Both the position numbers and the translations under genes were made by a program. 64,000 bases of DNA from Lentilactobacillus rapi DSM 19907 = JCM 15042 (lineage in GTDB: Bacteria > Bacillota > Bacilli > Lactobacillales > Lactobacillaceae): the NCBI RefSeq assembly GCF_001436255.1, contig NZ_AZEI01000076.1, positions 124,001-188,000 of the forward strand, in the 5' to 3' direction. Positions 1-64,000 of this stretch are shown piece by piece; within the stretch, counting starts at the first letter, position 1, and each line of letters starts with the position of its first letter. The notes beneath the pieces were generated by a model. The model had not been told where the DNA came from and did not search any database. It saw only the letters and a program-made list of their open reading frames with translations.

Positions 1-680
1 TTGCAAATATTGATCAGGCAATTGTCGCAACCGCCGCTGTCCAACCCGAATTTTCAAGCAATCTGTTGGACCGTCAACTGATTGCGTTAGAAATTAGTGG
101 CATTACACCCATAATTTATTTTACCAAGACGGATTTGTTAACTGATCAACAGCGGGCTCATTTAGAAACGATTGCCAAGGGGTATCGGGCCGTCCCCTAT
201 GAAGTCATCTTTCCGGAGCAGGCATTTGATCCGTCATCACTAGATCAACTGCGACAGTTATTTGCCGGCAAAGAGAATGTCATTATGGGGCAAACTGGTG
301 CCGGAAAATCAACGCTGCTCAATCATCTGGCACCGGAACTCCAGTTAAAGACTGGAGAAATTTCGGCTGCCCTGAATCGTGGAAAACACACAACTCGAAA
401 AGTTGCGTTACTTCAAGTTAATGATGGCTTAATTGCTGATACGCCTGGCTTTTCTTCATATGATACACTAGAGATTGATTACCGTGAATTAGCCAACTAT
501 TTCCCTGAATTTAAACGAGCAGCAGTAAAATGTCGATTTCGGGGATGTGTTCACGTTAATGAACCGGATTGTGAAGTGAAGCGTCAAGTGAGTGCCGGGA
601 CAATCATGAAATCACGATATGCAAATTACCTTCAGTTATATACAGATATCAGGAATCGTAAACCAATTTATAAAAAGTGA
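1..680 (+). CDS. rsgA: Ribosome small subunit-dependent GTPase A (5' end outside window)
   Basis: Circularly permuted GTPase that assists late maturation of the 30S ribosomal subunit. The frame is open from base 3, so the gene starts upstream; 225 residues are visible. The G4-like TKTD motif comes first, then the P-loop GQTGAGKS and DTPGF (G3), the permuted order typical of this family. The C-terminal zinc-binding pattern is seen as CRFRGCVH followed by a Cys six residues on. The N-terminal OB fold is missing from the window. It is followed closely by rpe and thiN, the usual Firmicutes order. Confidence 0.95.
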   Translation, partial: ANIDQAIVATAAVQPEFSSNLLDRQLIALEISGITPIIYFTKTDLLTDQQRAHLETIAKGYRAVPYEVIFPEQAFDPSSLDQLRQLFAGKENVIMGQTGAGKSTLLNHLAPELQLKTGEISAALNRGKHTTRKVALLQVNDGLIADTPGFSSYDTLEIDYRELANYFPEFKRAAVKCRFRGCVHVNEPDCEVKRQVSAGTIMKSRYANYLQLYTDIRNRKPIYKK

Positions 681-691
681 GGAAGTTAATA

Positions 692-1345
692 ATGATTAAA
701 GTAGCACCTTCAATTTTGAGCGCAGATTATGTGAACCTTCAACGAGACATCGAAATGGTGGATAAGGGTGGCGCAGAGCTCTTACATATTGATATTATGG
801 ATGGGGCATTTGTGCCAGCATTGTCATATGGCCCTGGCTGGGTAAAAGCCATTCGCCCCATTACTGATATGACGCTGGATGTTCATATGATGGTTGAATC
901 TCCGGAACGTTACGTCGAAGACTTTGCCGATGCAGGGGCCGATATTATTGGTGTTCACACTGAAGCCACTCCCCATATTCATCGGGCACTCCAGATGATT
1001 AAGAATAAAGGGGTTAAAGCAGAAGTTGTCATCAACCCAGGGACCCCAGTTGCGGCCATTACCCCTGTTCTTTATATGGTCGACCAAGTGCTTGTCATGA
1101 CTGTTAACCCAGGCTTTGGTGGCCAAAAGTTCTTACCAGAAACGGTTAAGAAAATTGCTGAATTAAACGAAATCAAAAAGCAACAAAACCTGGACTTCGA
1201 CATTGAAATCGATGGTGGGGTAAACGACTCAACCGTTGTCGGCGCTTATCAAGCAGGTGCGACCGTTGCTGTTGCGGGTTCATATGTTTTTGATAACGAT
1301 GATCCGGTTTCAAGAATTCAAGCTTTAAAGGACGCCACAAAATAA
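692..1345 (+). CDS. rpe: Ribulose-phosphate 3-epimerase
   Basis: Interconverts ribulose 5-phosphate and xylulose 5-phosphate in the pentose phosphate/phosphoketolase route. The protein has 217 residues, normal for the family, and a TIM-barrel pattern: LHIDIMDG and DVHMMV supply metal ligands, NPGFGGQ binds phosphate and EIDGGV carries the second catalytic Asp. I chose ATG 692 over the in-frame GTG at 677 because GAGGAAG sits seven bases before it. The residue after MDG is Ala where His is common. The next gene, thiN, begins immediately after the stop codon. Confidence 0.95.
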   Translation: MIKVAPSILSADYVNLQRDIEMVDKGGAELLHIDIMDGAFVPALSYGPGWVKAIRPITDMTLDVHMMVESPERYVEDFADAGADIIGVHTEATPHIHRALQMIKNKGVKAEVVINPGTPVAAITPVLYMVDQVLVMTVNPGFGGQKFLPETVKKIAELNEIKKQQNLDFDIEIDGGVNDSTVVGAYQAGATVAVAGSYVFDNDDPVSRIQALKDATK

Positions 1346-2008
1346 ATGAAATTATTAAACTTACTGGTTGGCGGACCAATCGATCTGTGGCCACAACAAT
1401 TGAAAAACGGTGAGATAAAAGGAAACTGGATTGGCATCGATCGTGGCAACCTCCATCTCATCAAAATGGGCATTGATCCGTTAGTTGCGATTGGTGACTT
1501 TGATTCACTTAAACCGGAAGAATATCAATTAATGAAGGATCATGTCAGCGATATTCGCCAATCGATTCCTGAAAAGGACGATACGGATACGCAATTGGGC
1601 CTAAAAGTTGCCATTGAAGAACATCACGCTGACCGTTTGGATATCTACGGTGCCACCGGCGGAAGATTGGACCATTTTTTGGCTAATCTGTGGATGGTCT
1701 TGGAACCCCGGTTCAAAAAATACGCGCCAAAAATTAGAATGATCGACAAACAAAATACGATCACCTTTTTTCTGCCTGGGGAGTATACCATCACGAAAGA
1801 ACCTGACAAGAAGTATTTGGCGTTCGTGGCCTTAACCCCTATGGATCACTTGACGTTATTTGACGAAAAATACAAGTTGGATGACTACCAAGTTAAACGG
1901 CCCATTTCACTGGCCAGCAATGAGTTTGTTGGTGACAAGGCTCGGTTTAAATTTGGCAGTGGCGTCATGTGTGTGATTCAGAGTAAAGATATTGATCGAT
2001 TCAATTAA
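1346..2008 (+). CDS. thiN: Thiamine diphosphokinase
   Basis: Transfers pyrophosphate from ATP to thiamine to make the cofactor thiamine diphosphate. The protein has 220 residues. The family signatures are GIDRGNLHL, VAIGDFDSL and, further on, EKDDTDTQ and YGATGGRLDHFLAN. The ATG directly follows the rpe stop codon, so translation is probably coupled. It is the last gene of the rsgA-rpe-thiN run and is followed by a very strong hairpin. Heterofermentative lactobacilli depend on thiamine diphosphate for phosphoketolase, which fits its position next to rpe. Confidence 0.93.
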   Translation: MKLLNLLVGGPIDLWPQQLKNGEIKGNWIGIDRGNLHLIKMGIDPLVAIGDFDSLKPEEYQLMKDHVSDIRQSIPEKDDTDTQLGLKVAIEEHHADRLDIYGATGGRLDHFLANLWMVLEPRFKKYAPKIRMIDKQNTITFFLPGEYTITKEPDKKYLAFVALTPMDHLTLFDEKYKLDDYQVKRPISLASNEFVGDKARFKFGSGVMCVIQSKDIDRFN

Positions 2009-2037
2009 ATTCCAATTGACTATATGACCGAATATTT

Positions 2038-2090
2038 AAAGGGTCTCCAAACTGAAATTCAGGTTCTGAATTTCAATTTGGAGACCCTTT
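2038..2090. terminator. Long near-perfect hairpin between convergent thiN and rpmB
   Basis: Left arm 2038-2062 and right arm 2066-2090 are 25 bases each, complementary except at one position, around the loop GTT. Each strand ends in a short T run (CCCTTT). It lies between two convergent genes and is best read as a bidirectional terminator. Confidence 0.8.
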
Positions 2091-2162
2091 AGTTAATTGT
2101 TTGTTCCACCGGCTTATCTCACGCCACAAAAAAAGACCGACTACTAATCGATCCGTTGAGTG

Positions 2163-2348
2163 TTATACTCGTGTTACTTTACCTGATTTAAGAGTTCGAG
2201 CAGAAATCCATACTTTCTTTGGCTTTCCGTCAACTAAGATCCGAACTTTTTGCAAGTTTGGCTTCCAGCTACGACGACTTGAGTTCAAAGCGTGTGAGCG
2301 CTTGTTGCCAAAATGAGTACGCTTGCCATTAATAAAATCTTTAGCCAT
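2163..2348 (-). CDS. rpmB: 50S ribosomal protein L28
   Basis: A 61-residue basic protein of the large ribosomal subunit. It starts [15 protein letters not shown] and contains the family pattern RSHALN followed by NLQKVRI. The start is ATG 2348, preceded by GGGAG about ten bases upstream; an upstream in-frame TTG would add three residues not seen in L28 proteins. It is one of only two minus-strand genes left of 32 kb. It is divergent from yloU, the usual Firmicutes arrangement. I see no zinc-ribbon cysteine pairs. Confidence 0.95.
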
Positions 2349-2409
2349 GGGTAACAAATCTCCCTTCTCTGCAATTTTAGTGTTACTTTCTGATTCATTA
2401 CACTAGAAC

Positions 2410-2438
2410 AATTTATCATATCTACCCCGACATTGCAA
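2410..2438 (-). promoter_or_regulatory. Promoter for rpmB
   Basis: On the minus strand a -35 box TTGCAA (2433-2438) and a -10 box TAAATT (2410-2415) are separated by 17 bases, about 60 bases before the rpmB start codon. Confidence 0.55.
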
Positions 2439-2462
2439 TACTTTTCTTTCAAGTAATTATAC

Positions 2463-2491
2463 TTGACAGGAACACTCAAGCTAGTTAAGTT
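2463..2491 (+). promoter_or_regulatory. Candidate promoter for yloU
   Basis: A consensus -35 box TTGACA (2463-2468) lies 17 bases from TAAGTT (2486-2491), about 80 bases before yloU. A second possible -10 (TAATAT near 2518) lies closer to the gene. Confidence 0.45.
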
Positions 2492-2570
2492 TACTTTGGT
2501 TTTTGGCCTGATTGTGGTAATATTAACTATCGTTATAGGTAATAGATTAAAATCAAGGAGGCTGTAACTT

Positions 2571-2933
2571 ATGGCCGTCAAAATTAAAACTAAGTTCGGA
2601 ACAGTTGACATTGATAATGATGTCATTGCCAATGTTGTGGGTGGCGCCGCAACCGATAACTACGGCGTCGTCGGAATGGCCAGCCGCAATCAACTGCGAG
2701 ACAACGTGAACGTCATCTTAAACCGCGAAAATTATTTCAAAGGCGTTGAAGTTAAGCAGCACGACAATGATATCATCATTAACGTTTATATTATTGTGGC
2801 GTATGGTAACAAAATTTCTGAAATTTCTAAAAATGTTCAATCAAAAGTTAAGTACAATCTGCAGAGCATGCTTGGAGTAACTGCAAATTCGGTCAATGTA
2901 ATTGTCCAGGGCGTTCAAGTACTAAACGACTAA
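2571..2933 (+). CDS. yloU: Asp23/Gls24 family envelope stress protein (YloU)
   Basis: A small cytoplasmic protein (120 residues) of the Asp23/Gls24 family, linked in Firmicutes to cell-envelope homeostasis and fatty-acid kinase function. Recognisable features are the early VIANVVGGAA stretch, GVVGMA, and the C-terminal VNVIVQGV. ATG 2571 follows AAGGAGG at good spacing. It is 34 bases upstream of the DAK2-domain gene, the conserved yloU-yloV pair. The exact molecular role is not known from sequence. Confidence 0.9.
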   Translation: MAVKIKTKFGTVDIDNDVIANVVGGAATDNYGVVGMASRNQLRDNVNVILNRENYFKGVEVKQHDNDIIINVYIIVAYGNKISEISKNVQSKVKYNLQSMLGVTANSVNVIVQGVQVLND

Positions 2934-2967
2934 TTGATTACTGATATTGACCAAGGAGGACAAGTAG

Positions 2968-4680
2968 TTGAAAGTAGCAAAAATTACCAATACCGAATTT
3001 ACGGCAATGGTTCAAGCAGCAGCAAACAAATTAAATAAAAATTCTGAATTCATTAATTCTTTAAACGTTTTTCCAGTTCCTGATGGCGATACCGGCACAA
3101 ATATGAGTCTATCGATGGCAAGTGGTTATAAATATGTCAATAAAGACGTCAAAACTAACGTCGGTGATCTTGCTGGCGCGCTTGCTAAAGGCCTGTTAAT
3201 GGGTGCCCGGGGAAACTCCGGGGTTATTTTATCGCAGATCTTCAGAGGATTCCAAAAGTCAACTGAGGGCAAGGAAACTCTAAGTGCTCAAGACCTTTCT
3301 GATGCATTTATTGTGGGGACAGAGACTGCCTATAAATCAGTTATGAAACCCACTGAAGGAACTATTTTGACGGTCGTTAGGATGGCCGCTCAAGCTGGAA
3401 AAAAGAAGGCTGCCACGACCAATGACGTGGTTGCCGTAATGGATGCCATCTACGAAAGTTCAACAAAAGCGTTGGAAAAAACGCCTGACTTGTTGCCCGT
3501 TTTAAAACAAGTGGGAGTTGTTGACTCAGGTGGTCAAGGATTAGTGTTTGTCTTGGAGGCGTTCGATGACGTGCTTAATGGCCGTAGTGAAGCTGAAAGC
3601 GGTGAACACCAGCCTAATGACGCCGAGTTAAATCAAATGATCCATGCAGCCGATCAAAGTGTTCAAAGCAAGTTGAATCCAGAAGATATTGTGTATGGAT
3701 ATTGTACCCAGATCATGGTTCGAATCGGTAAGGGTCGCGAAGTTGACCATAAGTTCGATTACCAGACTTTTTACGATTATCTCGCAAAATTGGGTGATTC
3801 ACTCTTAGTGGTGAACGATGAAGACATTGTGAAGGTTCACGTCCACACTGAACATCCTGGCAAAGTCCTTGCTTGGGGTCAAGAATTCGGTGACTTGGCA
3901 ACTGTAAAGGTCGATAATATGCGGCTCCAACAGGAAACGATCATTGAAAATGATGAAGAAACTTCTGACAATGATAAATCCGCTGTTCAAAAAGCCGAAA
4001 GCTTGAATGGTGGCCAGCCACAATCCGATACTGCCGTGATTTCTGTATCGTCAGGAAAGGGGTTAAACACCCTGTTTAAGAGCCTTGGGGTTAATTATAT
4101 TGTAAGTGGTGGGCAAACGATGAATCCCAGCACTGAGGATATTGTCAACGCAATTAATGAAACTCATGCTAAAAAAGCCATCGTGCTACCTAATAATAAG
4201 AATATTTTCTTAGCGGCTGAACAAGCTGCCAAAGTAGCAGATATTCCAACAGTGATCGTTCATTCCAAAACGATTTCTCAAGGAATTACGGCCATGCTTG
4301 GCTTCAATCCTGAAAGTTCGCTCGATGAAAATCAAGAATCGATGGAAGACAATTTAAGTACAGTTAAATCTGGTCAAGTAACGACAGCCATCCGGGATAC
4401 TGAAATCAATGGTTTTTCGATTAAGAAGGATCAATTCATGGGAATTGTTGATGGTGATATTGTTACGACGGGTGATGATCTTGTCAAAACTGCTACTGAC
4501 ATGGTTGCCAAAATGCTCGATGATGACAGTGAGGCAATTACTGTCATTTGGGGTGATGGGGCCAATGAGTCCTTAGCAAATCAGGTTCAAACAGCCGTTT
4601 CCGAGATGGATGACGAATTAGAAATTGAGGTTCATGAAGGAGATCAACCGGTATATCCATTCTTGATTTCCGTTGAATAA
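2968..4680 (+). CDS. fakA: DAK2 domain fatty acid kinase-like protein (YloV/FakA)
   Basis: A 570-residue protein. The N-terminal DhaL/DAK2 nucleotide-binding domain (about 1-210) carries VFPVPDGDTGTN and the GARGNSGVILSQ loop. A middle domain contains HVHTEHPG. The C-terminal region (about 340-570) resembles the DegV-like half. In Staphylococcus aureus FakA phosphorylates fatty acids delivered by DegV-family FakB proteins for phospholipid synthesis, and a DegV gene lies at 38.3-39.2 kb here. The start is TTG 2968 after AAGGAGGA. The linker at about 320-350 is Asp/Glu/Asn/Gln-rich. Confidence 0.88.
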   Translation: MKVAKITNTEFTAMVQAAANKLNKNSEFINSLNVFPVPDGDTGTNMSLSMASGYKYVNKDVKTNVGDLAGALAKGLLMGARGNSGVILSQIFRGFQKSTEGKETLSAQDLSDAFIVGTETAYKSVMKPTEGTILTVVRMAAQAGKKKAATTNDVVAVMDAIYESSTKALEKTPDLLPVLKQVGVVDSGGQGLVFVLEAFDDVLNGRSEAESGEHQPNDAELNQMIHAADQSVQSKLNPEDIVYGYCTQIMVRIGKGREVDHKFDYQTFYDYLAKLGDSLLVVNDEDIVKVHVHTEHPGKVLAWGQEFGDLATVKVDNMRLQQETIIENDEETSDNDKSAVQKAESLNGGQPQSDTAVISVSSGKGLNTLFKSLGVNYIVSGGQTMNPSTEDIVNAINETHAKKAIVLPNNKNIFLAAEQAAKVADIPTVIVHSKTISQGITAMLGFNPESSLDENQESMEDNLSTVKSGQVTTAIRDTEINGFSIKKDQFMGIVDGDIVTTGDDLVKTATDMVAKMLDDDSEAITVIWGDGANESLANQVQTAVSEMDDELEIEVHEGDQPVYPFLISVE

Positions 4681-4689
4681 GTTCTTGTT

Positions 4690-4726
4690 AAAAGTTTGGT
4701 CGCCAGTTGGCCAAGCTTTTATTTGT
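4690..4726 (+). terminator. Hairpin between fakA and recG
   Basis: AAAAGTTTGG (4690-4699) pairs with CCAAGCTTTT (4711-4720), one GU pair, followed by ATTTG and a T run. It could terminate or attenuate transcription from yloU-fakA into recG. Confidence 0.55.
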
Positions 4727-4750
4727 ATTTTTTGAAATGAGGGAAATGAA

Positions 4751-6781
4751 GTGAGCAGTTTAACTGATTCAGTCGCAGTATTAAAAGGAGTTGGCGAAAA
4801 ACGGCTGACAGCCTTAAATAAGCTTGGCATTCATACCATTAACGACTTATTGACCTATTTTCCTCGTCGTTACGATGATCTGTCGCTCAAGGATTTGGGA
4901 ACGGCCGTCGATGGTCAGAAAGTGACCGTTAAAGGACAAGTCATTACCGCACCGACTTTGAACTTTTTTGGTCGCAAGAAAAGTCGGCTGAGTTTTCGGC
5001 TCAAAATTGATGATAACATCTATAACGTCACTTTCTTCAACCAACCATGGCTAAAAAAACAACTTGAATTGGAAGCTGAAGTGATTATTTTTGGCACATT
5101 TAATCTGAATCATAACCAGATTCAGGGAATGAAAATTTTGAATGGCGACAAAAGCGATACCTATGATTCAATCTATCCGAGCAATAAAGAGGTTAAACAA
5201 AATACCATTAAGCAATTAATTCAACTGGCTTTCAAACAGTATGAAAATATTCTGGTGGACATCATTCCAACGTCTTTACGCCAAAAATATCGACTTGAAA
5301 GCTTTCACGATACGATTAAAAATATTCATTTTCCATCATCACCGATCGCAGCCAAACGCGCTTTTCGGACGGCTAAGTTTATGGAATTCTTTTTGTTCGC
5401 AATGAAAATTCAATTGTTAAAAGCGACTCATCGTCAACCAGACCCGAAGTCCAAGATCATTTATGATCCCAAGCTAATCAAATCGTTCACTCAACAATTA
5501 CCATTTGCACTCACTCAATCGCAGCAAAAAGTTGTGAATGAAATTTTAACTGATCTTAAAAATCCCATTGAAATGAACCGGCTGCTGCAGGGAGATGTTG
5601 GGAGTGGAAAAACGGTTGTTGCGGCAATCGCCATTCTAGCGGCGATCAGTTCAGGCCGTCAGGCGGCAATTATGGCCCCCACAGAAATCTTGGCTGAACA
5701 GCATGCTAACAGTTTTGCTAAAATGTTTGCGGACTTTGATGTCAATATTGCTCTTCTAACCGGCGCAACTTCAGCTTTGGCTAGACGAGCAATGCTGCCA
5801 AGCATTCAATCTGGTGAAGTTGATCTGATCGTTGGCACCCATGCCTTGTTTCAGGATCAGGTGGATTATCATAATCTGGGACTGGCCGTTATTGACGAGC
5901 AACATCGATTTGGCGTTAATCAGCGGCAGGCGCTTCGTCAAAAGGGTACCAGCACAAATATGCTTGCAATGACGGCAACCCCGATTCCCCGAACGCTTGC
6001 GATCACAATGTACGGTGATATGGACGTGTCAGTAATCGACGAGTTACCCAAGGGAAGAAAGCCCATTAAAACAACTTGGATCACTTCAGCGAAAACCGAA
6101 TCCGCATTAAGGTTTGTCAAAAAACAACTCGAATCTGGAAGTCAGATTTATGTGGTCACGCCGTTGATTGAAGAATCCGAAGCCGTTGATATGAAAAATG
6201 CCCTGGCTATCTTTGAACGTTTCAAAGCTATTTTTGAGCCTCAATTTACTGTCGGTTTGTTGCATGGGCGAATGTCCAATCAAGAAAAAGATGACGCAAT
6301 GACCGATTTTAAAGAAAATAAGTTTCAAGTTTTAGTTGCCACAACCGTCATTGAAGTGGGGGTTGATGTTGCCAATGCCAACACTATGCTCATTTTTGAC
6401 GCCGATCATTTTGGCTTGGCCCAACTCCATCAGTTGCGTGGGCGAGTTGGCCGAGGCGAAAAACAATCTTATTGTATTTTGATTGCCGATCCGCGAAATG
6501 AAATTGGTAAGAAGCGAATGAAAGCTGTTGCCAGCAGTACGGACGGTTTCTTTCTTTCCCAAAAAGACCTCGAACTTCGGGGTCAAGGGGATATCACTGG
6601 TCTCAAACAATCAGGGATGCCTGATTTTAAAGTAGCCGATCCAGTTGGTGACCTTAACATTTTGACGGTTGCCAACCAAGAGGCTCAAAGTATTACCGTG
6701 AATTCGGATTGGCAAAAAAAGCCAGAAAATGTACAATTAGCTAAGTATTTAAAATACACACAAACCATTACCACTGATTAA
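4751..6781 (+). CDS. recG: ATP-dependent DNA helicase RecG
   Basis: A branch-migrating helicase that reverses stalled replication forks and processes Holliday junctions. At 676 residues it has the full family length. An N-terminal wedge/OB region (1-260) precedes the helicase core: GDVGSGKT (Walker A), DEQHRFGV (DEQH box variant), MTATPIPRT (motif III), and QLRGRVGRG (motif VI). It starts at GTG 4751 after GGGAAATGAA. It lies in the conserved yloU-yloV-recG-plsX-acpP order and plsX starts 11 bases after its stop. Confidence 0.97.
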   Translation: MSSLTDSVAVLKGVGEKRLTALNKLGIHTINDLLTYFPRRYDDLSLKDLGTAVDGQKVTVKGQVITAPTLNFFGRKKSRLSFRLKIDDNIYNVTFFNQPWLKKQLELEAEVIIFGTFNLNHNQIQGMKILNGDKSDTYDSIYPSNKEVKQNTIKQLIQLAFKQYENILVDIIPTSLRQKYRLESFHDTIKNIHFPSSPIAAKRAFRTAKFMEFFLFAMKIQLLKATHRQPDPKSKIIYDPKLIKSFTQQLPFALTQSQQKVVNEILTDLKNPIEMNRLLQGDVGSGKTVVAAIAILAAISSGRQAAIMAPTEILAEQHANSFAKMFADFDVNIALLTGATSALARRAMLPSIQSGEVDLIVGTHALFQDQVDYHNLGLAVIDEQHRFGVNQRQALRQKGTSTNMLAMTATPIPRTLAITMYGDMDVSVIDELPKGRKPIKTTWITSAKTESALRFVKKQLESGSQIYVVTPLIEESEAVDMKNALAIFERFKAIFEPQFTVGLLHGRMSNQEKDDAMTDFKENKFQVLVATTVIEVGVDVANANTMLIFDADHFGLAQLHQLRGRVGRGEKQSYCILIADPRNEIGKKRMKAVASSTDGFFLSQKDLELRGQGDITGLKQSGMPDFKVADPVGDLNILTVANQEAQSITVNSDWQKKPENVQLAKYLKYTQTITTD

Positions 6782-6792
6782 GGGGATAAAAA

Positions 6793-7836
6793 ATGAAAAT
6801 TGCAGTTGACGCAATGGGCGGAGATTACGCCCCAAAAGAAATTGTCGAAGGAATTGAATTAGCTCGGGATGCCTATCCGGACGTTGAATTCCAATTATTT
6901 GGTCAAACTGATCAAGTAAAAAAATATTTGAAGAATGACCACAACATTCAGCTTATTCAAGCAGATGAAGTGATTGAAATGGGCGACGAGCCGGTTAAGG
7001 CCGTTCGAACCAAAAAACAGTCCAGTATCGTATTAGCAGCGACTGCCGTTAAAGAAGAAACTGCCGACGCATTCTTTTCTGCTGGAAATACCGGAGCCAT
7101 TTTAGCAGCCGGCTTATTCATTGTCGGCCGAATTAAGGGCATCGATCGACCTGGTCTAACAACCACCTTACCAGTGATTACCGGTAAGGATACCGGTAAA
7201 TTTGTCATGATTGATGTTGGGGCCAACGCTGATACAAAAGTATTGAACATTTATCAGTATGCCTTGATGGGCAAGTATTATGCTCAAAATGTCCATAAAG
7301 TTGCCAACCCACGAATTGGCTTATTGAATAATGGAACTGAAGCTGACAAAGGTGACATGAATCACCGCAAAGTGCATGACCTATTAGCCGCTGATAAAGA
7401 TTTAAACTTTATTGGTAATGTTGAATCCCGTGAACTCTTAAATGGTGCTGCCGATGTCGTCGTGACCGATGGTTTCACTGGTAACGCCGTCTTAAAGAGT
7501 ATTGAAGGAACTGCTCTCTCGATGCTAAAACTGATCAAAGGCAGTATCATGAATGGCGGCGCAAAGTCCAAGTTTGGTGCCCTCATGTTAAAGAGTACCT
7601 TTGGTGAAATCGCCGATTCAATGGATTATTCTCAGTACGGTGGGGCAGTTTTGCTGGGTGTCAAGGCGCCAGTTGTTAAAACCCATGGTAGCAGTAAAGC
7701 CCCAACGGTTAAAAATACGATCGGTCAAATCAGAGAAATTATTGATTCTCATATGATTGCTGACTTAAACACCTATGTCACCGATCATGCTGAGGATTTA
7801 AAACAAATTAAAGATAGTATCAAAAGCAGTAAATAG
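6793..7836 (+). CDS. plsX: Phosphate acyltransferase PlsX
   Basis: Converts acyl-ACP to acyl-phosphate, the acyl donor used by PlsY (this window, 22.4-23.1 kb) to start phospholipid synthesis. The protein is 347 residues and peripheral to the membrane. Family motifs are the N-terminal AVDAMGGDYAP, SAGNTGA and, near residue 220, VVTDGFTGN. It sits 11 bases after recG and 51 bases before acpP, whose product supplies its substrate. It ends with a Lys/Ser-rich tail. Confidence 0.96.
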   Translation: MKIAVDAMGGDYAPKEIVEGIELARDAYPDVEFQLFGQTDQVKKYLKNDHNIQLIQADEVIEMGDEPVKAVRTKKQSSIVLAATAVKEETADAFFSAGNTGAILAAGLFIVGRIKGIDRPGLTTTLPVITGKDTGKFVMIDVGANADTKVLNIYQYALMGKYYAQNVHKVANPRIGLLNNGTEADKGDMNHRKVHDLLAADKDLNFIGNVESRELLNGAADVVVTDGFTGNAVLKSIEGTALSMLKLIKGSIMNGGAKSKFGALMLKSTFGEIADSMDYSQYGGAVLLGVKAPVVKTHGSSKAPTVKNTIGQIREIIDSHMIADLNTYVTDHAEDLKQIKDSIKSSK

Positions 7837-7887
7837 TTTGATATAATAGGATTTAGTTAATCTATAAATTGAAATAGGTGGATAGGA

Positions 7888-8130
7888 TTGGACAAACAAG
7901 AAGTTTTTAATAAAATTGCAGATTTAGTTGCCGATCAATTCGATGTCGATCGTGATAAAATCACTGGTTCTCTTAACTTCAAGCAGGATTTGGACGCTGA
8001 CTCAATTGACTTTGTCGAATTTGTGTTAGACCTCGAAGATACTTTTAATGCAGAAATTTCTGACGAAGATGCTGAGAAGCTCAACACGATTGATGAAGCA
8101 GTTGATTTTGTCATGAAGAACCAAAAATAA
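7888..8130 (+). CDS. acpP: Acyl carrier protein
   Basis: Carries growing acyl chains on a 4'-phosphopantetheine arm. The 80-residue acidic helical protein has the attachment Ser at position 39 within DADSIDFVE, where the common motif is DSL; Ile for Leu is a conservative variation. The start is TTG 7888 after AGGTGGATAGGA. It follows plsX, the enzyme that uses its acylated form. Whether this ACP also serves a separate fas cluster cannot be told from the window. Confidence 0.95.
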   Translation: MDKQEVFNKIADLVADQFDVDRDKITGSLNFKQDLDADSIDFVEFVLDLEDTFNAEISDEDAEKLNTIDEAVDFVMKNQK

Positions 8131-8178
8131 CTGCATTTTTACGATAACGAACGATTCGTAGGCAAGCAACCGATAAGA

Positions 8179-8205
8179 TTGGAATTATTTCGACTGAGAT
8201 ATAAT
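8179..8205 (+). promoter_or_regulatory. Possible promoter for rnc
   Basis: A perfect TATAAT (8200-8205) has TTGGAA (8179-8184) 15 bases upstream. The spacing is short, so only the -10 is convincing. It lies 45 bases before rnc. Confidence 0.4.
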
Positions 8206-8249
8206 TTCAATTTTTTACTGTTTAATGAAATAAATTTGGAGGCAGCGGA

Positions 8250-8960
8250 TTGATAAAAGGCTTGAATGAAATGTTGAAAAATGATTTCAATATTCATATT
8301 GATAATCAGGATTTGCTTGATGAAGCGTTTACTCAAGCATCTTATGTTAACGAGCATAAAGGTCAAAATCTAAAGTTTTATGAGCGCCTGGAATTCTTGG
8401 GCGACGCGGTGTTGCAGCTGATCGTGTCTTCATATATTTTTAAGCGATATCCGAAGATGCCTCAAGGACGACTCACCCGTTTAAGAGCTGCCATGGTTAA
8501 TGAAAAAAGCTTCAGTACTTTCGCCCGGGAGTGTAATTTTAATAAGTACATTCGCCTTGGACGCGGGGAAGAAAAGGCTGGCGCTCGAGATCGTGACTCA
8601 CTGCTCTGTGATATCTTTGAATCATTTGTCGGTGCATTATATTTGGATCAGGGTCAGCCAACCGTGGAAAAATTTGTCCAGCAGGTCATTTTTCCCAAGT
8701 TGGACGAAGGGATGTTTGCCGAGTTCTTTGACCATAAGACAGAACTTCAAGAATTAGCCCAAGCAGAGGGGCCAGTCGACATCGATTACGAATTGATCGA
8801 TGAATTTGGTCCGGATAACGATCGCTCATTCAAAGTGAATGTTTCAATCGGTGGTAAATTATTTGGGGTTGGCGTGGGCCACTCAAAAAAAGCAGCCGAA
8901 CAACACGCAGCCCAGCAGGCGCTTACCCATTTTGACACCGAGGGCGATAATCTTGTTTAG
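8250..8960 (+). CDS. rnc: Ribonuclease III
   Basis: A double-strand-specific endoribonuclease that matures rRNA and cuts structured mRNAs. Of 236 residues, the N-terminal catalytic domain carries the signature ERLEFLGDAVLQL and the metal-binding DIFESFVGA; the C-terminal double-stranded RNA-binding domain (about 165-230) ends with GHSKKAAEQHAAQQAL. TTG 8250 follows TTGGAGGCAGC. The order rnc-smc-ftsY is standard in Bacilli, and smc starts 14 bases after the stop. Confidence 0.96.
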   Translation: MIKGLNEMLKNDFNIHIDNQDLLDEAFTQASYVNEHKGQNLKFYERLEFLGDAVLQLIVSSYIFKRYPKMPQGRLTRLRAAMVNEKSFSTFARECNFNKYIRLGRGEEKAGARDRDSLLCDIFESFVGALYLDQGQPTVEKFVQQVIFPKLDEGMFAEFFDHKTELQELAQAEGPVDIDYELIDEFGPDNDRSFKVNVSIGGKLFGVGVGHSKKAAEQHAAQQALTHFDTEGDNLV

Positions 8961-8974
8961 ATTGGAGAAACACA

Positions 8975-11900
8975 GTGCAACTTAAATCCATCGAAATTAT
9001 TGGTTTTAAATCTTTTGCAGATAAAACCAGAATAGATTTCCCTGGTGGGATGACCGGAATTGTCGGCCCAAATGGAAGTGGCAAAAGCAACATAGCCGAG
9101 TCAATCCGTTGGGTAATGGGGGAACAGTCTGCCAAAAATCTACGGGGATCGAAAATGCCGGATGTGATTTTTTCCGGTTCAGCCGATCGCCGCTCTTTGG
9201 GTATGGCTTCCGTGACTCTAACGTTGGACAATTCCGATCGCTATATCAATACGCCGCTTGATGAATTACAAATTTCCCGAAAGTTGTTCAGGAATGGCGA
9301 CAGCTCTTATTTTATCAACGATAAGCAGTGTCGTTTAAGGGATATTACCGATTTGTTTATGGATACCGGGATTGGTCAAGGCTCACTTTCAATTATTTCT
9401 CAAGGGAATGTTGAAGAAATATTTAATAGCAAACCAATTGAACGGCGTTCGGTGATTGAAAATGTTGCTGGAGTTTATAAATATAAGCAGCACAAGCAAA
9501 CGGCCAAAAAAGAAATTGACGAAACAACTGATAATTTAAACCGAGTTGAAGACATCATCCATGAATTACAGGTTCGTCTTCAACCGTTAGAAGAACAAAG
9601 CAGTTTGGCAACCGACTATTTAGATCAGAAAAAGCGGTTGGATACACTGTTAAAGCAACAATTGGTGTTGGCAACCACTCAGCTCCTTTCAGAAACTCAA
9701 GCGCTAAAAGCTTCATCAACGGCGAAACAAGCCATTGTCACTAAATTAACCAAACAAGTTGCCGAGGGGAATCATCAACAAAATTCTCTCAAACAGCAGG
9801 TAAATGATGGACGTAAACAGATTGACGATCTGAATGACCAGCTTTTAGAGACTGCTAAAAAAATTCAATCTCTAAAGAGTCAGCATCAATTAACCACGCA
9901 GGAAAAGAGTTTCAAGAATGCTGATTTAAACCGGATTACTGAACAGATTAAATTAACTCAAAACCAAATTGATGATTATCAAATTAAGTTGTCCCAGTCA
10001 GCAGATCAACAACATCAACTTAAAGCAGACCTTAATGCCAACACTACCGAACTGACCAGGATCACGACCAGCCAACAACAAAATAGTGTTGCGGCAATCG
10101 AGACTAAAATCGAGGCATTAAGAAATCATTATGTCGATCTCCTTCAAGAACAGACCGATATTAAGAATCAGGTTAACGATCAGGTTCATGACAACCAGCG
10201 GACCCATGAAAAAATTGTCGCGCAACAAGCCCGGATCGACCAGGCAGATAATGAAGTTAAAACACTTCAGGAACAATCCGAAACTTTGAAGTTGAAACTT
10301 GCTGACAGTCATCATGAACTTGAAACAAATCAACAAAAATTGGCTGATTTAGAAAAAGTACTCGCTAAAAACAAGAAGATTGTCGACGATCATCAAGCTA
10401 ACTGGTTAGCAGCCTTGAAAATCGCTGAAGAAGCCAAGGCCAAGGCGACTTCACTGAGGCAGTTACATGATTCTTACCGCGGATTTTATCGTGGCGTTTC
10501 AAATCTGCTTCGGCATAAAGATCAACTGAATGGCATTTTAGGCCCAGTTGCCGACTATTTGAAAGTTGATCCAAAATACGTTAAAGCGATTAATACGGCA
10601 TTGGGCAGCCAAGTACAACATGTCATTGTTGAAGACAATCGATCCGCGGCCGCTGCAATTAAGTATTTAACTCAAGGCCGCCTGGGACGGGTCACGCTGT
10701 TGCCAATCTCCACCATTTCTGCCCGTTCCCTCAACACGGGAATTGTATCGGCTGCTAGGCAAGCCCAGGGCTACATCGGGATTGCCTCTGAACTGGTTTC
10801 GATGCCTGATCAATTAAACCAGATTAAAGGTTTTCTTCTCGGTACGACTTTAATTGCGGATCAATTGGACCACGCAATTGAAATGAGTCAGTTGATTCAC
10901 CACCGAACCCGAATCGTTACATTGGATGGTCAAGTCGTCAATGCTGGTGGTTCACTAACGGGTGGTGCTAATCGTGGGGATGATCAAGGCGTGCTGATTC
11001 AGAAAACTGAATTAGAAGCATTAACCAAGTCCACCGCTGAAATGAGTCAAAAATTAACGGAAAAAGAAACAATGCTTAACCATGCCAAGGCTGAGCTTCA
11101 AAAGATCATTGATTCCCATGAACGTGGTCGCCAACACGTCTTTGAACTGAAACAAATTGATGAAAATCAAAATCAGCAGCTTAATAAGTTAGCCGGGGAA
11201 TTAGCGAAAAAGCAACGGGAGGCCGAAACTTACAAATTAGCCTTGAAGAACCTCTCCAGCAGTTCTGAAACCGGCACTCAACCCGATCTAACTGCAAAGA
11301 GTCAGTCAATTCAAGCAGAACTTGATCAGATCAATCACCAGTTGACCCAGCAAAAAGATCGCCTGGATCACGTTAAAGAACTCGCTGAGAAGTATTCAAA
11401 GGCCAAACAGGCAGTTCACGATCAGATCGTCGTGGCCAAACAAAAGATCCAACAAACTGAACGCTCCCAGAATGAGATTCACGATCAAATCAAAGTACAT
11501 CAGGCAACGTTACAGAAATTACAGGGCCAACGAGAGCAACATATTGCCGAATTAGCTGAAACGGTTGATGCCGGTAGACTGAATCACGAAATCAAGCAAG
11601 CTGTTGAATTACAAGCTGACCTTAACAAGCAATTGGCGACCAAAAAACAACAGGTTGCCGATGACGATCAACAATTAGATCATTTGGGTCAACGCGTCCA
11701 GTCTGATCAGTTGAACCTTAATAATGCCAAGCATGAACTGCAAGAAGTCACAACCAAATTACAAAAATCAATTCAAACTCTTCAAGCAAATTATGAACAA
11801 CTACAATCAAATTATGACATCGATCCTAAGCAACTCGGCAAACTCAAGCTCGATGTCACGATTGAGCATATGAATAACCAAATTAAGATGCTTCGAACAG

Positions 11901-12526
11901 GGATTGATGAAATTGGTCCGGTGAATATTTCAGCTATTCAAGAGTTTAAAGAAGTTTCAGCCCGCTACAATTTCTTAATCAAGCAGCAGCAAGATTTGCT
12001 TGACGCTAAGAATCACCTGACAGAAACAATGGCAGATATGGATTCAACCATTAGTACCAAATTTGCCACAGCCTTCAAAGAAGTGGCCCGGGCCTTCTCG
12101 AAGGTCTTTGTCGACATGTTTGGTGGTGGTGAGGCAAAATTAGTTTTAACGGACCCGGAGGATTTGCTGACAACCGGAATTGAGATTATGGTGAAACCAC
12201 CTGGAAAGAATTACCGCAGTTTGAGCTTACTTTCAGGTGGTGAAAAGGCATTAACTGCCATTACATTGCTGTTTGCGATCATCAAAGTCCGACCAGTGCC
12301 ATTCTGTATCTTGGACGAAGCTGAAGCTGCACTAGATCCATTTAATGCTGACAGATTTGCCAAGTTTTTAAAACGTTTCGGTGATCAGACCCAGTTTGTG
12401 GTCATTACTCATCGAAAGGAAACCATGATTTACGCTGATCAACTTTATGGGGTAACCATGCAAGAATCAGGCGTATCAAAAGTTGTTACTGTTAATTTAG
12501 ATAATTTACAAACGGAGGTGAGCTAA
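8975..12526 (+). CDS. smc: Chromosome segregation protein SMC
   Basis: An SMC ATPase that with ScpA and ScpB compacts and segregates the chromosome. It has 1183 residues. The head Walker A is GPNGSGKSN near residue 33. Two long coiled coils (about 165-500 and 680-1010) flank the hinge, which contains the GGSLTGGANR stretch. The C-terminal head has LLSGGEKALTA (signature) and CILDEAEAALDP (Walker B). The coiled coil is very rich in Gln and Lys. It starts at GTG 8975 and its TAA overlaps the ftsY ATG by one base. Confidence 0.97.
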   Translation: MQLKSIEIIGFKSFADKTRIDFPGGMTGIVGPNGSGKSNIAESIRWVMGEQSAKNLRGSKMPDVIFSGSADRRSLGMASVTLTLDNSDRYINTPLDELQISRKLFRNGDSSYFINDKQCRLRDITDLFMDTGIGQGSLSIISQGNVEEIFNSKPIERRSVIENVAGVYKYKQHKQTAKKEIDETTDNLNRVEDIIHELQVRLQPLEEQSSLATDYLDQKKRLDTLLKQQLVLATTQLLSETQALKASSTAKQAIVTKLTKQVAEGNHQQNSLKQQVNDGRKQIDDLNDQLLETAKKIQSLKSQHQLTTQEKSFKNADLNRITEQIKLTQNQIDDYQIKLSQSADQQHQLKADLNANTTELTRITTSQQQNSVAAIETKIEALRNHYVDLLQEQTDIKNQVNDQVHDNQRTHEKIVAQQARIDQADNEVKTLQEQSETLKLKLADSHHELETNQQKLADLEKVLAKNKKIVDDHQANWLAALKIAEEAKAKATSLRQLHDSYRGFYRGVSNLLRHKDQLNGILGPVADYLKVDPKYVKAINTALGSQVQHVIVEDNRSAAAAIKYLTQGRLGRVTLLPISTISARSLNTGIVSAARQAQGYIGIASELVSMPDQLNQIKGFLLGTTLIADQLDHAIEMSQLIHHRTRIVTLDGQVVNAGGSLTGGANRGDDQGVLIQKTELEALTKSTAEMSQKLTEKETMLNHAKAELQKIIDSHERGRQHVFELKQIDENQNQQLNKLAGELAKKQREAETYKLALKNLSSSSETGTQPDLTAKSQSIQAELDQINHQLTQQKDRLDHVKELAEKYSKAKQAVHDQIVVAKQKIQQTERSQNEIHDQIKVHQATLQKLQGQREQHIAELAETVDAGRLNHEIKQAVELQADLNKQLATKKQQVADDDQQLDHLGQRVQSDQLNLNNAKHELQEVTTKLQKSIQTLQANYEQLQSNYDIDPKQLGKLKLDVTIEHMNNQIKMLRTGIDEIGPVNISAIQEFKEVSARYNFLIKQQQDLLDAKNHLTETMADMDSTISTKFATAFKEVARAFSKVFVDMFGGGEAKLVLTDPEDLLTTGIEIMVKPPGKNYRSLSLLSGGEKALTAITLLFAIIKVRPVPFCILDEAEAALDPFNADRFAKFLKRFGDQTQFVVITHRKETMIYADQLYGVTMQESGVSKVVTVNLDNLQTEVS

Positions 12527-13914
12527 TGGGTTTATTTGATATTTTTAAACGTCGTTCCAAAAAGAATGAAGAACCAGAAAAGAAGCCAGAATCAAGCAAG
12601 TCAACTGAGAGCCAACCGACTAGTGACCAACAATCCGCTACTGAAAAGTCCAATGATGCCAAATCAGCTGAATCTAATGCTCCTAGCTCAGCGGCAATCA
12701 GTTCAGAATCATCACAGGCTACCTCAACAGCAGCCGCTGAAAATTCAGACCAGTCAGAAACTGCCAAAGATTCCGAACAGCCAATAAATGAGCAGTCCCA
12801 GGCAACTCCAACTGCAGATGAAAGCGATGCTGATGTCACTGCCGATATAAGCCAGTCGGAAACTTCTCCAGCATCAAATGAAGCATCCACCGCGTCTCAA
12901 TCAACCAGTATGGATGATTCTGCTTCTAGTCAAGCTAAGCCAGTTTCAGAAGCCACCGAGGCCAAAGAACAGTCAGATACCACAACTGCTTCATATGAAA
13001 AAGGACTAGAAAAATCCCGTTCAACTTTTGGTCAAAAGCTGAATGCTTTATTGGCCAATTTTCGCCATGTTGATGAATCCTTCTTTGACGATCTGGAAGA
13101 TATGTTGATTGAATCTGATGTGGGTTTTGAGACATCAATGCGAATTACCGATGAGTTACGGGAAGAAGTTAAGCTAGAAAATGCTAAGAAACCCAAAGAT
13201 GTTCAAAATGTGATTGTTAAAAAGCTGATTGATATGTATGATCAAGCCGGCAACGGTGAGAATCCCGCGATTAATATGGCAGCCAGTGGACCAACTGTTT
13301 TGCTGTTTGTCGGGGTAAATGGCGTCGGTAAAACGACAACCATTGGGAAAATGGCGAAGATGTACAAAGATCAGGGGAAAAAGGTTGTTCTGGCTGCTGC
13401 TGATACATTCAGGGCCGGTGCCATCGAACAGTTGAACGTTTGGGCCGAACGTGATGGTGTTGATATTGTTAAAGGCAAGCCTAAGAGTGACCCGGCATCT
13501 GTTGTCTTTGACGCCGTCCAAAAAGCGCGCGATGAAAATTATGATATTTTGATGGTCGATACTGCCGGTCGATTACAGAACAAAGTAAACTTAATGAATG
13601 AATTAAGTAAAATGAAGAAGATTTTAACGAGAGAAATTCCCGCTGCTCCTCATGAAGTTTTACTGGTTCTTGATGCCACAACTGGTCAAAATGCCATGAC
13701 CCAGGCAAAAATGTTTAAAGAAGCCACCGACGTGACTGGAATTGTCTTGACTAAGTTGGATGGAACTGCCCGTGGTGGGATTGTTTTAGCCATCCGGAGT
13801 GAACTTCACTTGCCAGTCAAATATGTTGGGCTGGGCGAAAAAGTCACTGACTTGAAGCCGTTTGACCCTAACGATTTTGTATATGGCTTGTTTAAAGGGC
13901 TTATTTCTGAATAA
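12526..13914 (+). CDS. ftsY: Signal recognition particle receptor FtsY
   Basis: A GTPase that docks Ffh-bound ribosomes at the membrane. It has 462 residues, against about 330 in Bacillus subtilis. The extra length is an N-terminal linker (about 10-155) made almost wholly of Ser, Ala, Glu, Gln, Asp and Thr. The NG domain follows: [13 protein letters not shown] (G1), DTAGRLQ (G3), [10 protein letters not shown] (G4 region) and GLGEKVTDL. The ATG overlaps the smc stop, so translation is coupled. It works with ffh two genes downstream. Confidence 0.96.
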
Positions 13915-14005
13915 TGATCTGCTTAGATAGCGGTTGTGATTGACGGTCTCAGGAAAAATCTGTAGTCTAGGGGTATGCGTCATGACAACTAAAAGGGGTT
14001 TCAAA

Positions 14006-14347
14006 ATGGAACTGGAAAAAAACAACTATATTAATTCCTTGTTCGAATTTTATGAACCATTACTCACAAAAAAGCAGGCGAATTATATTCAATTGTATTA
14101 TGCAGATGATTTTTCACTCGGCGAAATTGCGGAAGAATACGATGTCAGTCGCCAAGCAGTATATGACAATATCCGCCGCTCAGAAAAGATCTTGCAGCAA
14201 TACGAGGACAAACTCGATTTATATCACAGCTTTGTCGATCGAAATCAGAAACTAGATCAGATTCAAACATACGTAAAAAAGAAGTATCCGACAGACACCA
14301 AACTGAATGCCTTAATTTCCAGTTTGGAAACAACTGAAGAACAATGA
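14006..14347 (+). CDS. ylxM: Putative helix-turn-helix protein YlxM
   Basis: A 113-residue protein with a sigma-70 region 4-like helix-turn-helix (about 20-70: [20 protein letters not shown] then [11 protein letters not shown]). It is nearly always encoded just before ffh, and in related bacteria it has been proposed to assist signal recognition particle function. I placed the start at ATG 14006 because AAAAGGGG precedes it by about six bases; an upstream in-frame start at 13940 would add residues unlike the family. Confidence 0.9.
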
Positions 14348-14360
14348 AAGTGGTGAAACA

Positions 14361-15797
14361 ATGGCTTTTGAAGGATTAACAGAACGGCTGCAAAATGCCA
14401 TGAAAAAGTTACGTGGGAAAGGCAAGGTTTCTCAGGCCGATTTGCGGGAAACAATGCGCGAGATTCGGCTGGCCTTGCTCGAAGCCGACGTTAACTTCCA
14501 AGTGGTTCGTGACTTTGTCAAAACAGTCGAGCAACGAGCAACTGGTGCCAAAGTACTGGAAGGGTTGAATCCGTCCCAGCAAATTGTCAAAATTGTTGAT
14601 GAAGAATTAACCAAGATGATGGGGGATGAGGCCGTTCCCCTGAATAAATCCGAGAAAATTCCGACGATTATTATGATGTCAGGACTTCAAGGTGCCGGTA
14701 AAACGACCACTGCAGGTAAACTCGCTTTAAAATTGAAAAACGAGCAAAATGCCCGGCCCCTTTTAATCGCTGATGATGTTTACCGACCAGCTGCCATCGA
14801 GCAACTGCAAACGGTTGGTCAGCAAATCGACGTCCCGGTGTTTCAACTAGGGACAGACGTAGATCCCGTTGAAATTGCAAAACGTGGTCTTCAGCAGGCT
14901 CAAGAGAATCACAATGATTATGTCATCATTGATACAGCTGGTCGTCTCCAAATCGATGAAAAGTTGATGGGCGAGTTAAAGAATATCAAAGATGCTGTCC
15001 ATCCTGACGAAATTCTGTTGGTAATTGATGCGATGACTGGTCAAAACGCCGTTGCCACGGCTGAAGGATTTAATAAGACCCTTGATGTGACTGGAGTTGT
15101 CTTAACCAAGTTAGATGGCGATACCCGTGGTGGTGCTGCGCTTTCTATCCGTGCCGTAACTGAAAAACCAATTAAGTTTGTTGGTCAAGGCGAAAAGATG
15201 ACCGATTTGGACGTCTTTTATCCAGACCGGATGGCTTCTCGAATCTTGGGAATGGGCGATATGTTATCGCTGATCGAAAAGACTCAGAAGGAATATGACC
15301 AAAAACAAGCTGAAGAACTTCAGGAAAAAATTCAAGAAAATACATTCGATTTCAACGATTTCTTGGATCAGTTATCTCAAATTCAAAAAATGGGGCCAAT
15401 GGATGAAATCATGAAGATGATTCCAGGGATGGCCAATAATCCCGCCCTCAAGAATGTTAATATGGATCCCAAAGATATGGATCATTTGAAGGCGATCATT
15501 TATTCAATGACTGAACAGGAACGGACGAATCCTGACGTTTTGAATCCGTCAAGAAGACGCCGAATTGCAAGAGGATCTGGGCGGCCAATTCAAGAAGTCA
15601 ATCGGATGATTAAGCAGTTTGGCCAAATGAAAACGATGATGAACAAAGTCTCAAAAGGGAACATGTCTGGCATGGAAAACATGATGAACGCCGGTGGAAT
15701 GGGCGGTGGCAAGCTTTCCAAGCTGGCGATGAAGCAATTGAGCCGGAGAATGAAGAAGAATAAAAAACGCCGAAATAAGAAAAAGAAACGTCGCTAA
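14361..15797 (+). CDS. ffh: Signal recognition particle protein Ffh
   Basis: The GTPase subunit of the signal recognition particle, which binds signal sequences and 4.5S RNA. It has 478 residues. The NG domain (1-295) shows GLQGAGKTTT, DTAGRLQ, and TKLDGDTRGG. The methionine-rich M domain (about 325-440) includes the RNA-binding SRRRRIARGSG. The C-terminal tail is Gly/Met-rich and then strongly basic. It forms a unit with ylxM and ftsY upstream; no clear terminator follows before the rpsP promoter. Confidence 0.97.
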   Translation: MAFEGLTERLQNAMKKLRGKGKVSQADLRETMREIRLALLEADVNFQVVRDFVKTVEQRATGAKVLEGLNPSQQIVKIVDEELTKMMGDEAVPLNKSEKIPTIIMMSGLQGAGKTTTAGKLALKLKNEQNARPLLIADDVYRPAAIEQLQTVGQQIDVPVFQLGTDVDPVEIAKRGLQQAQENHNDYVIIDTAGRLQIDEKLMGELKNIKDAVHPDEILLVIDAMTGQNAVATAEGFNKTLDVTGVVLTKLDGDTRGGAALSIRAVTEKPIKFVGQGEKMTDLDVFYPDRMASRILGMGDMLSLIEKTQKEYDQKQAEELQEKIQENTFDFNDFLDQLSQIQKMGPMDEIMKMIPGMANNPALKNVNMDPKDMDHLKAIIYSMTEQERTNPDVLNPSRRRRIARGSGRPIQEVNRMIKQFGQMKTMMNKVSKGNMSGMENMMNAGGMGGGKLSKLAMKQLSRRMKKNKKRRNKKKKRR

Positions 15798-15851
15798 ATC
15801 CCACTTGCGATCCTCATAGCCACTTTCTTTTATGGTGTAAAGAAAAAAACC

Positions 15852-15880
15852 TTTACAACCTTTCTAATTACTGGTATATT
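15852..15880 (+). promoter_or_regulatory. Promoter for rpsP-khpA
   Basis: A -35 box TTTACA (15852-15857), a 17-base spacer and a -10 box TATATT (15875-15880) precede rpsP by about 35 bases. Confidence 0.65.
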
Positions 15881-15914
15881 ATTAATCGTTAAATGATTAT
15901 AGGAGGTAAAATAC

Positions 15915-16190
15915 ATGTCAGTTAAGATTCGCTTAAAGCGCATGGGTTCAAAGAAGCGTCCATACTACCGTATCGTTGTTGCAGATTCACGTAGCCCTCG
16001 TGATGGTCGTTTCATTGAAAACGTTGGTACTTATAGCCCATTATCACAACCAGCCAAAGTTACTCTTGAAGAAGAGTCAATTATGAACTGGTTAAACAAT
16101 GGTGCTCAACCATCTGATACTGTTCGTAACTTGCTATCAGATGCCGGTATCATGAAGAAATATCACGAAGCTAAATACTCAAAAAAGTAA
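15915..16190 (+). CDS. rpsP: 30S ribosomal protein S16
   Basis: A small-subunit ribosomal protein of 91 residues, beginning [20 protein letters not shown], the hallmark of S16. It starts at ATG 15915 after TAGGAGG. It has its own promoter, is followed 18 bases later by khpA, and a strong terminator follows khpA, so rpsP-khpA is probably one short transcript. The C-terminus is Lys-rich. Confidence 0.97.
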
Positions 16191-16208
16191 AGTGAGTGAT
16201 TAAACATC

Positions 16209-16457
16209 ATGGTTAGTATTGATGGATTAATAAAAAAGATTGTCTCACCATTAGTTGATTATCCAAAACAGATTGAGATTTCTCATAATGAATCCGATCG
16301 TTTTATGGAATATCATCTGCGGTTAAACGAAGATGATATTGGTAGAATTATTGGTAAACATGGTCATGTCATTCAAACAATTCGAACGATTGTTTATAGC
16401 GTTCCCGTTGAAGGACAGAAGAAAGCTCGTTTAATAGTCGATGATGGCAAACAGTGA
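16209..16457 (+). CDS. khpA: KH domain RNA-binding protein KhpA
   Basis: An 82-residue single KH-domain RNA-binding protein (YlqC/KhpA). The RNA-contacting GxxG loop is GKHG within GRIIGKHGHVIQTIR. In streptococci and lactobacilli KhpA partners with KhpB (Jag/EloR) and influences cell elongation and division. It always neighbours rpsP in Bacilli. No strong ribosome binding site is visible in the 18-base gap, so translation may depend on coupling to rpsP. Confidence 0.93.
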   Translation: MVSIDGLIKKIVSPLVDYPKQIEISHNESDRFMEYHLRLNEDDIGRIIGKHGHVIQTIRTIVYSVPVEGQKKARLIVDDGKQ

Positions 16458-16500
16458 GTTCTTGAGCGAAACGAATGTTTTGTTTAAGAACTTTTTTCTT
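16457..16500 (+). terminator. Intrinsic terminator after khpA
   Basis: A 16-pair stem with several GU pairs (16457-16472 with 16477-16492) around the loop GAAT is followed directly by a T-rich run. It separates rpsP-khpA from rimM-trmD. Confidence 0.85.
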
Positions 16501-16526
16501 ATACATAAACACTAAAGGAGGACCTT

Positions 16527-17048
16527 ATGAACTACTATACCGTTGGCAAAATTGTGAATACACAAGGAATTAAGGGGGAAGTCCGCGTGATTGCGATTAC
16601 TGATTTCCCTGAGAAACGGTTTCAAATTGGCAACACCATTTATGCAAAGGTCGCCAAAAACCCAGATTTCATTCCATTAGTCATTGACGGTGTCAGAAAA
16701 CATAAGAATTTTATCCTACTACATTTTGAAGGTTATCCATCTATCAATAATGTTGAATTTTTGAAGCCATCCGAAATTTTTGTGGATGAAACCCTTCTTT
16801 CAGACGATGACTTGAAACCTGGCGAATATTATTATCACCAAATTATTGGTCTCAAGGTTGTCGATCTTGATGGTCATTCAATCGGAACGGTGAAGGAAAT
16901 TTTGTCTCCAGGTGCCAATGACGTTTGGGTCGTTCAACGGGAAGGCAAGAGCGATTTACTACTTCCAAAGATTGATTCAGTGATCAAGAAAGTCGATTTG
17001 GATCAATCAACAATTACTGTGGACGTTCCGGAGGGGCTAGACGAATGA
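16527..17048 (+). CDS. rimM: Ribosome maturation factor RimM
   Basis: Assists 30S head assembly and binds S19. It has 173 residues. The N-terminal RimM domain begins [18 protein letters not shown], the family signature. The C-terminal PRC-barrel (about 98-170) includes [12 protein letters not shown] and [17 protein letters not shown] 16527 follows AAAGGAGGACC. The stop overlaps the trmD start by four bases, so the two are translationally coupled. Confidence 0.96.
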
Positions 17049-17842
17049 GAATTGATGTATTAAGTTTATTTCCCGAAATGTTCAGCATTCCCATGCACGA
17101 CTCAATTATGGGAAAAGCAATTGAAAATAAAATCGTTGATCTAAACGTTACCAACTTTCGTGAATTTACTCAGGATAAACATCGGCACGTTGATGACTAT
17201 CCCTTTGGTGGTGGCGCCGGAATGTTGCTGCAAGCCCAACCGATCATTGACGCTTACGATCATACCCGCGCCGAAGCGGAAAAAGCGGGCTTACCAGCGG
17301 GGCAGGTCATTTTAATGGATCCAGCTGGTAAACAGTTTAAGCAACACGATGCCGAATCATTGGCGCAAGCTGAACACCTGACGTTCATTTGCGGGCATTA
17401 CGAGGGGTATGACGAACGAATCCGTTCGATTGTTACCGATGAATATTCAATTGGCGATTTTGTCCTAACGGGTGGTGAATTGCCAGCAATGGTGATGATC
17501 GACGCAATTAGTCGGCTTATCCCGGGCGTCCTTGGTAACCAACAATCAACAGTTGAGGAATCATTTTCAACCGGCCTGCTCGAGGAACCTCAATATACCC
17601 GGCCGGCAGAGTTTCGCGGAATGAAAGTTCCCGAAGTCCTGATGAATGGTGATCACAAAAAGATTGCCCTTTGGAACCAAAAAGAAGCCCTCAGACGGAC
17701 TTATCAACGGAGGCCAGACTTGATTGACCATCGGAAGTTAACGAGCACTCAGAAACATTTACTCGCTGATGTTCGGATTGAAGAGGAAGAAAGAGCTGCC
17801 AGTGAAGACACTGACAAGAAAAAGCCCTTTACAGAGAACTAG
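17045..17842 (+). CDS. trmD: tRNA (guanine-N1)-methyltransferase TrmD
   Basis: Methylates G37 of tRNAs that have G36, preventing frameshifting. It has 265 residues. The SPOUT-fold trefoil knot is shown by GGGAGMLLQ, the S-adenosylmethionine loop [13 protein letters not shown], and [15 protein letters not shown]. The Glu/Lys-rich tail after about residue 240 lies beyond the usual core. It overlaps rimM by four bases. A likely rplS promoter begins inside its last codons. Confidence 0.97.
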
Positions 17843-17857
17843 AGCTTGTGGTAAACT
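17828..17857 (+). promoter_or_regulatory. Promoter for rplS, overlapping the end of trmD
   Basis: TTTACA (17828-17833), an 18-base spacer and TAAACT (17852-17857) lie about 80 bases before rplS. Confidence 0.5.
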
Positions 17858-17863
17858 AGCATT

Positions 17864-17927
17864 TGGCGCAAGCCGCAAAACAACATTCCGCTGTCAAACA
17901 AGATAATGAATGTTAGTGAAAGGAAGA
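17864..17927 (+). promoter_or_regulatory. Structured rplS leader
   Basis: The leader between the promoter and the rplS ribosome binding site holds a GGC-GCAA-GCC tetraloop hairpin and a second stem, AACATTC pairing with GAATGTT across about 20 bases, ending just before the ribosome binding site. Leaders of this kind control L19 in some Firmicutes, but I cannot match a consensus. Confidence 0.35.
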
Positions 17928-17934
17928 TTTGTTT

Positions 17935-18297
17935 ATGCGACAGAATCAATTGATTGACAAAATCAACAATGAACAACTACGCGATGATATCCCAGATTTC
18001 CGTGCAGGTGACTCTTTACGAGTTCACGTTAAGGTTGTCGAAGGTACTCGAGAAAGAATTCAATTGTTTGAAGGCGTTGTTATCAAACGTAAGGGTTCAG
18101 GCATTCAAGCTACCTACACTGTTCGTAAAGTAAGTAACGGTGTTGGTGTTGAACGTATTTTCCCACTTCATTCACCAAGAGTTGACAAAATTGAAGTCAT
18201 AAGACATGGTCAAGTTCGTCGTGCCAAGCTTTATTACTTGCGTGCATTGCAAGGTAAGGCTGCTCGTATTCGAGCATCACTTAGAACCCGTTCATAA
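17935..18297 (+). CDS. rplS: 50S ribosomal protein L19
   Basis: A large-subunit protein at the 30S-50S interface, with 120 residues. It contains the family stretches [30 protein letters not shown] and [14 protein letters not shown] chose ATG 17935 because GAAAGGAAG precedes it by about eight bases and L19 proteins begin MRQN; the in-frame TTG at 17929 is less likely. A good terminator follows. Confidence 0.97.
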
Positions 18298-18308
18298 TTA
18301 TGATAATT

Positions 18309-18345
18309 GGATTGGATCAGGTAACCCTGATTCAGTCCTTTTTTG
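18309..18345 (+). terminator. Intrinsic terminator after rplS
   Basis: GGATTGGATCAGG (18309-18321) pairs with CCTGATTCAGTCC (18326-18338) with two GU pairs and is followed by a run of six T. Confidence 0.85.
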
Positions 18346-18411
18346 TTTTAACTGTTTCCATTTTTTGAGAAAGTGTTAAAATGCCTTACATGCATCCAAT
18401 ATTTACCAATT

Positions 18412-18441
18412 AATCACATAAATCCAGACACGAATGTGATT
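18412..18441. repeat. 8-base inverted repeat upstream of xerC
   Basis: AATCACAT (18412-18419) and ATGTGATT (18434-18441) are perfect inverted copies 14 bases apart. They lie just upstream of a plausible -10 TATGAT (18449-18454), spanning where the -35 would be. This could be an operator for xerC-hslVU. Confidence 0.4.
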
Positions 18442-18533
18442 TATTTGATATGATAGTATTAGTGCATGATGACGATTACATTTGCAAATTATCAGTTACT
18501 TGGCAGAAATGAATTTCAAGTAGGGCGATGTTG

Positions 18534-19469
18534 ATGGATGATCAAAAACATTTTAAGCGGTTTTTACAGTATTTAAAGAGTGAACGCCAGTACTCCGAAG
18601 ATACGATTACTGCATACAAAATCTCGATCAGTGAATTTATTGGCTTTTTAAATGCAGTTCCTGAAGACGTTAAATCCCTGATTGATGTTGATGCGTTTGA
18701 TGTGGAATCGTATTTGACCCAGCTCTATGAACATCAGTATTCTCGTAATTCGATTGCTCAAAAAGTATCGGCACTCAAATCGTTTTATAACTTTCTAGTG
18801 AAAAATGAAGTGCTCAAAGTTAATCCGTTTGAGTATGTGCATTTGAAAAGCCATCATCGCCACTTACCACGATTTTTCTACCAAAATGAGATGCGTGAAC
18901 TATTTGCCGCAGCAAGGAAGGGGCCAGATGACAAGCTGGCTCTTCGAAACACCGCTGTCCTCGAACTGCTTTACGCCACTGGAATTCGGGTAAGTGAATG
19001 TTCAGGGATACAGTTACTGGATATTGATTTGGATAATCGAATCTTGCTGGTCACCGGGAAAGGGAACAAGCAACGGTACGCTCCCTTTGGTAATCATGCC
19101 AGAGAAGCGATTCTGGCTTATGAACAGGGTGCCCGGACACCATTAATGAAAAAGTATGGGCAAAATCATTCATTCCTATTCGTTAACCACTATGGCAAGC
19201 CAATCACGCCGCGTGGTATTGAATACATTATGAATGAAATCATTAATCAAAGTAGTTTGACCACCGGCATTCATCCCCACATGCTGCGGCACACATTTGC
19301 CACTGAGATGTTGAACAATGGGGCAGATATGCGCTCGGTCCAAGAATTACTTGGCCATAGCAGCTTATCCACTACCCAAATTTATACTCATGTCACCAAA
19401 AGTCATTTAATGAAAGATTATCAGAAGTATTTTCCAAGAAACAACGCATCATTAAAATCTAAAGACTAA
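18534..19469 (+). CDS. xerC: Tyrosine recombinase XerC (CodV)
   Basis: A site-specific recombinase that with XerD resolves chromosome dimers at dif; a dif-like site lies at 33,803-33,830. It has 311 residues from ATG 18534. The SAM-like core-binding domain covers about 1-95. The catalytic domain has all expected residues: Arg in ATGIRVSE, Lys in TGKGNKQR, MLRHTFA, LGHSSLSTT and the nucleophile Tyr in IYTH. ATGs at 18528 and 18534 are both in frame; the second is better spaced from AGTAGGG. It heads xerC-hslV-hslU, as in Bacillus codV-clpQ-clpY. Confidence 0.92.
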   Translation: MDDQKHFKRFLQYLKSERQYSEDTITAYKISISEFIGFLNAVPEDVKSLIDVDAFDVESYLTQLYEHQYSRNSIAQKVSALKSFYNFLVKNEVLKVNPFEYVHLKSHHRHLPRFFYQNEMRELFAAARKGPDDKLALRNTAVLELLYATGIRVSECSGIQLLDIDLDNRILLVTGKGNKQRYAPFGNHAREAILAYEQGARTPLMKKYGQNHSFLFVNHYGKPITPRGIEYIMNEIINQSSLTTGIHPHMLRHTFATEMLNNGADMRSVQELLGHSSLSTTQIYTHVTKSHLMKDYQKYFPRNNASLKSKD

Positions 19470-19481
19470 AAGAGGACTATT

Positions 19482-20024
19482 ATGCCAATTAAATTTGAAG
19501 CAACAACCATCGTCGCCGTTCGTCATCAAGGTCACTTAGCAATGGCGGGTGATGGCCAGGTTACCATGGGCGAAAAAGTAATTATGAAGGGGACTGCACA
19601 CAAAGTTCGTCGAATTTATAACGATAAAGTTGTCGTCGGCTTTGCCGGCAGCGTGGCCGATGCATTTAACCTGGAAGAACGTTTCGAAAAAAAACTCAAT
19701 CAATTTGACGGTGATCTCAAACGCTCATCTGTTGAACTTGCTCAAGAATGGCGTGGAGACCAACAATTGCAAAAGCTTGAAGCATTACTCATTGTGATGA
19801 ACGATCACGACTTACTGTTGGTTTCTGGCCAAGGAGAAGTGATCGAACCAGACGACGACATTCTCGCAATTGGTTCAGGCGGCAACTTTGCTCTGGCTGC
19901 AGCGACGGCCATGAAGCACCATGCACCTGATATGAGTGCTAGAGAAATTGCTGAAGCCGCTATTCATATTGCTGGTAATATTGACATTTTTACTAATCAA
20001 AATGTCATTTCTGAAGAAATATAG
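19482..20024 (+). CDS. hslV: ATP-dependent protease subunit HslV (ClpQ)
   Basis: The proteolytic chamber of the HslUV (ClpYQ) protease. It has 180 residues. The N-terminal-nucleophile stretch ATTIVAV and then [11 protein letters not shown] are typical. Seven residues precede the catalytic Thr8, so unlike Escherichia coli HslV a short propeptide must be removed, or a different N-terminal residue is used, as described for Bacillus CodW. It is 12 bases after xerC and 14 before hslU, its ATPase partner. Confidence 0.95.
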
Positions 20025-20038
20025 AGAGGTAATTAACA

Positions 20039-21451
20039 TTGACAGAATCTACCCAAACACCAAAAGAGATTGTTGAAGTTTTAGACCAATACATTGTTGG
20101 CCAGGGTGAAGCTAAAAAAGCTGTCGCAGTTGCTTTGAGAAACCGTTATCGGCGCATGCAGCTCTCACAGGATATGCAGGATGAAATTTCGCCTAAAAAC
20201 TTACTCATGATCGGCCCCACTGGAGTCGGTAAAACTGAAATTGCCCGCCGTTTGGCCAAAATTGTGAATGCCCCATTTGTTAAAGTGGAAGCCACTAAAT
20301 TTACTGAAGTTGGCTATGTCGGCGGTGACGTTGAATCAATGGTTCGCGATTTGGTTGAAAATGCCATTCAGCTCGAACGTGAGGATGAATATAAACAGGT
20401 TCACGTTGAAGCTGAAAAACGTGCTAACAATAAACTGGTCAAATTACTGGTTCCAGCAGAAAAGAAAAAGAAGAACCAAAACGAAATGCAGAACTTGATG
20501 AGTATGTTCAGCCGGATGCAACAGGGTCAAATGCCATCTCAAGAAACTGATGATCAGGAAAATGTGACGGATGATGTTCGGGAAAAGCGGATGTCAGTTG
20601 CCGAAAAATTGCGTTCCGGCCTACTCGAAAATGACCAGGTTGAAATTGAAATGGCTGATCCTTCTCAACAACTTTCTGGTCAAAATACCATGCTGAATCA
20701 AATGGGAATTGATCTTAACGACACGCTGTCTGGTTTAATGCCAAAGAAGACAATCAAACGAACAGTTCCCGTCAGTGAAGCTCGAACCATTCTAACCCGC
20801 CAAGCATCAGAAGAATTAATTAACAAGGCTGATCTCTATCATAATGCGATTACCAGGGCCGAAAATACCGGGATCATCTTCATTGATGAAATTGATAAGA
20901 TTGCCCCGGGCAATTCCAAGAACAGTGGTGAAGTTTCGCGTGAAGGAGTCCAAAGAGACATCCTACCGATCGTTGAAGGTTCTCAAGTAAATACAAAGTA
21001 TGGTCCTGTTAACACTGATCACATGTTGTTTATCGGCTCAGGCGCTTTTGCTGAAAGTAAGCCTTCTGACTTGATTCCTGAACTTCAAGGCCGTTTCCCA
21101 ATTCGGGTTGAATTAAATGATTTAACCAAGGACGACTTCGTCCGCATCTTGACGGAACCAACAAACTCACTGACTAAACAATATATCGCCTTGATTGGAA
21201 CTGATAACATTAAGGTGACTTTCACGATTGAAGCGATTAATCGAATTGCTGAGATCGCAACTGATGTTAATCACAACACCGATAACATCGGTGCGCGCCG
21301 ATTACACACAATTTTGGAAAAATTACTTGAAGATATTTTGTATGAAGGTCCTGACATGCAGATGGGCGACATTACAATCACTGAAAAGTATGTCGACGAT
21401 AAAGTTGGCAAACTCGCTCAGAATAAGGATCTTTCACGCTACATTCTCTAG
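20039..21451 (+). CDS. hslU: ATP-dependent protease ATPase subunit HslU (ClpY)
   Basis: An AAA+ unfoldase that feeds substrates to HslV. It has 470 residues. Walker A is GPTGVGKTEIARR (about 60-75), Walker B is IIFIDEIDKIAP, and an I domain (about 130-240) with a Lys/Gln/Met-rich stretch lies between them. The sensor-2 region has DNIGARRLHTILEKLLEDI. The C-terminal RYIL tail, which docks into HslV, is present. The start is TTG 20039 after GAGAGGTAATTAAC. Confidence 0.96.
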   Translation: MTESTQTPKEIVEVLDQYIVGQGEAKKAVAVALRNRYRRMQLSQDMQDEISPKNLLMIGPTGVGKTEIARRLAKIVNAPFVKVEATKFTEVGYVGGDVESMVRDLVENAIQLEREDEYKQVHVEAEKRANNKLVKLLVPAEKKKKNQNEMQNLMSMFSRMQQGQMPSQETDDQENVTDDVREKRMSVAEKLRSGLLENDQVEIEMADPSQQLSGQNTMLNQMGIDLNDTLSGLMPKKTIKRTVPVSEARTILTRQASEELINKADLYHNAITRAENTGIIFIDEIDKIAPGNSKNSGEVSREGVQRDILPIVEGSQVNTKYGPVNTDHMLFIGSGAFAESKPSDLIPELQGRFPIRVELNDLTKDDFVRILTEPTNSLTKQYIALIGTDNIKVTFTIEAINRIAEIATDVNHNTDNIGARRLHTILEKLLEDILYEGPDMQMGDITITEKYVDDKVGKLAQNKDLSRYIL

Positions 21452-21471
21452 GATAAGCCGGGGAGACTATA

Positions 21472-22353
21472 ATGATTACATTAAAGAATCAATATTTGTC
21501 AGTCCAGATTAATGAATTTGGCGCCGAATTGAGCAGTGTTCAAGAAAACGATGGTGAGAGAATTGAGTATATTTGGCAAGCCGACCCCAATTATTGGAAA
21601 CGTCACGCGCCAATTCTCTTTCCAATCGTCGGTCGGTTAAAGGATAATCAATATCAATACAATCATCAAACTTATGAGATGACCCAACATGGGTTTGCTC
21701 GAGATAACTTTTTTGATGTTGTTGACCAAGACGAGAGCTCAGTTCAATTGGAATTAAAAGATAATGAAGAAACCCTTCAACGTTATCCATTCCATTTTCG
21801 ACTCAGAATTTCATATCAGTTAGTTGGCCATGCACTCAAAGTTCAATTGAGCGTGTTTAATCCAAGCGACGATCAACTTTTATTCTCAATTGGTGCTCAT
21901 CCTGGGTTCAACGTGCCGCTCATCGACGGTCAAGGAACTTTCAAAGATGCCTTTGTTCGGGTGGCTCCTAAAAAGAACTACCAGCAAACGCCTCTTAAAC
22001 CACCGTACAGCGATCCAGAAAATCCCCGAGAGTTAGATTTAACTAAACCGTTGGCATTAAAACATAAATTGTTTGAGAATGACGCGTTAATTTTAAATTT
22101 AGATCATCAAGAGACTACTGTGATGTTGGCAAGTACCGCCAATGACCATGGCGTCGCCGTGACAGTCTTTAATGCGCCATATGTAGGTATTTGGTCGCCG
22201 TATCCGAAGAAGGCACCATTCGTTTGTATTGAACCCTGGTGGGGATTAGCGGATCCTGTTGATTCTGACGGTATTTTGGGCCATAAGTTTGCAATCAACG
22301 AGTTGGCTGGCAAACAAACCTTTGATGCCAAATATGAAATCAGTTTCTTTTAA
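21472..22353 (+). CDS. Aldose 1-epimerase family protein (LacX-like)
   Basis: A 293-residue protein of the galactose mutarotase superfamily, which interconverts alpha and beta anomers of sugars. The expected catalytic His is in IGAHPGFNVP and the Glu in CIEPWWGLAD. An N-terminal RHAPILFPIVGRL stretch is typical of the LacX/YihR-like subgroup. It starts 20 bases after hslU with CCGGGGAGA as a ribosome binding site, so it may be cotranscribed with the protease genes. The natural sugar cannot be deduced from context. Confidence 0.85.
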   Translation: MITLKNQYLSVQINEFGAELSSVQENDGERIEYIWQADPNYWKRHAPILFPIVGRLKDNQYQYNHQTYEMTQHGFARDNFFDVVDQDESSVQLELKDNEETLQRYPFHFRLRISYQLVGHALKVQLSVFNPSDDQLLFSIGAHPGFNVPLIDGQGTFKDAFVRVAPKKNYQQTPLKPPYSDPENPRELDLTKPLALKHKLFENDALILNLDHQETTVMLASTANDHGVAVTVFNAPYVGIWSPYPKKAPFVCIEPWWGLADPVDSDGILGHKFAINELAGKQTFDAKYEISFF

Positions 22354-22367
22354 TAATTTAAGGTAGC

Positions 22368-22404
22368 AAAAAGCCGGTGATTCAGCATCGAATCGCTCGC
22401 TTTT
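22368..22404. terminator. Imperfect hairpin between the epimerase gene and plsY
   Basis: AAAAGC/GCTTTT and GATTC/GAATC pair around a few mismatches, flanked by A and T runs. It lies between convergent genes and may terminate both. Confidence 0.4.
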
Positions 22405-22424
22405 GTTGGTATAACGGTTAAATT

Positions 22425-23060
22425 TTAGTTGGTTGCCTTTTTCTTTCGAAAGTAATTTCCTAACCCAAACGGCACCATACTCTCCGTTCCGTTCATAATT
22501 CGCCGAATATTTGTGCGGTGCCGATAGAAAATAAAGATTGTCAGCACAATTGCCAGGATACTCAGGAAGGCATCATTAACAAAAAATGTGGTGATGGTTG
22601 TTAGGGTGAAGGCTACCATGCTGGCAAGGCTCACCATACTGGTCAGCAGAATCAACAGGATCCAAATTCCAGCAGCAATTAAGAAAAACATGGGTCGATA
22701 GGCTAGAATCATCCCTGCACTGGTTGCGACTGCTTTACCGCCTTTGAAGTGGTCAAAGACGGAAAATGTGTGCCCTAAAATGGCCGCTAAGCCAAAAACT
22801 AGCGCATTCACAGTAAAATTCCCGAAAAAAGTTGGTAACAGGGTGGCAATCGCCCCTTTTGAGATATCCATTGCCATTACAATCGTCCCAGCAATGGGTC
22901 CCAAAACCCGATAAGTATTAGTGGTTCCAATATTACCGGAACCGTGGCGGCGGATGTCGATATGGAAGAATAGTTTGCCGATCCAGACGCCACTTGGAAT
23001 TGAACCGAGTAGATAAGCGATAACTAACATTGATATAATTTGGATTGTGTCTGAATTCAT
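22425..23060 (-). CDS. plsY: Glycerol-3-phosphate acyltransferase PlsY
   Basis: A membrane enzyme that transfers the acyl group from acyl-phosphate (made by PlsX) to glycerol 3-phosphate. It has 211 residues and at least five hydrophobic segments. The catalytic motifs are [22 protein letters not shown] and [10 protein letters not shown]. The C-terminus is basic (FRKKKAT). It is divergent from parE, a pairing common in lactobacilli. It is the second minus-strand gene left of 32 kb. Confidence 0.95.
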
Positions 23061-23108
23061 GTTAAACCTCTTATTATTAGGATGTATCGAACCAATATAG
23101 CGTCTTTA

Positions 23109-23137
23109 ATTTTAGCATGATAATTGGTTTGCGCCAA
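23109..23137 (-). promoter_or_regulatory. Promoter for plsY
   Basis: On the minus strand TTGGCG (23132-23137), a 17-base spacer and TAAAAT (23109-23114) lie about 50 bases before the plsY start. Confidence 0.5.
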
Positions 23138-23146
23138 CAAAATTTA

Positions 23147-23175
23147 TTTTCAAAGTGGTGATTTTAGGTTATTAT
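23147..23175 (+). promoter_or_regulatory. Possible promoter for parE-parC
   Basis: TTTTCA (23147-23152), 17 bases, and TATTAT (23170-23175) lie about 30 bases before parE. The -35 is weak. Confidence 0.35.
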
Positions 23176-23207
23176 GAAGTAGATTGCAAAAAAGGAGTCA
23201 CGACGAA

Positions 23208-25163
23208 ATGGTAAAACAAAAAGTAAAATACGATGATTCCTCGATACAAATATTAGAGGGACTCGACGCTGTTAGAAAACGTCCTGGAATGTACATTGGC
23301 TCAACCGATTCCCGAGGCTTGCACCATCTCGTGTATGAAATTGTTGATAACGCGGTTGATGAAGTCTTGGCTGGATATGGTGATGAGATCAATGTCACGA
23401 TTCACAAGGACAACAGTATCACGGTCAAAGATCATGGCCGAGGAATGCCAGTTGGGATGCATGCTTCTGGCAAACCCACGCCGGAAGTAATTCTGACAAT
23501 GCTGCACGCCGGTGGAAAATTTGGCCAAGGTGGTTATAAAACTTCCGGCGGACTGCACGGAGTTGGTGCCAGTGTTGTTAACGCATTATCTTCCTCATTG
23601 AAGGTTGTCATTGTTAGAGATGGCTACAAGTACGAAGAGGATTTCACCAATGGTGGGCATCCGGTTGGCACTTTGAAAAAAACCCGTAAAACCCGGGAAC
23701 ATAGTGGAACGACCCTCACGTTCAAACCAGATTCAAAGATTTTCACCAGTACCGTTTATAATTTTTCAACCTTGTCAGAACGGCTGCGGGAATCTGCATT
23801 TCTGCTTAAAGGGACCAAGATCACGTTAACTGATGAACGTCCTGGTCAAGAGCAAGAAGACGTTTTTCATTATGATGAAGGCATCAAAGAGTTTGTCCAA
23901 TATTTGAACGAGGACAAACACACGCTTGGTGATGTCATGTTCTTTGATGGCGTTAAATCTGGAGTTGAAGTAGAAGTCGCTGCCCAATACAATGATGGTT
24001 ATTCAGAAACGATGTTGTCATTTGTTAACAATGTACGTACCAAAGACGGTGGAACCCATGAAGCTGGGTTTCGAAATGCCTGGACTAAGGCATTTAACGA
24101 CTACGCACGCAAAGTCGGGATGTTAAAAGAAAAGGATAAAAATCTCGAGGGTAGTGATGTCCGCGAGGGACTTTCTGTGGTCTTATCACTTCGAATTCCA
24201 GAAGAAATTTTGCAATTTGAAGGCCAAACCAAGGAAAAATTGGGAACCCCAGAAGCCCGAGCAATTGTGGACGGGGTTGTGAGTGAAAAATTAGGCTACT
24301 ACCTCATGGAAAACGGTGAGTTTGCCCAAACGTTAGTTCATAAAGCATTACGTGCCCGCCAAGCCCGGCAAGCGGCCAGAAAAGCCCGTGATGAAACACG
24401 TCACGGTAAGCGTCATAAGAAACAGGAGCGACTGCTGTCCGGGAAACTGACCCCAGCTCAATCTAAAGATTATAGTAAAAACGAATTATTTCTAGTCGAA
24501 GGTGATTCTGCCGGCGGTTCCGCCAAACAGGGTCGTGATCGTCGCTACCAAGCAATTTTACCGTTAAGAGGTAAAGTATTAAATACTGAACGGGCCAAAT
24601 TACCCGAAATCATGAAGAACGAAGAAATCAATACGATGATTTACACGATTGGGGCTGGAGTTGGTGCAGATTTTAATATTGACGATGCCAATTACGATAA
24701 GATCATTATCATGACCGATGCCGATGATGACGGTGCCCACATTCAAATCCTCCTGCTGACATTTTTCTATAAATATATGCGACCAATGATTGACAGTGGT
24801 CGAGTTTATATTGCTTTACCACCTCTGTATAAGCTCCAAAAGGGTGCCGGAAAGAAAACGAAGATCCAGTATGCCTGGACTAATGAGGAGCTTACCAAGG
24901 TTTCCAAACAATTTGGTAAGGGTTATAGCCTACAGCGATTCAAAGGTCTTGGAGAAATGAACGCCGATCAATTGTGGGAGACCACAATGGATCCTAAGAC
25001 CAGAACCCTGATCCGGGTCCGAATTGACGATGCTGCTTTGGCAGAGCGCCGAGTAACCACACTTATGGGTGACAAAGTGGAGCCTCGCCGGAAATGGATC
25101 GAAACGAACGTTAAATTTAACCTCGAAGAAGAGGGCAGTATTTTGGATAACACAACTAATTAA
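23208..25163 (+). CDS. parE: DNA topoisomerase IV subunit B
   Basis: The ATPase subunit of topoisomerase IV, which unlinks replicated chromosomes. It has 651 residues. The GHKL ATPase region has EIVDNAVDEVLAG, DHGRGMPVG and GGLHGVGASVVNA. The TOPRIM domain has LVEGDSAGGSAKQGRDR and MTDADDDGAHI. The C-terminal tail has GLGEMNADQLWETTMDP. The start at ATG 23208 follows AAAGGAG; an earlier in-frame start lacks a site. parC follows 12 bases later. Confidence 0.97.
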   Translation: MVKQKVKYDDSSIQILEGLDAVRKRPGMYIGSTDSRGLHHLVYEIVDNAVDEVLAGYGDEINVTIHKDNSITVKDHGRGMPVGMHASGKPTPEVILTMLHAGGKFGQGGYKTSGGLHGVGASVVNALSSSLKVVIVRDGYKYEEDFTNGGHPVGTLKKTRKTREHSGTTLTFKPDSKIFTSTVYNFSTLSERLRESAFLLKGTKITLTDERPGQEQEDVFHYDEGIKEFVQYLNEDKHTLGDVMFFDGVKSGVEVEVAAQYNDGYSETMLSFVNNVRTKDGGTHEAGFRNAWTKAFNDYARKVGMLKEKDKNLEGSDVREGLSVVLSLRIPEEILQFEGQTKEKLGTPEARAIVDGVVSEKLGYYLMENGEFAQTLVHKALRARQARQAARKARDETRHGKRHKKQERLLSGKLTPAQSKDYSKNELFLVEGDSAGGSAKQGRDRRYQAILPLRGKVLNTERAKLPEIMKNEEINTMIYTIGAGVGADFNIDDANYDKIIIMTDADDDGAHIQILLLTFFYKYMRPMIDSGRVYIALPPLYKLQKGAGKKTKIQYAWTNEELTKVSKQFGKGYSLQRFKGLGEMNADQLWETTMDPKTRTLIRVRIDDAALAERRVTTLMGDKVEPRRKWIETNVKFNLEEEGSILDNTTN

Positions 25164-25175
25164 GGGGGAGCGGCT

Positions 25176-27614
25176 TTGAGTAAAATTGAGAGTTTAACCC
25201 TCGAGGATGTCATGGGGGAGCGGTTTAGCCGTTATTCCCGTTCAATCATTCAAGAACGGGCACTACCAGACATTCGCGATGGCTTAAAACCCGTTCAACG
25301 ACGAATCTTATACGCAATGAATAAGGATGGTAACACCTTCGACAAGGCATTTCGTAAGTCTGCCAAGTCGGTCGGAAACGTGATGGGTAATTTTCATCCT
25401 CATGGTGACAGTTCGATTTATGAAGCACTTGTTCGAATGAGTCAGGATTGGAAAGTTCGAGAACCACTCATTCAAATGCATGGCAATAATGGATCGATGG
25501 ATGGTGATCCGCCTGCAGCCATGCGATACACTGAAGCACGGTTAAGTAAAATATCGAGTGAAATGCTTCGGGATATTGACAAAGATACGGTCGATTGGGT
25601 ATTGAACTTTGACGATACTGAATATGAACCAACTGTGTTACCGTCAAGATTTCCAAACTTATTGGTGAACGGTTCTACTGGAATCTCAGCTGGTTATGCA
25701 ACGGATATTCCCCCGCATAATTTAGGTGAAGTGATCGATGCCATTTTGTATCTTCAAAAGCATCCAGATGCAACATTGGATGATCTGATGCAGTTTGTGA
25801 AGGGACCCGATTTCCCAACGGGCGCAATTGTCCAAGGAATTGACGGCATTAAGAAAGCCTACGAAACTGGCCACGGAAAAATCATGGTTCGTTCGCGAAC
25901 ATCAATCGAGCCATTAAAGGGTAATAAATCGCAGATTGTAATCACTGAAATCCCTTATGAAGTCAATAAAGCCCAGTTGGTCAAACGGATGGACGAAATT
26001 CGCCTCAATAAGAAGATCGAAGGAATTGCGGAAGTTCGCGATCAAAGTGATCGCAATGGTTTAAGCATTGTGGTTGAGTTGAAACGCGATGTTGATTCAA
26101 CCGGAATCCTGAATTATCTGTTTAAAAATACGGATCTACAGGTTTCATACAATTTCAACATGGTTGCCATCGATCACATGAGGCCGGAACGACTGTCTCT
26201 CAAGCGGATTCTGACATCATATTTAGAATTTCAGCAACAGGTCATTGAAAAACGGACGACCTTTAATCTCAAGAAGGCTCAGGAACGTCAACACATTGTT
26301 CTCGGTTTAATTAAGGCCCTTTCAATCTTGGATAAAGTCATTAAAACGATCCGAGCAAGTAAAAATCGAAAAGATGCTCGGGATAATTTAGTGAAGGAAT
26401 ACGATTTTTCCGAAAAACAAGCTGACGCAATTGTGGCATTACAACTTTATCGGTTGACTAATACCGATGTTACCCAGCTTGAAAATGAATCCAAACAGCT
26501 TTCCGAACAAATCGCTGAATTTGAAAAAATTCTCAATAATCCAACCGAACTCAATCGGGTTCTATCAAAAGAATTACGTCAACTGGCTAAAACCTATCGA
26601 AATCCCCGCAGGACAGAGATTCAAAGCCAAGTTTCCAATATTAAGATTAATACGGACGTCCTGATCCCTGATGAGGACGTGGTTGTCATGGTCAGTCATG
26701 ATGGGTATATCAAACGAAGCAGTATTCGTTCATATAAAGCCTCGACAAGTGAAAGTGGCCTCAAAGACGAAGATTATCCGATCTTCATGGAACAGCTCAA
26801 TGCTCGGGATCACTTGTTCATGTTCACCAGTAAGGGTAATTTGATCTATCGACCCGTTTATGAAATTGCTGACGTTAAGTGGAAAGATACTGGCGAACAT
26901 ATTTCACAAACGATCGGTTTAGACAATGATGAAGAAATTATTGGGACCTTTGCCTTCAATTCGTTAAAGGAACCCGGTAACTTCTTGATTACAACCGACG
27001 AAGGCCACATTAAGCAAACTGCATTTGCGGACTTGAAGCCTGGGCGAACCTACAAAAAGCATGCTTATATGTACGAGAAGTTAAAGAATGCCGATTCGCG
27101 AGTTGTTTCTGTAGATTATCTTTCAGATCCAGAGGAAGCTGGGCAGTTATTATTGATTTCCAAGAACGGCCTGGCACTCAGATACACGCTTCCGGAAGTA
27201 CCGGTTAACGGTTCAAGGACAACCGGGGTTAAATCGATGGACCTTCGTGGTGATGATAAGGTGATTAACCTTCAATTGGTTAATGAAGACAGTATTGTGG
27301 CCATTGTGACTCAGCGAGGTGCCTTCAAGAAGTTGGCTGTGAAAGAAATTCCTGTGACTTCACGGGCTCGTAAAGGGGTAATGATTCTCCGCGAACTCAA
27401 GAGCAATTCACATCGGGTAATCGACTTTGAAACGATCGCCGATGAACATTCACCATTGGAAATTTTGACCGATCGCAAACGGGTTCATGACATTTTGCCA
27501 AGCGAATTCTCAATCGGCGGCCGTTATTCGAACGGTTCGTTTGTGGTGGATGTCGAAACTGAAGGGGTTCCAACAAAAATTCGGCAAAAACCATCAGAAA
27601 TTTCTATCAATTAA
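25176..27614 (+). CDS. parC: DNA topoisomerase IV subunit A
   Basis: The DNA-cleaving subunit of topoisomerase IV. It has 812 residues. The quinolone-determining region reads GNFHPHGDSSIYEA, with Ser and Glu at the positions altered in resistant mutants, so wild type there. The catalytic Tyr is in AMRYTEARL. A coiled-coil tower (about 370-490) precedes a six-bladed beta-pinwheel C-terminal domain. It starts with TTG 25176 after AAGGGGGAGCGGC. ParC lacks the gyrase-specific GyrA box, supporting parC over gyrA. Confidence 0.95.
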   Translation: MSKIESLTLEDVMGERFSRYSRSIIQERALPDIRDGLKPVQRRILYAMNKDGNTFDKAFRKSAKSVGNVMGNFHPHGDSSIYEALVRMSQDWKVREPLIQMHGNNGSMDGDPPAAMRYTEARLSKISSEMLRDIDKDTVDWVLNFDDTEYEPTVLPSRFPNLLVNGSTGISAGYATDIPPHNLGEVIDAILYLQKHPDATLDDLMQFVKGPDFPTGAIVQGIDGIKKAYETGHGKIMVRSRTSIEPLKGNKSQIVITEIPYEVNKAQLVKRMDEIRLNKKIEGIAEVRDQSDRNGLSIVVELKRDVDSTGILNYLFKNTDLQVSYNFNMVAIDHMRPERLSLKRILTSYLEFQQQVIEKRTTFNLKKAQERQHIVLGLIKALSILDKVIKTIRASKNRKDARDNLVKEYDFSEKQADAIVALQLYRLTNTDVTQLENESKQLSEQIAEFEKILNNPTELNRVLSKELRQLAKTYRNPRRTEIQSQVSNIKINTDVLIPDEDVVVMVSHDGYIKRSSIRSYKASTSESGLKDEDYPIFMEQLNARDHLFMFTSKGNLIYRPVYEIADVKWKDTGEHISQTIGLDNDEEIIGTFAFNSLKEPGNFLITTDEGHIKQTAFADLKPGRTYKKHAYMYEKLKNADSRVVSVDYLSDPEEAGQLLLISKNGLALRYTLPEVPVNGSRTTGVKSMDLRGDDKVINLQLVNEDSIVAIVTQRGAFKKLAVKEIPVTSRARKGVMILRELKSNSHRVIDFETIADEHSPLEILTDRKRVHDILPSEFSIGGRYSNGSFVVDVETEGVPTKIRQKPSEISIN

Positions 27615-27736
27615 TTAAATTTATCTCATGTTAGGTTATATTGATTGAAAGTATTTTCAATTCGAATTATTATTAATGGTAACCGTTAAGTATTAATTAT
27701 CTAATGGTCAGTATTGGCCTATTAAGGAGAGACTGA

Positions 27737-28696
27737 ATGAAAACCACTCAGGAAAATATTTTTTCATCAAAAACTTTAACGTACTTCCTCCAACTAACCG
27801 ATACCATGAACTATACTCAAGCAGCTCAGATCTTGGGAATTACCCAACCTGCATTAACACAACAAATTAAAAAGCTTGAGCGGACTGTTGGAACACCATT
27901 ATTTTACTCGGTGGGTAAAAAATTGCGGCTAACTGATGCCGGCTATATCATGCTTAAAACAACCCATCAGATTTATGACCTGTTGAACGATGCAACCGAC
28001 GAAATTCAACAAGCAACCAGTTCAACAACTGGTCAAATTAACTTAGGGATCTTAGCTTCCATTGAAACCAAAGTCTTTGAGGATTTTGCGCTCGACTTAT
28101 ACAAAGAGAATCCCGATCTTGAAGTTAACTTCCATATGTTGACTCGCAAGGAAATTTGGGAAAGTTTGGAAAACAACCGAATCGATTTGGCCATCATGTA
28201 TTTGCCTGATGAATCGATTAAGAACTGGAAACCATACAGTTCGAAGAAGATTATTTCAGATGATTTATTGTTTATTCATCACAATCCAAAATTTGCCGAT
28301 AAGAAAAAGATTCGCTTAAAGTATTCAGGTGACCGTCCGTGGGTGATGTATCCTGAAGACTATTATTTGAACCAGACGTTGCGGGAAACCTTCAAGAACC
28401 AAATGGTTGATTTTCCACAAACGGCCGCAAGATATACGATGCCGGAACAAATTTTGAAATTTGCGATTAATACTCACACCAATACAGCATTGCCGAAGTC
28501 ATTCTTACTCAACCTTGATTTAAACAAGATGACTGACGATGATATCTGGGTTACTGAGTTTGATCCAAAGATCCGATTTGATTTAAAATTTGTTTACCGA
28601 AAAAATAAGAATGAAATTCCTCGAATTGGTCGATTCTTAACTAAATTTGATGAATATCTCGCCAAGAAAGATTATTTATCTCGCCTGGCAAAATAA
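27737..28696 (+). CDS. LysR family transcriptional regulator
   Basis: A 319-residue LysR-type regulator. The N-terminal winged helix-turn-helix shows [20 protein letters not shown] followed by [10 protein letters not shown] (about 27-65), then an effector-binding periplasmic-protein-like domain from residue 95. It begins after TTAAGGAGAG. It lies 30 bases before ppaC on the same strand and may be cotranscribed with it. The ligand and targets cannot be recognised; the 120-base upstream region holds the small palindromes TTGAAA-GTA-TTTTCAA and GGTAACC. Confidence 0.85.
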
Positions 28697-28725
28697 ATAA
28701 AATTATTTTAAAGGAGATCATATTA

Positions 28726-29655
28726 ATGAGTAAAGAATTAGTTTTTGGTCACCAAAGTCCTGATACTGACGCGATTGTTGCTGCTAAAGCATATTCTTAT
28801 TTGCAAAACCAGTTAGGCTACGATACGGAAGCCGTTGCCCTCGGCGAACCGAATGCCGAAACTGTCTTTGTATTGAATTACTTCGACGAGCCAACACCAC
28901 GCATCATCAAAACCGCTAAAAATGAAGTTGATTCTGTTATGTTGGTTGATCATAATGAGTTCCAACAAAGTGTGAGTGATATCAAAGATTTGACCATCAC
29001 GCACGTTGTTGATCACCATCGAATTTCCAACTTCCAAACGGATCAACCATTGTATTATCGGGCAGAACCAGTTGGCTGTTGCAGCACGATCATTACCAAA
29101 ATGTTTGATGAAAACAAGATTGACATCCCGGTTCAATTAGCTGGTTTGATGTTATCAGCGATTATTTCTGATACCTTGTTGCTGAAGTCACCAACCACGA
29201 CGGATGAAGATCGAATTGTCGTGAAGACATTGGCTAAGATCGCTGATATCGATTATGAAAAGTATGGGATTGAAATGCTTAAAGCAGGGACAAACGTTGC
29301 TGCCAAGAGTGACCAAGAATTAATTGATTCTGATGCTAAGTCATTCACAATGGGTGGCAAGAGCGTTCGAATTGATCAAATTAACGTTGTTGAATTTAGT
29401 GACATCGACAAACGTCAAGAAGACATCAAAAAGGCGATGAAGGCAGAGGCTGCCGACAAGGGTTATGATTTATTCCTCGTTCTGGTCACCAACGTCTTGA
29501 ATAGTGACTCAAGAATGATCGTCATTGGTGATCCCGTTGATGCTGTTGAGAAGGCCTTTAATAGCAAGCTCAGCAAGGATGCAACTTTATCATTGCCAGG
29601 GGTTGTTTCGCGTAAGAAGCAGGTTGTCCCACCATTAAATGATGCTTTAAACTAA
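28726..29655 (+). CDS. ppaC: Manganese-dependent inorganic pyrophosphatase
   Basis: A family II pyrophosphatase that hydrolyses pyrophosphate from biosynthetic reactions. It has 309 residues. Metal-binding motifs are GHQSPDTDA near the start, LVDHNE, and VDHHRI (the DHH motif). The C-terminal DHHA2 domain has the substrate-binding [10 protein letters not shown]. It starts after AAAGGAGATC and is followed by a clear terminator. Use of a manganese enzyme fits the manganese-rich, iron-poor physiology of lactobacilli. Confidence 0.97.
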
Positions 29656-29664
29656 TTTAACCTG

Positions 29665-29702
29665 AATAGCCGGACCCGATGCATGGGCTGCGGCTATTTT
29701 TG
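29665..29702 (+). terminator. Intrinsic terminator after ppaC
   Basis: AATAGCCG (29665-29672) pairs with CGGCTATT (29691-29698), with further pairing inside, followed by TTTTG. Confidence 0.8.
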
Positions 29703-29731
29703 TTTACTTTGTCTGAAAATACTTCTATACT
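29703..29731 (+). promoter_or_regulatory. Promoter for msrB-msrA
   Basis: TTTACT (29703-29708), a 17-base spacer and TATACT (29726-29731), about 70 bases before msrB. A small hairpin (ATACCG, GAAGT, CGGTAT; 29757-29773) lies in the transcribed leader. Confidence 0.55.
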
Positions 29732-29799
29732 AAACGTTAGGTTGTGCACAATTTATATACCGGAAGTCGGTATTCTCACTATTTTAATGGAGGACTCTA

Positions 29800-30228
29800 A
29801 TGGATAAAAATGAGCTCAAAAACCACTTAACCCCTGAACAATATGCCGTGACACAAGAAAAGGGAACTGAAGCCCCATTTTCGGGTCAATATGACGATTT
29901 CTACCAGGATGGCATCTACGTTGACGTTGTCAGCGGAGAACCTTTATTTTCATCCACTGATAAGTATGATGCGGGCTGTGGTTGGCCATCCTTCACAAAA
30001 CCAATTGATGAGTCGACTGTGAAGCGCCATTTGGATACGTCGCACGGCATGATTCGCGAAGAAGTTACCAGTAAGGATGCCAATTCTCATCTTGGGCACG
30101 TCTTTCCTGACGGGCCCAAAGAAACCGGCGGACAACGTTTTTGCATTAATTCTGCTGCATTAAAGTTTATTCCGGTTGAAAAACTTACTGAATCAGGATA
30201 TGGTAAATATACGACATTATTTAAATGA
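29800..30228 (+). CDS. msrB: Peptide-methionine (R)-S-oxide reductase
   Basis: Repairs R-methionine sulfoxide in proteins. It has 142 residues. The motifs are [19 protein letters not shown], the pocket His in [12 protein letters not shown] and the catalytic Cys in [12 protein letters not shown]. The zinc-binding CxxC pairs of some MsrBs are absent. ATG 29800 follows ATGGAGGAC. msrA starts ten bases after the stop, giving a two-gene oxidative repair operon with its own promoter and terminator. Confidence 0.96.
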
Positions 30229-30238
30229 GGTGAAATCC

Positions 30239-30757
30239 ATGGAAGATACAGCGATTTTTGCTGGTGGTTGCTTCTGGTGTATGGTAAAATCATTTGATAC
30301 CATGCCCGGAATCGACAAGGTCATTTCAGGTTATACAGGTGGACATGTGCCCAACCCAACTTATGAGCAGGTCAGCAGTCATACCACCGGCCATACTGAG
30401 GCAGTTAAGATCATTTTTGATCCCGAAAAGATTAGTTACAAACAATTAGTTGATATTTATTGGCACCAGACTGATCCAACAGATGCAATGGGTCAGTTTC
30501 AAGATCGGGGTGACAATTATCGCCCAGTGATTTTTGTTAAAGATGACGAACAGCGACAGATCGCTGAAGCATCTAAAAAAGCATTGGCAGAAAGTAATCA
30601 ATTTGATGACCCAATCGTGACCCAAATAGAAGATGCAAAACCATTTTATCCTGCAGAAGAAGAACACCAACAGTTTTACAAAAAGAATCCGTTACGCTTC
30701 CAAATGGAAGAAATGGGCGGACGAGAGAAGTTTATTAAACAGAATTGGCAAAAATAA
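30239..30757 (+). CDS. msrA: Peptide-methionine (S)-S-oxide reductase
   Basis: Repairs S-methionine sulfoxide. It has 172 residues. The catalytic Cys is in [13 protein letters not shown] and YHDQ-type residues (YWHQTDPTD) follow. I placed the start at ATG 30239 because GAGGTGAAATCC precedes it and MsrA proteins begin shortly before the GCFW motif; an in-frame ATG inside msrB (30176) is not needed. A terminator follows. Confidence 0.96.
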
Positions 30758-30765
30758 AGGTTTGA

Positions 30766-30810
30766 GGCAGCTAACCACCACACTTGACGTGATTGGTTAG
30801 CCGTTTTTTA
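30766..30810 (+). terminator. Intrinsic terminator after msrA
   Basis: GCTAACCA pairs with TGGTTAGC, extended by flanking GC pairs, then a run of six T. Confidence 0.8.
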
Positions 30811-30867
30811 CATAAATCTCGAAGATTCAATGAACAATCAAGCATCATCTGAAAGGCGGTATTGTCC

Positions 30868-31983
30868 ATGATTACCTGGTCCCAAAAACGAATTCAAGCA
30901 TTCCAAAAGACTTTACTTGATTGGTATGATCATCACAAACGAGATCTTCCTTGGCGCAAAGATCATGATCCTTATCATATCTGGATATCAGAAATCATGC
31001 TTCAACAAACTCAGGTTCAGACGGTCATTCCTTATTATTTAAAATTCATGAAGCAATTTCCAACTGTCCAGTCACTGGCAACCGCCGATGAAGCAAAGTT
31101 AATGAAAGCTTGGGAAGGCTTAGGGTATTACAGTCGTGCCAGGAATTTGCAAAGAGCGGCCCGCCAGCTGGTGGATGATTATCAGGGGAAGTGGCCAACA
31201 ACTGTTGGTGGGCTTCAAGAATTGAGTGGCATCGGCCCATATACCGCTGGCGCAATTGCTAGTATTGCATTTAACCGACCGGTTGCCGCTGTTGATGGGA
31301 ATGCATTTCGCGTTTTTGCCCGGCTGTTAGAAATTGACGATGATGTTGCAAAACCGCAAACTCGGAAAGTCTTTGAAAAGATCATTAACCAAATTATTTC
31401 AAAAGATCGGCCTGGCGACTTTAATCAGGCAATCATGGACTTAGGCGCAAGTTACATGACTGCAACAAACTATGATACAAGTCAGTCACCGGTCAGAGCA
31501 TTCAATCAAGCGTACATAGATGGGATTGAATCCCAATATCCTGTCAAGACAAAGAAAAAAAGACCAATCCCAGTCGATTACTTTGGATTGGTGATTCATT
31601 CCACAAAGGGTTACTTATTTGAACAACGACCAGCCAAAGGAATCCTAGCTGGCTTCTGGATGTTTCCACTAATTGACCAACAGGAATTAATAAATGATCA
31701 ACCGACTTCAAAGCAGGTCTTAATCCAACGATTGCAGGACAAACTTGCGGCAGATTACCAACTTCAGGTCAGTTTATCAGAAATTGATCATCAGCCGGTC
31801 AGTCACACATTTACCCATCAAAAGTGGCAGATCACATTGCTATCAGGAGAGTTACCAGCAGATTCCGACCTGAGTTTTTTCCCTGGCAAATGGATTCCAG
31901 CTGCTGATTTTGAAGCGATGACTTTTTCCAAAGTGCAATCAAAAATGTGGTTGAAGTACGAAAAATCAGTTAAAACCCTATAG
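30868..31983 (+). CDS. mutY: Adenine DNA glycosylase MutY, iron-sulfur-cluster-free form
   Basis: Removes adenine mispaired with 8-oxoguanine. It has 371 residues from ATG 30868 after GAAAGGCGG. The catalytic Glu is in SEIMLQQTQV, the helix-hairpin-helix is LSGIGPYTAGA and the catalytic Asp is in AAVDGNAFR. After IMDLGA, the four cysteines that bind a [4Fe-4S] cluster in most MutY proteins are absent: the stretch reads SYMTATNYDTSQSPVRAFN. The C-terminal NUDIX-like 8-oxoguanine recognition domain (about 235-365) is present. Cluster-free MutYs are reported from some lactobacilli, so it is probably active. Confidence 0.93.
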   Translation: MITWSQKRIQAFQKTLLDWYDHHKRDLPWRKDHDPYHIWISEIMLQQTQVQTVIPYYLKFMKQFPTVQSLATADEAKLMKAWEGLGYYSRARNLQRAARQLVDDYQGKWPTTVGGLQELSGIGPYTAGAIASIAFNRPVAAVDGNAFRVFARLLEIDDDVAKPQTRKVFEKIINQIISKDRPGDFNQAIMDLGASYMTATNYDTSQSPVRAFNQAYIDGIESQYPVKTKKKRPIPVDYFGLVIHSTKGYLFEQRPAKGILAGFWMFPLIDQQELINDQPTSKQVLIQRLQDKLAADYQLQVSLSEIDHQPVSHTFTHQKWQITLLSGELPADSDLSFFPGKWIPAADFEAMTFSKVQSKMWLKYEKSVKTL

Positions 31984-32003
31984 AAACGCTCGAGCATCAC
32001 CTG

Positions 32004-33092
32004 TTAGTGATCCCGATGCAATTCATCAAGGGCAGCTTTTTGCTTGGTATCAATAATGTGAGTATAAAGCCCAGTTGCCTTTGTTGAAGTTTGGCCCAGT
32101 TGAGTTGCAACCAAGTGCTCATTGTTTGTTTCAAGGTAAAGCTTGGATGCTAACGTATGTCTTAATTTGTGGGGAGTGATTCTCACATGGTTAAATGCCT
32201 GTGAGTACTTTGCGACTAATAACTCGACCGTGGCTGTGGAAATCCGACGCGGATAGTGCTCCCCCTTTGTAAGAAAGAGGGCAGGGGTGGCCTTTGTTGC
32301 GAGGTAACGATTAGTGCGAATCGATAAATATGGCTCAATATAAGGTAACACCCAGTCTGCAATTGGCACGGCATCTCGTTTGCCGCCTTTACGAATAACT
32401 GAAATAATTGCTTTCTTTAAGTTTAAATCACTCAGATTTGAATTCGTTAATTCTGACACTCGAATGCCGGTTCCCAGCATTAAAGCATTGATCGCCACAT
32501 CACGTTCACGGTCGCGTTCATACATCTTCAGCAGTCGTTTGCCGCGGAGTTGTTTGGGATAGCGATTTTGAATGAAATCCAGATAATCAACATCCGTGTG
32601 GCCAAGCATCAACTTGTCTTTAATATTATGGGCACGAGTCTGGTAGGTTTCACTATCTGGTACTAAAGCAATCTTTTTCATGACATTTCTATAAAAATAA
32701 GGCTCACCATTCTCATTTTCAGATTCCTCTGTTAAGTAGCGAAAAAGGGCACTCAGCGCATTTAGAGAGCGGTTAATTGTCTGATGAGAAAGTGTTCCCT
32801 GAGGTTTGTTAGCACTTTGTTTGCCACGATTCAGCAAAAATGCCTTATAAAGCTCCATATCTTGTTTTGAAAGATGTTCCAACTCAGTAAGGGAAATGTT
32901 ATTAATGGCAGAAGCGTTCGTAATATTCGTATCAATCATCCAAGTAAAAAATCGCTTAAATTCATTGAGATATTGGTAGAGGGTAGCTGGTGACAGTGGA
33001 ACGGTGGACTTTTCAAGATAGTAATCCTGAACGTAAGATGGCATTAGTTGACTGAGTTGTTCGTTATTGGAAATATAATTTTCTTTTTTCAT
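32004..33092 (-). CDS. xerS: XerS-like tyrosine recombinase
   Basis: A 362-residue tyrosine recombinase that strongly resembles streptococcal XerS, the single-protein dimer-resolution recombinase, in length and in stretches such as TLYQYLNEFKRFF, GEPYFYRNVMKK and RKGGKRD. Catalytic residues are Arg211, Lys235, His308, Arg311 and Tyr343. The position usually His or Trp (LGH in XerS) is Gln334 (QLGQTSTKAT). The start at ATG 33092 follows AAGGTGATTTTAC. It is convergent with mutY and lies 0.7 kb from a dif-like site. As xerC is also present, its job here is uncertain. Confidence 0.88.
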   Translation of the reverse strand: MKKENYISNNEQLSQLMPSYVQDYYLEKSTVPLSPATLYQYLNEFKRFFTWMIDTNITNASAINNISLTELEHLSKQDMELYKAFLLNRGKQSANKPQGTLSHQTINRSLNALSALFRYLTEESENENGEPYFYRNVMKKIALVPDSETYQTRAHNIKDKLMLGHTDVDYLDFIQNRYPKQLRGKRLLKMYERDRERDVAINALMLGTGIRVSELTNSNLSDLNLKKAIISVIRKGGKRDAVPIADWVLPYIEPYLSIRTNRYLATKATPALFLTKGEHYPRRISTATVELLVAKYSQAFNHVRITPHKLRHTLASKLYLETNNEHLVATQLGQTSTKATGLYTHIIDTKQKAALDELHRDH

Positions 33093-33171
33093 GTAAAATC
33101 ACCTTAAAATAAGCATTAATCAATTCGAAATATGGTTAAAAATTAAGAGGTACCTACTTTTGTTGAGATAG

Positions 33172-33205
33172 ATAACTTAATAAAATATTGGTTTTATTAA
33201 GTTAT
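33172..33205. repeat. 14-6-14 palindrome upstream of xerS
   Basis: ATAACTTAATAAAA (33172-33185) and TTTTATTAAGTTAT (33192-33205) are perfect inverted copies around the 6-base centre TATTGG. Arms plus a 6-base centre match the layout of Xer recombination sites, but the sequence is too AT-rich for a strong terminator. It starts 80 bases before xerS. Confidence 0.6.
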
Positions 33206-33768
33206 ATTTTACCATATAATTGTTCTCAGATCCTTAAAAACAAGAGGAAATTAGTAACAGTCCAGGATAATTCTCTGACGCAATTCGGTGTGAAATAAGC
33301 GTATTTTCCGTTAAGCTGTTTTAAAATGGCTTAGCTCAGAAAACCATCAAGCGAGGCGTATTTACACAACTCCTTAGAAAGATCATATTAACTGTTTTGC
33401 GGAATGGATCAGAATTTGTAAGTGATTAAGTAATACAGAAGTCTTAATTTTAAGTAACAGGATATCGCAAAAAACAGCACTATGAATCTTCAAAATAACT
33501 TTGCGAATCTCGAGCCATACTAGTGAAGAATGACAACACTAAGCTCTCAAGGCTGTTAAACTGTATTTTACCAAATATCGTGTTAAGGAAACGTGTTGAG
33601 CGTCATGCTTTAACAATGAAGACAGATAATTGATCAACTAGTTTTTGTGAACTTTGCTGAGTCTGCAGCTGACTTTCTGTAAGTCTTAACAATTGAGAAT
33701 GTGACGTTTAACCAGTTTAATGGAAAGACAGATATGATCAAATAACTGCTAAGTAGAAATGAATGATT

Positions 33769-33790
33769 TGGCCTGTATCGGCCATATTTT
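33769..33790 (+). terminator. Small hairpin with T run before dif
   Basis: TGGCC (33769-33773) and GGCCA (33780-33784) pair around TGTATC and are followed by TATTTTTT on the plus strand. It could end a transcript arriving from the gene-free interval. Confidence 0.35.
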
Positions 33791-33802
33791 TTAAATTTAA
33801 CT

Positions 33803-33830
33803 ACTTCGTATAATATATATTATGTAAAGT
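33803..33830. other. dif: dif chromosome dimer resolution site
   Basis: The 28 bases divide as left arm ACTTCGTATAA, centre TATATA and right arm TTATGTAAAGT. From memory the Bacillus subtilis dif site is ACTTCCTAGAA, TATATA, TTATGTAAACT, so 25 of 28 positions agree and the XerD arm differs at one base. It lies where the main coding strand flips and next to a Xer-family gene, both expected at a replication terminus. Confidence 0.85.
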
Positions 33831-33840
33831 AGAAAATGTA

Positions 33841-33888
33841 AAAAGCCAATCAAAAGGCTCACCTATTGTCTGACTGGCTTCACTTTTT
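33841..33888 (-). terminator. Terminator of the folB-folKE-folC-folP operon
   Basis: On the minus strand AAGCCAGTCA pairs with TGATTGGCTT (one GU pair) across a long loop, followed by a T run. It begins within 15 bases of the folP stop codon. Confidence 0.75.
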
Positions 33889-33897
33889 GGAATTAAA

Positions 33898-34746
33898 CTA
33901 ACTCAATTCATCTTTAAACAAATTAAACGTATCAATCAACTGTTTGGTCTCTTTTACGTCATGAACCCGAATGACCCGACCGCCAAGTTGTATCATAAAG
34001 GATTCAAACAGCAACGTCGGAATTAAGCGATCAGATAATTCCAAGTCGAATAATCGCTTTGCAAAACTCTTTCTGGAAATGGCAATCATCACTGGCGTGT
34101 TAAAACTTGCAAACCGTTTTGTCGCTTTCATTTTGATGGTATCAAATTCTAATGTATTGTGATTAGAGAAACCAACACCAGGATCAATCACAATTTCCGA
34201 CTTCCTCAGACCAACTTCTTGAAGTCGCTTGATAGAATCTTGGAAAAAATCTGTCATTGTTTTGACTAAGGTGTCCGGTTGCTCGTCGAAGTTTCGGCCA
34301 TTGAACATGATGACAACTGATGGATGATATTGCTGAACCAATTGGAGCTTTTTATTGGAATTAAAACCATCAATGTCATTAATGATCTGAATACCAGATT
34401 TTAATCCACGTTCGATTACTTCATTTGTATTTGAATCTAGTGCCAACACAATCTTAGGAAATTTTCGCTGAATGGCCGTCAAATAAGGTTCGATTCTCCC
34501 CCATTCTTCATCTGCACTAATATCATCAAAGTGTGGTTTGGAAGATTTGCCACCAAGTTCAAAAATCGAAGCGCCATACCCGATCTCTGTTTCGATTCGA
34601 TCCAATACCTTACCAACACTTGAATTTACCCCACCATCATAAAAGGAATCCGGGGTTAAATTCAAAATGGAATAAATGATTGGCGATTTTGTCAGATTGA
34701 AGTCAAAGTTACTGCCTGTAAAGTGATGATCAACTTGTTTTGTCAT
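33898..34746 (-). CDS. folP: Dihydropteroate synthase-like protein, divergent
   Basis: Expected to join 6-hydroxymethyl-dihydropterin diphosphate with p-aminobenzoate. It has 282 residues with the family frame ILNLTPDSFYDGG, INDIDGF, IDPGVGF, ISRKSF and VIRVHDVKET. Several usually fixed residues differ: the second loop reads ELGGKSSKPH where most enzymes have DxGGESTRPG, and the MH of the LMHM region is MF. So activity or sulfonamide sensitivity could differ. It is the last gene of the folate operon and overlaps folC by 17 bases, with GGAGGA before ATG 34746. Confidence 0.85.
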   Translation of the reverse strand: MTKQVDHHFTGSNFDFNLTKSPIIYSILNLTPDSFYDGGVNSSVGKVLDRIETEIGYGASIFELGGKSSKPHFDDISADEEWGRIEPYLTAIQRKFPKIVLALDSNTNEVIERGLKSGIQIINDIDGFNSNKKLQLVQQYHPSVVIMFNGRNFDEQPDTLVKTMTDFFQDSIKRLQEVGLRKSEIVIDPGVGFSNHNTLEFDTIKMKATKRFASFNTPVMIAISRKSFAKRLFDLELSDRLIPTLLFESFMIQLGGRVIRVHDVKETKQLIDTFNLFKDELS

Positions 34747-36040
34747 GGATGTTATCCTCCAAACTTTTGATGTAAGTTCTGATTGGGTTTAACAAATAAA
34801 AGGAACCGACGACTAAATCTAATGAGCCACTTTGGATTTTAGCAGCATTAATGGCATCAATTGGATCTTTAATCACTGGGTATTTGATGTGCGTTGTGTT
34901 ATAAAACGTTTGCTGTAATTGCTCGCCTGATAATTTTCTAGAATCATTGGCTGGTTCAGAGATAATGAAAGTGGCATGTTTGATCCTTGACAATTGATCG
35001 ACTGAATCCTGATAATCTTTATCTTTTAAAAAACCAACAACGATGACTTTTTTTAAGCTTTCAAAATTTGTATTGACACTGTCGACGAATGATTTAATGC
35101 CGTCTAAATTATGTGCCCCGTCAACAATTATCATTGGTGACTCATTGATCGTTTCAAAACGACCTGGAATGTTTATTTGGCTCAAGGAGCGTTCCAATAT
35201 TTCGTCAATCGTTAATGGTGTTTTGGCCGATTGATAGAAATTAATCAACCAGGTTAAAACTGTTCGAAGGTTTTCGAGTTGGTAATCAGCTATTAAGCCA
35301 AATTTAAATGTCCCAGCAAATTCTGTCGTTTGATAATTGATGATGAGTTGACTATTCAATTTTTGATATTTGACATGGACAAAGCGACCAACATCAATCA
35401 CTTTAGCACCCTTGGACCTGGCTTCTTCGCGAATGATCCGGTTAACAGTATCAGAATGTTGCGGCGCAATAATGGTTGTATTGCCAGGTCGAATGATCTT
35501 CGACTTGGTTGTGGTAATTTCTTCAATCGTGCTACCCAAAATGCCAACGTGATCCAAACCAATTTCTGTAAAAATTGAATATTGAGTTGTGGTGACGGCG
35601 TTAGTTGCATCTAATTCACCACCTAGGCCGCATTCAAGGACCACATAATCAACTGACTGGTTAGAAAAATACAGCATCGCAATGAGGAACAATGCTTCAA
35701 AATCAGACAATTCATCATCTGCAAACTGCGGTGTAGCCATCATATTTTTCACTAAACCAGTTAATCCAGCCAATTGGGATTGGCTAATTGAATGACCGTT
35801 AATTTGGATGCTATTTGTTTGATCACCAATGAAAGGACTAGTGAATAACCCCACCTTTTGGTCCATGGTTTCCAAACAAGCGGCAATCATCATGGAGGTT
35901 GACCCTTTGCCATTGGTCCCACAAACGTGGATGATTGAAAAATCCTGATCCGGATTTCCAAGTTTCGTTAGGATTCGCTTCAGAAGCGCAATCCGATCAC
36001 CTTGATCGTATAAAAAAGAAGCAAATTTTGTGTCTGCCAT
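34730..36040 (-). CDS. folC: Folylpolyglutamate synthase / dihydrofolate synthase
   Basis: Adds glutamate to dihydropteroate and to folates, trapping them in the cell. It has 436 residues. ATP-binding is shown by HVCGTNGKGSTS near residue 45; VLECGLGGELDATN and the second-domain IIVDGAHNLDGI are family motifs. ATG 36040 follows GAGGCGAAC; a TTG 15 bases upstream would overlap folKE and is less likely. It sits between folKE and folP in the usual lactic acid bacteria order. Confidence 0.94.
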   Translation of the reverse strand: MADTKFASFLYDQGDRIALLKRILTKLGNPDQDFSIIHVCGTNGKGSTSMMIAACLETMDQKVGLFTSPFIGDQTNSIQINGHSISQSQLAGLTGLVKNMMATPQFADDELSDFEALFLIAMLYFSNQSVDYVVLECGLGGELDATNAVTTTQYSIFTEIGLDHVGILGSTIEEITTTKSKIIRPGNTTIIAPQHSDTVNRIIREEARSKGAKVIDVGRFVHVKYQKLNSQLIINYQTTEFAGTFKFGLIADYQLENLRTVLTWLINFYQSAKTPLTIDEILERSLSQINIPGRFETINESPMIIVDGAHNLDGIKSFVDSVNTNFESLKKVIVVGFLKDKDYQDSVDQLSRIKHATFIISEPANDSRKLSGEQLQQTFYNTTHIKYPVIKDPIDAINAAKIQSGSLDLVVGSFYLLNPIRTYIKSLEDNIHDKTS

Positions 36041-36041
36041 T

Positions 36042-37097
36042 TTAGTTCGCCTCAATTGAGCTCAAAAATTCGTTTTGCAGTGGTACGTTACCATCAAAAT
36101 CACCATCAAACCGGACTGTTCTTGTTGTTGAACCAGATTTCTTAACGCCTCGCATTTCAACACACATGTGGCGGGCATCAATCACGACTGCGACTCCTTT
36201 AGGTGACAAAATTTGATTCAGTTGATCAACAATATCATCCGTTACTTGTTCTTGCAATGTTAACTTGTGTGATACAAAATCAACTAGTCTGGGGATTTTA
36301 CTCAGTCCAATAATGGTTCCGTTATTTGGAATGTAAGCCACATTAACGGTTCCAAAAAATGGCATCAGGTGATGCTCACACATTGAATAAAATGGAATGT
36401 GGTTCATGATCACCATTTTAGACTTGCCAGATTCTTCAGAATGGAACAATTTATAATCTGAAAAATCTTTCAATCCGACTGAAGAAAAGATTTCGCTATA
36501 CATACGACTCACCCGATTAGGTGTTTCAACGAGCCCATCACGTTGTGGATCGTCTCCAATCGCTGCCAGAATATCGGTAATTGCTTTTTCAATGGTATCT
36601 TGACTATTATCAGTATCTGGAACTTTGGTTAATCGTTGCTCTTGGGAATCAAGCTTTGAAATAGCTGTATTGATTTGTTCGTAGTACGGGAATGTCCGTT
36701 GGATTAACTGCTTAACTGGAACAAGCACAAATTTTCGGTTAAACGTTTCTGGGTGAGGAATCTGTAAATCGTCACTATTGATCACTTGGTTTCCATAAAA
36801 GATAATATCAATATCTAACGTCCGGGGGCCCCAATGAACTTTTCGTGTTCGCCGAAGACTCTTTTCGATGGCGTGAATCACATTTAATAATGATTCTGGA
36901 TCAAGATTAGTGGTGATTTTCACTGCCGTATTAATAAACGATCGCTGAGAAACATTACCAACCGGTGACGTTTCATAGAAGCTTGCGACATCGTCAATGA
37001 TAATTTGGGAATTATTGCCAAGCATTTGAATCGCGCTATTAATATAACGTTGCCGATTACCAATATTGCTCCCCAGACTTAAGTAAACTTCTTCCAT
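36042..37097 (-). CDS. folKE: Fused HPPK and GTP cyclohydrolase I (FolKE)
   Basis: A bifunctional folate enzyme of 351 residues. Residues 1-155 are 6-hydroxymethyl-dihydropterin pyrophosphokinase (FolK): LSLGSNIGNR, YETSPVG, and WGPRTLDIDIIFYG. After a linker, residues 170-351 are GTP cyclohydrolase I (FolE): zinc ligands in SMCEHHLMPF and HMCVEMRGVKKSGS. This same fusion is known from Lactococcus lactis. The frame is uninterrupted. ATG 37097 is seven bases from GGAGG; ATG 37100 is also possible and overlaps the folB stop. The FolE half performs the first step and FolK the step before FolP. Confidence 0.95.
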   Translation of the reverse strand: MEEVYLSLGSNIGNRQRYINSAIQMLGNNSQIIIDDVASFYETSPVGNVSQRSFINTAVKITTNLDPESLLNVIHAIEKSLRRTRKVHWGPRTLDIDIIFYGNQVINSDDLQIPHPETFNRKFVLVPVKQLIQRTFPYYEQINTAISKLDSQEQRLTKVPDTDNSQDTIEKAITDILAAIGDDPQRDGLVETPNRVSRMYSEIFSSVGLKDFSDYKLFHSEESGKSKMVIMNHIPFYSMCEHHLMPFFGTVNVAYIPNNGTIIGLSKIPRLVDFVSHKLTLQEQVTDDIVDQLNQILSPKGVAVVIDARHMCVEMRGVKKSGSTTRTVRFDGDFDGNVPLQNEFLSSIEAN

Positions 37098-37447
37098 CAT
37101 TCATCCTCCATTTCAATTTCGACACTGTCTAGGACACCATCAATCGGCAGCCCAAGTTTTCTGATTCTAACAGTTGTTTTCCCGATTCGGGGATCCAATG
37201 CCTTAATTTGGGTGATGATCATCTGAGCCAGAGTTTCGATTAGTTTAACGTGATGATTAGTGACAATGGTTTGCACCTTTTGATAAAAGTCGCCGTAAGA
37301 AACAGTCGTTGACAAATCATCATGCTTGGGATCCGCCTCAATTTGGGTAATTAAATCAATCTGAAGTGATTGCCCCACCACCTGTTCCTCTGGTAAAACA
37401 CCAATATGTGCATGAAACGCCATATTATTTAACTTAATTGTGTACAT
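37097..37447 (-). CDS. folB: Dihydroneopterin aldolase
   Basis: Cleaves dihydroneopterin to 6-hydroxymethyl-dihydropterin. It has 116 residues. The GVLPEEQVVGQ stretch carries the conserved Glu, VSYGDFY and KLIETLAQ follow, and a conserved Lys lies in RIRKLGLPI. ATG 37447 follows AAAAAGGAGTCG; a longer in-frame start at 37468 is less likely. It is the first gene of folB-folKE-folC-folP, all tightly packed, and is preceded by a terminator that isolates it from folT. Confidence 0.92.
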   Translation of the reverse strand: MYTIKLNNMAFHAHIGVLPEEQVVGQSLQIDLITQIEADPKHDDLSTTVSYGDFYQKVQTIVTNHHVKLIETLAQMIITQIKALDPRIGKTTVRIRKLGLPIDGVLDSVEIEMEDE

Positions 37448-37480
37448 AATTCGACTCCTTTTTGACAAATATCATAGGAC

Positions 37481-37528
37481 AAAAAGACGGCCCACAAGTA
37501 CAACGTTAAACGTGTACTGCGTGTCGTC
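37481..37528 (-). terminator. Terminator between folT and folB
   Basis: On the minus strand a stem built from GACG/CGTC, CAC/GTG and AGTAC/GTACT around a small loop is followed by TTTTT. A possible -10 TATGAT just after it may start the folB operon. Confidence 0.7.
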
Positions 37529-37535
37529 ACAGTGA

Positions 37536-38066
37536 TCAATTTAAGAGGCGATTTTTAATCATCTCAAATGATTTTGAATTCATAATGAAGTATAAAATTG
37601 CGATTTCAATTGGAGTGATAATAACTTCCTTCAATGTTCTCATTGGTAGCAACCCGAAGAAAGGCGTTTTGTATAGAACCGTTAGCCAAAATGTATTCAA
37701 AACCGCATTCACAAGGACAGCAATAATCAGTTGAGACACAATAACGCGTTTCCAAGTGATTTCCTTGTTATAGAAGAAGAAACCATAAATGGCCGCTCCC
37801 AAAATAGCAGAAACCGTGAAACCCGGAAAGTATGGACTGCCAGAAATAAGCGTCCCAATAATATCACCCAATGCAGCAGTCGTCGAAGACCACAGTGGTC
37901 CATATAAGTAACTGGTGATTGCAACTACGATAAAGCCAAAGCTCAGTCTCATAAATTGGGTTCCAACCGTAAATCGACCCAGTATCAGTGCAAGTGCCAT
38001 TAAGACACCTAACACGACAACATCTAATGTTCTGAGCTTCCTAAAACCTAGTGATAATGACTTCAT
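37536..38066 (-). CDS. folT: Folate ECF transporter S component FolT
   Basis: A membrane substrate-binding subunit of an energy-coupling factor transporter that imports folate, working with the shared EcfA-EcfA'-EcfT module encoded elsewhere. It has 176 residues and about six hydrophobic segments, with the typical first helix VVVLGVLMALALILGRF. The start at ATG 38066 follows GAGGAGATG, which is in a possible sequestering hairpin; a longer start at 38099 lies inside this control region. A THF riboswitch directly upstream supports folate as the substrate. Confidence 0.92.
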   Translation of the reverse strand: MKSLSLGFRKLRTLDVVVLGVLMALALILGRFTVGTQFMRLSFGFIVVAITSYLYGPLWSSTTAALGDIIGTLISGSPYFPGFTVSAILGAAIYGFFFYNKEITWKRVIVSQLIIAVLVNAVLNTFWLTVLYKTPFFGLLPMRTLKEVIITPIEIAILYFIMNSKSFEMIKNRLLN

Positions 38067-38077
38067 AATGCTGACAT

Positions 38078-38127
38078 CTCCTCTAAAGGAGCTCACCACT
38101 ATTTAGAATGTCTAAATAAGCTGGTGA
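38078..38127 (-). promoter_or_regulatory. Expression platform of the folT riboswitch
   Basis: Reading on the minus strand, TCACCA plus CTATTTAG-type sequences form a strong hairpin (38,093-38,127), then CTCCT pairs with AGGAG (38,078-38,091), which would hide the folT ribosome binding site. This points to control of translation. No T run follows, so transcription termination is unlikely. Confidence 0.5.
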
Positions 38128-38232
38128 ATGCGGAAACAACACCGCAGTTAAAGAACAAGTCGAAGCTCTTTAGCTTTCGTTCGAAGTTCACATTCCGTTC
38201 CTTCGACACTTAACGCATTGAATCCTACCCCA
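38125..38232 (-). ncRNA. Tetrahydrofolate riboswitch (THF-I aptamer)
   Basis: On the minus strand the conserved segments of the THF aptamer appear in order: GATTC, GCGTTAAGTGT, GGAATGT, ACGAAAGC and TGCGGTG. Helix P1 can form between GGATTCAA and TTGTTTCC (with a 2x2 internal loop), P2 between TGCG and TGCG, and P3 between CGAAG and CTTCG. The P4 region is longer than usual. Position directly before folT is the classic location. Confidence 0.85.
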
Positions 38233-38340
38233 ATATTTAATTATGTAACTATTAAAGCTTATCATATTCAAATAAAAAAGCAATCACTTAGCCGGATTTT
38301 ACCGAACATTTAGTGATTGTTTCAAATGATTGTTTCGTTT

Positions 38341-39213
38341 TTATAATTGATCCTGATCGAAATCACGAAGCCATGCAAGTGCCAGTGCTTTATCTCCCAG
38401 ATGGGTTCCGATGGTGGGTCCAAAATAACTTTGTTCAATTTTCATATCCGGATAAAGTTCGTGAATTTTGTTTGCCCATTCATTTCCGGCTTTAGGATCA
38501 TTCCCATTGATTACAAGAGCACGCAACGGATAAGTCGTCCGCTGTTGCGCCTGTGCAAATAACTCTTCAACCCTCTTGAGCGCTTTTTTTCGCGATCGAA
38601 TTTTTTCGAAGGCGACAATTTCATTGCTCTTATCGTCAAACGTGAGTAATGGCTTAATTTTCAGGATTCCCCCAATAAATGCGGATGCATTAGATAAGCG
38701 TCCACCACGGACAAGGTTCTGAAGATCATCAACCACAAACAATTCGTCGATTGTTGACCTTAAATCATCCAAATAATGGATAATCTGTTCAGGAGTCCTG
38801 CCCAGAGTAGCCATTTTACTAGCTTGAATCGCAAGATACCCCATCAGCTTGACAGTAATCTTAGAATCATATGGAATCACCCTAATATTATCGATCGATG
38901 GCGCCACTTGTTCCAACGAATTATAAAAACCCGATATTGTGCTGGCTAAATGAATACTAATAACAGTATCATAGCCTTCATCCGCTAATTTCTCATAAAG
39001 TTCAATCATTTCACCAACTGGTGGTTGAGAGGTACTTGGAAAGGAGTGAGACGTTTTCAATTTTTCATAGAAGGCCTCAGTGGTGATGTCGTCGCCCTCC
39101 TTGTACTCCTTACCATCAATAATGACTGGAATTGGAACCACTGTTATATGGTATTTTTGTTGTTCTGCTTCAGTAAGGTACGCAGTACTATCAGTTACAA
39201 TAGCAATCTTCAT
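38341..39213 (-). CDS. DegV family fatty acid-binding protein
   Basis: A 290-residue DegV protein. Members (FakB) hold a fatty acid and present it to FakA, a homologue of which is at 2968-4680. The family motifs are the N-terminal AIVTDSTAYL, SQPPVGE, ISIHLASTISG and, near residue 160, NLVRGGRLSNASAFIGG then IKPLLTF. It starts 19 bases after the marR stop with AGGTGGATTG as ribosome binding site, so it is probably controlled by that regulator. Confidence 0.92.
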   Translation of the reverse strand: MKIAIVTDSTAYLTEAEQQKYHITVVPIPVIIDGKEYKEGDDITTEAFYEKLKTSHSFPSTSQPPVGEMIELYEKLADEGYDTVISIHLASTISGFYNSLEQVAPSIDNIRVIPYDSKITVKLMGYLAIQASKMATLGRTPEQIIHYLDDLRSTIDELFVVDDLQNLVRGGRLSNASAFIGGILKIKPLLTFDDKSNEIVAFEKIRSRKKALKRVEELFAQAQQRTTYPLRALVINGNDPKAGNEWANKIHELYPDMKIEQSYFGPTIGTHLGDKALALAWLRDFDQDQL

Positions 39214-39232
39214 TCAATCCACCTGCTCATAA

Positions 39233-39646
39233 TTATATTCTGCCAAGACTTTGTTCCAACCGATTGATCAAAATCTTCAGTAGATTCTTCTCTTCATCGG
39301 TCCAGTGACTAAAAATTCGATCTGTAAGAGCATTGAGCTTGGTTTTGACGTATGTACTTGATTCGATCCCTTTATGGGTAACATTATATATCAATTGACG
39401 TTTATCCTTACCCACAGCTGTCTTTTCTAACATGTCTTTTTCAACGAGGCGCTTTAACTGGCGGGACAAGGTTGAAATGTCCAGTTGGGTCGTTGCCGAC
39501 AAAGCTTCTTGAGTAGTATGGCCATCAATGACCTGATCTAGTAACTTCCATTCCGAAATTGTGAGCCCCGTTGCTTTGGTGATCGCAAATAATTGTGCTT
39601 TATGGTTTTTGGCAGCAGAATTAAGTGCTGGAAGAATATCCTTCAT
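39233..39646 (-). CDS. MarR family transcriptional regulator
   Basis: A 137-residue winged helix-turn-helix protein of the MarR family (about 30-105): LTISEWKLLDQVIDG, LDISTLSRQLKRLVEKDMLEK, and the wing GKDKRQLIYNVTHKG. ATG 39646 follows TCGGAGGTATTG. It is the first gene of marR-degV. Cotranscription with a fatty-acid-binding DegV gene suggests a role in lipid supply, but this is inference. Its own promoter contains the palindromic hexamer GTATAC across the -10 box, a possible autoregulatory site. Confidence 0.88.
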   Translation of the reverse strand: MKDILPALNSAAKNHKAQLFAITKATGLTISEWKLLDQVIDGHTTQEALSATTQLDISTLSRQLKRLVEKDMLEKTAVGKDKRQLIYNVTHKGIESSTYVKTKLNALTDRIFSHWTDEEKNLLKILINRLEQSLGRI

Positions 39647-39669
39647 GATGACAATACCTCCGAAAAAAT

Positions 39670-39698
39670 AGTATACGCTAAATAATTATGACTTACAA
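39670..39698 (-). promoter_or_regulatory. Promoter for marR-degV
   Basis: On the minus strand TTGTAA (39693-39698), a 17-base spacer and TATACT (39670-39675) lie about 25 bases before marR. Confidence 0.6.
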
Positions 39699-39775
39699 AT
39701 GAACAACAGGTTTCGCATCAAGGCGTGAAGTGCGCTATACTAATAGATGCTACCTATATGAAAGTGAGTGATAAG

Positions 39776-41485
39776 ATGTCATTTGATGGTTCTTTTACCC
39801 ATTCCATGAGAAACGAATTAGCTTCAATTTTGAAGACTGGAAGGGTAAGCAAAATAAATCAACCCTATCCAAATGAATTAATATTAACAATCCGTGCCCA
39901 AAGTAAAAATCAACAATTATTGCTGTCTGCTAACCCGACCTATGCACGGGTTCAATTAACTAAAATTCCCTATTCAAATCCAAGTGTTCCAAGTAATTTT
40001 ACGATGATCATGAGAAAACACCTGAGTGGTGCAATTTTGACCGATGTTCAGCAATTAGACAACGATCGGGTCCTCAAATTTCTGTTCACCTCAAGAAATG
40101 AACTCGGGGATCAAACCGAACTGTGTTTAAATGTCGAAATTATGGCCAGACACAGTAACATTATTTTAGTTGATCAAAAAACCAGCAAGGTCATCGATGC
40201 CATTAAGCATGTTGGTTCAGATGTCAACCGCTATCGGATTTTGCTACCAGGAGCAACTTACATTAATCCACCAAAGCAAGACGTACAAAATCCATTTACA
40301 AAGACAAGCTTTACTGATATTGATCAATTAATTGAAGAATTTCCAAATGTTCAGGTTCTCGCAGATAATGTTCGCAAAATGATTCAGGGATTGGGTAAAG
40401 ACACGTCCTTGGCACTAGCAAGTTATTTGCACAAATCTGATCAAACGGAAACTAATTTCAAGAACTTTTTTAGTCAATTTGATGAGCCAAAGCCGACGTT
40501 GAGCAATATTGCTAATAACAAACTTAATTTTACCGCATTTCCGTATCCAGATACAGCAAAAAATACTTTTTATTCGACGCTTAGCGAATTACTAGATGCC
40601 TATTACGCAGAAAAAGCGCAACGGGATCGAGTTCGTGAGCAAGGAGCCGTTTTAATTCAAGTCGTTAAAAAACAGCTCAAGAAAAATCGAACGAAGCTCA
40701 AGCGACTGACTCGGGACATGGCCGAAACTGAGAATGCAGATGCGTTCAAAATTAAAGGTGAAATCTTAACGACGTATCTCAACAAAATCCAACGGGGAAT
40801 GCAAACAATTGAGCTTCCCAACTATTATGACAATAACGCTATGATCTCAATTAGCCTTTCAAACCAATTGTCTCCTTCAGAAAATGCCCAGCGTTATTTT
40901 AAAAAGTATCAAAAATTAAAGAACGCTGTTAAATATTTGAACGAACAGATGAAGTTAACGCAACAAGAAATTGATTACTTTGAAAATATTCAGTCTCAGA
41001 TTGAATTGGCTAAACCAGAAGACTTAATAGATATTCGCTACGAATTAGAACAGGGCCACTATCTTCGGGATCATGAGCAACATGGTAAAAAGAAAAAAGC
41101 TAAGCGCCAAAAGATTAACAAACCAGAGGAATTTGTTTCAACTGATGGTACCGAAATTCTCGTCGGGAAAAATAATCTCCAAAACGAACGTTTGACCATG
41201 CATACTGCTGATAAACGGGAGACATGGCTTCATACGAAGAATATTCCCGGCTCTCATGTGATTGTGCGAAGTTTTAATCCATCCGAACAAACCTTGACCG
41301 AGGCAGCCAATTTGGCAGCATATTTCTCAAAAGCTCGTAACTCAGCTAAGGTCCCTGTAGATTATACAAAGGTTAAGCATATTAGAAAGCCGAATGGCGC
41401 AAAACCCGGCTTCGTTATTTATGATAGTCAGCAAACGCTATTCATTGATCCTTCAGAAGACATCGTTAATAAACTTAGAAAATAG
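39776..41485 (+). CDS. rqcH: Ribosome quality control factor RqcH (NFACT, FbpA family)
   Basis: Binds stalled 50S subunits carrying peptidyl-tRNA and adds C-terminal alanine tails that mark the nascent chain for degradation. It has 569 residues in NFACT order: NFACT-N (1-~260), a helix-hairpin-helix and coiled-coil middle (about 270-440) and NFACT-R (about 455-569) with ETWLHTKNIPGSHV. Asp97-Arg98 match the DR pair essential for tailing in Bacillus subtilis RqcH. The start ATG 39776 follows AAAGTGAG; in-frame starts from 39725 lack a site. Older annotations call it fibronectin-binding protein. Confidence 0.93.
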   Translation: MSFDGSFTHSMRNELASILKTGRVSKINQPYPNELILTIRAQSKNQQLLLSANPTYARVQLTKIPYSNPSVPSNFTMIMRKHLSGAILTDVQQLDNDRVLKFLFTSRNELGDQTELCLNVEIMARHSNIILVDQKTSKVIDAIKHVGSDVNRYRILLPGATYINPPKQDVQNPFTKTSFTDIDQLIEEFPNVQVLADNVRKMIQGLGKDTSLALASYLHKSDQTETNFKNFFSQFDEPKPTLSNIANNKLNFTAFPYPDTAKNTFYSTLSELLDAYYAEKAQRDRVREQGAVLIQVVKKQLKKNRTKLKRLTRDMAETENADAFKIKGEILTTYLNKIQRGMQTIELPNYYDNNAMISISLSNQLSPSENAQRYFKKYQKLKNAVKYLNEQMKLTQQEIDYFENIQSQIELAKPEDLIDIRYELEQGHYLRDHEQHGKKKKAKRQKINKPEEFVSTDGTEILVGKNNLQNERLTMHTADKRETWLHTKNIPGSHVIVRSFNPSEQTLTEAANLAAYFSKARNSAKVPVDYTKVKHIRKPNGAKPGFVIYDSQQTLFIDPSEDIVNKLRK

Positions 41486-41494
41486 TTCATGATA

Positions 41495-41542
41495 AAATAG
41501 TGGCTAAACCAGGCAAGTAGAAGTCTGGTTTAGCCACTATTT
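41495..41542. terminator. Bidirectional terminator between rqcH and carB
   Basis: AAATAGTGGCTAAACCAG (41495-41512) and its exact inverted copy (41525-41542) form an 18-pair stem around a 12-base loop, with A and T tails on both strands between convergent genes. Confidence 0.9.
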
Positions 41543-41561
41543 GTTATATACAATTTATTGA

Positions 41562-44060
41562 CTATTCAAAGTTTTTAAATGATAAAGATGCGCCAACTTC
41601 CTGTTTCGTGGTTCCCTCTTGGCGATTAGACTGGAGCTCTTTAAATGGGAACTTGGCAGTCATAATTGAATAACGCTTATGCTCAGCTGGTCGTAACTGT
41701 TCCCGCAAAGATTCCATATCAAGCAATCCAAGATACTTTCTAACTAATACATTAATCCAGTTAACCCCTGTCGTCTTAGTCAAAAAGGCTGTTTCAGTGA
41801 TTCGAACGGGCCGAATCCCTGTGCATGTGTACTCAGATCCTGATTGATCAAATAATACTTGTACGAGACCTTGCCATTCAGTGGGATCCACCGAACTAAT
41901 CGCCTGCTTAATCAATGGCTGTTCATCAGTTTCCCAATGACTCATGGGTTCTTGATAATCGTTAATATGATGGAGATCCAGCCGATTGTTATGGTTGAAA
42001 AACGAAAGCGTCGTAACAGGAATGATTTCGTCGTCCTGAATAAACAAATCAACTGCCGCTGTGGCTTCTTGTTCCTTGTATACGGCAACTTTTTGATCTG
42101 GCGGTAAAACGACCACATTCAAGCCAGTGAATTGTTTTAACTGTTTTGAAAGATAATGCCGATTCCCTGGTAGGAAAACTACATCAGGCTGATCAACATT
42201 AATAATATTCAAAATATTTCCCAATTGGATCGGCTCAATGTATTGCTTATCACTTAACTGAGGTGTAAGTGAAACTGCATTGGGATTGGTATTCATAATG
42301 ATTGTTTTGTAGCCGGCTTTTTTAAGCGATGTAAGGATTTGAGTCGTGTAATAATCAGCTGCAGAATTGGGTCCTAACTGATTGCCACCTCTTCCAATTA
42401 CTAAGGCTGTTTTGCCGGAAAATGGTTGACTTTCATTTTCAAGTTCATAGCTGCTGTAAAAAATATTGGTTGCTTCTATGAATTCCCCAGCACTTGGTTC
42501 GATTTCTTTATAAGTCACTGGTTGCTTGGTATTTCGATTCATTCGAGTGATTTCAGAAATGTTTACATTCCATAGCTCGGCTAGCATGCCATCACCAAAA
42601 CCGTATTTGTGACCAACCTGAACCGAATGCGGCGACATTGGGTTATTAATCACATAGTCCTGGGCCCGTAACAATTGATTGAGCTTATAGAAATAAAAAC
42701 GATCAATTCGGGTCAGTTCAGATAACTCGTCAACTGAGAAGCCTCTTCTTAGTGCTTCCATTAAGATCAATATTCTGCTGGCCAACGGGTGAATTAATTG
42801 ATTGATCACATCATCGTCATCAACTTTAGACACACTCGGAAGAATATCCCTCGGTGAAAATTGGGAGCTATGCATGGACTTGATAATTGCTTCTTCAACG
42901 GTTCTGCCAATCCCGATTGTCGACCCTACCGATTTCATCAGGGTATTGAGATGTTGATCAACGTCATTGATATCCCGAAATGGCCAGAGTGGAATTCTAA
43001 CCAATACGTGATCCATCGTTGGTTCCATGAATGGAAGATATTTGCTATATTTCGTTGGCAGTTTAATCTCTGTGAAAGTATAGCCTAATTCCAAAAAGCT
43101 TGAAACGTAAGTCAATGGATAACCGGTTGCCTTAGCTGCCAACAAAGTATTTCGAGTAAAAAAAGGGCTAACTTTGGTAACAAAATAATTTGAATCGGTT
43201 CTACTCTGGGCAAATTGGACATGACAAGTTCCCGTCACATTAAGCGCGTCCATAATTCGAAAAGTAGCCGTTCGCAGTGCCTGATATTCTTCGTTAATTA
43301 ATGTCTGGGTTGGGGCAAAAATGATTGAATCACCAGAATGAATTCCAATTGGATCCATGTCTTCCAAACCAGTAATCAACATTTTGTTCCCGTTGGTATC
43401 CCGGACACCAACCATTTCAATTTCTTTATAGCCAACAATACTTTGTTCAATCGAACAGCGTTTAATATAAGTTCGTTTAAAGCTCACGTCTAGGGCATCT
43501 TCTAGTTCATCGGTATTGTTACAAATGAACCGGCTGGTATCATGGCTAGCTGAAATTGGCTTTACAATAACCGGGAAACCGACTTCGCGGACAAAATCCA
43601 TTGCTTCACTATCGTCAGCGACAATTTTGGAAGCAATCACTTTCTCACTGATTTCGGTCAGCAAATCTCGTAATTTCTGATTATCGATGACTTTGCGCAA
43701 ATCTGCTGGCTTAATGCCAAGCAATGTCACGTTATTGGCGCTTAACACGCCACTTTCTGACAACTGCCAGGCAATTTGCATTGCATTTAAACCACCCGTC
43801 GTGGCCATAATTGCATCCGGCTGTTCCTTCTCAATAATGTTCACAACATTTTTGAAATTGACCTGCTGAACATAAACGTTGGCAGGCTGAATCTCTTCAC
43901 TAGTAACCGAGAACGGGTTATCATCGACATAAATAATTTGAGCACCCGTTTTTCGCAGGGCAATTAATCGCTCAAAAGCGGCCGCGTCGAGCTCATTTTC
44001 GTGACCAATACTTGTTGGGCCACCACCTAGTAATAGGACTTTATTAATATCTATTGCCAT
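41562..44060 (-). CDS. carB: Shortened carbamoyl-phosphate synthase large subunit-like protein, probable pseudoenzyme
   Basis: An 832-residue protein with the CarB fold order, against about 1060 in working enzymes. Residues 1-400 match the first ATP-grasp half, 400-545 the oligomerisation domain, and 545-832 a shrunken second half; the C-terminal regulatory domain is gone. In the first half the glycine-rich ATP loop is SASHDTSR, and of the metal ligands Gln282 remains, but the Glu and Asn expected in VIEMNP are Lys296 and Ser298. The GIHSGDS loop remains. The frame is intact and overlaps carA by 17 bases. Likely non-catalytic; function unknown. Confidence 0.85.
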   Translation of the reverse strand: MAIDINKVLLLGGGPTSIGHENELDAAAFERLIALRKTGAQIIYVDDNPFSVTSEEIQPANVYVQQVNFKNVVNIIEKEQPDAIMATTGGLNAMQIAWQLSESGVLSANNVTLLGIKPADLRKVIDNQKLRDLLTEISEKVIASKIVADDSEAMDFVREVGFPVIVKPISASHDTSRFICNNTDELEDALDVSFKRTYIKRCSIEQSIVGYKEIEMVGVRDTNGNKMLITGLEDMDPIGIHSGDSIIFAPTQTLINEEYQALRTATFRIMDALNVTGTCHVQFAQSRTDSNYFVTKVSPFFTRNTLLAAKATGYPLTYVSSFLELGYTFTEIKLPTKYSKYLPFMEPTMDHVLVRIPLWPFRDINDVDQHLNTLMKSVGSTIGIGRTVEEAIIKSMHSSQFSPRDILPSVSKVDDDDVINQLIHPLASRILILMEALRRGFSVDELSELTRIDRFYFYKLNQLLRAQDYVINNPMSPHSVQVGHKYGFGDGMLAELWNVNISEITRMNRNTKQPVTYKEIEPSAGEFIEATNIFYSSYELENESQPFSGKTALVIGRGGNQLGPNSAADYYTTQILTSLKKAGYKTIIMNTNPNAVSLTPQLSDKQYIEPIQLGNILNIINVDQPDVVFLPGNRHYLSKQLKQFTGLNVVVLPPDQKVAVYKEQEATAAVDLFIQDDEIIPVTTLSFFNHNNRLDLHHINDYQEPMSHWETDEQPLIKQAISSVDPTEWQGLVQVLFDQSGSEYTCTGIRPVRITETAFLTKTTGVNWINVLVRKYLGLLDMESLREQLRPAEHKRYSIMTAKFPFKELQSNRQEGTTKQEVGASLSFKNFE

Positions 44061-45135
44061 TGTCGACCCTTCTTCTTTCCATTATTTCCGTGAAGTCATC
44101 AAACAAGCCAACACTATCTTTAGGTCCCGGTGCCCCATCAGGTGAAAATTGAACTGAAAAGGCCGGAAAATCACGGTGACGAAGCCCCTGAACCGTACCA
44201 TTAACTAAATCAATGTGGGTAATAAATAATTTCGCGTGATCAATTGACTTGGGATCAACCGCATATCCTTGTTCCTGACCGGAATAAAAGATTTCATTTG
44301 TGATAATTTCACGAATTGGATGGTTGGCCCCGTGATGCTCAACTCTAAGTTGGTAAACACTGGCATCGTTTGCCAAAGCGAATAATTCATGACCCAACCC
44401 AATAGCAAATAACGGCGCTTGGCTTTGAACTTCTTCAATCATCTTTAGGACTGACTGGGGCAAATTCGATGGTGCCCCAGGGCCAGTTGATAAAACAATC
44501 CCATCTGGATCTAAATCAAGGATCATTTCACTGGATGCATTCCAAGGCACAACCGTTACGTTACAATTTCGACGGGATAATTCACGCAAAATTCCACTTT
44601 TGAGGCCGAAATCAACGACAACAACGTTATCCCCCTCATCAGGATTGGGATAAGGTTTCGGTGTTGCAACTTGGGCGACTTGTTGATTCGTTAAAACAGT
44701 GGCATGCAGCTGATCGAATGCATGATCATCCGCCACGTCAACAATGCTGGCTTTCATATTACCGTATTTCTGGAGTCGGTGACGAATTTCACGGGTATCT
44801 ACATCATAAATACCGGGAATCTTATGCTGTTTCAAATAACGATCCAACGAAATTCGTTTAAAGTGGTCAGTTGCCAGATTCTCATATTCACGAACAATCA
44901 CGCCTTTAGCAGACGGCAAAATGGACTCGTACGCATTTTGGTCGAGTCCGGTATTACCAATTGATGATTGGGTAAAAACAATTATTTGGTTGTGGTAAAT
45001 TTGGTTGGAGATGATTTCCTGGTAGCCATTCATTGTTGAATTGGCAACCAGTTCTCCAGTTGTTGTCGCTAATGAACCGAATGCCTTACCAGGGTACGCA
45101 GATCCATCTTCTAATATCAAATATCTTTGCGTCAT
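44044..45135 (-). CDS. carA: Carbamoyl-phosphate synthase small subunit-like protein without catalytic triad
   Basis: A 363-residue CarA homologue. The N-terminal CPSase domain (1-150) retains LILEDGSAYPGKAFG, NGYQE and DVDTREI. The C-terminal glutamine amidotransferase domain (170-355) keeps its fold motifs but all three catalytic residues are replaced: Gly246 stands at the nucleophilic Cys (AIGLGHE, usually GICLGHQ), and Ser331 and Asp333 stand at His and Glu (QFSPDG, usually QYHPEA). It therefore cannot release ammonia from glutamine in the usual way. It begins 22 bases after pyrR with GGGGAG and overlaps carB. Confidence 0.88.
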   Translation of the reverse strand: MTQRYLILEDGSAYPGKAFGSLATTTGELVANSTMNGYQEIISNQIYHNQIIVFTQSSIGNTGLDQNAYESILPSAKGVIVREYENLATDHFKRISLDRYLKQHKIPGIYDVDTREIRHRLQKYGNMKASIVDVADDHAFDQLHATVLTNQQVAQVATPKPYPNPDEGDNVVVVDFGLKSGILRELSRRNCNVTVVPWNASSEMILDLDPDGIVLSTGPGAPSNLPQSVLKMIEEVQSQAPLFAIGLGHELFALANDASVYQLRVEHHGANHPIREIITNEIFYSGQEQGYAVDPKSIDHAKLFITHIDLVNGTVQGLRHRDFPAFSVQFSPDGAPGPKDSVGLFDDFTEIMERRRVDNGNRY

Positions 45136-45157
45136 GCTGACTCCCCATTACTAAGTA

Positions 45158-45694
45158 TCATTTGATGAGTTCAACAGCATCTTTATCATCAATTTCCGAT
45201 ACGTATACTTTGATTTGCTCTTTTTGTGAACTTGGAATATTTTTACCCACAAAGTCGGCGCGAATTGGCAATTCACGATGACCGCGGTCGACTAAAACTG
45301 CGAGATTAATACTCTTAGGCCTGCCAAGGTCCATAACGGCCGAAAGAGCGGCGCGAACGGTTCTGCCTGTATATAAAACATCATCGACTAGAATCACCCG
45401 TTTGCCCTCAATTGAAAAATCAATCTTATTATTGGACATTTTGACGTCGATACTCATTGAATCGTGTTCAATATCGTCCCGATAATTCGTGATATCGAGT
45501 TCACCCACTGGGATGGTGACATTTTCTAATTGTTGCAGCCGGTCGGCAATCCGATTGGCGAGAAAAATCCCCCGCGTTTTGATCCCAATGAGGACGAGGT
45601 CTTCAACACCCTTGTTTTTTTCAACGATTTCATATGTGATCCGGGTTAAAGCACGTTGCATCGCCATTTTGTCTAAAATAATTTTTCCCATCAT
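45158..45694 (-). CDS. pyrR: PyrR bifunctional pyrimidine regulator / uracil phosphoribosyltransferase
   Basis: PyrR binds UMP and attenuator RNA to switch off pyrimidine genes and can make UMP from uracil and PRPP. It has 178 residues. The PRPP loop is [31 protein letters not shown] and GKNIPSS are typical. At the position of the RNA-binding His22 of Bacillus subtilis PyrR the sequence has Tyr (RITYEIVEK). ATG 45694 follows GGAGC; TTG 45697 and ATG 45691 are also in frame. It has its own consensus promoter and leads pyrR-carA-carB rather than a full pyr operon, so it may be a second PyrR copy. Confidence 0.93.
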
Positions 45695-45750
45695 CAAGTG
45701 CTCCTTAAATTAGTGTAAGGTTTTATAAACCGAAAAAGCATGTTAGTTTC

Positions 45751-45779
45751 AGAATATGAGAGCTGAGCCAACTTGTCAA
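45751..45779 (-). promoter_or_regulatory. Promoter for pyrR-carA-carB
   Basis: On the minus strand a consensus TTGACA (45774-45779), 17 bases and TATTCT (45751-45756). The -35 overlaps the end of rluD. The leader of about 50 bases shows no attenuator hairpin with T run. Confidence 0.75.
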
Positions 45780-46702
45780 GAATTCAACGCATTATTCAGC
45801 CGTAAATGAGCCAAAGTTTTCTCAAAAATCGGTGGAATCGGGGCTGAAAAAACCATTAACTTGTGCGTCACCGGGTGCTCAAATCCCAATTCCTGAGCAT
45901 GTAAGAACTGACCATTCCCCTTGAGGGTCTTTCGGGGGCCATAAAGTGGGTCGCCGGCAATTGGATGGCCAATATATTTCATATGGACTCTAATCTGGTG
46001 AGTTCGACCAGTCTCAAGTTGACAACTGATTAATGTGTAATCTTGAAAACGCTCGAGCACCTTAAAATGGGTAATCGCAGGTCGCCCATCAGCAACAACT
46101 GCCTGTTTCTTACGATCTTTAACAGAGCGGCCAATTGGAGCATTGACAACCCCAGAATTTTCATTAATCCGACCGTGAACTAACGCAATGTACTTTCTCA
46201 AATTTTTTTGTTTCTTTAATTGTTCCGATAACGCTTGATGAGCTGCATCGTTTTTGGCGACCATTAACAAACCTGAGGTGTCCTTATCAATTCGGTGAAC
46301 GATTCCGGGACGAAACTCCCCGTTAATCGTTGATAATGGACTATGAAACAGTAATGCATTGACTAGGGTGTGGTTTGAATGACCCGCTGATGGATGGACG
46401 ACCATTCCTTGGGGTTTATTGACGACAATGACATCATCATCTTCGTAAATGATATCCAAGGGAATGTTTTCTGGTTCCAAGCTGATTGGTGTTGGTTCAA
46501 TATCTTCAATGTCAATTTGGTCACCCACTTCTGCATGGTATTTAGGCTTCTTAAGTTGCCCATTGACCTTGATGTGACCATCTTCAATTAATTTTTTTGC
46601 CCGAGAGCGACTAATTGTGGTATCAATCTCTGAAACCACTTTATCAAGTCGCCCGGTATGTTCGGTTAATACAACTGTTTTCAACTTATTATCAATCCCC
46701 AA
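45776..46702 (-). CDS. rluD: RluD family 23S rRNA pseudouridine synthase
   Basis: Converts uridines to pseudouridine in large-subunit rRNA (RluD/YlyB family). It has 308 residues. The N-terminal S4 RNA-binding domain (about 15-75) includes ISRSRAKKLIEDGHIKVNG. The catalytic Asp is in HRIDKDTSGLLMVAK, and LETGRTHQIRVHM is the second signature. It begins at TTG 46702 directly after the lspA stop; a later TTG (MKTVV) is an alternative start. The order lspA-rluD-pyrR is the same as in Bacillus subtilis. Confidence 0.93.
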   Translation of the reverse strand: MGIDNKLKTVVLTEHTGRLDKVVSEIDTTISRSRAKKLIEDGHIKVNGQLKKPKYHAEVGDQIDIEDIEPTPISLEPENIPLDIIYEDDDVIVVNKPQGMVVHPSAGHSNHTLVNALLFHSPLSTINGEFRPGIVHRIDKDTSGLLMVAKNDAAHQALSEQLKKQKNLRKYIALVHGRINENSGVVNAPIGRSVKDRKKQAVVADGRPAITHFKVLERFQDYTLISCQLETGRTHQIRVHMKYIGHPIAGDPLYGPRKTLKGNGQFLHAQELGFEHPVTHKLMVFSAPIPPIFEKTLAHLRLNNALNS

Positions 46703-47143
46703 TTATTGTTCCCGCAAAATCGCAATTCCTAAAATAATGATTCCAAACGTCAAGAACATATCTGCACAGTTGAAGATCGGAAAATTAATAAAATCCAGTT
46801 GAAACATATCAACAACGTGACCATTTAAAATTCTATCGATGACATTACCGGCAGTCCCCGCAAATAAGAGGCTTAAGCCAATGCGATAAGGCACATTTTT
46901 CCAATAATGAACCAAGAAGTAGCCGATGATCACCACAGCTAATAATGCAATGATGATAAACACTTCCTGGTGGCCCGCCAAAATGCTCCAAGCAGCACCG
47001 GTATTATTAATCCGGGTTAATGAAATAACACCAGGAATGAGCGTAAACGACTGCCCTAATGCCAAGCTCATTACAACCCAGTGCTTAACAAATTGGTCAA
47101 CCCCAACTAGCAAAGCAATTCCGATAATATATACGACAGGCAA
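46703..47143 (-). CDS. lspA: Lipoprotein signal peptidase
   Basis: An aspartyl protease in the membrane that removes signal peptides from lipoproteins. It has 146 residues and four hydrophobic segments. The catalytic Asp residues are in AGNVIDRILNG and FNCADMFLTFG, and the NNTGAAW motif is present. I chose TTG 47143 because AAAGGAGTTTTTAAA precedes it; that ribosome binding site overlaps the fhs stop codon. The open frame extends 20 codons upstream into fhs, which is not coding for LspA. Confidence 0.93.
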   Translation of the reverse strand: MPVVYIIGIALLVGVDQFVKHWVVMSLALGQSFTLIPGVISLTRINNTGAAWSILAGHQEVFIIIALLAVVIIGYFLVHYWKNVPYRIGLSLLFAGTAGNVIDRILNGHVVDMFQLDFINFPIFNCADMFLTFGIIILGIAILREQ

Positions 47144-47156
47144 TTTAAAAACTCCT

Positions 47157-48818
47157 TTAGAACAGTCCAGTAATTCGACCGTTTTCATCAATATCCATGT
47201 CAAGGGCAGCTGGATGGCTTGGTAACCCTGGCATTGTTAATATTTTACCAGTAATTGCCACAATAAAGCCAGCCCCTAATTTTAACTGTAAATCTGAAAC
47301 GTGAATTGTGAAGTTTGTGGGGGCACCCAGCTGTTTGGCATTGTCAGTTAACGAATATTGAGTTTTGGCCATGCAGACAGGCAGGTCACCATAACCCATT
47401 TTTTCAATCCGTTTAAGGGTATTTCGGGCTTTAGTTGATAGCTCAACATCAGCGCCGCCATACACATGGGTCACAATGGCTTTCATTTTATCCAGGAGAG
47501 AGTCGTCACTCGTATACAAGGGCTTAAATTCCGCCGGTTGATCACAAGCTGTAATCACTTGTTTGGCCAAATCGATAGCGCCTTTACCACCTTCTGCCCA
47601 GCTGTTGATGACTTCGCCCTTAACTTTCAATGTATCAGTCACGTAACGCTTTAAGAAATCAATTTCAGCGTCGCTATCACTCGCAAATTTGTTAATCGCT
47701 ACGATAACTGGTTTGCCGTATTGTTCCATATTCTCTACGTGACGTTTGAGATTAACGGCCCCTGCCTTTAATGCAGCTAAGTTTTCTTCGTTTAGGTCAT
47801 TTTTGTTCGCACCGCCATTAAGCTTAAGCGCCCGAACGGTTGCAACTACGACAAAGCAGTCTGGTGACTTTTTGAGTTTTGGCGAAACAATATCCATAAA
47901 CTTTTCGCCGCCAAGATCTGAGCCAAATCCAGCTTCCGTAATTGCATAATCCCCAAAATGTAAAGCCGCCTGAGTGGCCAAAATGCTGTTACAGCCATGG
48001 GCAATATTGGCAAATGGGCCACCATGGATAAATGCTGGGGTATGCTCAATTGTCTGAACTAAGTTAGGTTTAATAGCATCTTTCAATAATAATGTCAATG
48101 CGCCCTGAACATGCAAATCGGAAACTAAGACTGGCTTACGGTCATATGTATATCCAATTAACATTTTTCCGATCCGCTTTTTAAGATCAGTTAAATCAGT
48201 TGCCAAACATAAAATTGCCATCAATTCACTGGCAACTGTAATGTCAAAGCCATCTTGCCGTGGAACCCCGGAAGTTCGACCACCCAAACCGATGACCACT
48301 TGACGGAGTTCACGATCGTTAACGTCTAAAACCCGTTTCCAAGTGATTTGGCGAGGATCAATATTTAATTGATTCCCGTGCTGAATATGATTATCAATTA
48401 AGGCAGCCAAAGTGTTGTGGGCCTCGGTTAGGGCATCAAAATCCCCCGTAAAATGCAGATTAATGTCATCCATTGGGACAACCTGCGCATAGCCACCCCC
48501 GGTTGCACCGCCTTTCATGCCCATAACTGGGCCTAACGAAGGTTCTCTTAATGCAAGCGCGACCTTTTTATGTAATTCTGTAAAGGCATCTCCAAGCCCA
48601 ATTGTTACCGTTGTTTTTCCTTCTCCGGCAGCAGTTGGGTTAATTGAGGTGACTAAAATTAATTTACCATCATTTCGTTCTGTTTTAGGATCGAAATGAA
48701 CTTTTGCTTTATAATGACCATATTGTTCCAGCTGATCTTCAGTAATACCAAGTTTACCAGCAATTTTGGTGATTGGTTCCATGGATGACTCTTGAGAAAT
48801 TTCAACATCGCTCTTCAT
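47157..48818 (-). CDS. fhs: Formate-tetrahydrofolate ligase
   Basis: Makes 10-formyl-tetrahydrofolate from formate, ATP and tetrahydrofolate for purine and formyl-methionine synthesis. It has 553 residues. The P-loop is [35 protein letters not shown] and GGYAQVVPM are strong family signatures; a second conserved block is [13 protein letters not shown]. It starts at ATG 48818 after AGGAGGCC. It belongs functionally with the folate genes 10 kb to the left, but transcription runs into lspA-rluD. Confidence 0.96.
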
Positions 48819-48873
48819 GATGATAACGGCCTCCTAAGCTATTTCACAGGAAAATACACAACATTGTGGACGT

Positions 48874-49260
48874 CTACCGATGGGTAATTAATTCTTTTAT
48901 TTCAATAACAGAGTTTGCGGGTAAAATAAAACTATAAATCTTTGTCTTGGCAACGAACCCTAGTTGATACTTTGAAGTTTGGACATGTGAGATTTTATCC
49001 AAATCGATCACCAACCAATGCGGATTCGTAATCCGGCTCACAACCAATTGGTGATCATAAATCTGGATACTCCGAAAATGAATTTCTGCCCAGGCAGTAA
49101 ATGCAAATAAGACAAAGAAAAATAGCGTTATCCACTGAAAATGAGTGATTTCCAGCCAGATAATGACCCCAATAAAGAAAATGACAAACGTCCAGCTCCA
49201 ACAAATAATGCTTCCGAGTGGACTTGGTTGGTAAAAGAAGTGTCGTTTTTGAGTTATCAT
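48874..49260 (-). CDS. EbsA-like membrane protein
   Basis: A 128-residue protein with two hydrophobic segments (about 18-37 and 42-60) followed by a soluble PH-like stretch (about 65-125) containing IQIYDHQLVVSRI. It resembles the EbsA family of lactic acid bacteria, named after an enterococcal gene in the locus for binding-substance expression; I rely on memory for that match. ATG 49260 follows AAGGAGTTTT. It is divergent from the RNase H-like gene with only 35 bases between. Function is unknown. Confidence 0.65.
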   Translation of the reverse strand: MITQKRHFFYQPSPLGSIICWSWTFVIFFIGVIIWLEITHFQWITLFFFVLFAFTAWAEIHFRSIQIYDHQLVVSRITNPHWLVIDLDKISHVQTSKYQLGFVAKTKIYSFILPANSVIEIKELITHR

Positions 49261-49295
49261 TAATAAAACTCCTTAGAAAGTGTTAGTCATTAATA

Positions 49296-49691
49296 ATGTA
49301 TAAAATATATAGTGATGCAGCAGTCAACCAGAATAACCAGCATGCCGCCATTGGGATTTTAATCCTCCACGATGGCCAGCAAATCCAGTTCAAACAACGG
49401 ATTGCCTCTACAAATAATCACGAGGCAGAATTTATTGCGGCAATTAAGGCTTTTGAAAAACTGGCTACTTTAAATCAAGACCCAAATGAATTCGTTTTTT
49501 ACTACACTGATAGCAAGATCGTCATTGACAGCCTCAACAAAAGTTATGCCAAACATTTTCAAGCAGAGGTTGATCACCTGATCGATCTCCAGTCAAAATT
49601 TACAACCGTTGTTAACACATGGATTCCGGATAGTCAAAATCACGGGGCGCACTTTCTGGCACTACAAGCTTTACATGCAATTAAAGATTAG
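49296..49691 (+). CDS. RNase H-like protein
   Basis: A 131-residue RNase HI-fold protein. Acidic residues of the active site are seen at Asp7 (IYSDAAV), Glu45 (HEAEFIA) and Asp72 (YTDSKIVID). The fourth, usually Asp in ADxLA, is His in GAHFLALQAL, and a basic protrusion is missing. So it may be a weak RNase H or have another substrate. The ribosome binding site before ATG 49296 is poor. Its last 11 bases overlap the convergent oxidoreductase gene. Confidence 0.8.
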   Translation: MYKIYSDAAVNQNNQHAAIGILILHDGQQIQFKQRIASTNNHEAEFIAAIKAFEKLATLNQDPNEFVFYYTDSKIVIDSLNKSYAKHFQAEVDHLIDLQSKFTTVVNTWIPDSQNHGAHFLALQALHAIKD

Positions 49692-50802
49692 CCAGGTAAT
49701 CACTCACCGGTTTAGTATAGCAGCTAAGGTCTTGGTCCAATTCACCCAAAACAGATTTGGCCAACAGATAACCGATGATCGGGCCAGTCGTTAGTCCTGA
49801 CGACCCCAAACCACCACCGACTGAAATCGCCGGATTGGTGGGCAATTGACCGAAGAATGGGCCAAAATCAGGGGTGTAAGCTCGAGTTCCAACCCGCATG
49901 TCGACTACCTGCTCTTTGGCCAGATTACTGATAAAGGCCCCAGCATTTGCCAAGAGTTCGTCACGAGCGGTTTTTGTTGGTGTCAAATCAAACTGTTGAT
50001 CATCCTCATGAGTTGCGCCAATCACTAATTTCCCACCGGCGAAGGGAATAATGTCACTGCTTCCTTCTGGCATCATCACCGGCAGCGTATCCCAGGATTC
50101 CTTGGTATGGACGGAGATATCAATCAGCTGACCCTTTTGAGGCCGAACGGCTAGGTTTAATCCCAGCGGCGCCAACGTCGCTTTCATCCAAGCACCGGTT
50201 GCGACAATCGTCCGATCAAAGCTGACTTGCTGGGAATCACAAGTGATCAGACCGCTTGAATTGAATTTCGCTCGACCATGTACGATTTTGAGGTGATGTG
50301 CCTGAGCATTGTCTAAGAGCTGATTGACAAATTGTGCGCCATCAATCTTTGCCCCACCGCTCACAAAGACGCCTGCGGGTGGGGTCGTTAAGAATGGCAG
50401 CTTTTCACCTACTTGGGTCGCCGAAAACAACTGGACTTCTCCCATTGCAGGAGTGGTGGCTGCTTTTTCTTTCGCCTCAGTGTACAGAGCTTTCAGATCC
50501 TCAGAAGACTTTCTGGTCACGATTGTTCCCGTTTGTTCATAAACTTCTGATCCGAGTTGGGCACCATGGACAAGTTCAGGGATCAATTCAGCCCCACGTT
50601 TTGCCAAAGCATACCAACGCTTATTACGCCGTTTGGACAACCATGGTGAAATGATTCCTGAAGCCGCTTTGGTTGCCTGACCCTCACCATCATCAAATAA
50701 CGTCACTTCAACAGAGTCAGTTTCTGTTGGCCTCGTTAAATAAAATGCCGCAGTCGCGCCAATGATCCCGCCACCGATTATCGCTATATGTTTCAAAAAC
50801 AA
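49681..50802 (-). CDS. FAD-dependent oxidoreductase, DAO family
   Basis: A 373-residue flavoprotein of the D-amino acid oxidase/glycine oxidase superfamily. The N-terminal FAD-binding Rossmann motif is IAIIGGGIIGATAAFYL. FDRTIVATGAW and a C-terminal GGGLGSSGLTTGP stretch (second FAD contact) follow. The substrate, an amine or amino acid, cannot be deduced. TTG 50802 after GGAAGAAG is used here; TTG 50796 is equally possible. It overlaps the RNase H-like gene tail to tail by 11 bases. Confidence 0.85.
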   Translation of the reverse strand: MFLKHIAIIGGGIIGATAAFYLTRPTETDSVEVTLFDDGEGQATKAASGIISPWLSKRRNKRWYALAKRGAELIPELVHGAQLGSEVYEQTGTIVTRKSSEDLKALYTEAKEKAATTPAMGEVQLFSATQVGEKLPFLTTPPAGVFVSGGAKIDGAQFVNQLLDNAQAHHLKIVHGRAKFNSSGLITCDSQQVSFDRTIVATGAWMKATLAPLGLNLAVRPQKGQLIDISVHTKESWDTLPVMMPEGSSDIIPFAGGKLVIGATHEDDQQFDLTPTKTARDELLANAGAFISNLAKEQVVDMRVGTRAYTPDFGPFFGQLPTNPAISVGGGLGSSGLTTGPIIGYLLAKSVLGELDQDLSCYTKPVSDYLANL

Positions 50803-50849
50803 ATCACTTCTTCCAACCGAGTCGTTCTTATTTTAACATATTAATTGAA

Positions 50850-52010
50850 TTATTTTTCTTTAAAACTGCTTAAACTGCTTAAATCACGAACTTTCTTGCC
50901 CCAAAACTGGAAATAGTCCGTTCTGATAGAACCGTTGTACAACTTTCTGCGCTTAGTTGCCTTTTGACCATAATATTTTTCAAATTCCAGGTCCGACGTT
51001 AGAAAATATTTTGACCAACTTGTTAAGGGTTTAAATGTCTTACCCATTTGTCGGTAAAGTTCATGAGCCCGAGTTGCATCACTCATTCGTTGACCATAAG
51101 GGGGATTGCCAACAATTACACCGTTTACCTTATCTGTTTTGAAATCAGCCACTGCCAACTGTTTGAACTGAATATCATCCAATAAGCCGACCTCTTCAGC
51201 GTTTCGTTTTGAAATTTCGATCATATTACCGTCAATGTCACTGGCAGAAATATCAAGCTCGGTATCGTAGTCTGCTTTGGCATCAGCTTCATCACGGACG
51301 TGTTGAACCATATCTGCATCAATCCATGGCCATTGTTCGCATATAAAGTCCCTGTTAAAGCCCGGGGCAATATTTCGACCAATTAGTGCGGCTTCGATTG
51401 GAATTGTCCCAGAACCGCAGAATGGGTCTAAAAACGGCACATCTGGGTACCAGTTTGTCAGCATAACCAAGGCAGCCGCCATATTCTCTTTTAAGGGTGC
51501 TTCCCCTTTTTCCACCCGGTATCCCCGCTTGAACAAGCTGGCACCAGTTGTGTTCAATGTTAACATCACATGATCCTTGCTAATGGCAACTTCTAACGGA
51601 AATTCAGCCCCCGTTTCTGGTAATCTTGTGTGACGGTGATAAGCGGTACTCAATTCGTTGACAATCGCTTTTTTAACAATCGCTTGTGAGTCAGGAACAC
51701 TGTGCAGCTTGGAGTTCTTTGACCGCCCTTCGACTGGAAAGGCAGCGTCCATCGGCAACATCTTGTCCCATGCAATGGCAGTCGTTTGTTCAAATAACTC
51801 GTCGAAAGTCTGGGCATCAAATTCATCAATCACAATCTTGATCTTATCTGCAGTTCTCAACCACAAATTGGTTTTAATAATATCTTCTTCTGTGCCTTCA
51901 AATCGTGCCCGGCCATTTTCAACTTGGACATCGTAACCAAGATCTCTGAGTTCTTTACCAACCAGTGCCTCAATTCCTGCAGCACAAGTTGCAATTAAAT
52001 TAAATTTCAT
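50850..52010 (-). CDS. ypsC: THUMP domain RNA methyltransferase (YpsC, RlmL family)
   Basis: A SAM-dependent guanine-N2 methyltransferase expected to act on 23S rRNA. It has 386 residues. An N-terminal ferredoxin-like/THUMP region (1-160) precedes the Rossmann methyltransferase domain with LDPFCGSGTIPIEAAL and the catalytic NPPYGQR. A Lys/Arg-rich C-terminus (KATKRRKLYNG) follows. It lies next to rnpB, gpsB and ypsA, the conserved Bacilli block. Its start ATG 52010 has only a weak GAGATGA site. Confidence 0.93.
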   Translation of the reverse strand: MKFNLIATCAAGIEALVGKELRDLGYDVQVENGRARFEGTEEDIIKTNLWLRTADKIKIVIDEFDAQTFDELFEQTTAIAWDKMLPMDAAFPVEGRSKNSKLHSVPDSQAIVKKAIVNELSTAYHRHTRLPETGAEFPLEVAISKDHVMLTLNTTGASLFKRGYRVEKGEAPLKENMAAALVMLTNWYPDVPFLDPFCGSGTIPIEAALIGRNIAPGFNRDFICEQWPWIDADMVQHVRDEADAKADYDTELDISASDIDGNMIEISKRNAEEVGLLDDIQFKQLAVADFKTDKVNGVIVGNPPYGQRMSDATRAHELYRQMGKTFKPLTSWSKYFLTSDLEFEKYYGQKATKRRKLYNGSIRTDYFQFWGKKVRDLSSLSSFKEK

Positions 52011-52042
52011 TGATGTTCATCTCGTTTCTAGTTTTGTGTAAC

Positions 52043-52066
52043 AAAAAAGTGGGAGCAAGCTCCCAC
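52043..52066 (-). terminator. Terminator of rnpB
   Basis: On the minus strand GTGGGAGC pairs with GCTCCCAC around two bases, followed by six T. Confidence 0.9.
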
Positions 52067-52076
52067 CCAACCTGTT

Positions 52077-52468
52077 TGGTGTAAATCCCTATAAGCCATG
52101 TTTTGTGCTTACTTTATCCCAGGACGATAAAGCAAGTAGTAATCATCTATCTGAGAAGTCACAAGGACCTCTCCCCCACACTTGGTTCATTTACCGTGTG
52201 TGAAGCTCCCCTACCAAAGTTTGGGTTTCCCGCTCGAGGGGTTTACCGCGTTCCATCAACATAGTTTCCTACATTGTTCGTCACTGTGGCACCTTAGGGA
52301 ACAAACAGCATAGCAAAGCCTTAGCTGCTGATTCCGCCGTAACTCAATTAAGAGTCCCCCGGCTTATTTTTTCACCGAGCACGAACACTACAGGCATCTC
52401 AGCCTGTGCGAGAATGGACTTTCCTCAGCCGTAATAATACGACCGCAATTACTCAGGATTTACACCAG
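52077..52468 (-). ncRNA. rnpB: RNase P RNA, bacterial class B
   Basis: The catalytic RNA that matures tRNA 5' ends. On the minus strand the 5' end GGTGTAAATCC pairs with the 3' end GGGATTTACACC (helix P1). The universal GAGGAAAGTCC element, CGGTAAACCCC and the late GTGGGGGAGAGG-type and GGATAAAG segments are present in order. About 390 bases, as for Firmicutes class B. It occupies the gap between ypsC and gpsB, its usual location. Ends are approximate. Confidence 0.95.
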
Positions 52469-52489
52469 ATGTTATCAAATTACTTGAAA

Positions 52490-52870
52490 CTAAAGTCTAT
52501 GGGAGTCATTGGCATTATTATCTAACTGAGACCCAAATACTCGCCGTTCCAAATTGGATAAACGTTTTAGAATGTCCATATTAGTTGCGCTGGACATTGG
52601 CTGGCTGGCAGTAGTAGCCCGACTTGGCGCGACACCAGCAGTTGGAAGTGGTTGAGTACCAGAAACGGCAATCTGCTTGTTCAGTTCATCGACCTGAACC
52701 TTAAGCCGTTCATTTTCGTCGCTCAATTCTTGCAATTGCTTATTAAAGGCCTCGTAATCTTTGATTATATTGTCCAAAAAGCTATCGACATCATTGGGAT
52801 CATAGCCCCGCATCTTTTGTCGAAATTCTTTTTGAAGAATATCTTTCGGAGTATAATTAATGTTTTCCAT
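52490..52870 (-). CDS. gpsB: Cell division regulator GpsB
   Basis: A DivIVA-family coiled-coil adaptor that shuttles penicillin-binding proteins between sidewall and septum. It has 126 residues. The membrane-binding N-terminal domain reads YTPKDILQKEFRQKMRGYDP, followed by a coiled coil to about residue 70, an Ala/Thr/Ser/Pro linker, and a C-terminal trimerisation helix with LERRVFG. ATG 52870 follows GAGGTG. It lies near pbp1A (54.2 kb), a known type of GpsB partner. Confidence 0.95.
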   Translation of the reverse strand: MENINYTPKDILQKEFRQKMRGYDPNDVDSFLDNIIKDYEAFNKQLQELSDENERLKVQVDELNKQIAVSGTQPLPTAGVAPSRATTASQPMSSATNMDILKRLSNLERRVFGSQLDNNANDSHRL

Positions 52871-52927
52871 ACTATTGGGTACACCTCATCTTTAATTTGC
52901 AACAAACCAATAAAATAATATCATAGT

Positions 52928-53500
52928 TTAGTTGTCTTGGGAACCATTATTTAAGTTTTCTTGATATTCATCTGCAGCCGCCTGCAAATCATCGAAAGTG
53001 ATTAATTTGTACGGATACGGATGATTCTCAGCAAACTTTTTAATTTTGTCGAAATCGTATTGAGTTTTTCCAGGATTATCTAAATCATATATCAAGATTG
53101 CCTGGTCTGTATGGGTTAACATAAATTCTTGATAATTTCTTAATTGTTCTGGCGAAGTATAGGGCTTTTGACTCACCTCGGCAGAAAAATCTACGAGACT
53201 TTTAATCTTGGCAAATTTCTCCTGATTAGCCGCGTTCCAATTACTGCCAAATTCCAAAAATGGGAGCATCATCGCGGTTTGAAATTCGCCCGGGTAATCT
53301 TTCTTCAAATCAGTCCCAACCCTTAACGCCCACTGTTCAACGCCAAGCTGACCACCAGAAATAACCCAGTCAGTTCCATCTATAATTGCTTGAACCAGTT
53401 CAGTCTTTAACACTGAATCAATTACTTTTAGTTTAGGATCATCGTCCTTGAAGATCCCTAATTCATAGCTTCGGTAGCCAGTTATCCACAAGCGGCTCAA
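52928..53500 (-). CDS. ypsA: YpsA (DUF1273, SLOG superfamily protein)
   Basis: A 190-residue protein of the SLOG Rossmann-like superfamily, linked to cell-division control in Bacillus and Staphylococcus. The motifs are TGYRSYELGIF at the start and WVISGGQLGVEQWAL in the middle, a possible nucleotide-binding loop. I start it at TTG 53500 because AAGGGTGA precedes it and homologues begin at this point; a longer in-frame extension to 53578 overlaps the promoter region of recU. It ends with an Asn/Gln/Asp-rich tail. Confidence 0.88.
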   Translation of the reverse strand: MSRLWITGYRSYELGIFKDDDPKLKVIDSVLKTELVQAIIDGTDWVISGGQLGVEQWALRVGTDLKKDYPGEFQTAMMLPFLEFGSNWNAANQEKFAKIKSLVDFSAEVSQKPYTSPEQLRNYQEFMLTHTDQAILIYDLDNPGKTQYDFDKIKKFAENHPYPYKLITFDDLQAAADEYQENLNNGSQDN

Positions 53501-53628
53501 AGTATCACCCTTACAATAAAATATTTTCATTAATACCCACTCTTGATATAATAACATTATTATGATTATTCTTTCCAAATTTGCAGTACAATGTAACTAT
53601 TCATAATCAAAAAGGAAGCTTTCAGTTC

Positions 53629-54228
53629 ATGACTATTAGATACCCCAATGGCAATCAATTTTACGAACAACCGGCCTCTACGAATGAACACAACGACGCC
53701 ATTGATTTTTCAAATCGAGGAATGACGCTAGAAGATGAGATTAATAAAAGCAATACCTATTACCTGAATAATGGAATTGCGGTCATTCACAAGAAACCGA
53801 CTCCCATTCAAATTGTTTCCGTGGATTATCCCAAGCGAAGTGCCGCCAGAATCAACGAGGCTTATTTTCGGCGCTCTTCAACGACCGACTATAACGGCGT
53901 TTACAAAGGCCGCTACATCGACTTCGATGCCAAAGAAACCAAGAATCGGACATCGTTTCCTTTAAAGAATTTTCATAAACATCAAGTGGAACATATGAGA
54001 CAATGTTTAAAGCAACAAGGTATTTGTTTTGCGGTCATCAAATTTGTGAATGACCAATCCGTTTTTGTTCTCAAAGCAACCACGCTAATTGACTACTGGG
54101 ATAACCAGGATTCAGGAGGTCGAAAATCCATTCCAAGAAAAGTCATCGAAGAAACCGGCTTTTTAGTTCCATATAGAATTAACCCACTGCTTCCCTATTT
54201 GCGGGCGGTTGATTCAATCATTGACTAA
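53629..54228 (+). CDS. recU: Holliday junction resolvase RecU
   Basis: Cuts four-way DNA junctions during recombination and segregation. It has 199 residues. The core contains RGMTLEDEINKSN, the nuclease-like YIDFDAKETKN and FPLKNFHKHQVEHM. ATG 53629 follows AAAGGAAGC; an extension from 53581 is not supported. It is followed 18 bases later by pbp1A, the invariant recU-pbp pair of Bacilli, and is divergent from ypsA. Confidence 0.95.
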   Translation: MTIRYPNGNQFYEQPASTNEHNDAIDFSNRGMTLEDEINKSNTYYLNNGIAVIHKKPTPIQIVSVDYPKRSAARINEAYFRRSSTTDYNGVYKGRYIDFDAKETKNRTSFPLKNFHKHQVEHMRQCLKQQGICFAVIKFVNDQSVFVLKATTLIDYWDNQDSGGRKSIPRKVIEETGFLVPYRINPLLPYLRAVDSIID

Positions 54229-54246
54229 GATACGAAGGAGAACTCT

Positions 54247-56574
54247 ATGTCACAGAATAGTCCTAAGTCTCGTGCCGAACGTCGACGCGGACGCCAGTTT
54301 ACCAAGAAAAAAGGACCGTTTAAAAGAATTTTAAAGTATCTTTTAATTTTCTTCGGCCTGATCATTTTGTTCGGTGCGGGTTTGTTTACTTTTTACGCAT
54401 CCAGTGCCCCACAGATTACCCGTTCTGCCCTTTCAAGTGATAATTCGACCAAGTTTTATGATGCAAATGGTCATGTAATTTCCAGATTGGGCAGTCAAAA
54501 CCGGGATTACGTGAAATCCAAGAAAATTCCAAAAACACTGAAGCAAGCTGTCGTTTCAATTGAGGACCGCCGATTTTACAAACATGGTGGTGTTGACCCG
54601 ATTAGAATTATGGGGGCTGCCATTTCAAACGTTACCGGGTCTTCCCTGGGTCTTCAAGGTGGCAGTACGTTAACCCAACAATTAGTTAAATTATCAGTCT
54701 TTTCAACTGCTGCCAGTGATCGAACTTTAAAGCGAAAAGCCCAAGAAGCTTGGCTGGCCATTAAAGTTGAACGACACTATTCCAAGAGTCAAATCTTAGA
54801 ATTCTATATTAATAAAGTGTATATGGGCAATGGCGTCTATGGGATGCAAACGGCGGCTGAGTTCTATTATAATAAGACTCTTGATCACCTGACATTACCA
54901 GAATTTGCCATGTTAGCCGGGATGCCACAGTCCCCGACCCTATACAATCCTTATAAGTATCCAAAATACGCGACTGAACGACGTAATGAAGTCCTCAATG
55001 CAATGGTTAAAAACAAAGTGATCACGGAACAACAGGCACAAAATGCAAAGAACATCAGCGTTCAACGCAACCTGTCAAAAACACATGCCAAAGCCAAAAC
55101 TTCTGAAAAAACGTCCAAATATATCGATTCCTATCTCAAACAGACAATAGAAGAGCTTCATGATAAAGGCTACAAAACAAATAGTGGCTTGAAAGTTTAC
55201 ACGAATTTAGACTTAAATGCCCAAAAGAAGCTGTACAATGTCGCAAATGGCACCTCTTCAGGAATTGTTTATCCAAGTAATCGATTCCAGCTTGGGGCAA
55301 CCTTAGTCAATCCCAACAATGGTAAAGTCCTTGCCATGCAAGGTGGTAGAAAAATTAAAGTCGCTTTCGGGTTAAACCGAGCCGTTCAAACCGGCCGATC
55401 CTCAGGCTCAACTGCCAAGCCAATTATGGATTATGGTCCTGCAATCCAGTACCTTAAGTATCCGACCTATCAACCGGTCAAAGATACCCCGTACACTTAT
55501 GCCGGCTCTGACAAATCTGTGATGGACTTTGATAATAAATACCAAGGAACAATCACGATGCGAAAAGCATTAGTTGAATCGCGGAATATTCCGGCAATCC
55601 GTACTTTGGAAAATGTCGGCGTCCCTCGAGCGACTAAATTCCTCAAAAATTTGGGAATGTCATTCAGTAAACCACTTGAACTTCAAAACGGGATTGGCCT
55701 GTATATCTCATCAGAACAGTTAGCGGCTTCCTATGCAGCTTTCTCAAACGGTGGAACGTATTATAAACCCTACCTGATCCGAAAAGTAACCCAAGTCAAT
55801 GGCGTTACTCACAAGTACCACAGTCAGGGCAAACGGGCGATGTCCCCTGCCACTGCATTCATGATCACGAATATGCTCAAAGGGGTTATGACAGATTCAA
55901 ATGGGTCTGGAACCGCCGCTAAAGTCTCTGGATTATTTGAAGCCGGGAAAACTGGTACTACGCAATATCCTGACGACTACATTAACCAAGTTCCTTCAGA
56001 TTCGTCAATGGATTCGTGGTTCTCTGGATTTACCAAAAATTATTCACTCGCGATTTGGACTGGATATGATCATCAATTCAAAGCCAACTCCTATATTTCA
56101 CCAACAGAAACAACGATTGCCCAGCAGATCTATAAATCAGTTATGAGTTATATCTCACAAGATAAACCAAATACTGATTGGACCAAGCCGGACGATGTTG
56201 TGGCAACCACCCGTGGCGGTCAAACTGAATATTATGTTGCTGGCTATCCGGGCACAGTTGCGGACAATAGTTCAAGTCAGACAACTAGTGGTTACACGGT
56301 CGACCGGGGCAGCGATTCCAGCAACACCACTGTTACACAGCCACGAAGTAACGAAAGCTCAGAACGAAGTGACCGAACAACTGAATCGTCTGAAACACCA
56401 ACAACTCAGGAACCAAGCGGTGACGGCTCTGGAAATGATAATGCCAATTCATCTTCGGCATCTTCAGATTCAAGTGCTGGCGGTAGTAGTGATACCAGCA
56501 ATAATACTGATAACAATACAACCCCAGATAATAATGCCGGAACTGATACGAACGGAAATCAAACCAATCCATAG
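54247..56574 (+). CDS. pbp1A: Class A penicillin-binding protein 1A
   Basis: A bifunctional peptidoglycan glycosyltransferase/transpeptidase. It has 775 residues. A basic cytoplasmic N-terminus and one transmembrane helix (about 30-55) precede the glycosyltransferase domain with IEDRRFYKHGG and GGSTLTQQLVK. The transpeptidase domain has the active Ser in SSGSTAKP and the KTGTT box (about 570). The last 120 residues are a low-complexity Ser/Asn/Thr/Asp/Gly tail. It starts after GAAGGAG in one unit with recU and ends at a strong terminator. Confidence 0.96.
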   Translation: MSQNSPKSRAERRRGRQFTKKKGPFKRILKYLLIFFGLIILFGAGLFTFYASSAPQITRSALSSDNSTKFYDANGHVISRLGSQNRDYVKSKKIPKTLKQAVVSIEDRRFYKHGGVDPIRIMGAAISNVTGSSLGLQGGSTLTQQLVKLSVFSTAASDRTLKRKAQEAWLAIKVERHYSKSQILEFYINKVYMGNGVYGMQTAAEFYYNKTLDHLTLPEFAMLAGMPQSPTLYNPYKYPKYATERRNEVLNAMVKNKVITEQQAQNAKNISVQRNLSKTHAKAKTSEKTSKYIDSYLKQTIEELHDKGYKTNSGLKVYTNLDLNAQKKLYNVANGTSSGIVYPSNRFQLGATLVNPNNGKVLAMQGGRKIKVAFGLNRAVQTGRSSGSTAKPIMDYGPAIQYLKYPTYQPVKDTPYTYAGSDKSVMDFDNKYQGTITMRKALVESRNIPAIRTLENVGVPRATKFLKNLGMSFSKPLELQNGIGLYISSEQLAASYAAFSNGGTYYKPYLIRKVTQVNGVTHKYHSQGKRAMSPATAFMITNMLKGVMTDSNGSGTAAKVSGLFEAGKTGTTQYPDDYINQVPSDSSMDSWFSGFTKNYSLAIWTGYDHQFKANSYISPTETTIAQQIYKSVMSYISQDKPNTDWTKPDDVVATTRGGQTEYYVAGYPGTVADNSSSQTTSGYTVDRGSDSSNTTVTQPRSNESSERSDRTTESSETPTTQEPSGDGSGNDNANSSSASSDSSAGGSSDTSNNTDNNTTPDNNAGTDTNGNQTNP

Positions 56575-56588
56575 AAAAGATTGTCTCT

Positions 56589-56622
56589 ACGCCAAGGTGC
56601 TGTTTGCCTTGGCGTTATTTTT
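56589..56622 (+). terminator. Intrinsic terminator after pbp1A
   Basis: ACGCCAAGG (56589-56597) and CCTTGGCGT (56607-56615) are perfectly complementary and followed by TATTTTT. Confidence 0.9.
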
Positions 56623-56649
56623 GTCTAAATGCATGCGAATTAGTTCCGA

Positions 56650-56693
56650 AAAAGGACAACCATTCCAAGAAAACAGGAATGGTTGCCCTTTTC
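56650..56693 (-). terminator. Terminator of the dinG-to-dnaD operon
   Basis: On the minus strand AAGGGCAACCATTCC pairs with GGAATGGTTGTCCTT (one mismatch or GU pair) around a 9-base loop, then a T run. It lies about 60 bases after dnaD. Confidence 0.8.
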
Positions 56694-56749
56694 ATCAAAT
56701 TCCGGGATCAAACTGTAAAATGTCCCAGTTTTAAAATCTAATAAACGGA

Positions 56750-57457
56750 TTATTTTTGTTCGGAATTTCCAGACAAATCAATAAACGGAATTTTGGGTCC
56801 TTTGTATCTGGCCGGGGCCTCATTATCAGCTGATTTACGTTGATGCTGATAGGCTTCTACCTGTTGAGGTGACCTTAGGTTCTTTTTCTCCCAGCTCACC
56901 AAAATTCGGTCCATATATTTCAGGTTGTAAACTTGACTTAAAACTGCCTCTTTTAAAGCTAATTGAATGATTTCTGGGGTGTAATGGTCTATATCCAGCC
57001 ATTGACTAATCGTTTCCATCTCCAGAGGTGATAGCGTTCGACCAAATTCTTTCTCGATGCTTTCAAAAACGGCTTGCCGCTCGTTTACTTTAACAGGTTG
57101 AGCGGTTTGCTGATCTTGCTCATGTTCAGCTGACTTAAGAATCCCCAATTTGTCATACATCTGCGTGAAGTCATAAGCATCGACTTTTTGACCTTCAATG
57201 CTTAATTGGGTAATAGCAGCCAACTTTTTCTCGATCATTTGGTGAAACAAGTTAAAAAGCTGCTGTTCGCTCAACCCCGTCTGTCGTTGTAAATCACCAA
57301 TTTCAGGCATTGGAACAATTAAGTCATGATTTCCCTTTATTAACAGATATATCAGTAGTTCTTCATTGCTAAGGCCAATTCGGCGATAATTTTTTAACAG
57401 ATCGTTATTAACGGTTGTTTGACCCTCGTTGAGAAGTTCGCGTGCGTAATCATCCAA
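56750..57457 (-). CDS. dnaD: DnaD domain replication initiation protein
   Basis: Remodels DNA and helps load the replicative helicase during initiation and restart. It has 235 residues. The N-terminal winged-helix DDBH1 domain covers about 1-100 and the DDBH2 domain about 125-200, with the IIQLALKEAVL and the YMDRILVSWEKKNL signature. TTG 57457 follows GAGGTAATTTGA. It follows asnS by 36 bases. The nth gene that normally comes next in Bacilli is absent: a terminator and the convergent pbp1A follow. Confidence 0.92.
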   Translation of the reverse strand: MDDYARELLNEGQTTVNNDLLKNYRRIGLSNEELLIYLLIKGNHDLIVPMPEIGDLQRQTGLSEQQLFNLFHQMIEKKLAAITQLSIEGQKVDAYDFTQMYDKLGILKSAEHEQDQQTAQPVKVNERQAVFESIEKEFGRTLSPLEMETISQWLDIDHYTPEIIQLALKEAVLSQVYNLKYMDRILVSWEKKNLRSPQQVEAYQHQRKSADNEAPARYKGPKIPFIDLSGNSEQK

Positions 57458-57493
57458 TCAAATTACCTCACTCTCAATTTAACAAATTCTAAT

Positions 57494-58789
57494 TTATGGG
57501 TAAATCCGGTTCAACAATCTTGGGAATGGAATGGCTTCTCGAACATGATCCTCGCCAGTTAACCAGGTCAGGCAGCGCTCGAGGCCAAGCCCGAATCCAG
57601 CGTGAGGAACACTTCCGTATTTTCGAAGATCCAAATACCAGGAATACTCTTTCGGATCAAGATCGTGTTTAACAATTTGATCATACAAATAATCATAATC
57701 GGTTGCCCGTTCTGAACCACCAATGATCTCGCCATAACCTTCAGGTGCTAATAAGTCAGCACAGATCACGACATCATCCCTGGTTGGATGCGGCTTCATA
57801 TAAAACGCCTTAATGGCTTTAGGATAATTCAACACAAATACAGGTTGGTTGAATTGGTCGGCCAGGTAAGTTTCTTCCGGTGATCCAAAGTCAACGCCCC
57901 ATTCAAGGTCGAAACCACCCTTTTTAAGCATATCAATTGCCTCATCATAACTAATTCTTGGATAAGGAAGGACTGTATACTTCTTAAGGGTGTCGATATC
58001 ACGATCAAGTGTTTGCAGCTCATGCTTACAATTTTCGATCACTCGGGTAACCAAATAAGCAATGTACCGTTCTTGAATCTCCAAGCTTTGTTCTTGATGC
58101 ATAAAGGCCATTTCGGGTTCAATCATCCAGAATTCAATTAAATGACGCCGTGTTTTGGACTTTTCAGCTCTAAATGTAGGTCCAAATGAAAACACCTTAC
58201 CAAATGCCTCAGCACCGGCCTCTTCATATAACTGGCCACTTTGGGATAGATAAGCATCCCGATCAAAATACTCGGTATGGAATAAAGTTGTGGTGCCTTC
58301 AGGTGCGCTACCAGTCAAGATCGGCGCATCAATTTTAACGAAGCCCTCATTGTAGAAAAAGTCATAACTGGCCTTGATCACTTCATTTCGAATCCGCATC
58401 ACAGCGTTTGGGCGGCTGGACCGCAACCAAAGATGACGATGATCCATCAAAAAATCAACCCCGTGTTCCTTAGGCGTGATGGGATAATCGTGGGTTTCAG
58501 AAACCACTTCAATTGTTTCAACTTCGATCTCGTAACCAAACTTTGAGCGGCTATCTTCATGAATAATCCCAGTAATCCACATACTGGTTTCCTGTTTAAC
58601 TTCCTTGGCTATTTCAAAAGTTTCAGGAGAAACATTGTTCTTAACCACAACCCCTTGGAAAAACGCAGTTCCATCCCGTAATTGCAGAAACGCAATCTTT
58701 CCACTAGATCGTTTATTGGTGAGCCAAACGCCCATCTTCACTTTTTCGTTCACATACTTGGGTGCATCGACCATACTAATCTGCTTCAC
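57494..58789 (-). CDS. asnS: Asparaginyl-tRNA synthetase
   Basis: Charges tRNA-Asn. It has 431 residues, the normal length. An N-terminal OB-fold anticodon-binding domain (1-110) precedes the class II core: [18 protein letters not shown], motif 2 [16 protein letters not shown] and motif 3 [15 protein letters not shown]. It starts at GTG 58789 after GGAGGAATTAGTA, overlapping the aspB stop by 14 bases. The aspB-asnS-dnaD order is ancestral for Bacilli. Confidence 0.96.
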
Positions 58790-59996
58790 TACTAATTCCT
58801 CCAGACAACTCTTTCTCTAAATATTGATCCATAAATGCTTTAATTCTGGTAATGCCAATCTTCAAATCATTCAAGCTGGTTGCATAACTGATTCGTAAAT
58901 AACCAGGCATTCCAAATGCAGAACCATCCACGACCGCAACGTGGGCCTCATTCAATAAACAAGCGACGAGTTGTTCGGAACTTGTCACCCCAACTAACCG
59001 CATAGCGTCAATGACCTTTGGAAACAGATAAAAAGCTCCCTGTGGCTTTTCAGCAACTTCAAAGCCAGGGATTTCGTTGACTAATGGATACACGGTATTG
59101 AGGCGGTCCTCAAACGATTGCCGCATATTTTCAACATCCGCTTGATCTGATTGAAGCGCGGTGATTGCTGCATATTGACTAACTGTTGCAGGATTTCCTG
59201 TCATGTGGGATAACACGGAATTGACCTGTGAGATTAACTCAGTTGACCCGGCAATATAGCCTATCCGCCAACCAGTCATTGAATAAGCCTTTGAAACCCC
59301 GTTCACTAAAATGGTTGATTGGGCAATCCGACCACCTAATTGGATTGGGGAATAAAACCGGTTATTATTATAAATTAATTTGCCATAAATATCATCAGAA
59401 ATAATCACGATCCCGTGATTAACTGCCCAATTGCCGATGTCTTCCAGCTCGTTGCTCGAATAGATGGTTCCTGTGGGATTCTGCGGCGTGTTAATCACCA
59501 ACAGCTTTGAATGGGCATTAACTACACAATCCAAAGTTTCTGGGGAAATTTTGAAATGATCGTTGGTTTCAACCATCACAGGTTTGCCACCAGCCAAAAT
59601 AACCTGCTCTTGATAGCTCACCCAGCTGGGTTTAGGCATCAAAACTTCATCGCCTGGGTCAACCAATACCTGCATCAAAGCATACAAAGCGGTTTTAGCA
59701 CCACAAGTGATACTAATTTGGTCGGATGAATAGTTGGTCCCATAATCAATATTGGTCCGATCAGCGGCGGCTTGCTTGAGGTCATCTAATCCACTAGCCG
59801 GCGTATAAAAACTGGTTTTTCCAGTTCGAATGGCTTCGATTGCCTCATCAGTGATCACGGTGGGGGTTTTGAAGTCTGGCTCACCAATACTGAGATTGAT
59901 CACATCAATCCCGTTTCGAACCATTTGTTTAGCCCGATTCGAGACCCCAATTGTTGCAGAGGGGGTGATGTGCTTGATCCGTTTTGAAAATTTCAT
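58776..59996 (-). CDS. aspB: Pyridoxal phosphate-dependent aspartate-type aminotransferase
   Basis: A class I aminotransferase, probably acting on aspartate and 2-oxoglutarate. It has 406 residues. The PLP-binding Lys is in [32 protein letters not shown] and the C-terminal LRISYA carboxylate-binding Arg are present. It starts at ATG 59996 after GAAGGGAAATT. It overlaps asnS, fitting a supply of aspartate-family amino acids to asparaginyl-tRNA synthesis. Substrate choice within the family is inference. Confidence 0.93.
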
Positions 59997-60017
59997 ATTA
60001 ATTTCCCTTCAGTTAGT

Positions 60018-60524
60018 TTAGATGTTGTTAATTGATCGATAGACATTGCCGGTTTTGAAATTCAACGTGGCAAAGCACAAATTGTTGCTGGAATTTAAAT
60101 AGCTGACCACCCAATATGGTTTACCCTTGATAAGTGTCAAACTAATACTATTGATTTTTTTCGGAGATTTCTTCTCTTGGACAACATTTCGAATCGCATC
60201 AACGGATAAGCCGCTGCTTTGGTTGACCACAGTGATTGTTCCGCCTTTCTTGGCAATAATGACATAAATCTTTTTGCCCTTATTATCAGTTCCAGCGACC
60301 GAATAGTACGTTTTATTCAGATTAGACGAATAAAACGAGCTCACCGTCGTCAACCCGGCGTACTTCTTAGCCATCGATACTGTTTGGCTTCTCGCAGTCC
60401 TCATCGGTTTTTCAGCTTGGTGAAAAATAATAAAAACGGAGAAAAGCAGGACCAGAATAACAGATGTGACAATCCATGACACTTTTACTTTTGATTGTTT
60501 TTTAATGCGACGCTGCCTTTGCAT
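60018..60524 (-). CDS. ypmB: YpmB-like membrane-anchored protein (DUF5590)
   Basis: A 168-residue protein with a basic N-terminus, one transmembrane helix (about 16-36) and an exported PepSY-like domain with KKIYVIIAKKGG and GKPYWVVSYL. By order (dinG, this gene, aspB, asnS, dnaD) it is the counterpart of Bacillus YpmB. Its function is not known. It starts at ATG 60524 after GAAAGGAAAAC and ends 21 bases before aspB. Confidence 0.85.
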   Translation of the reverse strand: MQRQRRIKKQSKVKVSWIVTSVILVLLFSVFIIFHQAEKPMRTARSQTVSMAKKYAGLTTVSSFYSSNLNKTYYSVAGTDNKGKKIYVIIAKKGGTITVVNQSSGLSVDAIRNVVQEKKSPKKINSISLTLIKGKPYWVVSYLNSSNNLCFATLNFKTGNVYRSINNI

Positions 60525-60589
60525 AATGTTTTCCTTTCACATCAGTATTGTTATTTATTATAGCAAATAACCGCACTATTTGAGACGTT

Positions 60590-63424
60590 CTAGGCCTTGC
60601 TTTCGAAAAATTTAACCATATCGGCAATGCATTCATTGATATCGCCCCTCACAATTGGGATCTCATTGCGTAAATTGGCAAGAACGATACTACCGTAACG
60701 TTTCGTCAATAGTCGTGGATCAAGGATAAAGATCGTCCCAAAATCATCCCTGGTACGCAGTAGTCGTCCCATGCCTTGTCGCAGCCGTAACGTCGCTTTT
60801 GGCAGCGTGATACTGTAAAATGGATTTTTACCCTTACTGCGTTCGATCGAATACAAAGCATGGTTATAAGGATCTGCCGGTGTGTCAAATGGCAGTTGAG
60901 CCACCACCAAATTTTCAAGCAAATGCCTTGGAAAATCAACTCCCTGCCAGAAAGTATTTGCTCCAAGTAAGATTGCCGGTTCGTGATGAACAAATTGCTT
61001 GCTGATCTTAGTGGCAGTCCCATGAACCCCCTGAGCCAAGACAAAGTGATTAGCTGTGAAGCCACTTTCTTGAAGCATTCGGTAAGTGCGTTCAATTGCG
61101 TTCAACGAATTGAACAGCACCAAGGTTTGCCGGGGCCCTTTTCGATAAATTGCTTCAATATTGTTGGCAGTTTGCTGCAAATAGGTATCCGAGTTAGTCG
61201 CAAACTTCCCATCGTTCTCACCTGTGACCAAGTAAAGTCGTGCTTGATCAGCCGGGTTAAAATCACTTTTTAGCCGTTTAACCGCAGATTTTTGCCGGTC
61301 AATTCCCAGTAAATCATAAATAAACTGGGAGCGTCGTGATGAGAAAATAGTTGCTCCCGTGAAGGTCGTCGGTTCAAACGAGGAATAAATGTGATCATTC
61401 AAATAGTCTTCAGTCTTTAAGATTCCCCGGTTCAAATTCAAACTATTCACGTCTTTCGCATGGTTAATCGTAATCCAAGTGACATGCTGTTCAATGGAAT
61501 GATCATCGACATCGATAATTTCTAACATCTGAGCGAGTCGATCATTAAAATCATTATAATTCTCAAAGAACGAATAGATCGCCATAAAATCCTGATTGGT
61601 AAATGAATCTGAAGTATTATCAACTTCTCGATTCAGCTTAACCAACAGATCATCAGTATGATCTTTCAATCCCCGGAGCCGCTGAATCAATGCTTGATTG
61701 GCTTTAGTTGCATCCTTCATTTCAGTAATCGGAATTAATCGTTCAAAAAAATCAACGTTGCGATGAAGCTTTTTGTGATTAACAACTTGATCATAAAAGG
61801 TACGAATGATCGCATTCACCAGTTCTTTAATTGCTTCAAGCTGGCTTTCCAGTTGATCGGTCAAGTCGCCCAAGATGGCATTGCTGGCAACGATATCGCG
61901 AATATTCTCGCCGTGGCTTTGGTTAATACTGGCAAGAATCTTATTGATTGCCGAAATTAGCGATAAAGGTTTAATCTTTTCTTGATTATTTCGGATCGCC
62001 GTCTCAGCAAATTGCTGGGTCTCGTCAATCAAAAGATACGGTTTAGCTGGTAAGGCTTTAAAATACTGCCAATTTTTAATCAAATACGTGTGGTTAACAA
62101 TAACAAACTCAGCCGTTTCGGCTCGGCGCAAATTGTAACGGAGAAAATCATCTTGGTAAAAGGGTTCATTGGGATCCAACCACTTCACGCCGGTGTGCTG
62201 AATTTTCCAAACAAATGGCGTCTGGTCAACATTCAAATGCAATTCATCTAAATCACCTGTTGTGGTAATCGTCAGCCAAACGAGCATCTGGGCTTTGATA
62301 AATGGGGTTTGATTCGAATTATCCGGCACAAATAAGAGATTTCGGAATTTATAGAGATCCAAATAATGTCTGGATCCTTTCAAAGTGACGCTGCGAACGT
62401 TAAAGGGCAGTTCTTGGTTCAGCATTGGCAGTGTTTGGTTTTGTAATTGAAATTGTAAATAAGTGGTCGACGTGCTGATCACAACCGGCTTCTTAGGAGT
62501 TGCAAGGTATGAAAATGGCAAACAATAGCCTAAACTTTTACCAATTCCAGTCGGGGCTTCGATCACCATTGTCTTAGCTGAATGATGAGCCTGGTCCGCG
62601 TAATTGTTGTAGATCAAGTTCATCATCTTGTTTTGCTCAAGCCGTGATTCCAATTGATCAGGCAATACTTTGGATTTAGCTTTGCGGGTTTTGGGGTATT
62701 TTGCCCCCGGCTGGCGGACATCCACGTTGTCAGCAACTTCCCGCCGGCGAATCACCAGCCCGGATGACAATTTTAAGTATGCAGGCAGTTCCCGTTTTCG
62801 GGAGTTCTTTTGATTCACTTCGTTTGCGTCCAGAAAGACTTTCAGTGTATCCTGTGGCAATGACGGACTGACATTAACGATCTGTTCCAAAGTAATACTT
62901 GGCAATTCTTTAATTTGCCGCAATAAAATGAGTAATAATTTGGCGGTTGCCAAAGCATCGCTGTCAGCCGTGTGGGGATGGTCATGCTCAATATTAAAGT
63001 AGGCACTGAGGTCCTGCAGACGATAACTTGACAACGTTGGCAAGAGAATCTGACTTAACGTAACCGTATCAATCGCTTCAATTTGAAGTTCGGGATATCC
63101 CACCCGCTGGAATTCAGCATTTAAAAATGGGAAATCAAAATTAACGTTATGCGCCACAAACACAGTCCCGCTCAACAAACCATAAAGTTTAGCAGCTACT
63201 TGATCAAACGTTGGGGCCTTTTTTAAGCGATCATTGTCAATTCCCGTTAACTGGACAATCCGGTTGGGAACCTCGCACTGCGGATTAATGTCGGTCACGA
63301 AGGTATCAATTATTTTATTGTCTGAAACCAAACAGCAGCTGAATTGGATGGTCCGGTTATCTGCTGCTAGGTCAGTCCCGGTCGTTTCAATGTCAACAAC
63401 TGCGAAAGTTGTTTTTGAATTCAT
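60590..63424 (-). CDS. dinG: DinG family helicase with N-terminal exonuclease domain
   Basis: A DNA-damage helicase/nuclease of 944 residues. Residues 1-170 are a DnaQ-like 3'-5' exonuclease: VVDIETTGTDL (ExoI), VFVAHNVNFDFPFL (ExoII) and HTADSDALATAKLL (ExoIII). The superfamily 2 helicase follows with APTGIGKSLGYCLP (Walker A), LLIDETQQ (DEAH-type box) and the C-terminal LRQGMGRLLRT (motif VI). No four-Cys iron-sulfur cluster is evident between Walker A and B. ATG 63424 is preferred over an upstream start by TTGGTGAACAC. It heads the operon to dnaD. Confidence 0.94.
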   Translation of the reverse strand: MNSKTTFAVVDIETTGTDLAADNRTIQFSCCLVSDNKIIDTFVTDINPQCEVPNRIVQLTGIDNDRLKKAPTFDQVAAKLYGLLSGTVFVAHNVNFDFPFLNAEFQRVGYPELQIEAIDTVTLSQILLPTLSSYRLQDLSAYFNIEHDHPHTADSDALATAKLLLILLRQIKELPSITLEQIVNVSPSLPQDTLKVFLDANEVNQKNSRKRELPAYLKLSSGLVIRRREVADNVDVRQPGAKYPKTRKAKSKVLPDQLESRLEQNKMMNLIYNNYADQAHHSAKTMVIEAPTGIGKSLGYCLPFSYLATPKKPVVISTSTTYLQFQLQNQTLPMLNQELPFNVRSVTLKGSRHYLDLYKFRNLLFVPDNSNQTPFIKAQMLVWLTITTTGDLDELHLNVDQTPFVWKIQHTGVKWLDPNEPFYQDDFLRYNLRRAETAEFVIVNHTYLIKNWQYFKALPAKPYLLIDETQQFAETAIRNNQEKIKPLSLISAINKILASINQSHGENIRDIVASNAILGDLTDQLESQLEAIKELVNAIIRTFYDQVVNHKKLHRNVDFFERLIPITEMKDATKANQALIQRLRGLKDHTDDLLVKLNREVDNTSDSFTNQDFMAIYSFFENYNDFNDRLAQMLEIIDVDDHSIEQHVTWITINHAKDVNSLNLNRGILKTEDYLNDHIYSSFEPTTFTGATIFSSRRSQFIYDLLGIDRQKSAVKRLKSDFNPADQARLYLVTGENDGKFATNSDTYLQQTANNIEAIYRKGPRQTLVLFNSLNAIERTYRMLQESGFTANHFVLAQGVHGTATKISKQFVHHEPAILLGANTFWQGVDFPRHLLENLVVAQLPFDTPADPYNHALYSIERSKGKNPFYSITLPKATLRLRQGMGRLLRTRDDFGTIFILDPRLLTKRYGSIVLANLRNEIPIVRGDINECIADMVKFFESKA

Positions 63425-63619
63425 AGTGTTCACCAATCTCATGAATATCGTGATTTTTCTTAAAGGTTCACTAACTTTAATAATACTACAAGCTCAATGT
63501 GATAATCTACCACATAAAATGACTTCTAATTTTTATAAAACTCTAAAAATATGATGAAAAGCTTCTTCCAACGGTTAATTATGATAAAATTGGAATGTTT
63601 GAAAGTGAGCGGATAAAGA

Positions 63620-64000
63620 TTGAAAGAAAAAGCAACCGGCACAAGTTATGCAAAAATTATTTTTTTCGGGGAACATAGTGTGGTTTATGGAAAGCCGGCC
63701 ATTGCCATTCCCCTCTATTCGGTTGATGTAAATGTCGCCATCAGATTAACGGCCATCGGGCAAACAATCCATTGCAGATACTTCGATGGACCGATTTCTG
63801 AAATGAACGACAACCTCAAAGGCGTTGGCGTCTTAATTCAACGGCTATTAAGCCGATTTCATGCGCCTGATCTACCATTTGAACTCTCAATCACCAGCAA
63901 AGTTCCTTCAGAACGGGGAATGGGCTCGTCTGCAGCTACTGCAGTGGCACTGGTTCGCGGCTTTTTTAACCTTTTCGAAAAGCCACTGACTCGAGCAAAA
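63620..64000 (+). CDS. mvk: Mevalonate kinase (3' end outside window)
   Basis: Phosphorylates mevalonate in the isoprenoid pathway used by lactic acid bacteria. 127 codons are visible and open to the window end. The GHMP kinase signatures are IIFFGEHSVVYGKPAIAIP near the start and VPSERGMGSSAATAVA, the ATP-binding loop. The start is TTG 63620, with GGATAAAGA before it. It is divergent from dinG. The rest of the mvk-mvaD-pmvk cluster would be expected beyond the window. Confidence 0.93.
   Translation, partial: MKEKATGTSYAKIIFFGEHSVVYGKPAIAIPLYSVDVNVAIRLTAIGQTIHCRYFDGPISEMNDNLKGVGVLIQRLLSRFHAPDLPFELSITSKVPSERGMGSSAATAVALVRGFFNLFEKPLTRAK

Follow-up and report, generated by a model that had tools for sequence, protein, structure and literature searches.

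A conserved pair of carbamoyl-phosphate synthase-like genes with lost catalytic residues, often adjacent to pyrR in Lactobacillaceae

Organization of the locus

The window analysed here is a stretch of 64,000 nucleotides from Lentilactobacillus rapi DSM 19907 (contig NZ_AZEI01000076.1). On its minus strand, at positions 41562-45697, it contains a pyrR-carA-carB operon of which pyrR is the first gene. The pyrR gene (45158-45697, minus strand) encodes a PyrR protein with an intact PRPP-loop sequence (model NF003548, 268 bits against a cut-off of 218); its conserved start is probably the ATG at 45691, and its product is the only PyrR found in the L. rapi genome. It is followed by carA (44044-45135, minus strand), coding for a carbamoyl-phosphate synthase (CPS) small chain of 363 residues without the catalytic Cys and His, and by carB (41562-44060, minus strand), coding for a CPS large chain of 832 residues. 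As originally predicted, both frames are intact and overlap by 17 bases (44044-44060), and they were open and free of frameshifts in all 17 nearest named relatives. Unless specified as live, carA and carB refer below to this inactive pair.

A promoter-like site (TTGACA-17 bp-TATTCT, 45751-45779, minus strand) lies upstream of pyrR, its -35 box overlapping the rluD stop codon. Claimed beforehand as a consensus promoter shared with pyrR, it was the best of 13 consensus matches in the window, a total no better than that of shuffled sequences (mean 14.2). TTGACA with a 17-base spacer was present upstream of pyrR in 13 of 17 Lentilactobacillus relatives, with TATTCT as the -10 box in ten of them and TATCCT, TATGCT and TACGCT in one each; among the other four, one was without such a site and three had sequences too short to judge. 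At the opposite end, a long inverted repeat with T runs (41494-41542, assigned to neither strand) was recognized by eye between the convergent ends of carB and fbpA and is probably a two-way terminator. It was not reported by a simple hairpin scan with a loop limit of 8.

Catalytic residues and predicted structures

Alignments with PDB structures and a 42-row alignment both placed Gly246, Ser331 and Asp333 of CarA at the positions of Cys269, His353 and Glu355 of the E. coli protein, in agreement with the original prediction and with no shift of these residues. Asp at the position of Glu355 was also found in seven of eight live Lactobacillaceae copies. Since live copies mostly share this Asp, the change from Glu alone means little, and the losses of Cys and His are, judging from the alignments, the real catalytic changes. 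S47, Q273 and N311, which we take to be residues of the glutamine site, were also altered in the 42-row alignment. A search of related genomes for a CarA of this kind showed that Cys was absent from 99 of 120 distinct CarA sequences; Gly occupied its position in all 99, none of which had His at the catalytic position (one had a gap there). A full-length form adjoining fbpA in genus g33 had retained Cys and lost His.

The scores of CarA with the NCBIfam models of CPS small chains exceed the cut-offs (406 against 221 and 347 against 307), as might be expected from an ordinary working CPS whose residues had been misaligned. However, comparison with solved structures and with the eight live Lactobacillaceae copies revealed no alternative Cys or His in place, and this explanation is hardly credible. 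A glutamine-hydrolysing CPS model was matched by all 22 small chains scanned. The model of CarA matched a CPS structure with a Z score of 27.1; with an rmsd of 16 over the whole chain and a pTM of 0.56 for the model, how its domains pack is uncertain.

Regarding CarB, the predicted replacement of two first-site metal ligands (E299 to K296 and N301 to S298, E. coli numbering first) and the loss of the Gly-rich ATP loop, with His and Asp in place of Gly175 and Gly176, were both recovered by alignment. Further changes at this site were R303 to F300 and R129 to N127. The second ATP-grasp half is compressed, as had also been proposed: domains A and B are of full size, C is reduced and the regulatory domain D is absent, the match to E. 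coli CarB stopping at residues 923-925, ahead of this domain. Three second-site residues, R715, G721 and G722, align with gaps in CarB and in all 29 short forms. Scores with the NCBIfam large-chain models were 542 against a cut-off of 1027 and 515 against 599. The structural model (pLDDT 87.9) is predicted to have the CPS fold, with a Z score of 43.8 to 1a9x and 801 residues aligned at 3.4 Å.

The original claim that function had been lost at every active site held for the catalytic Cys and His, the metal ligands and the ATP loop, but not for E215, G241, H243 and Q285, which CarB keeps. The first three of these were kept in 28, 28 and 26 of the 29 short large chains, respectively, and 27 of the 29 carried Lys or Arg at the position of E299. 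Such regularities could be expected from a pair that is still catalytic, either binding or turning over ATP with Lys instead of Glu299 or performing a new ammonia or acyl-phosphate reaction. We consider this improbable, given that E299, N301, the Gly loop, R129 and R303 are all altered in the CarB of the window, that the second-site residues are gaps throughout the short forms and that Gly stands at the nucleophile position of CarA.

Distribution and selection

The pair is located between rluD and fbpA across Lactobacillaceae. A strict cut-off of 1e-168 was passed by 218 of 397 genomes of this family, belonging to 20 of 40 genera, catalytic residues having been read for part of these 218. The best live-type match was close by (1.1e-164, g25), and the nearest passing matches that were read (G591, G094 and G073) were all Cys-less. 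The same cut-off misses the dead members G026, G028, G035 and G009, as well as full-length forms in g11, g33, g17 and g27. In an order-level sample, the 22 genomes that passed, out of 295, were all Lactobacillaceae; a diverged dead pair outside this family could score below the cut-off. With one genome per genus and the best match only, the best CarA was of live type in 13 of 40 genera, in which a diverged second pair could be hidden. All inactive forms were gathered into one group with a support of 98 in a quick tree and of 79/71 in a careful tree, the latter giving 100/100 to 27 short forms and leaving out three long rows (D_g10, T_g27 and D_g35).

Median dN/dS was 0.031 for both CarA and CarB, not near 1, with synonymous sites saturated in most pairs and the ratios resting on few of them (32 and 4 usable pairs out of 153, respectively). 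Median pN was 0.080 for CarA against 0.118-0.175 for three flanking genes, whose rows were partly missing or broken (17 rows for FbpA and Fhs; split Fhs and RluD frames in L029). By these estimates, carA and carB are both under purifying selection.

A few badly eroded lineages (g10, with a CarB of 659 residues and a branch of 5.9, and g35, with 791 residues) might be taken as signs of a decaying relic without function, as might the 13 genera with a live-type best CarA. This reading is largely refuted by purifying selection and retention, and has very little probability: dN/dS was about 0.03, frames remained open in the 17 close relatives, Gly was found at the nucleophile position in 99 of 99 Cys-less sequences, and the pair is kept in genomes of 1.2-1.6 Mb that show neither a live CPS nor aspartate carbamoyltransferase. 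Selection for a non-catalytic role, as initially suggested, is strongly supported by sequence data, namely the frames, the retention throughout the genus and across the family, the dN/dS and the constant Gly.

Live synthases elsewhere in the genomes

The proposed search for a second complete carAB proved successful in the L. rapi genome, where a copy with all checked catalytic residues was found (G000:C36, L013), and live-type CPS copies were also present in genome G300. Among 35 chosen relatives, 33 showed no CPS large chain besides the short form, and aspartate carbamoyltransferase was not found in 26 of these 33 dead-only genomes. Because no other large chain was found in these 33, the pair cannot tune a live CPS there, and tuning of a true CPS from another locus, as initially suggested, was rejected as a general role. 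A related possibility is that the two proteins are regulatory or structural subunits mixing with the chains of a live CPS. The live-type copies of L. rapi and G300 and the CPS fold retained in the predicted structure would be compatible with it, but the same 33 genomes refute it as a general role; it is a very improbable reading, which could hold in genomes with live copies.

Relationship with PyrR

PyrR was present in all 35 genomes tested and adjoined the pair in 27 of the 33 dead-only genomes; likewise, pyrR was adjacent in 15 of the 19 dead-pair stretches that were read. In the four stretches read from g3 and g6, the pair had no neighbouring pyrR, and the PyrR of these genera, encoded elsewhere, grouped with pyr-operon PyrRs. 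An unrooted PyrR tree, without rows g2 and g33, which the selection motif had missed, separated dead-locus PyrRs from six others by a 100/97 branch, except for the dead-locus PyrR of g11, which was placed beside these six. A uracil-type permease is still within the locus in g11 and g27, together with pyrR in g11. One genome was found with two PyrRs, one beside the dead pair and the other in a pyrR-pyrB-pyrC-carA-carB cluster. In the Lactiplantibacillus-like genus g38, which we infer to be Lactiplantibacillus, the PyrR next to the pair is one of two.

Of 13 dead-only genomes, 11 had PyrR sites at E<=1e-3 and five had them above the gathering score. Genes for permeases, of the uracil type or in one case of the cytosine/uracil type, are among those read downstream of such sites, as is a pyrF-pyrE pair. 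In genome G044 (g5), pyrR-carA is directly preceded by a site of 40.9 bits, below the gathering score, with AGUCCGGAGAGGCU. No PyrR site was detected before the operon of L. rapi, either at the gathering score in the window or at E<=0.05 in a search of the whole genome, nor did 17 further stretches with the dead locus, from as many genera, show one. When the available loci were searched with a strict motif, which was insensitive in that several Rfam matches were missed, this locus was positive only in G044, upstream of pyrR, and in g27, upstream of the permease. The searches of the L. rapi locus and of the 17 stretches thus gave no sign of a family-wide PyrR leader.

The link to PyrR initially put forward has gene order, the split between PyrR lineages and the PyrR site of one relative in its favour; the two genera without a neighbouring pyrR weaken it. 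It is conceivable that the pseudo-CPS has a non-enzymatic job unrelated to PyrR, such as scaffolding or the binding of RNA or a metabolite, pyrR and the pair being neighbours only as joint remnants of a former pyr operon in its ancestral place. The g3 and g6 stretches are in line with this, as are the absence of PyrR sites from the 17 dead loci and the permeases of g11 and g27, the former locus with its pyrR resembling a shortened pyr operon. The conservation of PyrR in all 35 genomes, its adjacency in 15 of 19 stretches and the position of dead-locus PyrRs apart from the six others in the tree argue against it. This explanation has to be taken seriously, even if we hold it to be well short of probable.

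A possible role for the pair

From its residues, frames and predicted fold, the pair appears to be a conserved pseudo-CPS, in which catalytic residues have been lost and fold and frames kept. As it is retained even by species in which no other copy was found, its function is very probably a non-enzymatic one that has not been described before. The explanation that we favour, with slightly less than even confidence, is that of a non-catalytic sensor or adaptor in a PyrR module. The CarA and CarB chains would form a complex that binds, without turnover, one of the ligands of the former active sites; candidates are a nucleotide in the remnant first ATP pocket, bicarbonate or carbamoyl phosphate. 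The ligand state might then be passed by direct contact to PyrR-dependent attenuation, with pyrimidine uptake and synthesis genes as targets. Binding of bicarbonate or glutamine cannot be assumed because R303, S47, Q273 and N311 are changed.

PyrR2 of L. plantarum is stated in PMC3582564, with reference to a 2006 paper, to make pyr operon expression responsive to inorganic carbon; the passages on this species name two CPSs and two PyrRs, with no dead third CPS. It is possible, if rather doubtful, that the whole two-chain CPS has become a metabolite sensor that steers the RNA attenuator PyrR without catalysis. Many lactobacilli would thereby couple pyrimidine uptake to CO2/bicarbonate or to nucleotides, including those that have lost de novo synthesis. 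If true, this would account for the reported response of PyrR2 to inorganic carbon, in which the pair would be a candidate missing partner. No description of an inactive CPS beside pyrR was found in open PMC articles.

If the pseudo-CPS interpretation holds, a considerable fraction of lactobacilli possess a protein pair that is not an enzyme but is likely named CPS in databases, and genome-scale models may credit CPS to species without a live large chain. A multi-step enzyme would have lost its catalytic sites, yet its proteins would stay under strong selection.

Comparison with known systems

The pair resembles bacterial glutamine-dependent CPS (EC 6.3.5.5; CarAB/PyrAaAb; E. coli 1A9X and 1JDB) by its two chains, its gene order, the A-C fold of the large chain and the domains of the small chain, and differs from it by the absence of the catalytic Cys and His, the first-site metal ligands, the ATP loop and domain D, and by the compression of C. 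The L. rapi locus shares the first position of pyrR with the PyrR-attenuated pyr operon, but a PyrR-binding leader was not found there. The order lspA-rluD-pyrR-(permease)-carA-carB is reminiscent of the Bacillus pyr locus.

In some bacteria, an inactive dihydroorotase partners aspartate carbamoyltransferase. Like the pair, it is a pseudoenzyme retained in the pyrimidine pathway, but it supports a live enzyme, whereas 26 genomes with the pair showed neither live CPS nor aspartate carbamoyltransferase. The glutaminase-like domain of human CPS1 has lost its Cys, yet the protein is an active synthase. A dead glutaminase part on a CPS is common to both; in the pair described here, the damage extends to the ATP sites.

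Residue losses and predicted structure of the pair

On the minus strand of the window, rluD is followed by pyrR (45158-45697), carA* (44044-45135), encoding a carbamoyl-phosphate synthase (CPS) small chain without catalytic Cys and His, and carB* (41562-44060), encoding the large chain and facing the opposing fbpA. The genome belongs to Lentilactobacillus, with L. dabitei as closest named relative (CarB* 99% identical). Alignment with the solved E. coli CPS agreed with the residues named in the original prediction: CarA* carries Gly at Cys269, Ser at His353 and Asp at Glu355, and CarB* has Lys at E299 and Ser at N301 and lacks the Gly-rich loop; E215, G241, H243 and Q285 of its first ATP site are retained. 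The claimed loss of the CarA triad stood for Cys269 and His353, but Glu355 was uninformative, since 7 of the 8 live Lactobacillaceae copies aligned carry Asp there as well. The case for a dead glutaminase therefore rests on the lost Cys and His, together with altered S47, Q273 and N311, which we take to be glutamine-site residues.

Both chains were modelled as monomers with AlphaFold2. The CarB* model was confident (mean pLDDT 87.9, pTM 0.89) and matched E. coli CarB over 801 residues (3.4 A, Z 43.8), as far as E. coli residue 923, immediately ahead of the regulatory domain. The CarA* model was weaker (mean pLDDT 77.7, pTM 0.56); its top matches were CarA chains (Z 27.1), with a whole-chain rmsd of 16 A. 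Window CarA* exceeds the NCBIfam cut-offs for the CPS small chain, and these models also gave matches (counted at any score) to all 22 diverse CarA* scanned, so that databases are likely to label CarA* as a working enzyme.

Elsewhere, the window holds a THF riboswitch (38120-38234, minus strand; Rfam RF01831, 65.3 bits), 3' of which lies a small membrane protein gene (37536-38099) resembling a folate ECF transporter S component, and a class B RNase P RNA (52087-52460, minus strand; RF00011, 316.5 bits).

Selection among close relatives

A scan of named genomes yielded 17 loci, all from Lentilactobacillus (15 named species, with two loci from L. senioris, and one further species). Retention of the frames under selection, as originally proposed, was borne out: pyrR, carA* and carB* were in the same order and open in 17 of 17, and dN/dS medians were 0.012 for PyrR and 0.031 for both CarA* and CarB* (maxima 0.087, 0.051 and 0.122), usable pairs being few (54, 32 and 4 of 153, respectively). 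Gly246, Asp333, Lys296 and Ser298 (window numbering) were invariant in the 18 rows including the window, and the His353 position held Ser (16) or Leu (2). Median pN over all pairs was 0.032 for PyrR, 0.080 for CarA* and 0.150 for CarB*, against 0.175, 0.146 and 0.118 for the flanking RluD, FbpA and Fhs; by this measure CarA* is under tighter constraint than all three and CarB* resembles FbpA. Computation reveals a folded and conserved CPS pair whose catalytic sites are ruined, which evolves under purifying selection and mostly adjoins pyrR; its proteins would be inactive judging from their residues.

In L. farraginis (L029, 1207-3959), the Fhs and RluD frames are broken, through sequencing errors or genuinely, and pyrR-carA*-carB* is open. 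The two L. senioris pyrR leaders (L027, L030) carry a G+C-rich hairpin followed by Ts, at roughly -65 to -25 relative to the start, which could be an attenuator; visual inspection of the remaining aligned Lentilactobacillus leaders showed no such hairpin.

Distribution among Lactobacillaceae

A first search covered 301 family genomes; the 15 Lentilactobacillus sampled all scored 738-811 bits, and other genera from 613 down. The dead pair was present in 19 of 20 stretches examined (16 of 17 genera; CarB 817-862 aa), the sole exception being a live pyr operon (L078, genus g33). A 22-row profile (E<=1e-168) found matches in 218 of the 397 family genomes, spread over 20 of 40 genera, and in 22 of 295 genomes order-wide, all Lactobacillaceae. 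The triad-less CarA sought in related genomes appears common across the family, and in 15 of the 19 stretches with the dead pair pyrR lies immediately before it (exceptions: one g3, three g6). Of 27 genomes inspected, six were taken from weaker family-profile matches; these six were Cys-less in CarA (g2 twice, g7, g39, g26, g6). Additional dead short forms lay under the cut-off (G026 in g26; also g28, g35 and g10), broken sites also occurred in the full-length CarB (1056-1067 aa) of g11, g33, g17 and g27, and the best CarA of the other 13 genera retained Cys (one genome per genus). Erosion is extreme in g10 (L187, 3048-6558), where carB* spans 659 aa and PyrR has only 40% identity to that of the window.

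Among 120 distinct CarA sequences from all loci collected, some genera being oversampled, Cys was absent in 99 and always replaced by Gly; their His position held Phe (53), Ser (35), Asp (4), Leu (3), Asn (2), Glu (1) or a gap (1). His was also retained in 20 of 21 Cys-bearing sequences. In 29 short CarB*, E299 was Lys (24), Arg (3), Ser (1) or Glu (1, g35), the second-site positions R715, G721 and G722 were gaps throughout, and first-site E215, G241 and H243 were kept in 28, 28 and 26.

Relation to live CPS

The source genome does hold a second complete carAB (L013), as the original prediction suggested checking, with every catalytic residue examined present. It has two CarA matches and eight ATP-grasp matches, two of these within a single 1027-codon frame (contig 36). 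The L013 pair (6713-10842, minus strand; CarB 1022 aa) is a diverged live-type lineage, remote in the tree from the family's pyrimidine-type CPS; tests of four further Lentilactobacillus genomes (G051, G157, G199, G013) yielded no second large chain of this type. It is divergent from pyrB-pyrC (named by resemblance), and a nearby PyrR-site match, directed at pyrB, scored 47.5 bits, under the gathering score of 54. The window's pyrR encodes the only PyrR, another match being a weak 24% relative.

The suggestion that the pair tunes a true CPS encoded elsewhere did not hold up as its general role. In a chosen, non-random set of 35 draft or complete assemblies (stated completeness 93-100%; 32 with a single CarA match in the first search, plus G013, the source genome and G300), the CPS-specific domain PF02787 matched once in 33, each time within a short frame of 820-871 codons, twice in the source genome and three times in G300. 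Among the 33, aspartate carbamoyltransferase (at least 54% identity to that of G300) was found in 7 and not in 26, other matches being at most 33% identical. PyrR was found in 35 of 35, immediately before the dead pair by coordinates in 27 of the 33, the remaining six all being g6. Genome content indicates that the dead pair does not need a live CPS.

Origin of the pair

In trees, the inactive forms cluster beside the family's live pyrimidine-type CPS. The 27 short forms of the careful tree form a single clade (support 100/100), with full-length inactive forms positioned between them and live CPS; a single origin of all inactive forms is weakly suggested (79/71). Full-length pairs with broken sites beside fbpA (L182, 2472-6754, g11; L185, 1737-6061, g33) have lost His and E299, g33 retaining Cys, and seem to represent earlier steps in this decay. 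The locus reads pyrR-permease-carA-carB-fbpA in g11 and rluD-permease-carA-carB-fbpA in g27, the permease being of the uracil/xanthine family (by Pfam and by motif, respectively). Such an order corresponds to a Bacillus-type pyr locus in shortened form, and the pair is therefore probably a remnant of an ancestral pyr operon at its original site.

PyrR and possible roles

The proposal of PyrR as partner received mixed support. In its favor, pyrR adjoins the pair in most genera examined, a predicted PyrR site (40.9 bits) immediately precedes pyrR-carA* in G044, and an unrooted PyrR tree (two rows dropped) separated 24 rows from dead-pair loci from six from elsewhere (g38, g3 and g6 only) by a branch with 100/97 support, except that a g11 dead-pair row was adjacent to the six. 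Against it, the g3 and g6 stretches lack an adjoining pyrR, and no Rfam PyrR site was found at the window locus or in 17 other dead-locus stretches; a non-enzymatic role without PyrR is accordingly a serious, if less likely, alternative. PyrR likely retains targets in genomes with dead CPS only, sites being predicted in 11 of 13 searched (E<=1e-3; above the gathering score in 5 of 13). Genes 3' of the sites examined included four uracil-type permeases, a cytosine/uracil-type permease, pyrF-pyrE, a nucleoside deoxyribosyltransferase and an MFS transporter.

A sensor or adaptor in a PyrR module, in which CarA* and CarB* would form a complex and act on PyrR, is our tentative reading, at not quite an even chance. 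This caution reflects that bicarbonate as a signal derives from a single statement that L. plantarum PyrR2 answers to inorganic carbon (PMC3582564), and that R303 is lost in CarB*, which argues against an unaltered bicarbonate site. Among 22 genomes compared, only G300 (g38) encodes a second PyrR; one of the two adjoins the dead pair and the other belongs to pyrR-pyrB-pyrC-carA-carB. Another report gives lp_2704 as pyrR1, lp_2700 as carB and lp_1782 as pyrR2 in L. plantarum (PMC7911632); these tags fit the G300 order, so that g38 is probably Lactiplantibacillus.
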